A stretch of 44,736 nucleotides of DNA, from the IMG/VR virus record IMGVR_UViG_3300050821_007174, positions 1-44,736 of that record; one strand, 5' to 3'. This DNA comes from a virus. Shown one piece after another: positions 1 through 44,736 of this stretch; within the stretch, counting starts at the first letter, position 1; each line of letters opens with the position of its first letter. The notes beneath the pieces were generated by a model. That model searched no databases. It was not told the DNA's origin and saw only the letters and a list, made by a program, of their open reading frames with translations. Made by a program: the position numbers and the translations under genes.

Positions 1-97
1 GAAGGTCATCATCACCGAACTCTGCGATGCGCTGGTTTACCTTGAACTCACTAAGGTTCAGCAGCTTGCGTATCACGACAATACTCACTTGATCCAA
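1..97. repeat. Terminal direct repeat, left copy
   Basis: These 97 bases are identical to 44640-44736. An open reading frame runs unbroken across the join, which is what a circular molecule cut at an arbitrary point gives. I infer an assembly overlap on a circular or circularly permuted genome rather than a true phage terminal repeat, because the repeat starts and ends inside a gene and its length looks like an assembler word size. Confidence 0.9.
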
Positions 98-121
98 CGC
101 GCACGGGAGGCGGCACGATGA
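1..121 (+). CDS. 3' part of a 96-residue hypothetical protein crossing the circular join
   Basis: This is the C-terminal 40 codons of the gene that starts at 44470. Joined, it encodes 96 residues ending in REAAR, with its TGA (119-121) overlapping the next ATG (118) in an ATGA arrangement typical of this genome. The protein is charged and probably helical and contains an internal repeat of IxELCDAL. No function is recognised. It lies at the end of the operon that holds RecT and leads into the small genes before the acyltransferase. Confidence 0.7.
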   Translation, partial: KVIITELCDALVYLELTKVQQLAYHDNTHLIQRAREAAR

Positions 122-441
122 GCGAAATTCAGGAGAAAGACGCCGAGATCGCGCGCCTGAAAGCCGAACAGAAGGACTTTGAGCGCAAGACAAACGCTCT
201 CCTAGCATCCATGGAAGCGGCGACGATCACCATCAAAAGGCTTAAGGATCCCGAATATGGCGTTGACCCGGACACTTACCAAACCATGAACGAGATCTAC
301 ATCCAACAGATCACTCGCCGTAGCCAGATCATTCGCGAGCTCCTCGAGTGGATTGCGGACCAATTGCCGATCGAGCAATACCTGGAAGCGGACGAGCGCG
401 GCCGCGCACTCTGGGACCGAGCAAGCGAGGCAATCGAATGA
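118..441 (+). CDS. Hypothetical coiled-coil protein, 107 residues
   Basis: The start ATG overlaps the stop of the preceding gene (ATGA). The N-terminal 50 residues are rich in Lys, Glu and Arg with heptad-like spacing, followed by a hydrophobic helix around residues 68-82 (IIRELLEWIADQL) and an acidic end. It has no recognised domain or signal peptide. It sits between the gene crossing the join and a small membrane protein, all translationally coupled. The function is unknown; a coiled-coil adaptor is possible but is inference only. Confidence 0.7.
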   Translation: MSEIQEKDAEIARLKAEQKDFERKTNALLASMEAATITIKRLKDPEYGVDPDTYQTMNEIYIQQITRRSQIIRELLEWIADQLPIEQYLEADERGRALWDRASEAIE

Positions 442-584
442 ACTGGACCGAAATTGTTCTTTGGGCGCTTTGGTCTCTGTTGGGATTACTTCTCTGGACG
501 TTGCTCGGATTTGGGCTGTGCATGTTTTTCGGCCCACGAATCTTCGGGCCACGCGGCAAGCATGACGACGAGGACAAGCCGTGA
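438..584 (+). CDS. Small single-pass membrane protein, 48 residues
   Basis: The ATG at 438 overlaps the previous stop (ATGA) and the stop TGA (582-584) overlaps the GTG of the acyltransferase at 581. Residues 5-32 form one strongly hydrophobic, Trp- and Leu-rich segment, followed by a charged tail ending in KHDDEDKP, so one transmembrane helix with a charged C-terminus is expected. The tight coupling to the integral-membrane acyltransferase suggests a partner or accessory role, which is inference. A longer reading from 348 exists but would overlap the preceding gene heavily. Confidence 0.65.
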   Translation: MNWTEIVLWALWSLLGLLLWTLLGFGLCMFFGPRIFGPRGKHDDEDKP

Positions 585-1525
585 GAAATCTTTACTTGGA
601 CGTTGCCCGCGGGCTCTTCTGTTGGGGCGTCGTCGTCATCCATGTCTGCTGGTTTGCCGGGATCCGCGGCTTGCCCTTCGAGCTCGCCGGCAATTATTGC
701 GTGCAAGGGTTCATGATCTTGTCCGGGTACGTGATCACTCAGCTGGTGCTGACCAAACGCGAGCCATACGGGCAATACATCCTACGCAGAGCCTTCCGCC
801 TCTATCCGGCCTACCTTGTCGCCCTGGCTTTCAGCGTTCTGCTCTCTCTGGGCACGCCTGATCTTTTGGCCCATCTGGTTGCTCACCTGACGTTGCTACA
901 CGGTCTTATCCCAGATTCTGTCTTGCCCAATAGCGCGCTGTCGCTCCTGGTTCCGGCCTGGTCGATTAGTCTCGAATTTCAGTTCTACCTGATCCTACCG
1001 TTGGTCCTCTGGTTCATCGCCCGTTACAGGTTTTTAGGCCTGGTGGCGCTCTGGGGTGCGGCGCTCGTCCTCTGTCATCGCCCATTCTCGGACTGGATGA
1101 ATGAGGGTTGGTCGTCTATTGGAGGATTTTTACCTCAGCGCTTCGCCTGGTTCTTGACGGGGATTACCGCCTGTATCTTCATTCAATCGCCTCGCCTAAT
1201 CGGTGCGCCTGAACGAAACAGGATCGCAGGCCCGCCGGCTGGCATCCGATTTGGGCGCCTGGTCCGCGCTGGCGAGATTAGTTATTCCACCTACCTGATC
1301 CATTTCCCGATGCTGGCAGCCTGGAGCCTCCTTCTCCCGCCCGACTGGCATCCGCTTTTGAAGCTCCTCTGCCTGGCCGGCGTTTTGCCGATGGTCTATG
1401 CGGCTAGCGAGATTCTCTATCAGACGGTGGAAAAGCCTGGGATGGCTTTAGGAAAAAGGATCCCGATCAAAAAACTGGAGGCTCAAATAACGCATGGAAA
1501 TGAACGGCTACATTGCAGGTTTTAG
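581..1525 (+). CDS. Acyltransferase 3 family membrane protein (O-acyltransferase, OafA/WecH-like)
   Basis: This 314-residue multi-pass membrane protein belongs to the acyltransferase 3 family, whose members move acetyl or other acyl groups onto lipopolysaccharide or peptidoglycan sugars. The family signature is visible: LDVARG near residue 6, with R10 and H21 in the R-x10-H arrangement important in this family, RLYPAYLVAL near residue 70, PAWSISLEFQFYL with its Glu near the middle, and GEISYSTYLIHFP near residue 230. It starts with GTG overlapping the preceding stop. It is shorter than the usual 340-400 residues. In phages such enzymes are known for O-antigen (serotype) conversion that blocks superinfection; here that role is inferred. 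Confidence 0.9.
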   Translation: MRNLYLDVARGLFCWGVVVIHVCWFAGIRGLPFELAGNYCVQGFMILSGYVITQLVLTKREPYGQYILRRAFRLYPAYLVALAFSVLLSLGTPDLLAHLVAHLTLLHGLIPDSVLPNSALSLLVPAWSISLEFQFYLILPLVLWFIARYRFLGLVALWGAALVLCHRPFSDWMNEGWSSIGGFLPQRFAWFLTGITACIFIQSPRLIGAPERNRIAGPPAGIRFGRLVRAGEISYSTYLIHFPMLAAWSLLLPPDWHPLLKLLCLAGVLPMVYAASEILYQTVEKPGMALGKRIPIKKLEAQITHGNERLHCRF

Positions 1526-1592
1526 CGTCTTTTGCTGGGTGATAACGATCGCAATCTGGGGTGCGATCGCTTTGATCCGCTTCCTAAAATGA
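1494..1592 (+). CDS. Tiny membrane protein, 32 residues
   Basis: The ATG lies inside the 3' end of the acyltransferase in another frame. The peptide starts MEMNGYIAG and is essentially one transmembrane helix ending in RFLK. Its TGA overlaps the ATG of the next gene at 1589, so the reading is locked into the overlap chain of this operon. It may be an acyltransferase accessory peptide. Confidence is limited by its size. Confidence 0.5.
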   Translation: MEMNGYIAGFSVFCWVITIAIWGAIALIRFLK

Positions 1593-1948
1593 GATTCGAT
1601 CCACCACGGTACGCCACCCTCGTTGGGGATGAGGTGGTCGAATGTTCGCTCGAGCGATGGATTAAACAGCGCGGAATGGTGTCGGACCCACGTCAACGCA
1701 TCGTCAAGCAGGAAATCGTGGGCGATCGCTTCTGGGTCAGCACGGTGTTCCTCGGCCTCAACCACGGTTTGGGCGACGAAGCGCTTTGGTTTGAAACGAT
1801 GATCTTTGACGTGTACTCGCGAGACGAGCAACACGGGTACCCGGAGAACATTTATTGCGAGCGCTACTCGACGCTGGTAGAAGCCAGGCGTGGTCACCAG
1901 GTTGCCGTCGAGTACGCTCGAAAACTTTTAGCCGACCAACCCAAATGA
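1589..1948 (+). CDS. Phage hypothetical protein, 119 residues
   Basis: I chose the ATG at 1589 because it overlaps the previous stop; a frame open from 1532 has no better start. The central part reads STVFLGLNHGLG...LWFETMIF and later RYSTLVEARRGHQ. That pattern, from memory, recurs in small uncharacterised phage proteins that keep a Phe-Glu-Thr-Met core and a Tyr-Ser-Thr...Gly-His end. No catalytic motif is evident. It overlaps the following nuclease gene by four bases. Confidence 0.75.
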   Translation: MRFDPPRYATLVGDEVVECSLERWIKQRGMVSDPRQRIVKQEIVGDRFWVSTVFLGLNHGLGDEALWFETMIFDVYSRDEQHGYPENIYCERYSTLVEARRGHQVAVEYARKLLADQPK

Positions 1949-3069
1949 CCGACCTGATCGATCCCGAGCGCTTAGATTTGACCAGTGCTTCCGGCGCTCA
2001 CGCTCGCCGGCGTTGCGGCGGTCAATACCAACTAATCCGGCATTTGAGACGGACTGGTCAGCTCAAAACTCGTTCCTCCAAAGACTCCATCTTCGGCAAT
2101 CGCGTCCATTCCGGGTGGGCCGGCGAAAAGCTCGCGCTGACACCTTTCGAGGCTGAGACGCTCGAGAAAATGCAGCGCCTGGAACAAATGCTCTTGACCG
2201 ATTGGGCCGCCGGCCGTGAAGTCGCGCTCTTCGCTCGGGAACAACGCTTATGGCTGCACACTGGCATCACGCCTCTGCATAGCGGCCGCTACGATGTCGC
2301 GTACGTCACTACGGATTTCAGCGCGATGCTGATTATCGATGGCAAAACCTTAATGCATCCCGTGGCTCCCGCGGATACCAACGATCAATTGCGCGAGCTG
2401 GTAGCACTAGCCCATTACAATTATCCGGCGATTAAGACCTTCACGGTCGCCATTATCCAGCCTCACGTTGAGCGACCAACCAGCATGGCAACCTACGACG
2501 AGCTGGAGGCAGAGCTTGCATTGCGTTTGTTGCGTTGGCATTTGAACGACATTGCATCTCTGGATCTCCCGCGGATCTACGGCGAGTGGTGCCGCTACTG
2601 TCCCGCAATGGAATTTTGCCCGGAAGCCAAGGCGGGCATCGAGCCGATCTTGGCCCATCAATTCGAGCGGGAACCGGAATCCGCAAAACTGGTCTTAACG
2701 ATCGGAAAGGAAGGAGCCGACTTTATCCGGCGCCTGGTCGCCGCCAAAGCCCTCTGCGAAAGCTTGCTTTCGGCCTACAAGGCGTTTTTAGAAGAAAACC
2801 CTGACCAGATACCGGGTTTCGTCTTAAAGCCCGGCAAATCCAAACGGGCGATTCGCGATGTCCAATCCGCTTTTGACGTTTTGGATGGCACGGTCAGCCT
2901 CAAGGATTTCTTGGAATGCGCTAGTGTCAGCGTGACCAAATTGCAATCCGCTTTCGGTGCCGCGACCGGGACGAAAGGCAAACTTTTGCGCGAGGCATTT
3001 AATGCTCGACTTGACGACGTTCTGGAGTGGAAAACAGACGCTCCACAACTCGAGGATACCGAGCAATAG
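1945..3069 (+). CDS. PD-(D/E)XK exonuclease, DUF2800/Cas4-like
   Basis: This is a 374-residue nuclease of the RecB/Cas4-like superfamily. Visible features are a substrate-side segment with GNRVHSGWAGEK, the acidic GRYDVAYV strand followed by IIDGKT (the D...D-x-K catalytic pattern), an AIIQPHV strand, and the Cys cluster EWCRYCPAMEFC near residue 215. Such clusters bind iron-sulphur or zinc in DUF2800/Cas4 proteins. The start ATG at 1945 overlaps the previous stop. With RecT at 42639 it would form the exonuclease half of a two-component recombination system, though the pair is split by the acyltransferase cassette. The exact family assignment is from pattern memory. Confidence 0.8.
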   Translation: MTDLIDPERLDLTSASGAHARRRCGGQYQLIRHLRRTGQLKTRSSKDSIFGNRVHSGWAGEKLALTPFEAETLEKMQRLEQMLLTDWAAGREVALFAREQRLWLHTGITPLHSGRYDVAYVTTDFSAMLIIDGKTLMHPVAPADTNDQLRELVALAHYNYPAIKTFTVAIIQPHVERPTSMATYDELEAELALRLLRWHLNDIASLDLPRIYGEWCRYCPAMEFCPEAKAGIEPILAHQFEREPESAKLVLTIGKEGADFIRRLVAAKALCESLLSAYKAFLEENPDQIPGFVLKPGKSKRAIRDVQSAFDVLDGTVSLKDFLECASVSVTKLQSAFGAATGTKGKLLREAFNARLDDVLEWKTDAPQLEDTEQ

Positions 3070-3070
3070 G

Positions 3071-3181
3071 ATGTCGCCACGCCTTGAATGGGGATTGTTT
3101 ATTGGGCTCATAGTCTTGATCTTGAGCTCAACCATCTTGTTTATCTGGTTTGCTTACTGCTACAACTGCGAGGCATGGTGA
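3071..3181 (+). CDS. Tiny membrane protein, 36 residues
   Basis: The ATG is one base after the nuclease stop. The peptide MSPRLEWGLF is followed by a long hydrophobic stretch (IGLIVLILSSTILFIWF) and a short CYNCEAW tail, giving one clear transmembrane helix. The stop overlaps the start of the next gene at 3175. The role is unknown; it resembles the other tiny membrane proteins of this early region in size and coupling. Confidence 0.55.
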   Translation: MSPRLEWGLFIGLIVLILSSTILFIWFAYCYNCEAW

Positions 3182-3456
3182 AATGCCTCCTGCGCGCCTT
3201 CTATCGATTCTGTGATCACCTGGACGAGCTAATGCTGGTCTATTGCGAGTATGATCGGCATAAAGCGCGGACCAAGGCGTATCACCAAACCTTAAAAGCA
3301 CAACTGACACCAATCCCCCTTTTTGGTGGCCCACATGATGGTGATCAAATGCAATATGCCGGCTTGGTTATCCGTTTTGCTCTTTATCCCGAAGGTGCCT
3401 ATTTTTTTGATGGCGAACGGTATAAATGGACCGAGCAAGCAATACCGTGTGAATAA
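3175..3456 (+). CDS. Hypothetical protein with GGPHDG motif, 93 residues
   Basis: It begins MVKCLLRAFYRF, overlapping the end of the preceding tiny gene. The C-terminal half contains PLFGGPHDGDQMQY and ends in YFFDGERYKWTEQ. This layout (a GGPHDG turn, then a short beta-rich tail with Tyr) recurs in uncharacterised small phage and actinobacterial proteins, from memory. There is no transmembrane segment or catalytic motif. The function is unknown. Confidence 0.65.
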   Translation: MVKCLLRAFYRFCDHLDELMLVYCEYDRHKARTKAYHQTLKAQLTPIPLFGGPHDGDQMQYAGLVIRFALYPEGAYFFDGERYKWTEQAIPCE

Positions 3457-3602
3457 GAAAGAGTAACTTTTCGCTTGGCTCGGCTCGCGCCTGCAGTGCA
3501 AAGTTTGAGCTCCCCACAAAGGAGCTTCAAATCTCCACTAACGCGCTGAAAAGACTTTTAAAAACCTTCCCGCTCGAAGTCGTTCCGTTCACTGAGGCTT
3601 AG
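3453..3602 (+). other. Intergenic stretch with an open frame lacking a normal start
   Basis: Between the genes at 3175-3456 and 3653-4003 there are about 196 bases. One frame stays open to TAG at 3602 and ends KRLLKTFPLEVVPFTEA, which looks protein-like. It has no ATG, GTG or TTG start, only ATA at 3453, directly after the stop of the upstream gene. It may be a decayed gene end, a frameshifted extension or chance. Confidence 0.25.
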
Positions 3603-3652
3603 CGTTGCCTATTTGAACTTTGAACGCCGGCTTCGGGCGGGACTCTTTTTTT

Positions 3653-4003
3653 ATGAGTATTTTCAGTCAACCCTCCCTGCCCGATTACGGTCCAGGTAAA
3701 GAGTATTTCCTGGTCGATAGTGACCAATTGCGTCAACTGATCCTCGATTGGTCCCCGGATATCCGACGTGACGCCAACCGGATGGAGGACATGATTCGCG
3801 AATTGGTAAAGACCGAACGCGAAAAAGCTGGACTCGAGCGACCAGAGGTCAAAGCAACGCTCGAGCTCAATCAAAACAAGCGCAGTAATTCGGACTGCGA
3901 TTATATCGGCAAAATGCGTGTCGCCGCAAAGGTCTATAGCGCCAAAGCTTGGATTGCCCCGGGTGCCCGGTTCATCAATGTGACTTTCGATTCCACCCTG
4001 TGA
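3653..4003 (+). CDS. Hypothetical protein, 116 residues
   Basis: I chose the ATG at 3653 (MSIFSQPSLP); a TTG at 3620 would add eleven residues. There is no clear ribosome site for either. The product is mixed alpha/beta, with a DWSPDIRRDANRMEDMIRELV helix region and a C-terminal beta-type segment ending INVTFDSTL. It directly precedes the helicase gene (20-base gap), which suggests a replication-related role, but no family is recognised. Confidence 0.6.
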   Translation: MSIFSQPSLPDYGPGKEYFLVDSDQLRQLILDWSPDIRRDANRMEDMIRELVKTEREKAGLERPEVKATLELNQNKRSNSDCDYIGKMRVAAKVYSAKAWIAPGARFINVTFDSTL

Positions 4004-4023
4004 AGACAAGGAAGATTATCCCA

Positions 4024-5169
4024 ATGTATGATCCGACTTTGCGGACCAATCCGCTGGTAGAGTTACACGAGAAGACCGAAACCTTTGCCTTGTCCGGACG
4101 CAGTCTCCATGACTTTCTGGACATCGTGATCGATCCAGGCACCAACCTGCTCGGCAACCGCTGGCTCACTCGGGAAGGTTCGCTCTTTGTCGTAGCCCCT
4201 AGCGGACACGGTAAGAGCTCGTTCAGTATCCAGTGCGCGATCCATTGGGCGCTTGGACGCGTCGCTTTCGGAATCAAACCCGCCAGACCGTTGCGAATCC
4301 TCCTCTTGGAAAGTGAAGACGATGACGCTGACAACTCCTCCTTTGTCCAGGTCTTGCGCACCATGAACCTCACCTCCGAAGAGCTCGACTTGCTCCACGC
4401 CAATACCAGACTCGAATTCCGGCGCGATTTGGCCGGCAACCGGTTCTTTACCGCAATTGATCAATTCCTCGACCAATACCAAGCCGATATCCTCCTGATC
4501 AACCCCCTGACCGGCTTTTGCACCATCGATTTGAAGGACGAAACCCAAATGAACGAGTTTTTGCGCAACCGCTTGAATGCCGTCATGGCTAAGCATCGCT
4601 GCGCCCCGGTCATCGTCGCTCACATGCCAAAAACCCAAGTCGCTCAACTCCAAGACAAAGAGTGGTACGAATGGATGTACATCCTCTCAGGTTGCGTCAC
4701 CCTAACCAATTGGGCCCGCGCCATCCTGGTCTTTGTCCCCTCCAGCGTCCGCGGAACTTACCGCTTCATCACCGCTAAACGCCCAGCCCAAAGCGGTTGG
4801 CTCGAGCCCGAATACTATTTCCAGCATTCCAAGGAAGTTATCCATCAACCCGGCGGCAATGAACTCGAGGTCATTCAATGGATCCCTGCCTACGAAGCGC
4901 AAATCCTCGAGGCTCGCCCCGAACCTAAAACTCGGAAAAGCAAAAAGACCGATGTCTCCGAAGCCCTCATCCATTCCAAAATGAGCCCTCTCGAAGAGTT
5001 TTCCCGCGAATCCTTCATCGCTTGGGCCAAAGACCAATTCAAACTCGGTTACCACCTCGCCGATACCTACCGCAAATCAATGGTCCACAACCAACTCATC
5101 CAAGAAATCCTCGGCGATCCTAAAGGCGCTGCTACCCCTAAAACTTATCGCAAACTTCCCAAACCTTAA
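4024..5169 (+). CDS. RepA-like AAA ATPase / replicative helicase (AAA_25 type)
   Basis: This 381-residue RecA-fold ATPase resembles RSF1010 RepA and the hexameric helicase-like AAA_25 family. Walker A is APSGHGKSS (K64, S65). The Walker B strand is ADILLINPL, with Asn160 where an Asp is expected. The motif VIVAHMPK (H200) matches the sensor region, and SGCVTLTNWARAILVF matches the arginine-bearing strand of RepA-like proteins. The C-terminal 100 residues are basic and probably contact DNA or a partner. I chose the ATG at 4024. The gene lies immediately left of the TGGACA box cluster, a typical place for an origin-acting helicase. The coding strand becomes strongly C-rich towards its 3' end. 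Confidence 0.8.
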   Translation: MYDPTLRTNPLVELHEKTETFALSGRSLHDFLDIVIDPGTNLLGNRWLTREGSLFVVAPSGHGKSSFSIQCAIHWALGRVAFGIKPARPLRILLLESEDDDADNSSFVQVLRTMNLTSEELDLLHANTRLEFRRDLAGNRFFTAIDQFLDQYQADILLINPLTGFCTIDLKDETQMNEFLRNRLNAVMAKHRCAPVIVAHMPKTQVAQLQDKEWYEWMYILSGCVTLTNWARAILVFVPSSVRGTYRFITAKRPAQSGWLEPEYYFQHSKEVIHQPGGNELEVIQWIPAYEAQILEARPEPKTRKSKKTDVSEALIHSKMSPLEEFSRESFIAWAKDQFKLGYHLADTYRKSMVHNQLIQEILGDPKGAATPKTYRKLPKP

Positions 5170-5176
5170 AATCATC

Positions 5177-5338
5177 TGGACACTGTCCTCCAAAACGATC
5201 GCCACAACGCTGTCCAAATAACCAACACCCCCTTCGGGGGTTATGTTGGATTTGGACACCGTGCGTCGATTTGCGCGACGTTGTCCAGTTTGGACACTGT
5301 CCAACGGTGTCCAATAAAGCTTAACTGGACACTGGACA
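5177..5338. repeat. Cluster of TGGACA/TGTCCA boxes, proposed origin or operator
   Basis: Nine exact copies of TGGACA or its complement lie within 162 bases: 5177-5182, 5211-5216, 5253-5258, 5282-5287, 5291-5296, 5298-5303, 5308-5313, 5326-5331 and 5333-5338, plus a partial at 5184-5188. Two form palindromes, GGACACTGTCC (5178-5188) and the perfect 15-mer TTGGACACTGTCCAA (5290-5304). Chance would give about 0.1 copies. The cluster fills the gap between the helicase gene and the next gene. It could be iterons of a replication origin or multiple operators of a repressor; the adjacent skew switch favours an origin. Confidence 0.75.
5222..5249 (+). other. Stable hairpin inside the box cluster
   Basis: CCAAC and ACCCCC (5222-5232) pair with GGGGGT and GTTGG (5236-5241, 5245-5249) around a TTC loop, with a TAT bulge. 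There is no T run after it, so a classical intrinsic terminator is doubtful. Given its place among the TGGACA boxes, it may be part of the origin or end helicase transcription. Confidence 0.5.
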
Positions 5339-5342
5339 ACGT

Positions 5343-5666
5343 ATGCTCAATCTCGTCATCAATCCCCGCGGTTACTTCATCCTCTCTAAAATCAATGCCA
5401 AAGGCCAACGCCCTATCCGCATCATCTTCCCTCCTCACGCTAAATACCTCGCTCTCGCCGCTTTAGAGCGCACCGTTTTGTACCTTAAGTACGTCAATCG
5501 GAATCCCACCACTAGTGCCTTGATCCAAATGATGACCGGTCATCAAATTCCAGAGCGCAGACCAACACATATGCGCGAGGGAAACACCAGGAAAGTTCCG
5601 CGTGGAACACGGAGAAAAAAGCGAGCGTTTGATCAAGTAATTGACAAGTCAGAGCACCAGTCCTAG
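5343..5666 (+). CDS. Hypothetical basic protein, 107 residues
   Basis: The ATG lies five bases after the last TGGACA box. The N-terminal two thirds look compact (LVINPRGYFILSK, then AALERTVLYLKYV). The C-terminal 35 residues are strongly basic (RKVPRGTRRKKR), which suggests DNA or RNA contact. Codons in the first half are extremely C-rich and G-poor (27 C and 8 G in 5401-5460) and this bias reverses near the 3' end. It could be a regulator or initiator acting at the box cluster, which is inference; no family is recognised. Confidence 0.55.
   Translation: MLNLVINPRGYFILSKINAKGQRPIRIIFPPHAKYLALAALERTVLYLKYVNRNPTTSALIQMMTGHQIPERRPTHMREGNTRKVPRGTRRKKRAFDQVIDKSEHQS
5642..5651 (+). promoter_or_regulatory. 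TGACAAGTCA motif, copy 1
   Basis: One of four exact copies of this near-palindromic 10-mer in the genome (others at 14201, 33792 and 38129). This one overlaps the 3' end of the gene at 5343 and lies about 140 bases before the late block. Confidence 0.3.
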
Positions 5667-5744
5667 GGCGAACGCGCTTGGTCAAAGCGTACATAGGGGG
5701 GAGGGGGTCGATGCCGAGCCGGCCGGCCCGCGGCGCGACCGGTC

Positions 5745-5773
5745 TTGACGTTGCGAAAATTTCCTCCTATGTC
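5745..5773 (+). promoter_or_regulatory. Possible promoter before the late block
   Basis: TTGACG (5745-5750) and TATGTC (5768-5773) are separated by 17 bases in the 121-base gap before the first late gene at 5788. The -35 box is good and the -10 box weak. The preceding 40 bases are very GC-rich (GGCCGGCCCGCGG around 5720). Confidence 0.35.
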
Positions 5774-5787
5774 CGATCATAGCGATC

Positions 5788-6696
5788 ATGCATTTTCACG
5801 ACAACAAAGGGATGATGGACAAGTGGCATGACTATTGGGAAGCGTGTGGGTGTGAGCCGCAAGCTAGGGGAGGGGTGTTACCTAGGCCGTTAGACAGTCG
5901 GCATGTGAGTGCGTTGTTGTATATGCAATGGGCGAGGGGTATGGGGAGAGAGGTGATTAGTCCGTTAGACGATTGGGGAAAAGAGTTAGTAGAGATGAGT
6001 GAGGGAAAAGCGAAGGGAGGGAGTGTATACGACAGATTATTGGAAGGGTTAGAAGGGGTAGAAGTGAGGTGGGTGAGTATCAAGTTATGGACGCCATTAG
6101 AGAGGGCGGCGGTGGCGAAATGGGTAAGGATAGAGGAGTATTTGCAGGAGAGGGGAAGGTTACGGAGGGAGAAGGCGAGGTTAGCGAAGAAGCGGAAGGA
6201 GATCTATCGGGAACGGATGGAGCGGATTAGGGGAGGGAATAAGAGGCGAGGTGGGCGAGTATTAGCGAGTGTGGAGGAGTTAGAGGGGAGGGCGATGGAG
6301 TGTGAGAGGGCGGTGGTGCGGGGGGAAGGGCGGATGGCGAGTATGCGGGCGGCGAAGTACTGGAATCAAGCGGAGATAAGGAGGAAAGAGATAGAGATGG
6401 CGAGGAAGAAGGGTGGAGAAATAGAAGGGGTAAAAGGGATAAAGGAGGATGGAGGACTTGAACTGGAGCGGGTGGAGAGTGTTAGGCCGGAGGTAGAGTT
6501 AGAGGTGATACGGGTGGGGCCGAACCCGCGGATTTTGGTATGTCGATACAAGATATTAGCGGAAGAATTATTGGTGAAGTTAAAGGTTCATAGTACCCTG
6601 AAGTTTGTTAAGGGGATGCGGATTAGGATGCGAGAGGAGGAAGGAGAGGAATGGGAATACACTGGCAACCTCCCCCGGCACAAGGGGCGTTGGTAG
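5788..6696 (+). CDS. Hypothetical protein, 302 residues, upstream of large terminase
   Basis: This is the first gene of the late block, overlapping the large terminase by 46 bases. The central part (about residues 110-215) is a long, highly charged Arg/Lys/Glu-rich helix, probably coiled coil; the C-terminus (RPEVELEVIRVGPNPRIL) looks beta-rich. By position it could be a small-terminase or packaging protein, but no HTH or family signature was recognised and a better small-terminase candidate lies at 37416. The coding strand is extraordinarily purine-rich: 5941-6000 has 24 G and 3 C, with Leu as TTA, Arg as AGG and Gly as GGG. ATG 5788 is used here; MM at 5812-5817 is an alternative. Confidence 0.65.
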   Translation: MHFHDNKGMMDKWHDYWEACGCEPQARGGVLPRPLDSRHVSALLYMQWARGMGREVISPLDDWGKELVEMSEGKAKGGSVYDRLLEGLEGVEVRWVSIKLWTPLERAAVAKWVRIEEYLQERGRLRREKARLAKKRKEIYRERMERIRGGNKRRGGRVLASVEELEGRAMECERAVVRGEGRMASMRAAKYWNQAEIRRKEIEMARKKGGEIEGVKGIKEDGGLELERVESVRPEVELEVIRVGPNPRILVCRYKILAEELLVKLKVHSTLKFVKGMRIRMREEEGEEWEYTGNLPRHKGRW

Positions 6697-8327
6697 AGGA
6701 GGAGGTAGAAGAGTTAAGTGGGCACAAGGTATTGCCGCATCCGGTTTATCCGTTACCGACTCGGGAATATGCCAAGAGGTTTCCGGAAGAGACGAGGAGA
6801 TATTTAGAGAAGCGGAACGAGCGGATAGCGAATGAGATAGAGGATCCCTGGCGGTACGGGTATCGGCCGGCGAGTTGGGCGCGAGCGGACAAATGTTTAG
6901 AGGCAGGGTTTACGGAGATTTTGTTATTGGGCGGGAACCGGGCCAGTAAGAGCGAGTACGGGGGATATTGTGCGATTAGGAAGATGATGAGTGGGCCTAA
7001 GAAACGGGTTTGGTGTTTACAGAGTACGGAGCCCAATAGTGTGGAGATGCAACAGCCGATCGTCTGGAAATATCTGCCAATAGAATATCGGGATTTGCCG
7101 AAGAGCCGGGTGGCGAATGTTAGTTACACGCAGAAGAACGGGTTTAGCGAGAACAAGTTTATTTTTCCGAACGGGAGCGAATGTATATTTCGGAATTACG
7201 CGCAGGATGTGGCGGTGATTGAGGGTGGGGATTGCGATTTGATTTGGTGCGACGAATTAGTGCCCTTGAGTTGGATTGAGACGCTGAGGTACCGGTTACT
7301 AACCAGGGGCGGGACCTTGTTACTGACCTTTACTCCGATTGAAGGGTATAGTCCGGCGATCAAGGAATTTTTGGATGGGGCCAAGACGGTGGAGGAGAAA
7401 CTGGCGGATCCGGAATTGTTAAAAGGGCAATTGATGCCCTTAGTCCAGCATTGTGTGCGAAGTAGTGCTTGTGTGGTTTATTTTTGGAGTCAAGACAATC
7501 CGTTTTCGAGTTATCCGAACATGGTCAAGGCCTTGAGAGGTGCGCCGAAGTCAGAGATTAAGACCAGGGCATATGGGGTGCCGACCCGAGCGATTGCCAG
7601 TCGATTTCCGAGGTTCAGAGAGAAGGTCCACTGCTTTGATGCAGTGGATTTGCCTTTAGTGGGGACCCGATATCATTTTTGTGATCCGGCATCGAGCCGG
7701 AACTGGTTTTTCATTTGGGTATTGGTGGATCCGACGGGAACCCATTGGGTTTACCGGGAATGGCCGGCGGAAGGTATCTATATACCGGGGGTAGGCGATC
7801 CTGGGGCCTGGGCGGAACCTGACGGGCGGCGTGCGGACGGGAAAGCCGGGACAGGGCAGACCAGTTTTGGCTGGGGGATCAGTCGGTATAAAGCGGAGAT
7901 TGAACGGATTGAAGGGGCGGGGAAAAACCCGGATGGAAGCGATCGGCCGGCCGAAACGATCTTGGAACGTTGGATGGACAGCCGTTTTGGGAATAGTCCG
8001 AGTAACGCTGCGGATGCAGCGACCACGTTATTGGAGGAAGTGGCGCAATTGGGGATGGCTTATGCGCCAGCACCAGCCGATCCGATTGAGGAAGGGGTGA
8101 GTCTGATTAACTCGATGCTTGACTTTGATGAACAGACGGGGAGACAACCACAGTTACGGATTAGCCGCGAGTGCAAAGCGTTGATATTCAGTTTAAAAGT
8201 GTGGACCGGGAAAGACGAACGGAAAGGGGCCTCGAAAGACCCGATCGATTGCTTGAGATGGATGGCAGTGGCGGGATTAACGGATGTGGGGGAAACCCTG
8301 ATGTTGGTCGAACCGATGGCTTATTAG
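6651..8327 (+). CDS. terL: Terminase large subunit
   Basis: This 558-residue packaging motor cuts and pumps phage DNA through the portal. The ATPase domain shows an adenine-side region before LLLGGNRASKSEYG (Walker A-like, Lys in the SK pair), Walker B CDLIWCDE, and the coupling motif LLLTFTPIEGYS. The nuclease domain starts at HFCDPASSRNWFF, with the first catalytic Asp, and a late Asp lies in SKDPIDCLRW. A strong purine-rich ribosome site (GAGGAGGAAGG) precedes ATG 6651 inside the upstream gene. It is followed after four bases by the portal gene. The strong G-over-C bias of the coding strand continues through this gene, fading towards the 3' end. Confidence 0.93.
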   Translation: MGIHWQPPPAQGALVEEEVEELSGHKVLPHPVYPLPTREYAKRFPEETRRYLEKRNERIANEIEDPWRYGYRPASWARADKCLEAGFTEILLLGGNRASKSEYGGYCAIRKMMSGPKKRVWCLQSTEPNSVEMQQPIVWKYLPIEYRDLPKSRVANVSYTQKNGFSENKFIFPNGSECIFRNYAQDVAVIEGGDCDLIWCDELVPLSWIETLRYRLLTRGGTLLLTFTPIEGYSPAIKEFLDGAKTVEEKLADPELLKGQLMPLVQHCVRSSACVVYFWSQDNPFSSYPNMVKALRGAPKSEIKTRAYGVPTRAIASRFPRFREKVHCFDAVDLPLVGTRYHFCDPASSRNWFFIWVLVDPTGTHWVYREWPAEGIYIPGVGDPGAWAEPDGRRADGKAGTGQTSFGWGISRYKAEIERIEGAGKNPDGSDRPAETILERWMDSRFGNSPSNAADAATTLLEEVAQLGMAYAPAPADPIEEGVSLINSMLDFDEQTGRQPQLRISRECKALIFSLKVWTGKDERKGASKDPIDCLRWMAVAGLTDVGETLMLVEPMAY

Positions 8328-8331
8328 TGAG

Positions 8332-10443
8332 ATGACCTTCGAGGAAGTTAGATCAGCTTTCGATACATCAGTAACTGACGCCAGCCAGTACCAGAGTTGG
8401 ATTGCTGAACTCGATGATGCTCGGTACTGCAAATGGGACGGGCAAACGGTCGACGGGCGCAAACACGAGAAGTATTTAAACAAGGAAGTGTTTCCGTGGG
8501 ATGGGGCGAGCGATATCCGGACATTTTTCATTGACGACCTGATCTGCGATGACGTCGATATCATGAGGGTGGCCGATAAAAATTGCCACATGCAAACGGT
8601 CCCGGTGAACTCGACTTATCAGAGCCTGGCAACCAGTCAGACCGCGGTGATTGATTACGTCAACCGGGCTTGGATGGCAGAAGAGCTGGAGCGTGAAAAG
8701 GAGTTGCTCGCTCAGTGGCGACAACATTACGGGAGCTCGGTAATGGCGATTGATTGGTGGATGGATTTTGATTCCGAGCAAGTGACGGTGACGATGCAGC
8801 AGTTAATGCAGTTAGGGCAACAGGATCCGCAATTCGGCGCCATGATGCAGTATCTGCAGGACAATTTGCAGCAGTTGAGTCAGGCTGATTTGGCGGCTGC
8901 GGCCCAGATGTTTTCGCAGTACTTCCCGCAAGTCAAAGATATCCAGGGTGCGCTTACGAGTTTACTGCAGACTGGCCAATTCCAGTACGACAACCCTTAC
9001 GTAAAAGAGAGCCGACCCTGTGTCACCGCTCTGCGTTCCTTTCAAGACGTCTTCTTTATTAGAGGGACCTTTGATCTGCAGATTTTGCCTTGGATAGTGA
9101 GGCGAGATGTCTTGCCGAAACCGTCTGTCGAAGACCGAGCTAAGTTTGAACAGTGGGACCCGGCCTTTACTAAAGAAGTCTTAGCCCACGCCGGCGAACA
9201 GATCGTGGCAATGAGCGGTTGGGGGACTAGCGACAATGCCAGGTTTGCCGGGGACCGACTTTACGTGGACGAGATGCGCGATCTCTGTGAGGTCTTTTAC
9301 GCTTTTTATAAGGGAGTCGACAGGAGTAACAATCGCCGGATCATGGTGACCATCTTTCATCCCTCGACTAAGACGGTTGGGCGGACATTACCGAACCCTT
9401 ATTTGCACGGGAAATATCCCTTCGTCTTGTGCATGCGGGAAAAACGCTCACGAAGCGCGATTGAGAGCCGCGGTGTGGGTGATGTCGAGATGACCCATCA
9501 GTCGGAGATCAAAAACCAGCGTGATAGCCGCAATGACCGGACTAGTTTAGGTACTTTGCCTCCGCTCCAGGTGCCGTTGGGCCGCGGAAAACAGCAATAT
9601 CGGCTCGGGCCACGCGCTCAACTGCAGGTCATGCGGGCCGGCGAGCTCGCCTGGCTGCAGCCTCCACCGCTTGACCCGGAAACTTTCGAGACGGAGAACA
9701 CGATTATCCGAAGTGCCTACAATTATTGGGGTAAATCGGTGGAAGGCGTCGATCCGAACAAAGTTTTAAGGAAACAACAGCGTCTAATTGACTCGTGGTT
9801 GGGCGAATTGCGGGCGATTTACATGCAAATTTACCAACTTTGCGAGCAATACATGGATCCCAACGATTGGGCGCAGATTTCAGGGGACCCGCAGAGTGTT
9901 CCGCAAGCCGATCGACGATCGATTCAGCATAATTTGCAATTGGTACTCGAATACGACGCCAAAGATCTCAATACCGAGTATTTGGGAAACAAGATGAACC
10001 TGATTCAGCAGATGTTAGTGGCAACTGACGCTGCGGGCGTGATTGATCGGGCGGGACTGACCCAATATGCGGCTCGAGCCTTGGATCCGGCATTGGCTGG
10101 GCAGATAATTCGGCCGAGTGGACAGGTGACCCAGCAAGAAATCACCGAAGAACAGGCCGCATGCGCGCAAATCGTTAGTGGCGTGGAACCACCGGTTTAT
10201 CAGTCGGGGCAAAACGCTCAATTGCGTTTGCAAGTGATGCAATCGACCGCGCAAGCGCAAGATTACGTGAATTTCTTGCGTCAAAACCCTTTAGCGATGG
10301 AACGCTTCGATAGACGCGCGAAAAACATGCAATTTCAGATCCAACAACAGCAAAACGCTGTTACTGGCAAGATCGGGGTGCCGCCGGGCCCGACTGAACA
10401 ACTCGGCGCTGGAGCTGGACCGGCCCCGGCACCAGGAGCTTAA
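8332..10443 (+). CDS. Portal protein
   Basis: This 703-residue protein forms the dodecameric portal at the capsid vertex for DNA entry and exit. The N-terminal KWDGQTVDGRKH followed by FPWDGASDIRTFF is a pattern I associate with large podovirus/SU10-type portal proteins. The middle holds clip and stem regions (ADRLY, YPFVLCMREK, SRGVGDVEMTHQSEI) with the conserved tract around residues 375-400. A Gln-rich insertion (residues 155-205) and a Gln/Ala/Pro-rich tail follow. The position right after the large terminase supports the call. Confidence 0.85.
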   Translation: MTFEEVRSAFDTSVTDASQYQSWIAELDDARYCKWDGQTVDGRKHEKYLNKEVFPWDGASDIRTFFIDDLICDDVDIMRVADKNCHMQTVPVNSTYQSLATSQTAVIDYVNRAWMAEELEREKELLAQWRQHYGSSVMAIDWWMDFDSEQVTVTMQQLMQLGQQDPQFGAMMQYLQDNLQQLSQADLAAAAQMFSQYFPQVKDIQGALTSLLQTGQFQYDNPYVKESRPCVTALRSFQDVFFIRGTFDLQILPWIVRRDVLPKPSVEDRAKFEQWDPAFTKEVLAHAGEQIVAMSGWGTSDNARFAGDRLYVDEMRDLCEVFYAFYKGVDRSNNRRIMVTIFHPSTKTVGRTLPNPYLHGKYPFVLCMREKRSRSAIESRGVGDVEMTHQSEIKNQRDSRNDRTSLGTLPPLQVPLGRGKQQYRLGPRAQLQVMRAGELAWLQPPPLDPETFETENTIIRSAYNYWGKSVEGVDPNKVLRKQQRLIDSWLGELRAIYMQIYQLCEQYMDPNDWAQISGDPQSVPQADRRSIQHNLQLVLEYDAKDLNTEYLGNKMNLIQQMLVATDAAGVIDRAGLTQYAARALDPALAGQIIRPSGQVTQQEITEEQAACAQIVSGVEPPVYQSGQNAQLRLQVMQSTAQAQDYVNFLRQNPLAMERFDRRAKNMQFQIQQQQNAVTGKIGVPPGPTEQLGAGAGPAPAPGA

Positions 10444-10444
10444 A

Positions 10445-10714
10445 ATGAGCCATTCAATTGAGCTTTACGAACAAAATGCTGTCGTCCAAGGAATGGTGGG
10501 CTACGGCTGCTCGGGCTATATCCAGCAAATACCGGTTTCGCGGCCGAATGCTCGTGCGCTCGAGATCCAATGGCTCGGCGACGGGAGAATTGCTCTGGAT
10601 TACGGCGAAGAGATTAGGCTTTTGATGGCAGAGCCCGTTAAGGGCATAAAATTGCGCGAAGCGATCCAATTATTGAAGGAGGCACTATGTCACAATCTGG
10701 ACCGGCACCAGTAA
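10445..10714 (+). CDS. Hypothetical protein, 89 residues
   Basis: It starts one base after the portal stop and overlaps the next gene by 28 bases. It is a compact mixed alpha/beta protein with a beta segment ALEIQWLGDGRIALDYG and a C-terminal helix. Its end supplies the strong ribosome site (AAGGAGG) of the following gene, so the two are coupled. The function is unknown; a minor head protein is possible from position. Confidence 0.65.
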   Translation: MSHSIELYEQNAVVQGMVGYGCSGYIQQIPVSRPNARALEIQWLGDGRIALDYGEEIRLLMAEPVKGIKLREAIQLLKEALCHNLDRHQ

Positions 10715-11190
10715 TTGCCCAAGACTATTTACAGGTCGACCCGTTCAAAGCACCGACGAAACCGCGAAATGAAAATGAGGTTCTCGCGGCCGGTGCCAGC
10801 GATCCGGCGTTTGCTTACGCAATGCAGCAGTTTAACGGGCTCCTCCCGCCGGATTGGGTGGGCGACAACGCGACGATCGACGCGATTTGGGCAATCGCCA
10901 AAGCGTACAAGACGCCGCCGGCAAGCCCGACCTTGACCAGTTTAGCGCCAAATACCGCGGTCAACAACAGCCCGGCCTTTGTCATGACCTTGACCGGCAC
11001 CGGATTTACGGCAGGCTCGAGCGTCTTATTCGGGACGGTAACCGAGACCCGAATCCTTTTTGTCTCGGCAACCTCGCTGCAGATGGTCGTTTACCCGGGC
11101 TACATTCCCGCGGCCGGAACGATTCAAGTATCGGTCAAGCCCGGTGGAGGTGCTGCGGCGAGTGCTCAGATCGCCTTCACTGTGACCTAA
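10687..11190 (+). CDS. IPT/TIG (immunoglobulin-like) domain structural protein
   Basis: The start ATG follows AAGGAGG at ideal spacing. Residues 1-75 are a helical head (YAMQQFNGLLPPDWVGD). Residues 80-167 form an IPT/TIG-type Ig-like domain: LTSLAPNTAVNNSPAF, LTGTGFTAGSSVLFG, ATSLQMVVYP and a final IQVSVKPGG strand. In phages such domains decorate capsids or tails and bind carbohydrate weakly; this role is inferred. It sits in the head-gene cluster after the portal. Confidence 0.75.
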   Translation: MSQSGPAPVIAQDYLQVDPFKAPTKPRNENEVLAAGASDPAFAYAMQQFNGLLPPDWVGDNATIDAIWAIAKAYKTPPASPTLTSLAPNTAVNNSPAFVMTLTGTGFTAGSSVLFGTVTETRILFVSATSLQMVVYPGYIPAAGTIQVSVKPGGGAAASAQIAFTVT

Positions 11191-11220
11191 AGCAAAAAAA
11201 CCAACGTATCTATATAGAGT

Positions 11221-11589
11221 ATGCCTGTAAACGAGCCTCTCCCACTGTCCGAAGTCGTCAGCCCGCCCTTGGTTGAAACGCCCAACCCGAACGATGCCCT
11301 GGAACGCAATCCAGGTGATCCGACAATCAGCCTGAACGCGGACGGTACACCCGCTAACGCGCCGGCGATTTTGGCCGCCACGGTCCCGGTCAATGCGGAA
11401 CCGGCACCGCAATCCGATCCGGCACATGTCCCGAGCCCGTATCAACCGGAGGATCCGACGCTGGTGGAAAACGCCCGGTTGCGAGAGGAAGCGCTCCAGG
11501 CCGAAAACCGGTTTCGTGTCGATCGGACACCGAACGTCGATCCCGGATTAGTGGCAACTCCGCCGGAGCCTGTTCAGGCCGCGCCGTAA
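11221..11589 (+). CDS. Proline-rich disordered protein, 122 residues
   Basis: It is dominated by Pro, Ala, Glu and Asp (SPPLVETPNPND, PVNAEPAPQSDPAH), with one short helical patch (NARLREEALQAENRF) near the end. It is probably intrinsically disordered. It ends directly at the ATG of the next gene. No ribosome site is clear before ATG 11221. The role is unknown; such acidic disordered proteins often assist head assembly. Confidence 0.6.
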   Translation: MPVNEPLPLSEVVSPPLVETPNPNDALERNPGDPTISLNADGTPANAPAILAATVPVNAEPAPQSDPAHVPSPYQPEDPTLVENARLREEALQAENRFRVDRTPNVDPGLVATPPEPVQAAP

Positions 11590-11772
11590 ATGGCAGATCA
11601 AACAGAGCCGTGGCCGGCGGGACAGCTCACCGGGGACCTCCCGCTTCCGCAACGTTGGTACAAGTATCGCGGCCGAGTGTTGCGCACCCAAAAGCAGATG
11701 GCGCATAGCGGCGACGTTTTGTACGAGCAGATCAAAGAGGGAGCGAAACGCCTGGAGGTTTTCAATGGCTGA
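11590..11772 (+). CDS. Hypothetical protein, 60 residues
   Basis: It begins immediately after the preceding stop and overlaps the next gene by eight bases. It is basic in the middle (QRWYKYRGRVLRTQKQM) with a C-terminal helix. Recurrent in position but not recognised. It belongs to the small-gene string between portal and methyltransferase. Confidence 0.6.
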   Translation: MADQTEPWPAGQLTGDLPLPQRWYKYRGRVLRTQKQMAHSGDVLYEQIKEGAKRLEVFNG

Positions 11773-12136
11773 CGCGATCAGCGGTGGCAAAATCTATCCC
11801 TTCAAATGGTTCTTTCGGCCGGAAGCGAATCCCGTTGCGGTCGTGGCTCAAGTGGTCGATTCCGGCGAAGAGATCAGTTTCGAGGAGCTTCCTGGCATCT
11901 TAGCCGAGATCGACGGGCGCCATTGGCAAGCGTTTCGGCAAATCTTGATCGAAGCAAAATTGAAAGCGGAAGCGCAGCTGCGAAACGATGAGATCATCAA
12001 GTCGAGCCAACTGACGACCTACTACCAGGGATGGGTGGCGTATGCGGATTACATCTTGGCCAATTTTGAGGGATTACGCGCGGGCGACGTGGATCCGAGC
12101 GGACAGGTAGCGCAGACTATGGATGTCCAGAGATGA
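11765..12136 (+). CDS. Hypothetical protein, 123 residues
   Basis: It starts MADAISGGKIYPFKWFF and is largely helical from residue 40 (FRQILIEAKLKAEAQLRNDEII, shown in part), with an aromatic patch YYQGWVAYADYIL. No known domain is seen. It overlaps the upstream gene and lies ten bases before the small basic protein at 12147. A minor virion or assembly role is inferred from location. Confidence 0.65.
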   Translation: MADAISGGKIYPFKWFFRPEANPVAVVAQVVDSGEEISFEELPGILAEIDGRHWQAFRQILIEAKLKAEAQLRNDEIIKSSQLTTYYQGWVAYADYILANFEGLRAGDVDPSGQVAQTMDVQR

Positions 12137-12146
12137 GAGGAGCGAA

Positions 12147-12287
12147 ATGCCACTAACAAAGAAGGGCAAGAAGATCAAAAGCGCGATGACCGAGCAGTAC
12201 GGCGCGAAAAAGGCTGAGCAGGTGTTTTACGCGAGCAAAAACGCCGGAAAAATCACAGGCGTCGACAAAGCCAAGAAAAAACGGTGA
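12147..12287 (+). CDS. Small basic protein (KGKKI...EQYG...VFYASKN type), 46 residues
   Basis: The sequence begins MPLTKKGKKIKSAM, continues with EQYGAKKAEQVFYASKNAGK and ends in a Lys-rich tail. This arrangement matches a very common family of tiny phage proteins that I recognise from memory but whose function is unknown. A ribosome site (GAGAGGAG) precedes the ATG. Its TGA overlaps the GTG of the next gene. Confidence 0.75.
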   Translation: MPLTKKGKKIKSAMTEQYGAKKAEQVFYASKNAGKITGVDKAKKKR

Positions 12288-12445
12288 GCGTGAGCCTGAT
12301 AATCCTGATTTTAGTTTTGGTGCTCTTGCTCGGAGGGGGAGGCTATTACGCGTATCCTAGGTACGGATACGGCGGGCTCGGCGGCGTGCTTGGCTTGGTC
12401 TTAATCATTATTTTGATTGTCTGGCTGCTGGGTGGTGTGCATTAA
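12284..12445 (+). CDS. Two-TM small membrane protein, DUF3309-like, 53 residues
   Basis: It begins with GTG overlapping the previous stop. Two hydrophobic helices (LIILILVLVLLL and VLGLVLIIILIVWLL) flank a Gly/Tyr/Pro turn containing YPRYGYGG. This is the layout of DUF3309-type bacterial membrane peptides. A holin role is conceivable, but the protein at 17666 is a better candidate. Confidence 0.65.
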   Translation: MSVSLIILILVLVLLLGGGGYYAYPRYGYGGLGGVLGLVLIIILIVWLLGGVH

Positions 12446-12509
12446 ATAGATTCACGCCGTCGCTACGTGCCGCGGCCCGGTTAAGAAGTGTGTAACCTCA
12501 TTATGTGGG

Positions 12510-12546
12510 ACTCCCGGCTGCCGTGTGGCATGACCGGGAGTTTTTT
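12510..12546 (+). terminator. Strong hairpin plus T6, overlapping the methyltransferase ribosome site
   Basis: ACTCCCGG (12510-12517) pairs with CCGGGAGT (12534-12541), with an inner TGCC/GGCA stem, followed by six T (12541-12546). It looks like an intrinsic terminator for the small structural genes. The 3' arm holds GGGAG, spaced six bases from ATG 12547, so it may also hide the methyltransferase ribosome site. Confidence 0.75.
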
Positions 12547-14004
12547 ATGTTATTGCAGGGCGATTGCCGAAATGTTTTGCCGACCTTGGAAGCTGAATCT
12601 GTTCAGACTTGTATAACAAGCCCGCCGTACTGGGGGTTGCGCGATTACGGCACGGCGCAATGGGAAGGCGGGGAGGCGGAGTGCGATCATCGACAAACCG
12701 ACGAGGAAATTCATAGGCGCTATTTTGCAAATTCCACGCTCGAGGGCGGGCAAAAAACACAACGGGAAAACGCAAATAGTCGCTATCGGTGCCATTGCGG
12801 CGCCCGGCGAATCGACGCGCAGATCGGCCTCGAGGAAACCCCTGACGCCTACATTGCCAAGATGGTGGCCGTTTTCCGCGAGGTCTGGCGGGTGCTGCGC
12901 GATGACGGTACTTGCTGGATTAATCTCGGATCAAGCTATGCTTCCGGTGATAAACTGCCCAACCGATCTCGTAGCGATGTTCCTGCATATGGCATCGATG
13001 GCAAAGAACTTCTAAATTCTCAATGGCCTGATTTGTCTTGTTTCGATCTTTGTGATGGATGCCGAGCCGCGATAGGGAACCGTCGCCAAAGCAACGCTGG
13101 CAATGACCTATCGATGCAACAATCTCTGCCGCTCGTTGATGGGATAAGCCGTGATAGCGTCCTCGATTTAGAATTCTCTCCGAACGCGCTTTCCTTCGGT
13201 CAGCGGTCCACCAAGAACGGATCTTCTCAGCAACCTCAAGCTGAGTGCTCCCACTGCGCCAACTGTGGGGCTTGCCTTTCAGTGCTGCGCTCATCGTCTC
13301 GCGATGCTTCGCTGTGCGCTCGTAGGTTGGTTTACAACGGCGGCATAGTTCAGACTCCGCTTTCTTCGGCTGACCGCAACGAGGGCAAGGAACTTTCTTC
13401 CTTGGCACATCTATATTCAGCCATAAGGGACTATAAGAGTAAAGACCTTGTTAACATGCCTTTCTGGTTAGCTGAGGCACTCCGCTTGGATGGCTGGTAT
13501 TTGCGCAGCGATATCATTTGGCACAAGCCCAACCCGATGCCGGAGAGTGTGACCGATCGGCCGACTAAGGCGCATGAGTACATTTTTTTGCTGAGTAAGC
13601 AGGAGCGCTATTTTTATGATGCGGAGGCGATTAAAGAACCTGCAGATCCAGCCAATCACAGAGATCGCCCCACGAGCAGGAGAAGTTCTCCTCCCGGCTC
13701 CTCGTTAGATACCGGGTTTTTGAATGGACAATATTATAATTGGCGCAACAAGCGCTCAGTTTGGACCGTCGCAACACAACCGTACGCCGAGGCGCATTTC
13801 GCGACGTTTCCTGAAGACCTGATCAGACCTTGTATCCTGGCCGGATCACGTCCCGGCGATACCGTTTTAGATCCATTTGCTGGCAGCGGTACCACAGGCA
13901 AAGTCGCAATTGAGTGCGGGCGCTCAGCCATTCTGATCGAGCTCAGCCCGGTTTACGTGGCGTTGGCGCGCGATCGAACTAATGTGACCGCAGGATTTTT
14001 CTAA
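12547..14004 (+). CDS. DNA methyltransferase (beta-class N6/N4), with in-frame insert
   Basis: This 485-residue protein is an N6_N4_Mtase family enzyme that would methylate adenine or cytosine using S-adenosylmethionine. The catalytic TSPPYWGLRDYG (S25-P26-P27-Y28) lies near the N-terminus and the cofactor loop DPFAGSGTTG (from D442) near the C-terminus, the beta-class order. Conserved blocks IGLEETPDAY, FREVWRVLRDDGT, IIWHKPNPMPESV and KAHEYIFLLSK are all present. Between SSYASG and SKDLVNMP, normally a short variable loop, sit about 160 extra residues that coincide with an antisense HNH gene. The start 12547 is chosen after GGGAG; a frame open from 12505 would include the hairpin. Whether the enzyme is active with the insert is unknown. 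Confidence 0.88.
   Translation: MLLQGDCRNVLPTLEAESVQTCITSPPYWGLRDYGTAQWEGGEAECDHRQTDEEIHRRYFANSTLEGGQKTQRENANSRYRCHCGARRIDAQIGLEETPDAYIAKMVAVFREVWRVLRDDGTCWINLGSSYASGDKLPNRSRSDVPAYGIDGKELLNSQWPDLSCFDLCDGCRAAIGNRRQSNAGNDLSMQQSLPLVDGISRDSVLDLEFSPNALSFGQRSTKNGSSQQPQAECSHCANCGACLSVLRSSSRDASLCARRLVYNGGIVQTPLSSADRNEGKELSSLAHLYSAIRDYKSKDLVNMPFWLAEALRLDGWYLRSDIIWHKPNPMPESVTDRPTKAHEYIFLLSKQERYFYDAEAIKEPADPANHRDRPTSRRSSPPGSSLDTGFLNGQYYNWRNKRSVWTVATQPYAEAHFATFPEDLIRPCILAGSRPGDTVLDPFAGSGTTGKVAIECGRSAILIELSPVYVALARDRTNVTAGFF
12920..13408 (-). CDS. HNH homing-type endonuclease coded antisense inside the methyltransferase
   Basis: This 162-residue protein is an HNH endonuclease. The N-terminus has a zinc-ribbon pattern (C8, C11, C22, C25) and a NUMOD3-like segment SAALKGKPHSWR. 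The C-terminal half has C103-x2-C106, IHHKDRNKTN (H118, H119), ENLEVLCHRCHMQEH with N131, C136, C139, H140 and H144: a complete zinc-finger HNH fold. It starts with GTG at 13408 without a clear ribosome site and ends in TAA at 12920. The whole gene lies antisense to the methyltransferase insert, whose sense frame stays open throughout. Such enzymes usually spread themselves by cutting copies lacking the insert. Confidence 0.85.
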   Translation of the reverse strand: MPRKKVPCPRCGQPKKAESELCRRCKPTYERTAKHRETMSAALKGKPHSWRSGSTQLEVAEKIRSWWTADRRKARSERILNRGRYHGLSHQRAAEIVASIGHCQRCFGDGSLSRLGIHHKDRNKTNQAIENLEVLCHRCHMQEHRYEIGWAVYHRKHSLIRD

Positions 14005-14038
14005 AAAAAGCCGGGACACCAGCACACGCTGGGCGTCC
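14003..14038 (-). terminator. Intrinsic terminator for minus-strand transcription
   Basis: Read on the minus strand, GGAC...CCAGC, a GTGT loop, GCTGG...GTCC (14038-14014) is followed by CGGC and seven T (14009-14003). It lies just downstream of the small minus-strand gene at 14053-14178 and overlaps the methyltransferase stop codon. Confidence 0.65.
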
Positions 14039-14052
14039 ATAAGAGCCAGTTA

Positions 14053-14178
14053 CTATGTCCGGGTGTTGAGCTCGATCCGGTGCATCACATAAAGGATCGA
14101 GAGCAAGAATCCGCCCATAAAGACGATCCAGAACCCACAATAAGCCAAGTCGATTTCTTCGATGCGGCTGAGTTTCAT
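14053..14178 (-). CDS. Small membrane protein on the minus strand, 41 residues
   Basis: The reading MKLSRIEEIDLAYC is followed by a hydrophobic helix (FWIVFMGGFLLSILYVM) and a charged tail HRIELNTRT, a clean single-pass membrane protein. A minus-strand terminator follows at 14038-14003, and a divergent regulatory region precedes it, which together support a real transcript. No good ribosome site is visible. An overlapping alternative frame (13979-14191) looks like noise. Confidence 0.45.
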   Translation of the reverse strand: MKLSRIEEIDLAYCGFWIVFMGGFLLSILYVMHRIELNTRT

Positions 14179-14372
14179 TCAAAAAGCGCACAGTAATTGC
14201 TGACTTGTCATCAGATCAAGCCTTGATCTTTATAGCGGCGTGTGAGACAACGCATTTAATTGGGACAAAGAATTGGGACATTTGTCTCATTTAATTGTCC
14301 CCAATTAGAGTGCCCTGGCTGTCACTTAATATCAGCCTGCGAAGTTTATCGTGTTTTCAGTCCTCCAAAAAC
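14179..14372. promoter_or_regulatory. Divergent regulatory region with several inverted and direct repeats
   Basis: These 194 bases separate the minus-strand gene at 14178 from the scaffold gene at 14373. They hold TGACTTGTCA (14201-14210), the 17-base palindrome AGATCAAGCCTTGATCT (14213-14229), TGAGACAA (14243-14250) with its inverse TTGTCTCA (14282-14289), two direct AATTGGGACA copies (14258-14267, 14271-14280) and AATTGTCCCCAATT (14293-14306). This density suggests binding sites for one or more regulators controlling the capsid operon and its divergent partner. Confidence 0.65.
14305..14332 (+). promoter_or_regulatory. Weak promoter candidate for the capsid operon
   Basis: TTAGAG (14305-14310) and TAATAT (14327-14332) are 16 bases apart, 40 bases before ATG 14373, and abut the last operator-like repeat. 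Only the -10 box is good. Confidence 0.3.
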
Positions 14373-15419
14373 ATGGCAGATGACCCAAAAACCTCGACAC
14401 CGGCAACTGACGCATCACTAGCGCCAGTAGACTCACCTGAGCCGGATCTCGATGGTTTGCTCGCGCACATTCCCGAACTGGAAGGTATTTTTGGGGATGC
14501 ACCAGGTGAAGCGGCACCGAAACGAAAGGAACCAGTTTCGGAGGCTGCAGAAGAAGAGATTCAGCCAGGTTTGGATTCCGCACTCCCGATTGAAGAGCCC
14601 GAGCCGATTGAAGAGCCCGAGCATGAACCGGAAGAGGAAGTAAAGCCCGAAAAACAGGATTCGGTCCAAAAACGAATCGATAAGATTACGGCCGCCAGGC
14701 GCGCAGCGGAAGAAGAGGCTGCAGCCTTAAAAGCCGAGCTTACCGAGCTCAAGGCAAAGCAACAAGAGCCTCCTCCTGTTCAGCCAACTGCTGATAATCC
14801 ACTCGCTAATATTGAAGATCCCAAGGAGCTCGTCCGTCGCGTGGCATTGTCGCGCCAGGCAAAGAGTTGGGCAATTCAGCACCTCGAGGGTGGAGAAATC
14901 CAGTTGGACGACGGAAACACTAAATTCCTCTCCGGGGAACAGGTCAAGGTGCTCCTCTCTCGAGCCGAGGACATGTTGGATATCCATATTCCGCAACGGC
15001 ACCAATTTTTGGCGCAGAAAGCGGACTGGGATAAACAAGCAAAAGCGGCGTATCCGAACCTTTATAAGCCAGGCCATAAAGACAACCTCGAGATGAACTC
15101 GTGGCTGACGGTGTTTCCCGAGTGTCGGAGATTTCCCGACATCGGCATCATCGTTGGCGACGCGATCTTGGGGCGACAGTTACGCCTCCAACGGGAAGCG
15201 AACGCCAAGAAAAATGGTGCTCAGGCTAATGGCAACAATCTTCCACTATCTGCGCCTGCTCCAGCAGCCGCACCTCGCGTTCCGCGCAACCGCGCATTGA
15301 GCGGTGCCGAACTGTCTGCCATAGCGACGGATCCCAGTAGTGGGGCTCTCGATAAATTCGTTAATCAACTGATTGCTGACGCAGAACAGGCCCGGCCGGC
15401 TCAACGCACAAAACGTTGA
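14373..15419 (+). CDS. Scaffold-type protein
   Basis: This 348-residue protein is acidic and Glu/Pro-rich at the N-terminus (two IEEPEP-type repeats near residues 72-86), then a Lys/Glu/Ala coiled coil (residues 95-130), a conserved-looking middle and an Ala/Pro-rich C-terminus ending in RPAQRTKR. Disordered acidic head, coiled coil and position directly before the major capsid protein are typical of phage scaffolding proteins. I chose ATG 14373 (MADDPKTS); the longer frame from 14295 would run through the operator region. Confidence 0.75.
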   Translation: MADDPKTSTPATDASLAPVDSPEPDLDGLLAHIPELEGIFGDAPGEAAPKRKEPVSEAAEEEIQPGLDSALPIEEPEPIEEPEHEPEEEVKPEKQDSVQKRIDKITAARRAAEEEAAALKAELTELKAKQQEPPPVQPTADNPLANIEDPKELVRRVALSRQAKSWAIQHLEGGEIQLDDGNTKFLSGEQVKVLLSRAEDMLDIHIPQRHQFLAQKADWDKQAKAAYPNLYKPGHKDNLEMNSWLTVFPECRRFPDIGIIVGDAILGRQLRLQREANAKKNGAQANGNNLPLSAPAPAAAPRVPRNRALSGAELSAIATDPSSGALDKFVNQLIADAEQARPAQRTKR

Positions 15420-15426
15420 AGCTAAA

Positions 15427-16452
15427 ATGGCAGGACTATTAGAAATTACCCAGACGGGTAAGCGAGAGGACTTCGCTGACGTGATTGCGATGATTGATTA
15501 CAAGTCAACACCGTTCACGTCTCAGTGCCCGAAAGGGAGCGAACCAGCGAATAGCATCTATGACTGGCAAATGGATGCGTATGATGACCCAGTTTTAGGT
15601 GGTGTCATCGATGGGAAAGATGTCGTCGACACCGATTATGTGAATCCGGCAGCACGGCGCGCGAAAGCCCACGGGAGAATCCAGAAATTCCGTAAGGCCT
15701 TCATGATCAGCGACTTAGCTCAGAATGTATCAAATGTTGCGGGTGTGGGGAAAAACGGCGAAAAACCGCGTGCGGTCAAGAAAGTCATCCTCGAATTAAA
15801 GAGGACGATGGAAGCGACTTTTTGTTCTGATCAGGATAGCCAGGCCGATGACGGGTCAACGAAAGCGTATCTGACGCGTGGCGCGGGTCGATGGATCTCG
15901 AATACTGCTCAAGCGGATCTACCGTGCCCGCCGGCGTTTATGACACCGGCGACCTCGATTGTCACGAAGACCACGGCGACCACCTTGGAGGATGACGTCA
16001 ATGCAGCGATGGAGTCGATTTACCAGCAAACTGGTCAACAAAAGGACTTCGATTTGCTCTGCGGAACTGCTTTGAAGAAGCGGTTCAGCTCGTTCGCCGC
16101 GTGGGTGCCAAACGGCGTTTCCACGGTGCCGTTACGGACGTTCCAGCAAGAAGCTGTCAGCAAGCAGATAATCGCGACGGTGGATTTTTGGCAGGGCGAT
16201 TTCGGCTCCGTGAAGCTGATTCTGTCGCTGTTCCTGGCCAAGGATGCGCCTCCCGGTGCGAGCCAGGCCAACATCATGAATGGCAGAGGTTACCTCATTG
16301 ATTGGGAGCAGTTCGAGTTGCGATACAATCGGATGCCCGGTTACCATGATAATCCGGACCTCGGGGGAGGCCCACGTGGTTATGTGGATGCTATCTGTGG
16401 ACTAGTTGTGTATAACCCGCTCGGCCTGGGGAAGATAGCTCCGACCGCATGA
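15427..16452 (+). CDS. Major capsid protein, DUF5309/SU10-like
   Basis: This 341-residue protein looks like an HK97-fold capsid protein of the DUF5309 (SU10) family. Visible family features are the N-terminal STPFTSQCPKG, the YDWQMDAYDD strand, a KFRKAFMISDLAQNVSNVAG tract (Gln/Ser/Val core), an ELKRTMEATF helix, and the late FWQGDFGSVKLILS and WEQFELRYN strands. It follows the scaffold by seven bases. The start ATG 15427 gives MAGLLEITQTG, the usual type of short N-arm. Confidence 0.87.
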   Translation: MAGLLEITQTGKREDFADVIAMIDYKSTPFTSQCPKGSEPANSIYDWQMDAYDDPVLGGVIDGKDVVDTDYVNPAARRAKAHGRIQKFRKAFMISDLAQNVSNVAGVGKNGEKPRAVKKVILELKRTMEATFCSDQDSQADDGSTKAYLTRGAGRWISNTAQADLPCPPAFMTPATSIVTKTTATTLEDDVNAAMESIYQQTGQQKDFDLLCGTALKKRFSSFAAWVPNGVSTVPLRTFQQEAVSKQIIATVDFWQGDFGSVKLILSLFLAKDAPPGASQANIMNGRGYLIDWEQFELRYNRMPGYHDNPDLGGGPRGYVDAICGLVVYNPLGLGKIAPTA

Positions 16453-16455
16453 TCA

Positions 16456-16809
16456 ATGTCCGAGATCCAGATCTGGAGTGATTTCGCGGCCCAGTTAGCA
16501 GCGGCTCACGGGGAAGGTTTTGTCAGAGATTTCTGCAAAACCATCCTCGATGAGCAGCGAGCGGAGGAAGAGGTGGCGTACAAAAGTCAGCAGCGGATTG
16601 CGGCGGCAACCGAGCGCCTTGAGCAGTCATGGATGGATGGGCTCGGCGAATGTCACATGCGTGTGGACCCCGAAGTTTATTTTCATTGGGTGCGCAAAGA
16701 GGGGCGCGAAGTCTGGAACGATAAAAGCTTCGTCCGCGAATTCAAAAGAGATAATAAGGACGTAATCGTTCGTTCCCGTTCGCAAAAAACGATGGTGGGC
16801 TACCGATGA
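16456..16809 (+). CDS. Hypothetical protein, 117 residues
   Basis: It starts three bases after the capsid stop and overlaps the next start (ATGA). Helical N-terminus with WSDFAAQLAAAHGEGFVRDF, then a charged middle and a C-terminus rich in Arg and Lys. No family recognised. By position it may be a head-tail joining or capsid accessory protein. Confidence 0.65.
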   Translation: MSEIQIWSDFAAQLAAAHGEGFVRDFCKTILDEQRAEEEVAYKSQQRIAAATERLEQSWMDGLGECHMRVDPEVYFHWVRKEGREVWNDKSFVREFKRDNKDVIVRSRSQKTMVGYR

Positions 16810-17666
16810 ATCCGCCAGTCTCCACGCAACGCGTTTTGTTCGATGTCGCTCGATTGGCCGGCTACGTGCCGACCGGCGACAACGAGAACCTGGATCCGGA
16901 AAAAGCCCAGGAGATCTTGGGATTCATCGACGATCGGCTGCAGGAAGCTTGGGATATGTATGATTTCATCGAGACAACAACGCTCGAGCAACGGGTGTTC
17001 CGGCCCGATTTCGATCCCAACGTCTGCTATCCGCTCGGTGCGTGTGTGTGGGATCCCTGCACGCAGATGTATTATCAGGCACTTGCCCAAACGGTGGGCG
17101 GGCCCTTATCAAACACTGCAGTCTGGCAACCGAATCCAACGGTCACTCCGAGATATATCCCCTGGTGGGAAACGGGCCGAACGCCGATCGGCGCGGCCTT
17201 TGGCGCCTGGACTGCTAACCCTTTTGAAAACCCGAATCGCCGGCGGGTCGATTATCTGCTTTCGATTCGCGGGATAGAATTTACGGCGACTTCAACCGTT
17301 GCTTTCGTGTGGCTGCTTTTCCGAACGCCTTACCCTGGCATCGGACGCGACGAATGGAGCGCGACCACCACTTATAATATAGGCGACGCCACAATTGACG
17401 GGACCGATTCCTATATCTCATCGGTAGACGGAAACCTGGCCGCGCAACCGAGTTTGAGTCCCGAGCAGTGGAGCATTTTCAGGATCCCGTATCCGATGAA
17501 GCGCTATATCACGCAAGCCGCGTTTAGCGACACTCTGGTCACCAGCGGGCAAAACGAGAAGGCGCCAGGCGAATTGCAGAAGGCGTTCGGTTATCTGCAG
17601 GAAGCGTTTGATCAACAATCCCTTCAGCAGGGACAAAGAGACAATTGGCGAGGGTATAGCAGGTAA
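16806..17666 (+). CDS. Probable head-tail adaptor with two carbohydrate-module-like segments
   Basis: This 286-residue protein has an adaptor-like helical N-terminus (AQEILGFIDDRLQEAWDMYDF, shown in part), then a YPLGACVWD...MYYQALAQ segment and, near residue 180, DEWSATTTYNIGDATIDG...YISSVDGN ending before a W. Both resemble the Tyr-x-Gly-Asp...Tyr...Asn...Trp pattern of CBM5/12 (ChtBD3) carbohydrate modules. Its place right after the capsid gene favours a connector or adaptor; the repeats could add sugar binding. Neither point is proven. It overlaps its neighbours on both sides by a few bases. Confidence 0.6.
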   Translation: MNPPVSTQRVLFDVARLAGYVPTGDNENLDPEKAQEILGFIDDRLQEAWDMYDFIETTTLEQRVFRPDFDPNVCYPLGACVWDPCTQMYYQALAQTVGGPLSNTAVWQPNPTVTPRYIPWWETGRTPIGAAFGAWTANPFENPNRRRVDYLLSIRGIEFTATSTVAFVWLLFRTPYPGIGRDEWSATTTYNIGDATIDGTDSYISSVDGNLAAQPSLSPEQWSIFRIPYPMKRYITQAAFSDTLVTSGQNEKAPGELQKAFGYLQEAFDQQSLQQGQRDNWRGYSR

Positions 17667-17926
17667 TGCAAGAACCACGATGGCGGATCGTTTTGTGTTG
17701 GGGCGCGGTCTTCACTTTTTTCACCGTGCCTTTGGTTGGGATCGGCTTGCTTTTACTGGCCGATTCAGTGCCCAATATTCGCAACCATATCAGCGAATAC
17801 AAATTCATCGGCCCATTCTTTCAGTCCGTCACCGCCCTGGTCTTTGGCTTGGCCGGATTAAAAAGCGTGGATCGATATGTAGATATCAAAAATGGAAAAT
17901 CACAAATAAAAACAACCCCCGAATAA
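17666..17926 (+). CDS. Two-TM membrane protein, holin candidate
   Basis: This 86-residue protein has a basic start, a long first hydrophobic segment (VLCWGAVFTFFTVPLVGIGLL, shown in part), a short polar loop, a second segment ending FGLAGLKSVDRY and a charged C-terminus. The ending resembles the GL-GL-R/K-S/T-V-E/D-K/R pattern of phage holins with two or three helices. It lies in the late operon about 2 kb before the endolysin-like gene, a fitting place. The call is a pattern match, not proof. Confidence 0.55.
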   Translation: MQEPRWRIVLCWGAVFTFFTVPLVGIGLLLLADSVPNIRNHISEYKFIGPFFQSVTALVFGLAGLKSVDRYVDIKNGKSQIKTTPE

Positions 17927-17941
17927 AAAGGAAACAATACA

Positions 17942-18490
17942 GTGGCATTGGTACATGTAGAAATCTGGTATTATAGCGGAGCTCCGACTCCTGTTCCTCC
18001 CGGTCACCATCCTGATCAAGGATTACCGACACCTCCTAGTGGAGCGCATCCTGATCATGGTTTACCCAAACCTCCCGGCCGGCCTGATCAAGGTTTGCCG
18101 CCGTCTCCCGGTCATCCGGATCAAGGTTTGCCAAGCGTTCCCGGCCGCCCCGATCAAGGGCTGCCACGTCCTCCGGGTCATCCCGACCAGGGATTGCCTC
18201 CCGGTAGCGGGGTGATTGCGCCTCCGATTGTGTTGCCGCCGGAAATCTGGCCACCGATCCTGATTCCACCGCCAGAGGCCACCCACCCAATTGCGCCCGG
18301 AGGAACACCGCCTAGGCCCGATCAAGGGTTGCCGCCATATCCCGATCAAGGATTGCCACCGACGCCGCCGCAACCCGATCAAGGCTTGCCGCCAACGAGT
18401 GGAACCCCTCCGGCGCCTGATCAAGGTTTGCCGTCAACTCCAGGCACGCCAACTCAACCGATTCAACCAACGCCCGCACCAAAGAAATAA
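17942..18490 (+). CDS. PDQGLP-repeat protein
   Basis: This 182-residue protein starts with GTG 17942 after an AAAGGAA box. After MALVHVEIWYYSG it consists almost wholly of ten PD(Q/H)GLP motifs separated by Pro/Gly-rich spacers: six in the first block, a hydrophobic PPIVLPPEIWPPILIPP break, then four more. Phage proteins with related PDNTLP/PDQGLP repeats are familiar from other genomes, with no assigned function. It is likely an extended, disordered virion component. The underlying DNA shows 27-33 base tandem repeats carrying TGATCAAGG. Confidence 0.75.
   Translation: MALVHVEIWYYSGAPTPVPPGHHPDQGLPTPPSGAHPDHGLPKPPGRPDQGLPPSPGHPDQGLPSVPGRPDQGLPRPPGHPDQGLPPGSGVIAPPIVLPPEIWPPILIPPPEATHPIAPGGTPPRPDQGLPPYPDQGLPPTPPQPDQGLPPTSGTPPAPDQGLPSTPGTPTQPIQPTPAPKK
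18006..18440. repeat. Tandem coding repeats for PDQGLP
   Basis: Ten copies of a segment around CCTGATCAAGG(T/A)TTGCC, spaced mostly 27 to 33 bases, encode the PDQGLP motifs. The variation between copies is mainly in third positions and in the Pro-rich spacers, so the protein motif is conserved over the DNA. Confidence 0.8.
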
Positions 18491-18499
18491 GTCTCTAAA

Positions 18500-19900
18500 A
18501 TGCGCGCGTTATTAGTTCTCTTAATTGGATTAGCCCAGGTTACCCTGGGCTTATCCAAAACCATCACCGCTAGCAGCGGTAATGCGACCGACGTACAGTC
18601 AGCAATCAATTCTGCTGGTACCGGCGATACGGTCCAGATCCCGGCTGGCACTTTTAATTGGGCTAATGGCGTTAGCGTCAAGAAGCAGATCAAACTTTAC
18701 GGAGCAGGAACTTCCACGGTGATCAACCAGAACGGGAGCAATACTCTGGTTGATCTAACCGCTCAGCCTGGCGGCAGCGTGGAACTGGCCAAGATCAGGT
18801 TCACTCGCACCCCCGGCCAAAACGGCATCTTCGTGGTGGCCAACGGTGGTGGGGTCCCGATTCTGGTTCACGACGTTGCGTTCGAGAACGTGCAATTCGG
18901 GTCGCGCTGTATGGAGTGGCGGACCAATGGCGGGGTGATCTACGATTGCAACTTTGTCTCTAGTGATAAGTCCGACAACTCCGGGATCGCGTTTAAAAAT
19001 CCGTCGTCGGACTCGGCCTGGCACGAGGTCGACGTGATGGGCGATAAGGACACGAACGGGGATAAAAACACCTATCTTGAAGATTGCACTTTCAAAGACT
19101 TCTTTTTGCAGGCTCTGGACTTCGATGACAACAGCCGCACTGTGATGCGTCACTGCAAGTTCGATAACAGCGCAGTGGCTTCGCATGGACAGGAAACTTC
19201 TGCTGTAGGTGCGCGTCAGTGGGAGCTCTACGAGTGCGAATTCATTTTCACCAACGGCGGGAATAGTAATCCTTCCAAGCAGGAATATCCCCTAAATATG
19301 AACCTCTTCCTCTTTATTCGCGGGGGCGGCCCAGGCGCGTGCTGGAATAACAAGATCCCCGACATCAGTTCATCGGCATGGGGAAATAAACCGGAAATCA
19401 AGTTCAACCTCTACAATATCCGTAGGCGCGGTCAGGTGCCTTGTCAAACTAGCTATCCTGCTGCTAGGCAAATTGGATTTGGCTCTGACACTCAAGGCCG
19501 GTTAGTTAGTAGTCCGGTCTATTTCTGGGGCAATACCGGAGCCGGAAATTACGCCAATCCGGCGTTAGAAGATTACAATCCGGATGAGTGTGGCAATGGC
19601 CTACATACCGCGGATTTCGTGAAAAAAGGCCGGGACTTTTTCGTCGACACCGAGAAGCCAGGGTACAAACCCTACGCTTACCCGCATCCTTTGAGAGCTG
19701 GCGGAAGCGGACCAACTCCGACGCCTAATCCAACGCCTACGGCCACCCCTCCACCACAACCAACGCCAACGCCTACACCCACGCCGCCGCCGCAACCAAC
19801 GCCAACGCCTACTCCGCCTCCGGCTGGTGAGACTTATCGTAATTGGCTGGATCTGTTAAGCCGTTGGATCGAGCAGCACCCCGCCCAACCCGATCAATGA
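18500..19900 (+). CDS. Secreted right-handed beta-helix protein with signal peptide and Pro/Thr linker
   Basis: This 466-residue protein begins MRALLVLLIGLAQVTLGLS, a clear Sec signal peptide with cleavage likely near residue 19. ITASSGNATDVQSAINSA and GDTVQIPAGTFNW then mark the start of a pectate-lyase-type parallel beta-helix, with repeated ILVHDVAFENVQF, VIYDCNF, TYLEDCTF and VMRHCKF rungs. A Pro/Thr linker (about residues 405-440) and a short Trp-containing tail follow. A signal peptide is unusual in a virion gene, so export by the infected cell is inferred. The composition resembles bacterial extracellular proteins, pointing to acquisition from a host. A sugar-degrading or surface-binding role is possible; no catalytic residues were assigned. 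Confidence 0.78.
   Translation: MRALLVLLIGLAQVTLGLSKTITASSGNATDVQSAINSAGTGDTVQIPAGTFNWANGVSVKKQIKLYGAGTSTVINQNGSNTLVDLTAQPGGSVELAKIRFTRTPGQNGIFVVANGGGVPILVHDVAFENVQFGSRCMEWRTNGGVIYDCNFVSSDKSDNSGIAFKNPSSDSAWHEVDVMGDKDTNGDKNTYLEDCTFKDFFLQALDFDDNSRTVMRHCKFDNSAVASHGQETSAVGARQWELYECEFIFTNGGNSNPSKQEYPLNMNLFLFIRGGGPGACWNNKIPDISSSAWGNKPEIKFNLYNIRRRGQVPCQTSYPAARQIGFGSDTQGRLVSSPVYFWGNTGAGNYANPALEDYNPDECGNGLHTADFVKKGRDFFVDTEKPGYKPYAYPHPLRAGGSGPTPTPNPTPTATPPPQPTPTPTPTPPPQPTPTPTPPPAGETYRNWLDLLSRWIEQHPAQPDQ
19720..19825. repeat. Pro/Thr linker coding repeat
   Basis: Repeated CCAACGCC(A/T)AC and CCGCCGC-type units encode the Pro-Thr linker of the beta-helix protein. Low complexity, likely prone to length change. 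Confidence 0.7.
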
Positions 19901-20589
19901 GTATTCCGGCTCCATTTGACGCGCGGTACATCGAATTTATCCGGCGAATATTGTCGGTGGCGGAAACTGATACCGCCAAATGGAATCCGGCCGCTGTCTA
20001 TGTCTATAACGACGGCAATAATGGTCGCAAACAATGCACTCTCTCGATCGGGTTCACCGCGGATGGCGGGAATCTTCACAAGGTTTTAGAACGTTATGTC
20101 GAGGCGCACGGGATCTATAGTGACAAGCTGGTACCATATATTTCGCTTATAAAAGCAGGGGATCCTGGGACTGATCCCGACTTTATCAGTCTTCTGAAAG
20201 AGATCGGGAAAAAAGACCCGCTGATGATGACTGTCCAGGAAGAGCAATTCGACAAGCTGTATTTAGGGCCAGCGTTTTCCTGGGCATCCAAGTATGGTTT
20301 CGGCCTGCCCCTTTCTTATTTAGTGATTGCCGATTCGTTTCTTCATTCGGGTGGAATGCTGGATTTTCTGATTAAGAGGTTCCCAGAAAAAAAACCAAAT
20401 AACGGCGGTAAAGAAGAAGACTGGATCGAGGCTTATGCCAATACTCGACGGGAATGGCTGGCCAACCATACTAACAAGATTTTGCGCAACACCACCTACC
20501 GCTGTGACTGCTATCTGCGCGAGATGAAACGGGATAACTGGAGTTTGGCGGAAACTCCAGTTAACATGCACGGGACGGAGGTTGCATAA
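19897..20589 (+). CDS. GH46 chitosanase-like endolysin
   Basis: This 230-residue protein has the lysozyme-like layout of glycoside hydrolase family 46. E23 (in SVAETD) and D39 (in VYNDG) sit where the two catalytic acids of chitosanases lie, followed by CTLSIGFTADGGNL, which mirrors the IGFT-x-GTGD segment of that family. Later MTVQEEQFDKLY, the GLPLSYLVIADSFLHSG helix and WIEAYANTRREWLANH match the family order. In a phage it is best read as the peptidoglycan-cutting endolysin. It has no signal peptide, so it should need the holin. The ATG overlaps the stop of the beta-helix gene. The family assignment rests on motif order, not a search. Confidence 0.75.
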   Translation: MSIPAPFDARYIEFIRRILSVAETDTAKWNPAAVYVYNDGNNGRKQCTLSIGFTADGGNLHKVLERYVEAHGIYSDKLVPYISLIKAGDPGTDPDFISLLKEIGKKDPLMMTVQEEQFDKLYLGPAFSWASKYGFGLPLSYLVIADSFLHSGGMLDFLIKRFPEKKPNNGGKEEDWIEAYANTRREWLANHTNKILRNTTYRCDCYLREMKRDNWSLAETPVNMHGTEVA

Positions 20590-22244
20590 TGGGGCGATAC
20601 CGAGGTCAGGGCACGCTAGACGACGCGCAGGTCCCCACCGGAGACGTGACCTTCAAGGGTATGGATATGAAGAGTTCCGATCCCGCTTCGATGCTGCCAG
20701 GCTTCTATCGCGAGGGATACAACTGTCGCGTGGAAAACGGTGGACTCGAGACGCGGCGAGGAAGCATTTGTCCCGGTGCTTTGAATGTCATCAACTACAA
20801 CCAGATTTACGGCGTTGGACTTTTCTCTAATCCCAACGGGCTCGAATGGTTGGCGATCGCGACCGTGAACGGCGTGTGGTTTGCTCGAGACGGCGAATAT
20901 CCGCGGTTTGTCCCCCTACCGGCAAACGTCACTGCTCCGGTAGAATTTAGTCAGTGTTTTGACGTGTTTTTTATTTGGCGAGGACCGGACCTGATTCCGC
21001 TTTTATGGCACGGTGATTGGGCCGTTTATTGGGAAGCGTTTCCTCCTCCGACTGGCGGCCGAATTACAGTGCCGAATGCCTATACTGCAGAGAACGCGGC
21101 GAACAGAATGTTGGTACCTTATGGGCGTGATCGCATCGCCGTGTCAGACATTGCTAGTTACACAATGTATGACTGGACAATCGACGATTTTCAAATTAAC
21201 GCCGGGGAGGCTGACGACCTGGTGCGCGTCTTTCCGTGGCAGCAGGAAACCGTTCTATGTTTTAAGCGACACGCTATTTTCCGCGTGACCGGCGTATCCG
21301 GCGATCTTTCCGGCGCCACGCTCCAGAAATTACCCGGCACGGTGGGCCTCGTCGGACGACACGCCGTCTGTGATGTCTCGGGCAACGTTTATTTTATGTC
21401 GCACTCTGGCGTTTTCAGGATCAGCCAGGTATTCCAGGACACACCCGAGCCCGATGACGTTCCGATCACTGACGCGATCAAGCCCGTGATGGATCAGATC
21501 AATTGGAACGCCGCAAGCCTGATTTGTTGCGGCTACCGGCGCGACCGAGTTTTTTTTGCGATTCCCTTAAAAAATGCGGTTCGCAACAACTGCCTCATCG
21601 TTTACAACATCACGACCCAATGTTGGGAGAGTATCGATACCTTTGGGGATCCAGACTTCCGCATCGATGACATCGTGAAGATGGACTTTAACGGCGAACG
21701 CAGATTGTATATGGTCGACCGGGCCAAAGGCTTGATCGTCCTGATGGAACAGGGCAAGACCGACATTTTCGGAGACTCACACACCTACGAGTACGACATC
21801 GACACGTCCGTAATGCTTCGCGGATATGCCGGGCCAGGTGGGCGCAATCAATTTAAGGGAATGGAGATGGCGTACGCCGCTTGGAACCCCTCAGTGACGA
21901 TCACTGCGTATGCTGACGGTGGATCCGGCAAAGCGCTTGTGACCGACAAAGGCAAGGATCGGACGAAATACACTACCTTCGCCAAACCACTTTGGAATCC
22001 GCTTAATTCCAATGACGATCATGCTAGTCCTCGCCGGCAAGATTACTCGGTTCAATTGCCTTTGATGCTCGGTCATAACGGAGTCCAGATCGAGCGGCGC
22101 CAGGAATCAAGCGAGCGATTTCCAGTCAACCTGATGGCTCGCTACGTCCAATTTAAAGTCGAGAACGCGACGGGCTATATCAATATCCGGCGCGTTACCA
22201 TCGACAGTTTTGAAGACCAGAGAGAACCGCGAGCACATACCTAA
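20589..22244 (+). CDS. Tail nozzle / stabilisation protein (beta-propeller)
   Basis: This 551-residue protein has the N-terminal signature of podovirus nozzle proteins: FKGMDMKSSDPASMLPGFY, then EGYNCRVENGGLETRRG. A run of beta-propeller-like blades with VYFMSHSGVFRIS and a C-terminal beta domain follow. It would form the distal tail tube, like P22 gp10 or T7 gp12. It starts on the last base of the upstream stop (TAATG) and is followed by AAAGGAGG for the next gene. Confidence 0.82.
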   Translation: MGRYRGQGTLDDAQVPTGDVTFKGMDMKSSDPASMLPGFYREGYNCRVENGGLETRRGSICPGALNVINYNQIYGVGLFSNPNGLEWLAIATVNGVWFARDGEYPRFVPLPANVTAPVEFSQCFDVFFIWRGPDLIPLLWHGDWAVYWEAFPPPTGGRITVPNAYTAENAANRMLVPYGRDRIAVSDIASYTMYDWTIDDFQINAGEADDLVRVFPWQQETVLCFKRHAIFRVTGVSGDLSGATLQKLPGTVGLVGRHAVCDVSGNVYFMSHSGVFRISQVFQDTPEPDDVPITDAIKPVMDQINWNAASLICCGYRRDRVFFAIPLKNAVRNNCLIVYNITTQCWESIDTFGDPDFRIDDIVKMDFNGERRLYMVDRAKGLIVLMEQGKTDIFGDSHTYEYDIDTSVMLRGYAGPGGRNQFKGMEMAYAAWNPSVTITAYADGGSGKALVTDKGKDRTKYTTFAKPLWNPLNSNDDHASPRRQDYSVQLPLMLGHNGVQIERRQESSERFPVNLMARYVQFKVENATGYINIRRVTIDSFEDQREPRAHT

Positions 22245-22255
22245 AGGAGGATCCA

Positions 22256-24217
22256 TTGGGTGATCTGATTGTAAAACCTTCGTACCAGTTTGGCGAAAGA
22301 GATATCCTCACCGTCGACAAACTCAATCTGCTCGCGACTCCCGTGGTCGAACTCGCGCTCCAGGATCCGGTCAACGACCAGAATTTCTTTCGCAACGGAA
22401 ATTTCTATTCGTCTTTCTGGACGACACCGGCCGGACTCGCTTGTCCAGCAAACGTCTGGACGACCAACGCGAGCTATTGGTTGTGCCGTCCACAGGGTGT
22501 GGCGGTCGTATTCGTGCGGACGCAAACGGTACCTGATGTTTACTCACTATTTAGTGCCGCTATCGCTGGCAACACGGGTGTCACCAGCATGGAATTTGGC
22601 CAACAAATCAGCGGTGATTTGAGTGCCACTCTGCGTAGAAATGTCACTTTCAGCGGTTATTTCTATAACAACTCAGGCTTAGTCGTTTCCCCTCTCCTTA
22701 ATTTTTACACCGCAAATGCATTTAATAATTTCGCGGCATTAACGCTGCAAAAGACAGTCAATCTGCAATCTTCACCCAATGCAATTTGGACTTACCTGAC
22801 GGCAACGGTCGACCTGACGACGATGACGAATGTCGCCAATGGCCTTTTGATTGCGATCCAGACATCCGGCGTCCTTACTGCTAGCACGAAGTCTGTTTAT
22901 TTTAGCCGCCTCAAACTGCAAATTGGCGAAGTGGCAACCGAGTTTGTTGATGACACCAGTTTGTTCATCCAGGCACCCTCCGTTGACTCGACGATGCTGC
23001 AGGATGGGTGTCTTGCTCGTCCGACGCTATACGTCACCAATCCCGGCGTAATTCCTAAAGGTGCCTATGGTGCGGCATCTATTCAGGGAACGGATATCGG
23101 TACGGGTGAGGTTAAAGGAGTTAATCTGGATCCTGGCATATCGACTACCACATCAGCCGCTTTTACGGTCCCGGCAGTTAACGCCAATGTCGGTATTACG
23201 CTCACCAGCGTTGTCAGTATTACCGCCGGCCTGGTGCTCACTGTTCAGGGTGCAGGTAAGTATACGACCGTGAGTGTAGCCGGAAGCGTTGTCACGGCAA
23301 AGAATACGGGCGCCGCTGGCAATGCGTCATCGGGAACAGTGATTGCTGTCGGAGCGACTGTCGTAACCACTGGCAACGCTGTAATTACTTGTCTAGGTTA
23401 CACGCCGATCAATAAGGCTGGAGATAGTGGGGTTGGAGTTACGTATCACACTGTAGATAGCGTGGTGGGACAAGCCTACGCTTCGCAGGTGGGGATGTCA
23501 GTGCAGACGAGTTCTGGGGTTGCCAGCAATACCGGTTATTATCCTGCGATTGGTTTCCTCCGTCCCGGTGTTGCGGCAAGAACGCTTGGATTGTCGACCA
23601 CTCGGAGATTCCAGACGGTCGATGATCAAAGCCAGGTAGGTTACCTGCTCGATACCATCACTAAAGTCGCGACAGCCGATATCCAGGACAGCTCGATCAC
23701 GTACCAGAAACTTGCGCAGAGTTTGATCAATATCGTTTGTCCTGTTGGCGAGATTAGGTTGTTTGCCGGCCCAAATATTCCGTCCGGGTGGTTTAATTGC
23801 GAGGGACAATGGATCTCGCGGACTACCTACGCAGCTTTATTCGCTGCGATTGGCACTTATTGGGGAGTTGCCGATGGAACCGTTAATTTTGCGCTACCCG
23901 ATTTTCGTGGGCGCGTTCCGGTAGGCTATAACGGAGCTAATGCAGGGTTCAGCGGATTCGCCTTTGCGGGCACCGGCGGCGAGGAAAGGCACACTTTGAG
24001 TAATGCTGAAATGCCTACTCACGCCCATGACATGACGCACACCCATAGTTATATCAGCATAGGGGGTGGCAACGGCATTGCTAGCGGCAATGGCTGGGCA
24101 CCGACAGCGGCGACAACGGGTGGAATTTCTGGCGGCATGAAGTCGGAAGGTGGCGGTGGTTCACATAACACCATGCAACCCTTTGCGGTGCTCTACTACA
24201 TCATCAAAGCGGTGTGA
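22256..24217 (+). CDS. Tail fibre with C-terminal phage collar domain
   Basis: This 653-residue tail protein starts at TTG 22256, chosen because AAAGGAGG lies five bases upstream and no ATG fits. The N-terminal half looks beta-rich (a carbohydrate-binding-like FFRNGNFYSSFW region), the middle is Val/Thr/Gly-rich fibre, and from about residue 495 there is a tail-collar domain: PVGEIRLFAGPNIPSGW, NFALPDFRGRVPVGYN and EERHTLSNAEMPTHAHDM followed by His-rich HTH and the terminal AVLYYIIKA. The clustered His residues bind metal in collar fibres. It probably contacts the host surface. Confidence 0.85.
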   Translation: MGDLIVKPSYQFGERDILTVDKLNLLATPVVELALQDPVNDQNFFRNGNFYSSFWTTPAGLACPANVWTTNASYWLCRPQGVAVVFVRTQTVPDVYSLFSAAIAGNTGVTSMEFGQQISGDLSATLRRNVTFSGYFYNNSGLVVSPLLNFYTANAFNNFAALTLQKTVNLQSSPNAIWTYLTATVDLTTMTNVANGLLIAIQTSGVLTASTKSVYFSRLKLQIGEVATEFVDDTSLFIQAPSVDSTMLQDGCLARPTLYVTNPGVIPKGAYGAASIQGTDIGTGEVKGVNLDPGISTTTSAAFTVPAVNANVGITLTSVVSITAGLVLTVQGAGKYTTVSVAGSVVTAKNTGAAGNASSGTVIAVGATVVTTGNAVITCLGYTPINKAGDSGVGVTYHTVDSVVGQAYASQVGMSVQTSSGVASNTGYYPAIGFLRPGVAARTLGLSTTRRFQTVDDQSQVGYLLDTITKVATADIQDSSITYQKLAQSLINIVCPVGEIRLFAGPNIPSGWFNCEGQWISRTTYAALFAAIGTYWGVADGTVNFALPDFRGRVPVGYNGANAGFSGFAFAGTGGEERHTLSNAEMPTHAHDMTHTHSYISIGGGNGIASGNGWAPTAATTGGISGGMKSEGGGGSHNTMQPFAVLYYIIKAV

Positions 24218-24588
24218 ATAAGGATGTCGGACAAATTGCTAAGGAGTGGTATGAACGGAATGAACCGGAAGGAGCGCTCACTACTGCCATTTTACGGTGC
24301 TTTTTCGTTGGCAGTATTATTAAGCGTCCTGGTTTTCTGTTGCTTGGTGAAACGTGTTTTTGGGATGGGAAAACGGCTACCATGGTTCCACGTGAAAACT
24401 CCAACGGTTGGTGGATATGGTTTTGGGCCAGTACGAGCACAATGTCTTCGTACGAGCTTTGTTGCGAAGCCCCATTCCCACTCGAGTGGGTGGTCTTTAA
24501 ACGCCGGAACAAAATCAAAGCGATCCGCTGGGAGAAGCTCTATGGCAAGGATATCGGATATCACGGACGCCATTACGCAAACGCTTAA
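24214..24588 (+). CDS. Trp-rich hypothetical protein, 124 residues
   Basis: GTG 24214 overlaps the fibre stop (GTGA), the coupling used widely in this genome. The product has CFWDGKTATMVP, NGWWIWFWAST and LEWVVFKRRNKIKA and ends HGRHYANA; it is soluble-looking and basic. A second frame (24224-24604, 126 residues, a membrane-like start) is also open over the same bases; I prefer this one for its start coupling. The function is unknown. Confidence 0.5.
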   Translation: MNKDVGQIAKEWYERNEPEGALTTAILRCFFVGSIIKRPGFLLLGETCFWDGKTATMVPRENSNGWWIWFWASTSTMSSYELCCEAPFPLEWVVFKRRNKIKAIRWEKLYGKDIGYHGRHYANA

Positions 24589-24606
24589 TTCAGGAGGATA
24601 TTAGAT

Positions 24607-26091
24607 ATGGGAGGAGGCGCACCGACAGTTCAGGCACCGAAAGCACCAGACACTGCGCAGGAATATAGGAGCAGTCTACAGACCTACATCAATCAATCTC
24701 CTCAACTCTATAAAGAGGAGTCGACCTATCAGCCTCTCTACAATCAGATGCAGCAGGGGATCCAGGGCTCGAACATCTCCTATTATGCCAAGGCCATAGA
24801 GAATGAGTTGCCCGCTGCCCAATCTGCGCTGCAGGGCACTCAGAATCAGGCAATCCAGAACGCAATTACCCAATATGCCAACAACGTCGGTGGCATCAAC
24901 ACGACGGTGATGGCGAACAATCCTGCGTTGCAGCAGATCCAGTCAATCGCGCAGCAGCAGCAAGCAGCCACGACGCCCGATCAGACGTTGCAAGCACTCT
25001 TAGGCCAATCGCAACAGCAAACGGCCGCTGGCATGCAGCAGTTGCAAGGGCTCTCGAGCCAGGCTGGTCGGATGTATGACCCGACAAACCGGCAATTGCA
25101 GGGACTTAGTGACCAGGCCGGCCAATACACCGGTCAAGGCGTGTCGGATCTTAGGGGAATCGCCGCTCAGGCTGGAGCGGACACCAGGTCAGACATTTTC
25201 AAGCAGACGCAAGGCGAGGTGATGGGGCAACTCGGGAAGCTGGATCCTGTTACCCAACAACTGTCGGACTTAGCGCAGCAGCAACTAAGCCTCGGCGGCC
25301 AGGTCAGCCAGCAAGGATTGCAGGATGCTGACCAGGCCGCCAGAGCTGCATACTCGGCTCGCGGAATGTTGAATAGCTCGGGCTCGATTGCTTCCGAAGT
25401 ACTCAATCGCGATCAGGTGCAGCAAGCGCGACTGCAGCAACGCGAGCAATTCGGAATGGGCGTCGGTGGGATGGTTGCCGCGGAAACGCAAGCCAGGACC
25501 GCTAACGCACTCGGGCTTACTCAAACCGATATTGCCGCGACGCAGCAGAACCAGGCACTTGCGGGCCAAATGTATCAGGCGGCCGGCCAATTGGGGCAAG
25601 CCGGCACTCAACTGCAAGGCGGACTCCAGGGACAGATTGCCGCGAACATCGGGAGCGCATCACAGCAGCAAGGCGCACTAGCACAGGCCGCGATCGGCGT
25701 GGGACAAACCGGCACCGCACAGCAACAAAGCCTCCAAGGCGGCATTCTCGATCAGATCTATCGCAACCAACAAGCCGCGTCTGGCAACCAGCAATACCTC
25801 TATGGCGCGCTAAGTGGCGCGCAAGGTGCCCTGCTTGGCGCTCAGTCCGGTGGAGCAAATCTTTTAAGCAGCATCATGGGAAATGTTTCGCAAATGGGTA
25901 CGGGCTCGCCCAACCTTTTCCAGGGGAGCGGGCTCCTGCAATTAACCTCACAAAACCAGATGGCGCAGATGAATGCTAATGCGTCAGCCAACCAGATGAA
26001 CGCGCAATCCAAAGGTAACGCGACTGGTGCGATGATTGGTGCCGGCGCAGCGATTGCCTCTGCGGCAGTTGTCGGTGTTGCGCTCTTCTAA
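24607..26091 (+). CDS. Gln/Ala-rich internal virion (ejection) protein
   Basis: This 494-residue protein starts after AGGAGG. It is a long, low-complexity Gln/Ala/Gly helix-former with repeated LQGLSxQAG and QQQ tracts and ends in a glycine-zipper hydrophobic tail, ATGAMIGAGAAIASAAV. That design matches podovirus ejection proteins, which leave the capsid with the DNA and form a conduit through the envelope. It is the first of four ejection-type genes here. Assignment is by composition and position. Confidence 0.7.
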   Translation: MGGGAPTVQAPKAPDTAQEYRSSLQTYINQSPQLYKEESTYQPLYNQMQQGIQGSNISYYAKAIENELPAAQSALQGTQNQAIQNAITQYANNVGGINTTVMANNPALQQIQSIAQQQQAATTPDQTLQALLGQSQQQTAAGMQQLQGLSSQAGRMYDPTNRQLQGLSDQAGQYTGQGVSDLRGIAAQAGADTRSDIFKQTQGEVMGQLGKLDPVTQQLSDLAQQQLSLGGQVSQQGLQDADQAARAAYSARGMLNSSGSIASEVLNRDQVQQARLQQREQFGMGVGGMVAAETQARTANALGLTQTDIAATQQNQALAGQMYQAAGQLGQAGTQLQGGLQGQIAANIGSASQQQGALAQAAIGVGQTGTAQQQSLQGGILDQIYRNQQAASGNQQYLYGALSGAQGALLGAQSGGANLLSSIMGNVSQMGTGSPNLFQGSGLLQLTSQNQMAQMNANASANQMNAQSKGNATGAMIGAGAAIASAAVVGVALF

Positions 26092-26095
26092 AATT

Positions 26096-26497
26096 ATGAT
26101 GCGAGTCCCGGTCACTGTCGGCAAAAGTGCAATCCATGGATTGGGAGTTTTCGCGATCGATCCGATTCGGAAAGGGACCGTCCTTTGGCAATACGAACCG
26201 GGATTCGATCATCAGGTCAGTGAGTATTCGATCAAGTACGGAGAAAAACGTATTCAGGATTTCGTTCGCGAGCGTGGGTATATCAATCCGGATGACCCAC
26301 AAGTCTGGGTAGTCTGCGTCGATGAAGCGCAGTTCTGGAATTTTCCCAAGCGAGACGAACCGGCGAACACTGAGCTCGGCGGACTGGTCGACGGTGAGTT
26401 CTTAATTCTCGCGGCACGAGATATCGAGCCAAACGAGGAAATTACGATCCCGCCGGAAAGCGACGCGGATTATGAACGGAAGATGAAAGGCCGATGA
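26096..26497 (+). CDS. SET-domain protein (putative lysine methyltransferase)
   Basis: This 133-residue protein has the minimal SET-domain layout. KSAIHGLGVFAIDPIRKGTVL is the N-terminal cofactor-binding block (shown here over its length in part), and FLILAARDIEPNEEITI is the C-terminal block. Between them FWNFPKRDEPANT takes the place of the usual RF-x-NHS-x-x-PN loop, so the Asn remains but the His-Ser pair is replaced. SET proteins methylate lysines of proteins; in phages the targets are unknown. MM at 26096/26099 gives two possible starts. It overlaps the following gene by four bases (ATGA). Confidence 0.75.
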   Translation: MMRVPVTVGKSAIHGLGVFAIDPIRKGTVLWQYEPGFDHQVSEYSIKYGEKRIQDFVRERGYINPDDPQVWVVCVDEAQFWNFPKRDEPANTELGGLVDGEFLILAARDIEPNEEITIPPESDADYERKMKGR

Positions 26498-27297
26498 CGA
26501 AAGAGCAAACAACGCTCGAGTTCATCAATGAGCAGATCCGCGCCTACAAGAACCCGGTCTTATTCTGGTCTGGAGGCAAGGATTCGATGGTCCTTTTGCA
26601 CTTGATGTATTCCCACGGAATCCGCATGCCGGTCGTGTATTACCGGGATCCGTGGTTCCCTCGCAAAAACCGCTTCGTAAATCTGGTCATCGATTCCTAT
26701 TTGCTCGAATGCCACGATTATCCTCCGCTACGCGTGAGCCTGAAACACAGTCCGCAAATGGTGGCTCTGGTGAGTGAATATTCGACCTCGCCGGCATCCG
26801 TCGCTTCGGTCCTGAAAAATACCATCGAATACCGAGACGGTGATGATGAGCGAGATTTTCTGTGCGGAGTGCGTTTTTTGATGCGCCCATGTTCTACCTT
26901 CGCTTTTCCATGGGACGTCGCGCTTGTCGCGCACAAAGATTGCGACACTGACCCGATCTACGGACTTATTCCGTTGCACTCTAATGTCGTCTATCGCGAC
27001 GAGGGACCTGATTATGTTTTTCCGCTCAAAGAATGGACTCATGACGAGGTGTGGGACTACACGATTCGGTACGACGTGCCTTGCCAGGCCGATCGCTACG
27101 ACGTCAAGAATCGCACCGAGTGGGAAGACAAGACGTTTAATAGCGATTGGTATCCGGTATGTATTCGCTGCGTCGATAAGCGGACGCCTGGTGCCAAAGT
27201 CTTTTGCCCTAAAATGAAAAGGGAGATCACAAACGTATCAGGAGCAGCCGCGGAATTTGGCTACGTTTCTGATTATTTCGGAGAGAAAACAAAATGA
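26494..27297 (+). CDS. PAPS-reductase-like / adenine nucleotide alpha-hydrolase
   Basis: This 267-residue enzyme has the PP-loop FWSGGKDSMVLLHL near residue 25, the hallmark of the PAPS reductase and N-type ATP pyrophosphatase family, a YRDPWF segment and a late Cys group (CIRCVD...KVFCPK). Family members reduce PAPS, thiolate RNA or take part in DNA phosphorothioation and other nucleotide modification. Which of these applies is not visible. It is sandwiched between the SET gene and an ejection protein with four-base overlaps. Confidence 0.85.
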   Translation: MTKEQTTLEFINEQIRAYKNPVLFWSGGKDSMVLLHLMYSHGIRMPVVYYRDPWFPRKNRFVNLVIDSYLLECHDYPPLRVSLKHSPQMVALVSEYSTSPASVASVLKNTIEYRDGDDERDFLCGVRFLMRPCSTFAFPWDVALVAHKDCDTDPIYGLIPLHSNVVYRDEGPDYVFPLKEWTHDEVWDYTIRYDVPCQADRYDVKNRTEWEDKTFNSDWYPVCIRCVDKRTPGAKVFCPKMKREITNVSGAAAEFGYVSDYFGEKTK

Positions 27298-27881
27298 CTA
27301 CGCCTTTAACGCCGCCAACCTTTGGCGACAAGTATTCTGTTGGGCTTACAGACATCGGCCAGGGGTACGCCGCGGGAATTACTAGCGCCGGCCAGTCTAT
27401 TGCGGGCGCGATCGGTGCCGTGATGGGCGGGATCAACGAGAAAACAGGCGAAGCGCAAGCCGGGATCCTCGATCAGAAGAAGGGTGCCGAGGACACCATT
27501 GATATGCTGCACATGCACGGGATGCTCACTAACGAGGAATATGAGAAAGCGAAAACCTCAAGTCTTAGTGCGCAGCAAAAAATTATCGGGATGAATGCCG
27601 CGGACTTCAATATGAAGACGAAAGCCGAACTCGAGAGGCAAAACGCACTCGCGCAAATCGCCGCGCAGAACCAAGGCGCAATGAGCCGAACTCAGTACAG
27701 CGAAACGGCGACCACCGGGCGCAGTCAGGCACAGCTTGAGGCCGAACTGAAAAAAACCCAAATGGAGCTGCAACAGAGAAGTGCAGCAAATCCGGTTGTC
27801 TCGGGCTACACGCCGGTCCCTCCTCCACCCGTGCCTGGCGGGCCAGTTGCACCTGCGCCCAAACTTAGTCTAGGTCTATGA
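27294..27881 (+). CDS. Probable ejection protein with N-terminal glycine zipper, 195 residues
   Basis: Residues 20-50 (GYAAGITSAGQSIAGAIGAV in part) form a glycine-zipper membrane helix, followed by a long Gln/Ala/Glu helix and a Pro-rich C-terminus (PVPPPPVPGGPV). This is the composition of podovirus internal virion proteins. ATGA coupling ties it to genes on both sides. The exact role is inferred. Confidence 0.65.
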   Translation: MTTPLTPPTFGDKYSVGLTDIGQGYAAGITSAGQSIAGAIGAVMGGINEKTGEAQAGILDQKKGAEDTIDMLHMHGMLTNEEYEKAKTSSLSAQQKIIGMNAADFNMKTKAELERQNALAQIAAQNQGAMSRTQYSETATTGRSQAQLEAELKKTQMELQQRSAANPVVSGYTPVPPPPVPGGPVAPAPKLSLGL

Positions 27882-30040
27882 ATGGGTTGATGACAGACGA
27901 AGAATTTGCGGCAATGATGCAGAAGCTCGGGCCGGCCGGCGCGGGTCTGCAGAGCCCTAGTCAGATCGGCGCAATAGCGGACACACAAAGAGGTATCTCG
28001 AATACATCGATTCTTAATCCCGAAGCTACGGGGAGCTCTGATACACTAGGCCCGAAATTCGCTATCTCTAACGCTCCGGCGGGAACGCCTGGCCGAGATA
28101 CCGTCAATCGCTTTGCGACTGACACGCCTGGCTCTCAGGGATTGTCGACTGATGCCTTCCGAGCAGTCATTGCACCGGATCAGACAAAGTTGGATACGTC
28201 AACAGTCGATCAGTTTATCAACAGAGAGATGGAGTGGCACAGAGCGAGAGCTGATGAACAGAAGCAAGATTTAGGAAAAGCGCTTGCGACATTAGGCAAC
28301 ATTGACGCGACCGACACCGAAAAAGAGAAAGCGCACGCCACGATTCAAGATATCCCGACGGTGCTGAATCAGAAGACGGGAAATCTCGATGTCGTCAGTC
28401 CGGTTCCGACCCAAGCAAGTTTGTATGATGCGTTGCGAGCACAGCATCCTGAGATACCAGCAGAAAGTTGGACGCCAAAGGTCTTGCAACAAGTCCAGCG
28501 AGATCAGTTTGTCGCAAATATCACACCTCCACAAACTGCCGAGGGAGCGATCGCTAGTCGTTTTACCAACCTGAACGTGGGGCCAAGTGCGCGAGCCATA
28601 GAGGATCTCGGGTTGCAGTTTCCTGGCTCGACCAGCAAATACGCAACTGCGCCCGTCTTTCAACCCTCTGCGCCTCCCGCTGCACAAAAGATCGAGCGAG
28701 CGCAACCCGTGCCTGGCCAAACCGTTGATGCTCAAGGCAACGTAGTTAAGGCGCCGGCGAGCTCGATCGGTTTGGTGACTGTCCGAGGTACTGAGTTTGG
28801 TGCGTGGGATAATCCCGCCCGCGGTGGCTATACCGAGCCAAATTGGAACGTCGGTGCATGGGGAGCGGACATCTCCAGCAAGACAGATCCGCTCGTGGCG
28901 TTGCCGGTGTCGGTTCTTAAGCAGTATGGCAATCCGAACAGCGCGGATTTTGAGAAAGATTTCAACTCTAAATACGAGGTGCAGGTTATTGATCCGGCAA
29001 CCAGCAAAGCGGTAGTGGCAAGTGTAAAAGATAAAGGGCCAGGCGCAAAAACTGGTGCCGGCATTGATATGGGTTGGGCTACTCGAGAAAGTCTCGGCCT
29101 GCCGGGTGGATTTAGCGGCAATATATCTTATAGGATTGTCCCGAAAGGTTCAGCGTTGCCCGATAACACGACGCCCAGTGTACAGCAGGTGCAAGCTAAC
29201 GCTGGAGGCACCACAAATCAGTATATCACTCCAGGTCCAACAGCTGATCAAGTCTACCTTAATCGTATCGACCCAACCACAGTTAAGGATCCGTCGATTC
29301 ACGGTTCGACGATGACGACCGCTGATATCGCTCTTTGGGCGCGTCAGCAAGCCAACGAATACGCTCAACAAATGGCCGACGCTAAAATGCCGTTAAGGAT
29401 GGATGCCTACCAAGCGCGTTATGAGAAATTTTTTGAGGCCGGGCAAAAGTATCAAAATCCAGAGGAAAAACTCGCGCCTGTCTCTCCGCAACATAACACC
29501 CAGTTTAGTTCGCTAGCAGCCTTAGTCTCACCAAATGCAACGCCGGTCGGCAGTCAATTGGACACCCTCGAGCAATACTGGAAGGCAGCAAAGGCAAAGG
29601 GCTTCCAGGTTATCACTAATGCGGACGCGTTAAAATCAGACGCACAAAAATTGTGGGAGTCACAAAGCGAGCACCTACTTACGCCTATCGCCACGGGCAT
29701 CATGGGAATGACGCCAGGGGATGCCGGAAACCAAAATGTTCAAGAGGGCATGAAGAAAGTGCTACCCACTATGTGGGATAGTCCAGAAACCGCTCACCAG
29801 AAAATCGCAAATCTTCGCTCCTCTGTGCAGGATCAAATGCGCAGGATGATTCAGCTGAACCGGGCCGAGCATCAGGACACTACCGGGCTCGAGCAGCAGT
29901 ACCGTAAACTGTTTGTCCAATCGAAGGAAGAGGAGAAAGCGCAGCAAGCGCAAGCTAGCCAGAGTACAAGCCGTAAACTGGACGCAAACCAACCAGGACA
30001 GCAATCAGACAAGTTTACCACTCGGCCGCCAGATTTTTAA
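27878..30040 (+). CDS. Internal virion protein with DPBB (RlpA-like) motif, 720 residues
   Basis: A large structural protein following the two ejection genes. Around residues 300-425 it carries a double-psi beta-barrel-like stretch: TVRGTEFGAW, then VVASVKDKGPGAKTG (D385) and AGIDMGWATRESLG (D397), like the D-x-GP...ID core of RlpA/expansin lytic enzymes. The rest is low-complexity and helical. I infer a virion-associated peptidoglycan-acting domain, used while DNA is passed through the wall. It shares this motif with the protein at 33781. Confidence 0.65.
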   Translation: MNGLMTDEEFAAMMQKLGPAGAGLQSPSQIGAIADTQRGISNTSILNPEATGSSDTLGPKFAISNAPAGTPGRDTVNRFATDTPGSQGLSTDAFRAVIAPDQTKLDTSTVDQFINREMEWHRARADEQKQDLGKALATLGNIDATDTEKEKAHATIQDIPTVLNQKTGNLDVVSPVPTQASLYDALRAQHPEIPAESWTPKVLQQVQRDQFVANITPPQTAEGAIASRFTNLNVGPSARAIEDLGLQFPGSTSKYATAPVFQPSAPPAAQKIERAQPVPGQTVDAQGNVVKAPASSIGLVTVRGTEFGAWDNPARGGYTEPNWNVGAWGADISSKTDPLVALPVSVLKQYGNPNSADFEKDFNSKYEVQVIDPATSKAVVASVKDKGPGAKTGAGIDMGWATRESLGLPGGFSGNISYRIVPKGSALPDNTTPSVQQVQANAGGTTNQYITPGPTADQVYLNRIDPTTVKDPSIHGSTMTTADIALWARQQANEYAQQMADAKMPLRMDAYQARYEKFFEAGQKYQNPEEKLAPVSPQHNTQFSSLAALVSPNATPVGSQLDTLEQYWKAAKAKGFQVITNADALKSDAQKLWESQSEHLLTPIATGIMGMTPGDAGNQNVQEGMKKVLPTMWDSPETAHQKIANLRSSVQDQMRRMIQLNRAEHQDTTGLEQQYRKLFVQSKEEEKAQQAQASQSTSRKLDANQPGQQSDKFTTRPPDF

Positions 30041-30043
30041 GCG

Positions 30044-33000
30044 ATGCCAGCGTTAATAGATCCGTTGCCAGATGTTACCTCCGGTTCGTATGATCTGAAT
30101 CCGGTGCCAGCGGCAACGCCTGCTCCAGGACGGCCAGGCACGCAGCAGCAACCTCAAGCCCCGCCATCTATTGCGACGCCAAATCCTGCGAACCCTGACG
30201 CGCCTGAGAAAGCCTTAATCGATCCTGTCACTGGCGATCCGACAACGTTCTATGGATCGCAGCTGGCGTTAGTGCAAAAGTTCGACAAATACGTCAAGTC
30301 TGGTGGCGATATAACTAAACTCGGGGCTGAGGATTTTGCCGCTATTAGTAAAGCGGTTGATTACATACCTGATTTCCAGAACACCACGGATAGCCCATCC
30401 GCCAGTTATGCGCGATTTAATCAAGGCTTAGAAAAAAACATTGCGATCGAGGCCGCCAAAAAAGGTTGGGGATCAGCTATTGGTGAAGAAGTGCCAGGGG
30501 GAATCGGCGCAATGTGGAATTTCGGTAAAGACCTTCTGACAAATACCGCTGGCTTTCTTTGGCAACATACGATTGGGGAACAACAAGCTCGGCTGCAAGA
30601 TGTTGGCGACGCGCTGCACGGTGACTTTTCAGGGAGTCATTTAGCAAACATGCAGGCCGGCTCGGTCAGCGCATTGTCTCAACAGGTAATGAAGAATCTG
30701 GATTTCTATTTCAGAGATCTTCCCGAAGGTGCGAAAGACGTCAGCGCCCTTTATGCGCTGGCTAAAGCTCGTGCGGCAACCAGCAACCCGGACCAGGCCG
30801 CGCAGCTGGATTTCAAACAATCCGAGATACTTCGCGGCCAAATTGCGCGAAGCAAGCAAGATCAGCAGGACATGACTGATATGCGCAACGCTGTCGCGGA
30901 CGTATACAAGATGACTGGCGTCGCGGATTTCGCGCAGCAAATTGTAGCTTCTAAACCGACTGACGCGGACATGTTCGTTGCTGGTTTGGTCACGGATCCA
31001 GCGAATCTAGTTACCGGCGGAGTCGAAGGCGCCAGCAAAGCGCTCCTGACAGGATTGGGCGAAAAGCTATTTATTAAGACCGCGGTGCGCACAGCCAGAG
31101 TAGAAGAAACGACTCAGGCGGCCGGGATGGTTGCCCAACATTTGGACTCCGTCAATTCTGCGCGAACCAATATAATCTCGATATTGGCAGGAGACGGGCG
31201 GCCGTTAGATGCCGCTACCCGATCAGGGTTTGAGGCGAATTTGCAACGTCTCAACAATGTCCAAGGCAAACTGCAGGGCGATCTCGCTAATATGAACGCC
31301 GAGAGAGCCGCGGCCATTGCCGAGGTGAACACGCAAATGGATAGACAGGCAAAAGCTAATCCGTTGCGTCAGGCCGCCGGTATCGTGGCCCAAGGGATAG
31401 GTCGCGTCGGGGAGGCACCAGGACAAATTGCCAATTTAATTGAAAAAGTTCCGCACGCTATTGTCGACAGAGTAATGGGTGATGCTCCACAAGAAATTAA
31501 AGATGGGGCCGCCAAAATGGTTAACGCCGCGATCTCTGGAACAATAGGAGCAATGGGATTAGGTCACCCGCTTGGCGCCCTTGCCGCCCTGGCACCCGTG
31601 AGTTTGGATGTGCTGCAGAAATTCGCACATGACTTTCGCACTATCGGGGCACAATACGCACTTGGAGAGCAAACATTGCCGTTCTACAAAGCGGCATCAG
31701 AAAAACTCTCTGGTGTCTCCAGTTGGCTTGCCAGCAAAATGGACAACCAACTAGTGTACTCTGTTCCGTCCGCAGTAACTGGCGCAGGACTAGGCAGTGC
31801 TATTGGTGGAGGTCTTGCCATGGTTGCTGGTGGAGGTAATGCACAGGCGTTCCAGCAAGGCATGGGATCCGGAGGTGTGATCGGCGCGGCCGGCGGAGGA
31901 CTCGGTCAATTACGTCGCTTTAATAGTCCCGCGGAATTGCGCCAGGCTGCCATAGGTGATCGCTCTAGGTTTCTCGGATCCTTGACTCAACCGAACAAGG
32001 ATCTATTTCTCAAGCTGCATCCAGAATATCAACTCGCACTCTCGACTTATGGCATGGCGCATCCTGATCTCGCGATGCAGTTTGAACATAATCCAGGTGG
32101 GAGCAACGGTAACTACACGCTGAATCCGACTCCAGTCGTGACAATCAATATCGCGTCGGATAATCCCCTCGCGGCCGTAGCTTCGCACGAGGTAGCTCAT
32201 CATATCGCCGCGCACAATCTCGGCGGGACCGTCGACAGCTACATCCGCGGCAATCCGATCACCGGACAAGTCGGAATCATGAGCGCACTCGGGCCTGACG
32301 GAAAGCCGATGACTCAGCCAGTGTTCGATCGGGCCGGCAATCCAACCGGCGCGGTTGAGTACGTTCCAAATGCGCAATTTGAAGCGTACAAATCAAACTA
32401 CAACGCGCGGCTCTTGCGAGATAATCCGCACCTGCCGCCCGAGGACAACTACGGCATTTCACAGGAAATGTTCGCCGAGCTTCACGCCGAGAGCATCACC
32501 AACCGTGAGGCGATGCAGAAAACGACTCGCGGCTATATCCCGAGCAGCCTGGTTAGCGAGAACGCTACCGCGAATTGGCTAAATAAGATGGGGATGGGCG
32601 CCGATCCGATCACTGGCAATCCGATTCCCACCGGGACATTGGAAGGCGCCAAAGGGTTGCAACGCGTCATTAACGATTATTACCGGGAACGCCAATATAA
32701 GAAGGGCGAACTCGATACCGGTCGCGGTGACACGCCGGTCCATGTCGGTGAGATCGTCAAAGGCACGCCGGCATTCGATCGGATCCAGACTAACCTCAAC
32801 GCGAGCGGTGACTTCCACCGGAATCCTGACGGCACGATCGCCACTGACCTGTCAGGCCGACCGAGAGTTAAGACCTCGAAGCAAGCCGATGCCGACGCTG
32901 CAGTGATGGGTAAACGCATCGTCGATCTTTATAATAGGCAGCCGGGGCTCGCCGGCGTCGAAGGCGACAATTACATGAAGGTCGTGACTGACCGTGACGG

Positions 33001-33778
33001 GCACCAATACCTGCGTGGGCAACGTGTGCCAGAACAAGTGTTCAACGAGGTCGCAGGCGATAACCAGTTCAACTCAAACCAGATTCTAAATTGGCGCAAG
33101 ATCGATGGCAGCATGCAGCGCAACGACGGCACGATGTTCAATACCGTCTATAATACCGCCACCAAAGGGAAAGGGCGTTACGCCACGTTGGGGGGCAGGG
33201 AACGGGACTTCGTTCCGATCTATTCAGAGGTCAGCCTCCAGACCAATCAGGTCAACGTCAAGGCGTATGATCCCGAGCTCCTCCAAGCCAACCTGAACAA
33301 ACGTCTTCGCAGCAAGAGCGGGCGAGATCTTTACGACGGCAAAATCGGGCCGGCATACGCTGATGTTCGCACTTACATGGAGAATTTGGCCAACGATCGA
33401 CCAGGTGAAACCGGACTCGGGCTACAGAAAAAGGGTTTTATTAATGAGCTCTTTGGCTTCAACGCCGATGCGAACCCTTACGCGGCTGATGTCGTGAAAC
33501 GTTCGCCCGACGTGTTCAAGAGCTTTCGCCTGGACCGCATCAATCGCGTCGCTGAGATCGGAGGTGCTACCGAAGCGTTCCACGCCAAGACCTATGAACA
33601 GGTCCGCTCCTTCATGCAGCCACGACAAGAGCCGGTCGCGGCCGGCGATATACCTGGAGAAGTCCAAGCACGAGCTGAAAAGCCTTCAGAGAAAAAACCT
33701 GAGAAACACGAAAAGGAGAAATCGCTTGACGCATTAAAGGAACCGATGCCTAAAACTGATCACAAAATGGTGGACTAA
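30044..33778 (+). CDS. Giant ejection protein with HExxH metalloprotease-like motif, 1244 residues
   Basis: The largest gene. Its N-terminal part is soluble and helical, and the middle has hydrophobic glycine-zipper stretches (GTIGAMGLGHPLGAL, AGLGSAIGGGLAMVAGG) that could insert in membranes. Residues 714-724 read SHEVAHHIAAH, a zincin HExxH motif (H715, E716, H719), followed about 90 residues later by QEMFAELHAE (E808, E812), where a third ligand is expected. The C-terminus is Lys/Glu-rich. Size and position match the largest internal core proteins of podoviruses; the protease call is motif-based. Confidence 0.7.
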   Translation: MPALIDPLPDVTSGSYDLNPVPAATPAPGRPGTQQQPQAPPSIATPNPANPDAPEKALIDPVTGDPTTFYGSQLALVQKFDKYVKSGGDITKLGAEDFAAISKAVDYIPDFQNTTDSPSASYARFNQGLEKNIAIEAAKKGWGSAIGEEVPGGIGAMWNFGKDLLTNTAGFLWQHTIGEQQARLQDVGDALHGDFSGSHLANMQAGSVSALSQQVMKNLDFYFRDLPEGAKDVSALYALAKARAATSNPDQAAQLDFKQSEILRGQIARSKQDQQDMTDMRNAVADVYKMTGVADFAQQIVASKPTDADMFVAGLVTDPANLVTGGVEGASKALLTGLGEKLFIKTAVRTARVEETTQAAGMVAQHLDSVNSARTNIISILAGDGRPLDAATRSGFEANLQRLNNVQGKLQGDLANMNAERAAAIAEVNTQMDRQAKANPLRQAAGIVAQGIGRVGEAPGQIANLIEKVPHAIVDRVMGDAPQEIKDGAAKMVNAAISGTIGAMGLGHPLGALAALAPVSLDVLQKFAHDFRTIGAQYALGEQTLPFYKAASEKLSGVSSWLASKMDNQLVYSVPSAVTGAGLGSAIGGGLAMVAGGGNAQAFQQGMGSGGVIGAAGGGLGQLRRFNSPAELRQAAIGDRSRFLGSLTQPNKDLFLKLHPEYQLALSTYGMAHPDLAMQFEHNPGGSNGNYTLNPTPVVTINIASDNPLAAVASHEVAHHIAAHNLGGTVDSYIRGNPITGQVGIMSALGPDGKPMTQPVFDRAGNPTGAVEYVPNAQFEAYKSNYNARLLRDNPHLPPEDNYGISQEMFAELHAESITNREAMQKTTRGYIPSSLVSENATANWLNKMGMGADPITGNPIPTGTLEGAKGLQRVINDYYRERQYKKGELDTGRGDTPVHVGEIVKGTPAFDRIQTNLNASGDFHRNPDGTIATDLSGRPRVKTSKQADADAAVMGKRIVDLYNRQPGLAGVEGDNYMKVVTDRDGHQYLRGQRVPEQVFNEVAGDNQFNSNQILNWRKIDGSMQRNDGTMFNTVYNTATKGKGRYATLGGRERDFVPIYSEVSLQTNQVNVKAYDPELLQANLNKRLRSKSGRDLYDGKIGPAYADVRTYMENLANDRPGETGLGLQKKGFINELFGFNADANPYAADVVKRSPDVFKSFRLDRINRVAEIGGATEAFHAKTYEQVRSFMQPRQEPVAAGDIPGEVQARAEKPSEKKPEKHEKEKSLDALKEPMPKTDHKMVD

Positions 33779-33780
33779 AA

Positions 33781-34392
33781 ATGCGGACTGATGACAAGTC
33801 ATCCTTTTCCGGTGATGCGACAAACTTCGGAGGTTTGTACGATCAGATCCGTTACAATCAGGCGCTCGCGGCCGGCGCGACTGTCCAGCAAGCACTCAAA
33901 CAAGGGGACCCTGGGATCGGGACACCTCGCCTCGGTACCATTAACACCGCTAGTCATTATGGAATAGCGGTGCCCACCGACGTTCTTCGAGCCAATTTCG
34001 GCAATGACGAATCAGCCTGGCGCACCGCTCGCGCCGAGCTCAATGTAGGTGATCAGACCGTCACGGTACCGATTATCGACGTCGGACCTGGGAAAAAGCA
34101 GCAAAAATCCGGCGTTGTGGTCGACGTCTCTAATCCGCTAAGTGATGCGCTCGGAGGCTTCGACAGAACCAAGGCGAGCGTCAAACTGATTCCAAACGCC
34201 GGTCCCGATTACAAGACCCATCCTGATGACTGGCATGACGAACAAGCGGACATCCGCAAACAATTGTCGACTCCAAAATCAGTGTGGGATCAACCTTCTC
34301 CGTCATGGACATCCTTAATCCCAAGCGATGACGAAACCCAAAAGCGCCTCTCGGACGCCTTACCTGTCTCAGCACTCACTGCCAATTTATGA
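33781..34392 (+). CDS. DPBB (RlpA-like) protein, 203 residues
   Basis: It shows TASHYGIAVPTD, then TVTVPIIDVGPGKKQQ (D100) and GVVVDVSNPLSDALGG (D115), the D-x-GPG...VDVS core typical of double-psi beta-barrel lytic transglycosylase-like domains. It could be a second lysin or a tail-tip wall enzyme; the same motif occurs in the 720-residue protein at 27878. There is no signal peptide. The TGACAAGTCA motif is inside its first codons. The start ATG 33781 follows the upstream stop directly, and the stop overlaps the next ATG. Confidence 0.65.
   Translation: MRTDDKSSFSGDATNFGGLYDQIRYNQALAAGATVQQALKQGDPGIGTPRLGTINTASHYGIAVPTDVLRANFGNDESAWRTARAELNVGDQTVTVPIIDVGPGKKQQKSGVVVDVSNPLSDALGGFDRTKASVKLIPNAGPDYKTHPDDWHDEQADIRKQLSTPKSVWDQPSPSWTSLIPSDDETQKRLSDALPVSALTANL
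33792..33801 (+). promoter_or_regulatory. TGACAAGTCA motif, copy 3
   Basis: Exact copy within codons 4-7 of the gene at 33781 (DDKSS). Being coding, it may be coincidental; the flanks GATGACAAGTCATC match copy 4. Confidence 0.25.
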
Positions 34393-34910
34393 GCACCGCA
34401 ACTGTCCCGTCATGGAAAAGTCTTCCGTTTATTCCGAATCCGTATATTCCGCAAGGGGTTGCGCTGACTTCCACACCCGTGCCGGCCCAAACCTGTTCGT
34501 GTGAAAAGTCCGTCGCGTATTCGTGCGAGCGTGGAGAGACGTTCTCGAGTCAGATCACGCTGACGCTCACCGACTCGAGCGTTACGCCGCCCGTAAAGAA
34601 CCCGATCGATCTGACCGGCTCAACCTTTCAGTTTACCGCTAAACCTTCCCAGGACACGCCCGACAATGATCCCGCCACTATTATAGTGGACTGGCAGGAA
34701 ACCACCACGCCGCTCCAGGGAACGACATGGCTCACCATCCCGGCCGCGACAACCCACAACATGCAGACCATTGCCTACGTCATCCAGGTTCGCATGGTGT
34801 CCCCAAGTGGGGTGGTCACGCCGCTGGTCGCCGGCTCGCTCACAATCACCGAACCACCGGCAAGCGCGAGATACCAAACTGGCCCAGTAGTGAACCCGCT
34901 CGGAGTCTAA
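34389..34910 (+). CDS. BppU-N-like baseplate/fibre-adaptor domain protein, 173 residues
   Basis: After a short Pro-rich N-terminus it has a beta-sandwich pattern: RGETFSSQITLTLTDSS, PIDLTGSTFQFTAK and TIAYVIQVRMVSPSG, ending LVAGSLTITEPPAS. This order resembles the N-terminal domain of baseplate upper proteins and similar fibre adaptors that carry receptor-binding proteins. ATGA coupling to the upstream gene. It is the last sizeable gene of the late + block before the minus-strand fibre cluster. Confidence 0.65.
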   Translation: MSTATVPSWKSLPFIPNPYIPQGVALTSTPVPAQTCSCEKSVAYSCERGETFSSQITLTLTDSSVTPPVKNPIDLTGSTFQFTAKPSQDTPDNDPATIIVDWQETTTPLQGTTWLTIPAATTHNMQTIAYVIQVRMVSPSGVVTPLVAGSLTITEPPASARYQTGPVVNPLGV

Positions 34911-34912
34911 TT

Positions 34913-35011
34913 ATGGGATGGTGGCGCAAAGTAATCGTGTGGCGAAAAGACTATCAAGAAGCTAATGGTGGCGCCTCGCGTCAGCCCGAAGTTCAAATGC
35001 CGCGACCTTAA
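34913..35011 (+). CDS. Small basic protein, 32 residues
   Basis: It reads MGWWRKVIVWRKDYQEAN and ends MPRP, starting two bases after the upstream stop. Tiny, Trp/Arg-rich, possibly a terminal minor protein. It ends four bases before the convergent minus-strand gene at 35015; no terminator hairpin is seen between them. Confidence 0.4.
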   Translation: MGWWRKVIVWRKDYQEANGGASRQPEVQMPRP

Positions 35012-35014
35012 GCT

Positions 35015-35362
35015 TTACGTCAGCGGCGCCGGATTATTGGCTATCCATTCGGTGACGACAATTTCCACGTAGGAATTGACGACAAATTGGACATCGCTAT
35101 CCGGCACGGTTTGCCCACTCGGATCCGTGGTCACCTTATCAACGATTGACGGGTTATTAGCGACTGGCCAAGCGAATGCTTGCCATGCCACGCTGGAATT
35201 TGGCACCGCCCATTGCGCCCAACGCAATCGGTCCGCGTGATCCGCTGCAGCGGCATCTTCATTCTGGATCGCTACGGCCGCAGTGATCACCGCAACCTCG
35301 GTTTGTTGTGACAGACTCGGCGTCGAGTACCTGATTGCATAACTAGTCGTATAATTGCTCAT
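35015..35362 (-). CDS. Tail-associated hypothetical protein, 115 residues
   Basis: Last gene of the minus-strand fibre cluster, three bases after the fibre stop. Helical AVAIQNEDAAAADHADRLRWAQWA region, shown in part, then SDVQFVVNSYVEIV. The NE...H-R-x-WA and D-x-QFVVNS pattern is one I have met in small proteins near phage tail fibres. The function is unknown; a fibre chaperone or attachment protein is a guess. Confidence 0.65.
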   Translation of the reverse strand: MSNYTTSYAIRYSTPSLSQQTEVAVITAAVAIQNEDAAAADHADRLRWAQWAVPNSSVAWQAFAWPVANNPSIVDKVTTDPSGQTVPDSDVQFVVNSYVEIVVTEWIANNPAPLT

Positions 35363-35365
35363 GAA

Positions 35366-37444
35366 TTACCATCCGGTGTCTGCGCTCCAACCAGCTAAAA
35401 CAGTATTAGCCCCAGTTGCTGGCGCGTTAGCGCTTAGAACGCCTGAAGTAATACCGGACTCTATGCAGTTACAACTAGCAACTGCAACATTAGTTGAAGC
35501 TGCCATTAGGAAAACCTGATTTGCAGCTCCCGTATTACCGTAAGTAATTATTGTTGGAGTTTTCGCCATCCGCTTAGGAAAAGATACGTTAGACCAAACT
35601 GCGGTGCTACCTAAAGTCACATCACCAAACTTTTGCACGTAACCGGATGTTGGCGATACTCCATAGGGGGCAAATTTCGAGTAATACCTCAAACATTCCT
35701 CATAATTTTGAAAAAACGGTTTATCCTGGAAAGTTGAGCAGACGGCACCTGGCTCGAACTGTACCATTGCGACCTGGAAAGTCGAATTAACTGGGCTAGC
35801 TCCGAAATTACTCATCCCTGGAGCGCCGACAAAATTACCGTTCTGCCAAGTGTCCGCCGGTGCTATGAACGTTGATCCAACAGCGACGAAAATACCTAAA
35901 TTACATCCAGCTTGCCCTGGTTGATATCCAAAATTTCCAGCCGGAAAAATCGGAATGTTACTTAGTTGGATGAGCGTCCAGACATTGGCAGTTGGGATAG
36001 TACAAAGTTTATTTAAACTTTTAGTGACAGGATTATCTCTGATCGAAACAGCAAATTTTAATCCAGCAACCGAGCTACGGACCAAAAGCGATATGCTGGT
36101 CACGTCCGACATCAACTCGCGTATTTGGGTGCCTTCAATAGTTTGCACTAGACCATAAGTATCCCCAGCTCCCAAGCTAGCTTGCTGAGTTGACAAGCCA
36201 AATTGCAGGAAATTTTTAGTGATAGCAAAACTACTAGTCCCCGGAACATTAACGACTCCGGTGAGCGGATTCCAATTACCGGTCATAGTTGTGTTGTTCC
36301 TGTTAACTATCCAGCGATCCTGAATAAATGTGCCACCAGCCGGATTTGATAATCCTGCAAAAAGATTTCGCTGGTCACATTCAAAATTCGGATTGCCCAT
36401 GGCTGAGAAAGAGCGCATTCTGACTAACCAAATTTCCGGGTCTATTGCGGTTACCAGATTTTGGCAAGCGTTAGTACCATCAACAAAATCAGTGGTGTTA
36501 CCGGAGAGTTGGTTTAGTAGCCCTTTGGTAGTTGCGCTCGCCAATACAATCTGATCTGAGCCTGTAATGTGGCTAGGGGCATGAGCAGTCGGTGTACGGG
36601 CATCGGTTAATCGTGTGTCGTCACCTTTGACTAGTTGACTTGTGCTCGCGTTGCCACTACTGGGCGCCGGCAACTGCGCAATCGGCACATGCGTGGTAGC
36701 GTCCAACGACGGATAGCCGCTTGCTACTCCTTTGCGGGCAACCAGTTCTGCCGTCGAGTCAGGAGGGAAGGTTGCCGGCCGGCCTGTTACGCCAGTCCAT
36801 GGCACCGCACTCGCATTAGTTGCCGTATCAGCAAGTGCCGCCCGATCCACGATGCTGTCCCCGTTGGCGTCGTACACGCTTTTAAGCATGTCGCCCGTCC
36901 CACTGCCAGACGGTCCCTGCGGACCTTGCGGACCTTGCGCGCCGGTATCGCCTTTGTCTCCTTTCGGTCCTTGCGTTCCCGTAGCCCCAGGATTGCCCTG
37001 CGGACCTGTTGGACCAGGATTGCCCTGTGGACCTGTTGGACCAGGATTGCCTTGGACACCGGGATTGCCCTGCGGCCCTATTGGACCCACGTCTCCGCGC
37101 GGGATGCCAAAGTCGAAAATTGCCGCATTCAAGGTGCCACTATTGGTGACACTGGCCGAAGTCCCTGGAGCGGTGGTGACCGTGGCGCCCGCGGCGAGTG
37201 TTGCCGCAGCTCCAGGCAATCCCTGCGGGCCCGGAGGTCCGTTATCGCCTTGATCGCCTTGCGGTCCTTGCGCTCCTGGATCCCCTCTAGGGCCTTGATT
37301 GGCGACGGTGCCAATCTCGATCACCATGTCAGGATGCGTTATCTCGACGTCGATGCAGGGAGATTGGAAGATCTCGACGTCAATGTCAGTCCTCGATAGA
37401 TCGACCTCGAGGCTGTCACACGGATTGGGAACTGTCGTCGGCAT
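35366..37444 (-). CDS. Collagen-like tail fibre, receptor-binding candidate
   Basis: This 692-residue fibre has a short N-terminal anchor (residues 1-50), a collagen-like Gly-X-Y block (51-78), a spacer with GIPRGDVGP, a second block of perfect Gly-X-Y (117-181, many GPQGNPG units) and a beta-rich shaft with [13 protein letters not shown]. The C-terminal 350 residues, from about [16 protein letters not shown], are likely the receptor-binding head. The ribosome site GAGGA lies upstream on the minus strand. It overlaps the small-terminase-like gene by 29 bases. Opposite transcription to the rest of the tail genes suggests it can be exchanged or expressed separately. Confidence 0.85.
36995..37080. 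repeat. 27-base tandem repeats in the collagen-like block
   Basis: Copies of GGATTGCCCTGCGGACC followed by TGTTGGACCA repeat about every 27 bases and encode the GNPGPTGPQ units of the fibre. They are coding repeats and a likely site of length variation. Confidence 0.75.
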
Positions 37445-37955
37445 TTTTCACGTCCTCGATCTGCGTTACCTCTAAAGAGGGAAGTGAGTCGAACATTTTC
37501 TGTAAATCCTCCGGTGTCGCCACGGTTCGGTGTTCGACACGCGCAGTGTAGCCGCCGCTGTAGATTTGATGCGCCTGAAACGTTACCTGGAGGGCTCGGC
37601 CAAGATGTTCCGCGGGGATTTCATGGACTCTATCGAGCAATTCCTCGGTCAGCACTTGCGTGGCTTCTGCCATCTGCATGGACAAATGCTGTTTGATGTT
37701 TTTGACCGCATCAGGGTTAGCGTGTCGAACCCGCCGAACAACTTCTTCGTCGGTCCCGATCAATTTCTGGACCTTGGCCGGCGAATTGCCGCTGGCCAGT
37801 AAGTGCAGGATTTTGTCTCTCAGCTTAACAAAGCTCAAGTCCTGACAAATCAACTGCGCTTGATATTCGTACCGGTCGTTCAGTGTTTTCGCCGTTGGGT
37901 TCAATCCCTTTTGGATGTTTTCCTCTGGCTTGATCAGTTCAAATTTGCTTGCCAC
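37416..37955 (-). CDS. Terminase small subunit-like HTH protein, 179 residues
   Basis: An HTH-type region ([21 protein letters not shown], shown in part, then [11 protein letters not shown]) precedes long helices with LTEELLDRV, the [15 protein letters not shown] segment and a closing [11 protein letters not shown], an order I know from phage small terminases. I chose GTG 37955; the frame is open to 38084, but that extension runs antisense through the convincing gene at 37986 and looks like noise. It lies on the opposite strand from the large terminase, with the fibre. Confidence 0.6.
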
Positions 37956-37985
37956 AGTGCTCGAACTTTGCCTCCGCTCAGCGGT

Positions 37986-38249
37986 ATGAGCGAGCAAAAT
38001 ATCATCGAGATCCGACTCACAGATGAGCAAAGAATTGCCTTCGCGGCCGTACTCCGAGCGAGCCACGCGCCAGGTACTAAACATAAAGCAACCATTTTCA
38101 CGATCTTAACCGACAGCTACCTCCATGATGACAAGTCATCAGTTCTCCGTCTGCAAGTAGCTGTGGTTGAATGGAAAGTGGGCGCAAAGATTGCCGGGAT
38201 CCTGGCCGAGAAAGCGTTACCGTTTGAGTCGGGCTCGCACTTCGAGTGA
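37986..38249 (+). CDS. Hypothetical protein, 87 residues
   Basis: It reads MSEQNIIEIRLTDEQ, an amphipathic helix pair, then SYLHDDKSS (the TGACAAGTCA motif lies here) and EKALPFES. It starts 31 bases from the divergent small-terminase-like gene, so promoters for one must overlap the other. No ribosome site is clear. No family known. Confidence 0.6.
   Translation: MSEQNIIEIRLTDEQRIAFAAVLRASHAPGTKHKATIFTILTDSYLHDDKSSVLRLQVAVVEWKVGAKIAGILAEKALPFESGSHFE
38129..38138 (+). promoter_or_regulatory. TGACAAGTCA motif, copy 4
   Basis: Exact copy within the gene at 37986 (DDKSS codons), near the divergent junction with the minus-strand fibre cluster. Flanks GATGACAAGTCATC as in copy 3. Confidence 0.25.
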
Positions 38250-38304
38250 GATATTTTCTAATTTCCTTTACTTCGCTCGTTATGATCCGATTATAAGGAG
38301 CATA

Positions 38305-38571
38305 ATGCTATTGATTATCGGACTTATAACCGCGGCGTGCTTGGCCTTTGTGTCTCTTCGTATTGCTGATCGCTGGGAAAACCTTTTACTGTGCGGATTG
38401 ATTGGCGTCGCGATTTACACAGCCATTCCTGCTGTTTATGTGGCGATCTTCATTGATTCTAATCCCAACTTTTTGGCCCAATTTGGGGTTTGCGGTGCTG
38501 CCTTAAGCTTTTTCACCGTCGTTATCCCAGTGCTCGCCTTGGATTACCAGCGCTTCAAGGGTCATGCTTAA
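38305..38571 (+). CDS. Three-TM membrane protein, 88 residues
   Basis: ATG 38305 follows AAGGAG. Three hydrophobic segments are visible (LLIIGLITAACLAFVSL, LLLCGLIGVAIYTAIPAV and the final CGAALSFFTVVIPVLAL), with a short basic end FKGHA. It is an early-region membrane protein; a holin or superinfection-exclusion role is possible but unsupported. Confidence 0.65.
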   Translation: MLLIIGLITAACLAFVSLRIADRWENLLLCGLIGVAIYTAIPAVYVAIFIDSNPNFLAQFGVCGAALSFFTVVIPVLALDYQRFKGHA

Positions 38572-38598
38572 CAATTCCGATTTCCCAAACTCACATAT

Positions 38599-38919
38599 AT
38601 GAACATATCCCGAATCATTGACGGTAAAAAATACAACACGGAAACCGCGGACTTGATCGCGGACTACTGGAACGGTCGTGGAGGTGGAGACTTTGGAGCA
38701 CTTTCCGAAGAGCTCTATCTCACCAAACGCGGCACTTGGTTCCTCGCTTACAGCGGAGGTGCCCTAACCTATGCGGCTGTCTCGTGCGGCAACAACGGCA
38801 AGTGTGGCAGTAAAGGGATCCGACCTTTATCGCCCGAGGATGCTATGGAGTGGCTCGAAGAACACGCGGAAACCGAAGCACTGGAAACCCATTTCAGCGA
38901 CAAGATTGTTGAAGCGTAA
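38599..38919 (+). CDS. Hypothetical protein (WNG...LYLTKRG...PLS family), 106 residues
   Basis: The layout IIDGKKYNTETADLIADYW, then DFGALSEELYLTKRGTWFL and IRPLSPEDAMEWLEEH matches a widespread uncharacterised family in bacteria, with a Tyr-Asp/Asn-Thr start and the late Pro-Leu-Ser...Trp helix. Two Cys lie in CGNNGKCG. No function known. It precedes another small protein by two bases. Confidence 0.65.
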   Translation: MNISRIIDGKKYNTETADLIADYWNGRGGGDFGALSEELYLTKRGTWFLAYSGGALTYAAVSCGNNGKCGSKGIRPLSPEDAMEWLEEHAETEALETHFSDKIVEA

Positions 38920-38921
38920 TC

Positions 38922-39179
38922 ATGAATAACTCCGATTACCCGAACGTTGGCGAGGACCTGGTTGATTTCCTCTCCCATCCACAACATTGGACTGGCACCG
39001 AGGTCCATCTTCGCTTGAAGGATACCGATCAGTTCTCGGTTCTTCACTACAGCCCGTTGATCAACAAATATTTTTGGCTCCCAACCGGCAACGAATTCAG
39101 TGTTTCTAAAACGCGGCTCGGATACAGCGACCTCTGTGCTGACTTGGTTAAGGAAGGATGGGTGCTCGCCAATGCGTAA
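38922..39179 (+). CDS. Hypothetical protein, 85 residues
   Basis: It reads MNNSDYPNVGEDLVDF with a beta-rich middle (GTEVHLRLKDTDQFSVLHY) and a final helix (YSDLCADLVKEGW). No known motif. It overlaps the next gene by eight bases. Confidence 0.6.
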   Translation: MNNSDYPNVGEDLVDFLSHPQHWTGTEVHLRLKDTDQFSVLHYSPLINKYFWLPTGNEFSVSKTRLGYSDLCADLVKEGWVLANA

Positions 39180-39702
39180 CGCGACCACTCCCCAATTTGA
39201 AGGCGCCGTGAGGCGTGATTTCTTCGATCCGAAACCTCCCTCGCGGCCGGCAAAGCAGCCAACCGATTGGCGGACGGTGATTCTGACTGGGATTATCGCA
39301 GCCGCGGTCGTTTCGACGGAGGCAATCGTCGCTTGGAAACCGCCCTCGCGGCCGGTACCCGTACCGGAAGTAAAAGCCAAACCGGAAGTTACTTCCGAAA
39401 TTCGTTCTACTTCCGAATCGCCGGCGCCTGTCGTGCAACCGACACCGGAACCGCTCGTCGTGCGTGCTCAACCGATCGAGCCCACTGTCCGTCGAGCCCT
39501 GCCGGTTGAGGGACAGCTCTATTTAACAACCATGCCTGATGGGAAAACTTTGCTAGTCCGCTATATGGGATCGGTGCCTGGGTTCGATCAATTGCCCAGG
39601 AATCCGAATCTGTACGATCTCTACAAGGTCGCCGGAAGCGGGCACGCATGGGTGTTCATGCAGCCGGCCGGATTTTCTCACGCTTGTTGGGTAGATCCAT
39701 GA
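39172..39702 (+). CDS. Single-pass membrane protein with Pro-rich stalk, 176 residues
   Basis: The N-terminus is cytoplasmic, then one TM helix (VILTGIIAAAVVSTEAIVAW), a Pro/Glu/Val-rich stalk (VPVPEVKAKPEV and on to PVVQPTPEPL) and a C-terminal globular domain with YLTTMPDGKTLLVRYMG. This resembles a periplasmic anchored protein such as a spanin or surface blocker, but no family matches. ATG 39172 overlaps the preceding gene; stop overlaps the next ATG (ATGA). Confidence 0.6.
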   Translation: MRNATTPQFEGAVRRDFFDPKPPSRPAKQPTDWRTVILTGIIAAAVVSTEAIVAWKPPSRPVPVPEVKAKPEVTSEIRSTSESPAPVVQPTPEPLVVRAQPIEPTVRRALPVEGQLYLTTMPDGKTLLVRYMGSVPGFDQLPRNPNLYDLYKVAGSGHAWVFMQPAGFSHACWVDP

Positions 39703-39896
39703 AATACTCGGAATTGGAGGACGCCTCTAAATTAGCTACTCAGGAGTGGGTGGAAAGTAGATTGGAACGTTGTCGAATTGATCTGAGAACTAAGGAGTTG
39801 GAACGACAAAGTAAGCTCCTGAATTGTATAGGCTTGATCGTATTTGGTCTAGTCTGGGGATTCGCGATTGCCATGATAATTTTAAGTCACAAATAG
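39699..39896 (+). CDS. Small coiled-coil plus TM protein, 65 residues
   Basis: MKYSELEDASKLATQ leads into a charged helix (VESRLERCRIDLRTKELERQ) and a C-terminal TM helix (IGLIVFGLVWGFAIAMIIL). Overlaps the upstream stop by four bases. The tail-anchored layout is seen in small phage lysis or exclusion proteins; no match is known. Confidence 0.55.
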   Translation: MKYSELEDASKLATQEWVESRLERCRIDLRTKELERQSKLLNCIGLIVFGLVWGFAIAMIILSHK

Positions 39897-39914
39897 GGAG
39901 TTTAGTTCATGCGG

Positions 39915-39943
39915 CCTGCTCAGGGATAAAGACCCTGAGCAGG
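39915..39943 (+). other. Perfect 11-bp hairpin
   Basis: CCTGCTCAGGG (39915-39925) pairs exactly with CCCTGAGCAGG (39933-39943) around ATAAAGA. It lies 19 bases after the membrane-protein stop and lacks a T run, so it may be a terminator of another type or a structured RNA element. Confidence 0.6.
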
Positions 39944-39968
39944 ACGAGGAATTAACCTCTAGCCAACC

Positions 39969-39988
39969 GCGAGTGCATAGTGCCTCGC
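39969..39988 (+). other. Second hairpin, before the gene at 40004
   Basis: GCGAG and GCA (39969-39977, one bulged T) pair with TGC and CTCGC (39981-39988) around TAG, 15 bases before ATG 40004. It may influence translation of the next gene. Confidence 0.45.
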
Positions 39989-40003
39989 AGAAATACAAAT
40001 ACA

Positions 40004-40399
40004 ATGACGATAGAAAAAACGCATCCATTGCCTCCTCCTCTCCCGCAAACCCTAGAAGATTGGGTTCTTTACGTTAAAGCAGAGAGATCGCTAAACGACC
40101 TAGTCCATGACATTCATAAACTGCTACTTGCTGACGAGACACTTAATGCTCAGTATAAAGGATATTTATACGCCACTTATGACGAGCAAGCTGTCGAGGG
40201 CTCGTTGTCCGCTGATAATACAATGGCAGCACAGATGATTCGCGAGAGAGCAAAGATCGATGATACTCCAGTGCAGAAAGAGAAGCTATCCGTAATCACG
40301 AAAGCTCTCGGAGTCGTCTTGCGACGCTATCATGCTAGTCGGAAGGAACGGCGCCAACTGTTTGAAGGCGAAATAATCTCCGACAACAACGGTGAGTAA
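40004..40399 (+). CDS. Hypothetical protein, 131 residues
   Basis: I chose ATG 40004 (MTIEKTHPLPPPLP); GTG 39980 is an alternative. After a Pro-rich start the protein is helical (LNDLVHDIHKLLLADETL, ITKALGVVLRRYHASRKE). It is followed by a strong terminator at 40407. No family recognised. Separated from the upstream operon by two hairpins, so probably its own unit. Confidence 0.6.
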   Translation: MTIEKTHPLPPPLPQTLEDWVLYVKAERSLNDLVHDIHKLLLADETLNAQYKGYLYATYDEQAVEGSLSADNTMAAQMIRERAKIDDTPVQKEKLSVITKALGVVLRRYHASRKERRQLFEGEIISDNNGE

Positions 40400-40406
40400 T
40401 ATATCG

Positions 40407-40440
40407 GGCCGGGAGTGCGAAAACCGCTCCCGGCCTTTTT
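40407..40440 (+). terminator. Intrinsic terminator
   Basis: GGCCGGGAG (40407-40415) pairs with CTCCCGGCC (40427-40435), followed by five T (40436-40440). It ends the gene at 40004 and lies four bases before ATG 40444 of the regulator gene, an unusually tight spacing. Confidence 0.85.
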
Positions 40441-40443
40441 ATC

Positions 40444-41712
40444 ATGCAAGATTTATCATTAGCAAAACTCGATGAGGTTCTCTTGGCTATCGAGGCAGCC
40501 ACTACGGTGCAGGAAATCAAAAGCACTATTGACGCGGCTATAGCAATAGGCGTCTACACCAAACAGGCCAAGCTTGGAAAAGACATCGAGCTGAGAGCAG
40601 CGGAGTATATTTTGCGTGCTGAGCGCAAGCTGGGTGAAATGTTGACGGCGGCAAAAGCCGCGGGCCAGATAGGGCACGGGAGTAAATCTACTGGAGAAAA
40701 TCAGTACACTAGAGGTGTTGTACCAAAAGAGAACAACACCTCTTTTACTCTCGACCAAGCCGGGATCGACCGCAAGTTATCGTCTAAAGCTCAGAAGTTA
40801 GCCGCGATTCCTAAAGGGGATTTCGAGGAGAAGGTAGCGGAAGGCAAGGAGTCTGGAAAACTGACTTCCAATACGGTTATGAAACCCGCGCAGTCTAACG
40901 GCGAGAAGTCCAATGCCGAGACATCACCAAAACAACTCGATCGGATTTATCGAGCGATGGCAGATGGCGAGTGGAGAACGCTTGATGAGATCGCGGCAAT
41001 GACCGGAGATCCGACGACTAGTATCTCGGCGCAACTACGGCATCTGCGTAAGCCTAAATTTGGAGAGCATGTCATCGAAAAAGCACGACATAACGATGCC
41101 GCGGGTGGCTTGTTTGTTTATCGATTGAAAGTGTCAGACGAAAATGGAGACAATGATTCAACACCTGACGTTGTTCGCCGTGAACCTAAAATCTCTCGAG
41201 GTGAGCTTTCGCTGACGGCACAGCAGAAGTTTGACCTGGCTGTCAAGCAGGAGAAACACAGACTTGGCATAACGTTTCGAGAAGCTGTCCAAGCGGAGGT
41301 CAATCGGCGCATTAGAGACTACCTCGAAGAGCTGACCCCAAGACTCAAGGCAGAGCAGGAAGAAGCCCAGCGGATCATCAAAGCCCGCAAAGGGATCATG
41401 ACTACCAAGGCTTACAAAAAGATCCTGGCGTGCCTTCATCCAGATCGAGCCATGCATCCGGCTCGCGATACTGACGAAGGGTTAAGGAAAGCCTACGAGG
41501 AAGCATTTCATATTTTCTCGCGCCTGGAAAGACTGGTCCTCGACGAGCGAGCATGTCCAACTCCGGTGGATAGCAAGAGTGCGCCAATGCCGAACACGCC
41601 AGAGGAGTGGGAAGCGGCTGCGCGTAAAACCACAGAAACTAGACGCAAGGCCAAAAAAGGCACTGATCGCTCAATGTCACGCACCAATGGAACAGGGAGA
41701 GTTCAACTTTGA
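40444..41712 (+). CDS. ParB-like/winged-helix regulator, 422 residues
   Basis: The N-terminus (residues 1-120) has the layout of phage DNA-binding proteins with LRAERKLGEML and SSKAQKLAAIP. Residues about 165-225 form a winged-helix block: IYRAMADGEWRTLDEI, GDPTTSISAQLRHLRK and LFVYRLKV. The C-terminal half is helical, with YKKILACLHPDRA, resembling a J-domain HPD-type segment. It is probably a DNA-binding regulator or replication accessory. The winged-helix block is repeated as the core of the next gene. It starts directly after a terminator with no clear ribosome site. Confidence 0.65.
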   Translation: MQDLSLAKLDEVLLAIEAATTVQEIKSTIDAAIAIGVYTKQAKLGKDIELRAAEYILRAERKLGEMLTAAKAAGQIGHGSKSTGENQYTRGVVPKENNTSFTLDQAGIDRKLSSKAQKLAAIPKGDFEEKVAEGKESGKLTSNTVMKPAQSNGEKSNAETSPKQLDRIYRAMADGEWRTLDEIAAMTGDPTTSISAQLRHLRKPKFGEHVIEKARHNDAAGGLFVYRLKVSDENGDNDSTPDVVRREPKISRGELSLTAQQKFDLAVKQEKHRLGITFREAVQAEVNRRIRDYLEELTPRLKAEQEEAQRIIKARKGIMTTKAYKKILACLHPDRAMHPARDTDEGLRKAYEEAFHIFSRLERLVLDERACPTPVDSKSAPMPNTPEEWEAAARKTTETRRKAKKGTDRSMSRTNGTGRVQL

Positions 41713-42007
41713 TAATCCAGACTTTTCGGGCTCGCGTTTCAATGGCGCATACTACGATCCAGCGCATGACAATGACAGGCTCTCAAAACAAATCGGCCGA
41801 GTTTATTCGGTGATGATCGACGGAGTATGGCGAACCTTGAAAGAGATCGAATATCTGACCGGAGATCCCCAGGCGTCGATCTCGGCGCAGCTGCGCCATC
41901 TGAGAAAGGCGCGCTTTGGCGGATACCAGGTCGAATTGCGAAGCCGCGGCGATCGCGAAGACGGGCTGTTTGAATATCGCGTCTCGAAACCTTCTTTGTT
42001 TCTTTAA
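41687..42007 (+). CDS. Short winged-helix paralogue, 106 residues
   Basis: It overlaps the end of the 422-residue regulator by 26 bases. After MEQGEFNFDNPDFSG the core VYSVMIDGVWRTLKEI, GDPQASISAQLRHLRK and LFEYRV repeats the winged-helix block of that regulator almost residue for residue. I infer a local duplication or a stand-alone DNA-binding partner. I chose ATG 41687; the frame is open further upstream, inside the neighbour. Confidence 0.7.
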   Translation: MEQGEFNFDNPDFSGSRFNGAYYDPAHDNDRLSKQIGRVYSVMIDGVWRTLKEIEYLTGDPQASISAQLRHLRKARFGGYQVELRSRGDREDGLFEYRVSKPSLFL

Positions 42008-42068
42008 CAATTTTTGGATATTTTATGCGATCACAACGATCGAAGAGCAAACCCTTGAACTCCGTTGT

Positions 42069-42404
42069 ATGAACATCACTCCTCGCCAAGTCGCCGTCCG
42101 GTTCTCGATCAGTGTTCCTACCGTTTACCGGTGGGTGCGTGAGGGGAAATTGCCGGCCATTCGTTTGGGTAAACGCGTATTGAGGTTCTCCGAGGTTGAC
42201 TTGGTTAAATGGGAGAATTTCAAACTCGCCCATGATCGAACCCAACCTCGTCAAACTGATGTCCCCAACGGATCAAGCGTATTATCGGGAGCTCGGCCTG
42301 ATACCGGATCCGGCGAAACAAGCCAAGACGCTCAAGCGCAACGAGATCCAACAGCAAAGAGCATTTTCGCGGTTGATGACCCAGCGTCGGATCCCGTTCA
42401 TTAA
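42069..42404 (+). CDS. Excisionase/MerR-type HTH protein
   Basis: The first 55 residues form an HTH_17/excisionase domain: ITPRQVAVRFSISVPTVY, RWVREGKLPAIRLGKR and RFSEVDLVKWENF. Such proteins bind DNA and regulate early genes or recombination. The remaining 55 residues, from AHDRTQPRQ, are read in a frame that overlaps the VRR-NUC gene by 173 bases and look disordered, so the functional protein may be essentially the HTH. I chose ATG 42069. Confidence 0.7.
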   Translation: MNITPRQVAVRFSISVPTVYRWVREGKLPAIRLGKRVLRFSEVDLVKWENFKLAHDRTQPRQTDVPNGSSVLSGARPDTGSGETSQDAQAQRDPTAKSIFAVDDPASDPVH

Positions 42405-42642
42405 CCCTCGCGCCGATCAGAAATCGACCATTGCTGTCGGACACCCAGATTTCACCATTTTCCTCCCACACGGCCGGATGTTCATGATCGAGATGAAAGC
42501 GCCCGGTGGGAGATTTTCCCCTGAACAAATCGGCCGAATTGAAGCATTGCGCGCCCTTGGGCACCTGGTCGAGATCGCGTGGAGCGCAGACGAAGCGTGG
42601 AAAATGACTTTGAGAGAGTATGAGAAAGCAACCCTGACATGA
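42232..42642 (+). CDS. VRR-NUC domain nuclease, 136 residues
   Basis: A stand-alone VRR-NUC domain of the PD-(D/E)XK type: EIQQQRAFSRLM as the first helix, GHPDFTIFLPHGRMFMIEMKA, shown in part, with D...E-x-K, and RIEALRALGHLVEIAWS at the end. Phage VRR-NUC proteins are thought to resolve junctions or nick DNA. ATG 42232 is needed to include the first helix, so overlap with the HTH gene is real. ATGA coupling to RecT. Confidence 0.8.
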   Translation: MIEPNLVKLMSPTDQAYYRELGLIPDPAKQAKTLKRNEIQQQRAFSRLMTQRRIPFINPRADQKSTIAVGHPDFTIFLPHGRMFMIEMKAPGGRFSPEQIGRIEALRALGHLVEIAWSADEAWKMTLREYEKATLT

Positions 42643-43754
42643 CCGATAAACCACTAGCCAAACGTAAACCGAACGAACTCCGCGACTTGATCGAGGGAGC
42701 TGATTTTCGAGCCCAACTCTTGAAGGCTCTTCCCAAAGCGATGAGTCCAGAGCGATTCGTCCGCATCACCGTGACCTCGATGATGCGCAATCCTAAACTC
42801 CTGAATTGCACTCGGGAAACGTTCTTTCGATGTCTGCTCGATTTGAGTGCGATGGGGCTCGAGCCCGATGCGCGCCAGGCGCACTTGATCCCGCGCAAAA
42901 ACAAGCACACCAACGCCATCGATTGCACTTTAGTAGTTGATTACAAAGGACTTAAGGAATTGTTGTACCGTAACGGCGACATCATCGATGAGCACTCCGA
43001 TGTCGTGGGTGATATGGACTTTTTCGAGTACGAATTCGGGAGTGCAAAGCACCTGACGCACAAGCCCAACATCCATGCTCGCGGCAAGATTTTCTGCGCC
43101 TACAGCTACATCACCTTGCCCAAAGGCGGTACCACCTTCGACGTTATGTCGACCGAAGAGATTGAAGCGGTGCGCAAACGCTCGGCATCGCCCGACAGCG
43201 GGCCTTGGGTGACCGACTGGGCGGAAATGGCCAAAAAGACCGTCTTTAGACGGCTGTCCAAAAGCCTTCCTCTTAGCCCGAAAACGCGAGATGCGATGGA
43301 CGTAGATCAGACCTATGACCTCGCCGAGCCGTCGCCGATCGCAACCGCGCGCACAGCAGTCGTTGGCGGCCGCCGAGAACTCCCGCCGGAACCCGAAGAG
43401 CCCGAAATCGGCGAATCTAGCGACGAACCAGGCCCGCAAGAACCCGTTGGCGTTCCTATAAGCCCGCCTGAGCCCGTTTTAGGCGCGGGAGAGTCACCCA
43501 AGCCTCCCGGCCCATTAGCGCGCGTCAGAAAGGCTTTAAAGGACGCGGGGTTTTTGCCGACCGAGTTTGTGAAGCTGTTACAAGCGGTGCGCCTGATTAG
43601 AGCCGAGATCAAAGAAATCGGCCAAGTCCCGGCTCATGCCTTGGAACAAGCTCTCGCGGATTGGGACAACGTCCTTAAACGGCTGGAGCTCGAACGCGCC
43701 AACGCCAGCAACCCTAATCCGCAACCGGTCGAGCCCGACGATTTCCCAGCATGA
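42639..43754 (+). CDS. recT: RecT-family single-strand annealing protein
   Basis: This 371-residue protein matches RecT. LPKAMSPERFVRI near residue 30, the CTRETFFRCLLDLSAMGLEP block, AHLIPRKNK, LVVDYKGLKELL and the KKTVFRRLSKSLPLS region are the family core (residues 25-225). The C-terminal third is Pro/Glu-rich and variable, with a helical end. It anneals single strands made by the exonuclease, probably the protein at 1945. ATGA overlaps on both sides. It is longer than the usual 270 residues because of the tail. Confidence 0.9.
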   Translation: MTDKPLAKRKPNELRDLIEGADFRAQLLKALPKAMSPERFVRITVTSMMRNPKLLNCTRETFFRCLLDLSAMGLEPDARQAHLIPRKNKHTNAIDCTLVVDYKGLKELLYRNGDIIDEHSDVVGDMDFFEYEFGSAKHLTHKPNIHARGKIFCAYSYITLPKGGTTFDVMSTEEIEAVRKRSASPDSGPWVTDWAEMAKKTVFRRLSKSLPLSPKTRDAMDVDQTYDLAEPSPIATARTAVVGGRRELPPEPEEPEIGESSDEPGPQEPVGVPISPPEPVLGAGESPKPPGPLARVRKALKDAGFLPTEFVKLLQAVRLIRAEIKEIGQVPAHALEQALADWDNVLKRLELERANASNPNPQPVEPDDFPA

Positions 43755-44089
43755 GCATTAAAATGATGTGCGGCGTTTGCTGGCACGAGGTGCCAGGGCA
43801 TGAGCCCGATTGCCCGGTCTTCACCGGAGTGCCGGTGCGCGGTTATCCGGGAATGAGCCAGGAAGCCCCGCAAGAGCAGATCCAGGGACAATTGATGCAA
43901 GGAGGTCCAGCCTATTCGCCTTACCACGCGTACCACGGGCAAAGTGAGATCGATACGCGGATCTTAGCCGAGTTGGCCTCCATCCGCACCGAAGTCGCGC
44001 GCATTCTACAGATCCTGACCGATGCCAAACCGGTTCTGGATGTCCTGACAAAAATTCAAGCGATCGGCTCTGAACAGGAGCACAAATGA
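43751..44089 (+). CDS. Zinc-ribbon-like hypothetical protein, 112 residues
   Basis: It starts MSIKMMCGVCWHEVPGHEPDC, with Cys and His spaced as in a small zinc site, then a Gln/Pro/Tyr-rich linker and a C-terminal helix (ILAELASIRTEVARILQIL). It follows RecT with a four-base overlap, which may indicate a partner, but no family is recognised. Confidence 0.65.
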   Translation: MSIKMMCGVCWHEVPGHEPDCPVFTGVPVRGYPGMSQEAPQEQIQGQLMQGGPAYSPYHAYHGQSEIDTRILAELASIRTEVARILQILTDAKPVLDVLTKIQAIGSEQEHK

Positions 44090-44247
44090 TCAGTTACCGA
44101 CTCAAAAACGGTAAGAGCGGTGAGATCACCGATCCCCGAATTCTGCGCCTGTTCTGGTCACGCATGTATTACCCAAAATGGAGGGACGTATGCCCACCTA
44201 TCACAAGACTAAAGCTGACCTGGTCGAGGCTCTCTGGGCGAAAATGA
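44086..44247 (+). CDS. Possible small basic protein, 53 residues
   Basis: MISYRLKNGKSGEITDPRIL and then MYYPKWRDVCPP. ATG overlaps the preceding stop (ATGA), but the last 58 bases overlap the next gene in another frame. It is short and basic; the coupling is the only support. Confidence 0.4.
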   Translation: MISYRLKNGKSGEITDPRILRLFWSRMYYPKWRDVCPPITRLKLTWSRLSGRK

Positions 44248-44468
44248 AAGAGGTTAAAGCCGACCAAAACTTGGTGGCGTGTGTCTCCGACATGACGCTT
44301 CATCTGGTGCCGGATGATCCGATTTCAGAAGCCGATGGATATCACAAACTGATTGACGGCATCATTGAATGCGCCTGGAAACGCGGCGTTCTCGACGCCC
44401 TGACGGCCATCGAGCTCGGTGCCATTAGCGGATTCACTCCCACACAGGCAGGCGGAGGCAAAAACTAA
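44190..44468 (+). CDS. Hypothetical protein, 92 residues
   Basis: I chose ATG 44190 because GGAGGG lies eight bases upstream; ATG 44178 would place that site inside the gene. The protein is helical: TKADLVEALWAKMKEV, YHKLIDGIIECAW and a short Gly-rich end. No motif recognised. It precedes the gene crossing the circular join. Confidence 0.6.
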   Translation: MPTYHKTKADLVEALWAKMKEVKADQNLVACVSDMTLHLVPDDPISEADGYHKLIDGIIECAWKRGVLDALTAIELGAISGFTPTQAGGGKN

Positions 44469-44469
44469 A

Positions 44470-44736
44470 ATGAGCTTAGGAAGGGGCTTAGAAAGTCAAG
44501 GTGATCCATGGGCATTTTTGGACGAACAGCAAGCTTTCATGGTTCGTCAGATGCTGGCCAAAAAAGACGCTGACCACAAGCTGATCATCGAACTCTGCGA
44601 TGCGCTGCAGGCCGAGAAAGACGCTGAAATCGAGTGGTTGAAGGTCATCATCACCGAACTCTGCGATGCGCTGGTTTACCTTGAACTCACTAAGGTTCAG
44701 CAGCTTGCGTATCACGACAATACTCACTTGATCCAA
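44470..44736 (+). CDS. 5' part of the 96-residue protein crossing the join
   Basis: Starts MSLGRGLESQGDPWAF one base after the previous stop and runs off the window end in frame with positions 2-121. Two near-identical 18-base segments (44590-44607 and 44656-44673, GAACTCTGCGATGCGCTG) encode a repeated ELCDAL, an internal duplication. Confidence 0.7.
   Translation, partial: MSLGRGLESQGDPWAFLDEQQAFMVRQMLAKKDADHKLIIELCDALQAEKDAEIEWLKVIITELCDALVYLELTKVQQLAYHDNTHLIQ
44640..44736. repeat. Terminal direct repeat, right copy
   Basis: Identical to 1-97; see the left copy. It marks a circular join inside a gene. Confidence 0.9.

What the first reader, a model, noticed from the sequence alone, without database searches (positions are those of the whole stretch)
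4600..7900. Extreme GC-skew inversion across the box cluster
Seen: with all genes on the + strand, 5041-5100 has 23 C and 7 G, 5401-5460 has 27 C and 8 G, while 5941-6000 has 3 C and 24 G and 6361-6420 has 3 C and 26 G. The switch is near 5560 and fades over several kb on both sides. Established: negative-to-positive skew marks origins of bidirectional replication. The size of the swing is far beyond what codon choice in adjacent same-strand genes should give.
Basis: partly seen in the sequence, partly recalled or inferred. Interest (0 to 1): 0.78.

Follow-up and report, generated by a model that had tools for sequence, protein, structure and literature searches.

The report
Strand-bias tent centred on phage cos
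In this phage and about a dozen relatives, G and C trade places between the two DNA strands exactly at the predicted site where the genome is cut for packaging, and the bias fades exponentially over about 2,000 bases on each side, a sharp local pattern I did not find at the ends of other phages checked.

Summary
GC skew runs from about -0.4 to +0.7 across ~5.57 kb, and the cumulative-skew minimum is at 5568. The reading as an ordinary bidirectional origin is only partly supported. The skew does not span replichores: it vanishes within ~4 kb to the right and ~2 kb to the left. In 13 relatives (window included) the switch always lies 5-70 bp past a conserved element, G6AG5 - ~28 nt - CGACCGGTC - AAAATTTT (window 5696-5762). 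This element matches the cos site of Variovorax phage VarioGold, whose 10-nt 3' end CGATCGGTTC was mapped with PhageTerm. When the cos/rep module lies ~10 kb from the terminase gene and inverted (G001, G007), the tent goes with it. Skew decays exponentially (+0.60, 2.1 kb right; -0.46, 1.8 kb left). It is almost purely a C<->G swap at constant GC content, with opposite sign in genes read in the same direction. Cos alone does not cause it: lambda, HK97, phiC31, D3, VarioGold and L101-type phages lack it. Best explanation: a strand-specific process starts at cos-cut ends and runs outward ~2 kb (end resection or strand displacement exposing single strands), biasing substitution. An origin beside cos, or selection, remain possible.

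The parts
5696..5707 (+). G tract GGGGGGAGGGGG, left part of the conserved cos-like element
   Evidence: sequence; alignment of 11 loci with invariant G columns; VarioGold has a G-run at a similar distance left of its cut
5736..5745 (+). predicted cosN, CGACCGGTCT (homologue of the 10-nt 3' overhang CGATCGGTTC of VarioGold)
   Evidence: CGACCGGT invariant in the 11-locus alignment; VarioGold right end ends in CGATCGGTTC and its left end starts CCCAAATTTTT; circular contig G005 begins inside this 10-mer
5756..5762 (+). A/T run AAAATTT right of the predicted cut
   Evidence: alignment; same kind of run in VarioGold and L067
5533..5542 (.). second palindromic site TGACCGGTCA, ~200 bp left of cos, inside the small ORF; ~375 bp left of cos in G009/G010/G015; not found in G003/G004
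   Evidence: in G009/G010/G015 the left skew arm begins near it
3500..5535 (.). left arm: top strand C-rich, skew deepening toward cos
5746..9500 (.). right arm: top strand G-rich, C-depleted, exponential decay (fit for the window: amplitude 0.81, 1.8 kb)
5177..5341 (.). box cluster TGGACAC/GTGTCCA with a CCCCCTTCGGGGG hairpin; candidate iterons or operator
   Evidence: several relatives have boxes of other sequence at a similar place
3949..5169 (+). AAA_25 (RepA-like) P-loop ATPase, probable replicative helicase, C-rich coding strand
   Evidence: Pfam PF13481 E 5e-16; RecA-like ATPases at this place in most tent genomes where the left flank is long enough
1855..3069 (+). PD-(D/E)XK exonuclease (DUF2800)
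   Evidence: Pfam PF10926 and PF12705, PHROG 69
5343..5666 (+). small ORF spanning the left ACCGGTC site
   Evidence: no family match
5788..6696 (+). ORF of unknown function at the peak of G-richness (third-position GC skew +0.78)
6651..8327 (+). terminase large subunit-like gene used to find relatives
   Evidence: Terminase_6N weak match below cut-off; 31 loci found with it
42639..43754 (+). RecT single-strand annealing protein
   Evidence: PF03837 E 6e-35, PHROG 148

Best explanation
The switch marks the cos site of a circularising tailed phage, so the two arms are the two ends of the packaged linear genome. A strand-specific process begins at the cos-cut ends and runs outward with an exponentially distributed reach of about 2 kb. 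The most likely process is exposure of one strand as single-stranded DNA, either by 5'-to-3' resection for RecT-dependent recombination or by strand-displacement synthesis launched there. Over evolutionary time it biases base substitution so that the strand running 5'-to-3' away from cos gains G and loses C. Shown by sequence: the tent, its position at the element, its moving with the module, its exponential shape and the C<->G swap. Strongly inferred by homology: that the element is cos. Inferred only: single-strand exposure and error-prone synthesis as the cause.
For: (1) The element matches the PhageTerm-mapped cos of VarioGold in three parts at similar spacing (PMC9658991). The same element lies directly upstream of terS/terL-like genes in L067. 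(2) With the element masked, the switch falls 5-70 bp past CGACCGG in 13 of 13 genomes. (3) The cos/rep module sits ~10 kb from terL and inverted in G001 and G007, and the tent is there while terL is unskewed. TerL fourfold skew falls with distance from cos (rho -0.69, p 0.012, not corrected for phylogeny; the distances of the two far genomes were entered as approximations). (4) The decay is exponential: amplitude +0.60 and length 2.1 kb (R2 0.97) on the right, -0.46 and 1.8 kb on the left. That is the shape expected of a processive enzyme starting at an end. (5) The phage encodes an exonuclease, RecT and a RepA-type helicase. (6) At fourfold sites C falls and G rises with A/T nearly flat. G:C to C:G transversions are a known output of the ImuB/ImuC mutasome in Caulobacter (PMC3901139). 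(7) The circular contig G005 breaks inside the predicted 10-nt overhang. (8) The less conserved ORF is skewed at all three codon positions, terL mostly at the third.
Against: Other cos phages (lambda, HK97, phiC31, D3, VarioGold) and L101-type phages with the same element show no tent, so cos alone is not sufficient. Divergence in the arms is not clearly raised, and C/G differences are not a larger share of differences between close relatives than elsewhere, so there is no sign of hypermutation. C loss has little sequence context, so no specific deaminase signature. A rep module lies within about 2 kb of cos in the tent genomes, so cos and origin effects cannot be separated with these data. 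No read data or host were available.
Confidence: 0.5

Rival explanations
1. The replication origin lies at or beside cos (RepA-like helicase, box cluster, A/T run), and the skew is an ordinary leading/lagging or strand-displacement asymmetry that fades because forks soon switch mode or most initiations abort.
For: Polarity is that of an origin, with G-rich strands leading away. A RepA-like ATPase lies left of cos in most tent genomes where the flank is long enough, often with boxes. Cumulative minimum 5568.
Against: The skew is not replichore-wide and has no opposite extremum. The switch is at cos, 400-650 bp from the boxes. RepA relatives without the cos element (L302-L304) show only 0.32-0.35 contrast in 600-bp windows, near background. 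No T excess on the outward strand.
Confidence: 0.28
2. Selection, not mutation: strands that become single-stranded at genome ends, or that the packaging motor or a translocase reads directionally, are favoured to be C-poor/G-rich outward, for example to avoid secondary structure during RecT annealing.
For: Divergence is not clearly raised in the arms, the C/G share of differences is not raised, and C loss is broad across sequence contexts. A G-poor 3'-ended strand cannot fold well (inference).
Against: It needs selection on thousands of sites including synonymous ones, with a smooth exponential decline. No motif enrichment was demonstrated.
Confidence: 0.18
3. Codon usage, transcription or R-loop effect of the genes that happen to lie there.
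For: Arms consist mostly of coding sequence; right-arm mRNA is purine-rich.
Against: Genes on both arms are read in the same direction but have opposite skew. The same terL gene is skewed or not depending on its distance from cos. Different genes right of cos in G001/G007 have the same sign.
Confidence: 0.03

Closest known systems
cos site of Variovorax phage VarioGold (OP296522; PMC9658991), 10-nt 3' cohesive ends
   Same: G-run, CGAYCGGTY 10-mer and AAATTTTT in the same order and similar spacing
   Different: VarioGold ends show no GC-skew tent; spacing from the 10-mer to the A/T run is shorter; the window's cos has an ORF between it and terL and no recognised terS
GC skew at bacterial replication origins
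   Same: sharp negative-to-positive switch, outward strands G-rich
   Different: bacterial skew spans whole replichores and often carries T excess on the leading strand (general knowledge); here it is exponential over ~2 kb, nearly C<->G only, and centred on cos
IncQ/RSF1010-type RepA helicase replicons (strand displacement)
   Same: RepA-like AAA_25 helicase gene next to repeated boxes and a hairpin (resemblance from general knowledge, not tested by a family-specific model)
   Different: no RepC or RepB' sought or found; mode of replication untested

Membership tests
cos site of the VarioGold type (3' overhang) | CGAYCGGTY 10-mer flanked by a G-run on the left and AAATTT on the right | tested here: met
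cos site of the VarioGold type (3' overhang) | lies next to terminase genes or an HNH endonuclease | tested here: inconclusive
   near the terL-like gene in the window and several relatives; an HNH-like ORF left of cos in G004 (read by eye); ~10 kb from terL in G001/G007
cos site of the VarioGold type (3' overhang) | virion DNA ends at the 10-mer | not testable with these tools
   no reads; only indirect support from the G005 contig break
bidirectional replication origin | single cumulative-skew minimum | tested here: met
   5568
bidirectional replication origin | skew sustained over both replichores with an opposite extremum | tested here: not met
bidirectional replication origin | read-depth peak or mapped initiation | not testable with these tools
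   no reads

The most novel reading that the evidence does not exclude
Packaging or recombination at cos leaves a strand-specific evolutionary footprint: in one phage lineage, cos-cut ends are repeatedly made single-stranded over ~2 kb and copied with a C-to-G bias. A DNA-end-processing tract-length distribution would then be written in base composition.
Probability: 0.4. Interest if true: 0.8.

Novelty: new variant of a known kind. Interest (0 to 1): 0.62.

Why it matters
If end processing at cos shapes base composition, the exponential tract (about 2 kb) is a readable record of how far nucleases or displacement synthesis run from phage ends in uncultured hosts. It would also be a caution against calling origins from GC skew in phages, and the tent could serve as a marker for cos in metagenomic phages of this lineage. 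The almost pure C<->G swap would be an unusual strand-specific mutational or selective signature for bacteria.

Tried and rejected
The cos pattern scan of genome contigs gave chance hits in GC-rich genomes with no tent, so no host was found. blastn of the element against named phages gave only chance hits. HK97's left end does not resemble the element. A mitochondrial CSB II-like R-loop primer was considered because of G6AG5, but dropped as the primary reading once VarioGold's cos matched. Chi-type protection was rejected on polarity: G-rich octamers would be on the wrong strand (reasoning, not a computation). C<->G hypermutation is not supported by pair spectra, and a context-specific deaminase is not supported. 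Literature searches found no report of a skew gradient at cos or genome ends. Haloarchaeal virus BJ1 used cumulative skew to choose its map start but its authors report that cos sites are unlikely there. No terL relative was found in plasmids.

Full report
OBSERVATION. The window is a complete circular phage record with a 97-bp terminal repeat. All four base counts in the finding are exact, and the cumulative GC-skew minimum of the circle is at 5568. The swing lies far outside both the rest of the genome and block shuffles. Skew decays on both sides and is near zero over the remaining ~35 kb, so it is not a replichore pattern. GC content is flat; G and C trade places.

RELATIVES. A terL-like query found 31 viral loci. 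Each relative that contains the element has one such tent, at differing distances from terL. At each centre I read the same element: G6AG5 or a close variant, ~28 nt of GC-rich sequence, CGACCGGTC or a close variant, then a short A/T run. In G001 and G007 it is inverted relative to terL and ~10 kb away, and the tent is there. With the element masked, the single best switch point is 5-70 bp right of the start of CGACCGG in all 13 genomes. Records G006 and G008 lack a tent; G006 is a 28.7-kb fragment starting inside terL, and no element was found in either.

IDENTITY OF THE ELEMENT. A pattern scan showed a similar element directly upstream of terS/terL-like genes in L067, and a search with that locus hit position 1 of Variovorax phage VarioGold. 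That phage's termini were mapped with PhageTerm: 10-nt 3' cohesive ends, CGATCGGTTC (PMC9658991). Its right end reads G-run...AAAC CGATCGGTTC and its left end CCCAAATTTTTACG. The element is therefore most probably cos, with the window's overhang at 5736-5745. One circular relative contig (G005) breaks inside the 10-mer. I have not shown that virion DNA ends there.

SHAPE AND SPECTRUM. Averaged over 13 genomes, skew falls exponentially: +0.60 and 2.1 kb on the right, -0.46 and 1.8 kb on the left (profile). At fourfold sites of terL, C drops from ~0.4 to 0.1-0.2 and G rises to 0.4-0.7, with A and T almost unchanged. Divergence in the arms is not clearly different from elsewhere, and C/G differences are not over-represented between close relatives; fourfold sites are far diverged, and unalignable parts drop out, so this is weak evidence against hypermutation. 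C depletion is broad across contexts. Genes on both arms run in the same direction but have opposite skew, which excludes transcription and codon usage as the driver.

CONTROLS. The ends of lambda, phiC31, HK97, D3 and VarioGold lack a tent (for HK97 and D3 only part of the ends was read), and 93 unrelated viral loci have maximum 1-kb contrasts averaging 0.16 (95th percentile 0.28), against 0.39-0.93 for family records that hold the site away from a contig end. L101-type phages carry the element without a tent. RepA relatives without the element show 0.32-0.35 in 600-bp windows. The tent therefore goes with the cos element within this lineage, but cos alone is not sufficient.

SURROUNDINGS. 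Left of cos lie a PD-(D/E)XK exonuclease, an AAA_25/RepA-like ATPase, a box cluster whose sequence differs between genomes, and a small ORF with a second ACCGGTC. RecT is encoded elsewhere. An origin near cos is therefore plausible, and the two effects cannot be separated here.

MECHANISM. An exponential reach from a fixed end suggests a processive enzyme. Either 5' resection, leaving 3' strands that lose G, or displacement synthesis, exposing 5' strands that lose C, fits the polarity. G:C to C:G transversions are a documented product of ImuB/ImuC-dependent synthesis in Caulobacter (PMC3901139), but the host is unknown. Selection for unstructured, C-poor outward strands would give the same picture.

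VERDICT. A real, conserved, cos-centred strand asymmetry.

Noticed in passing
L101 (element at 4747-4793, minus strand), L148, L141, L066 and related loci: A second phage group carries the same cos-like element between a TerS-like HTH gene and replication genes, without any skew tent; several of these contigs end within ~200 bp of the element.
   Followed up: partly
window:5533-5542 and relatives: A second palindromic ACCGGTC lies ~200 bp (about 375 bp in G009/G010/G015) left of cos; the stretch between the two sites is nearly skew-neutral. Function unknown.
   Followed up: partly
G009, G010, G015 versus window 5788: An ORF starting M(H/N)FH... lies right of cos in the window but between the two ACCGGTC sites in these relatives, so cos has shifted relative to the genes.
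   Followed up: no
G001 and G007: The exonuclease/RepA/cos module is inverted relative to terL and ~10 kb away from it.
   Followed up: partly
window:15373-16452: SU10-type major capsid protein (PF17236, E 1e-37).
   Followed up: no
window:12505-14004; window:581-1525; window:26494-27297: DNA methyltransferase, O-acetyltransferase-like protein and PAPS-reductase-domain protein encoded in the phage.
   Followed up: no
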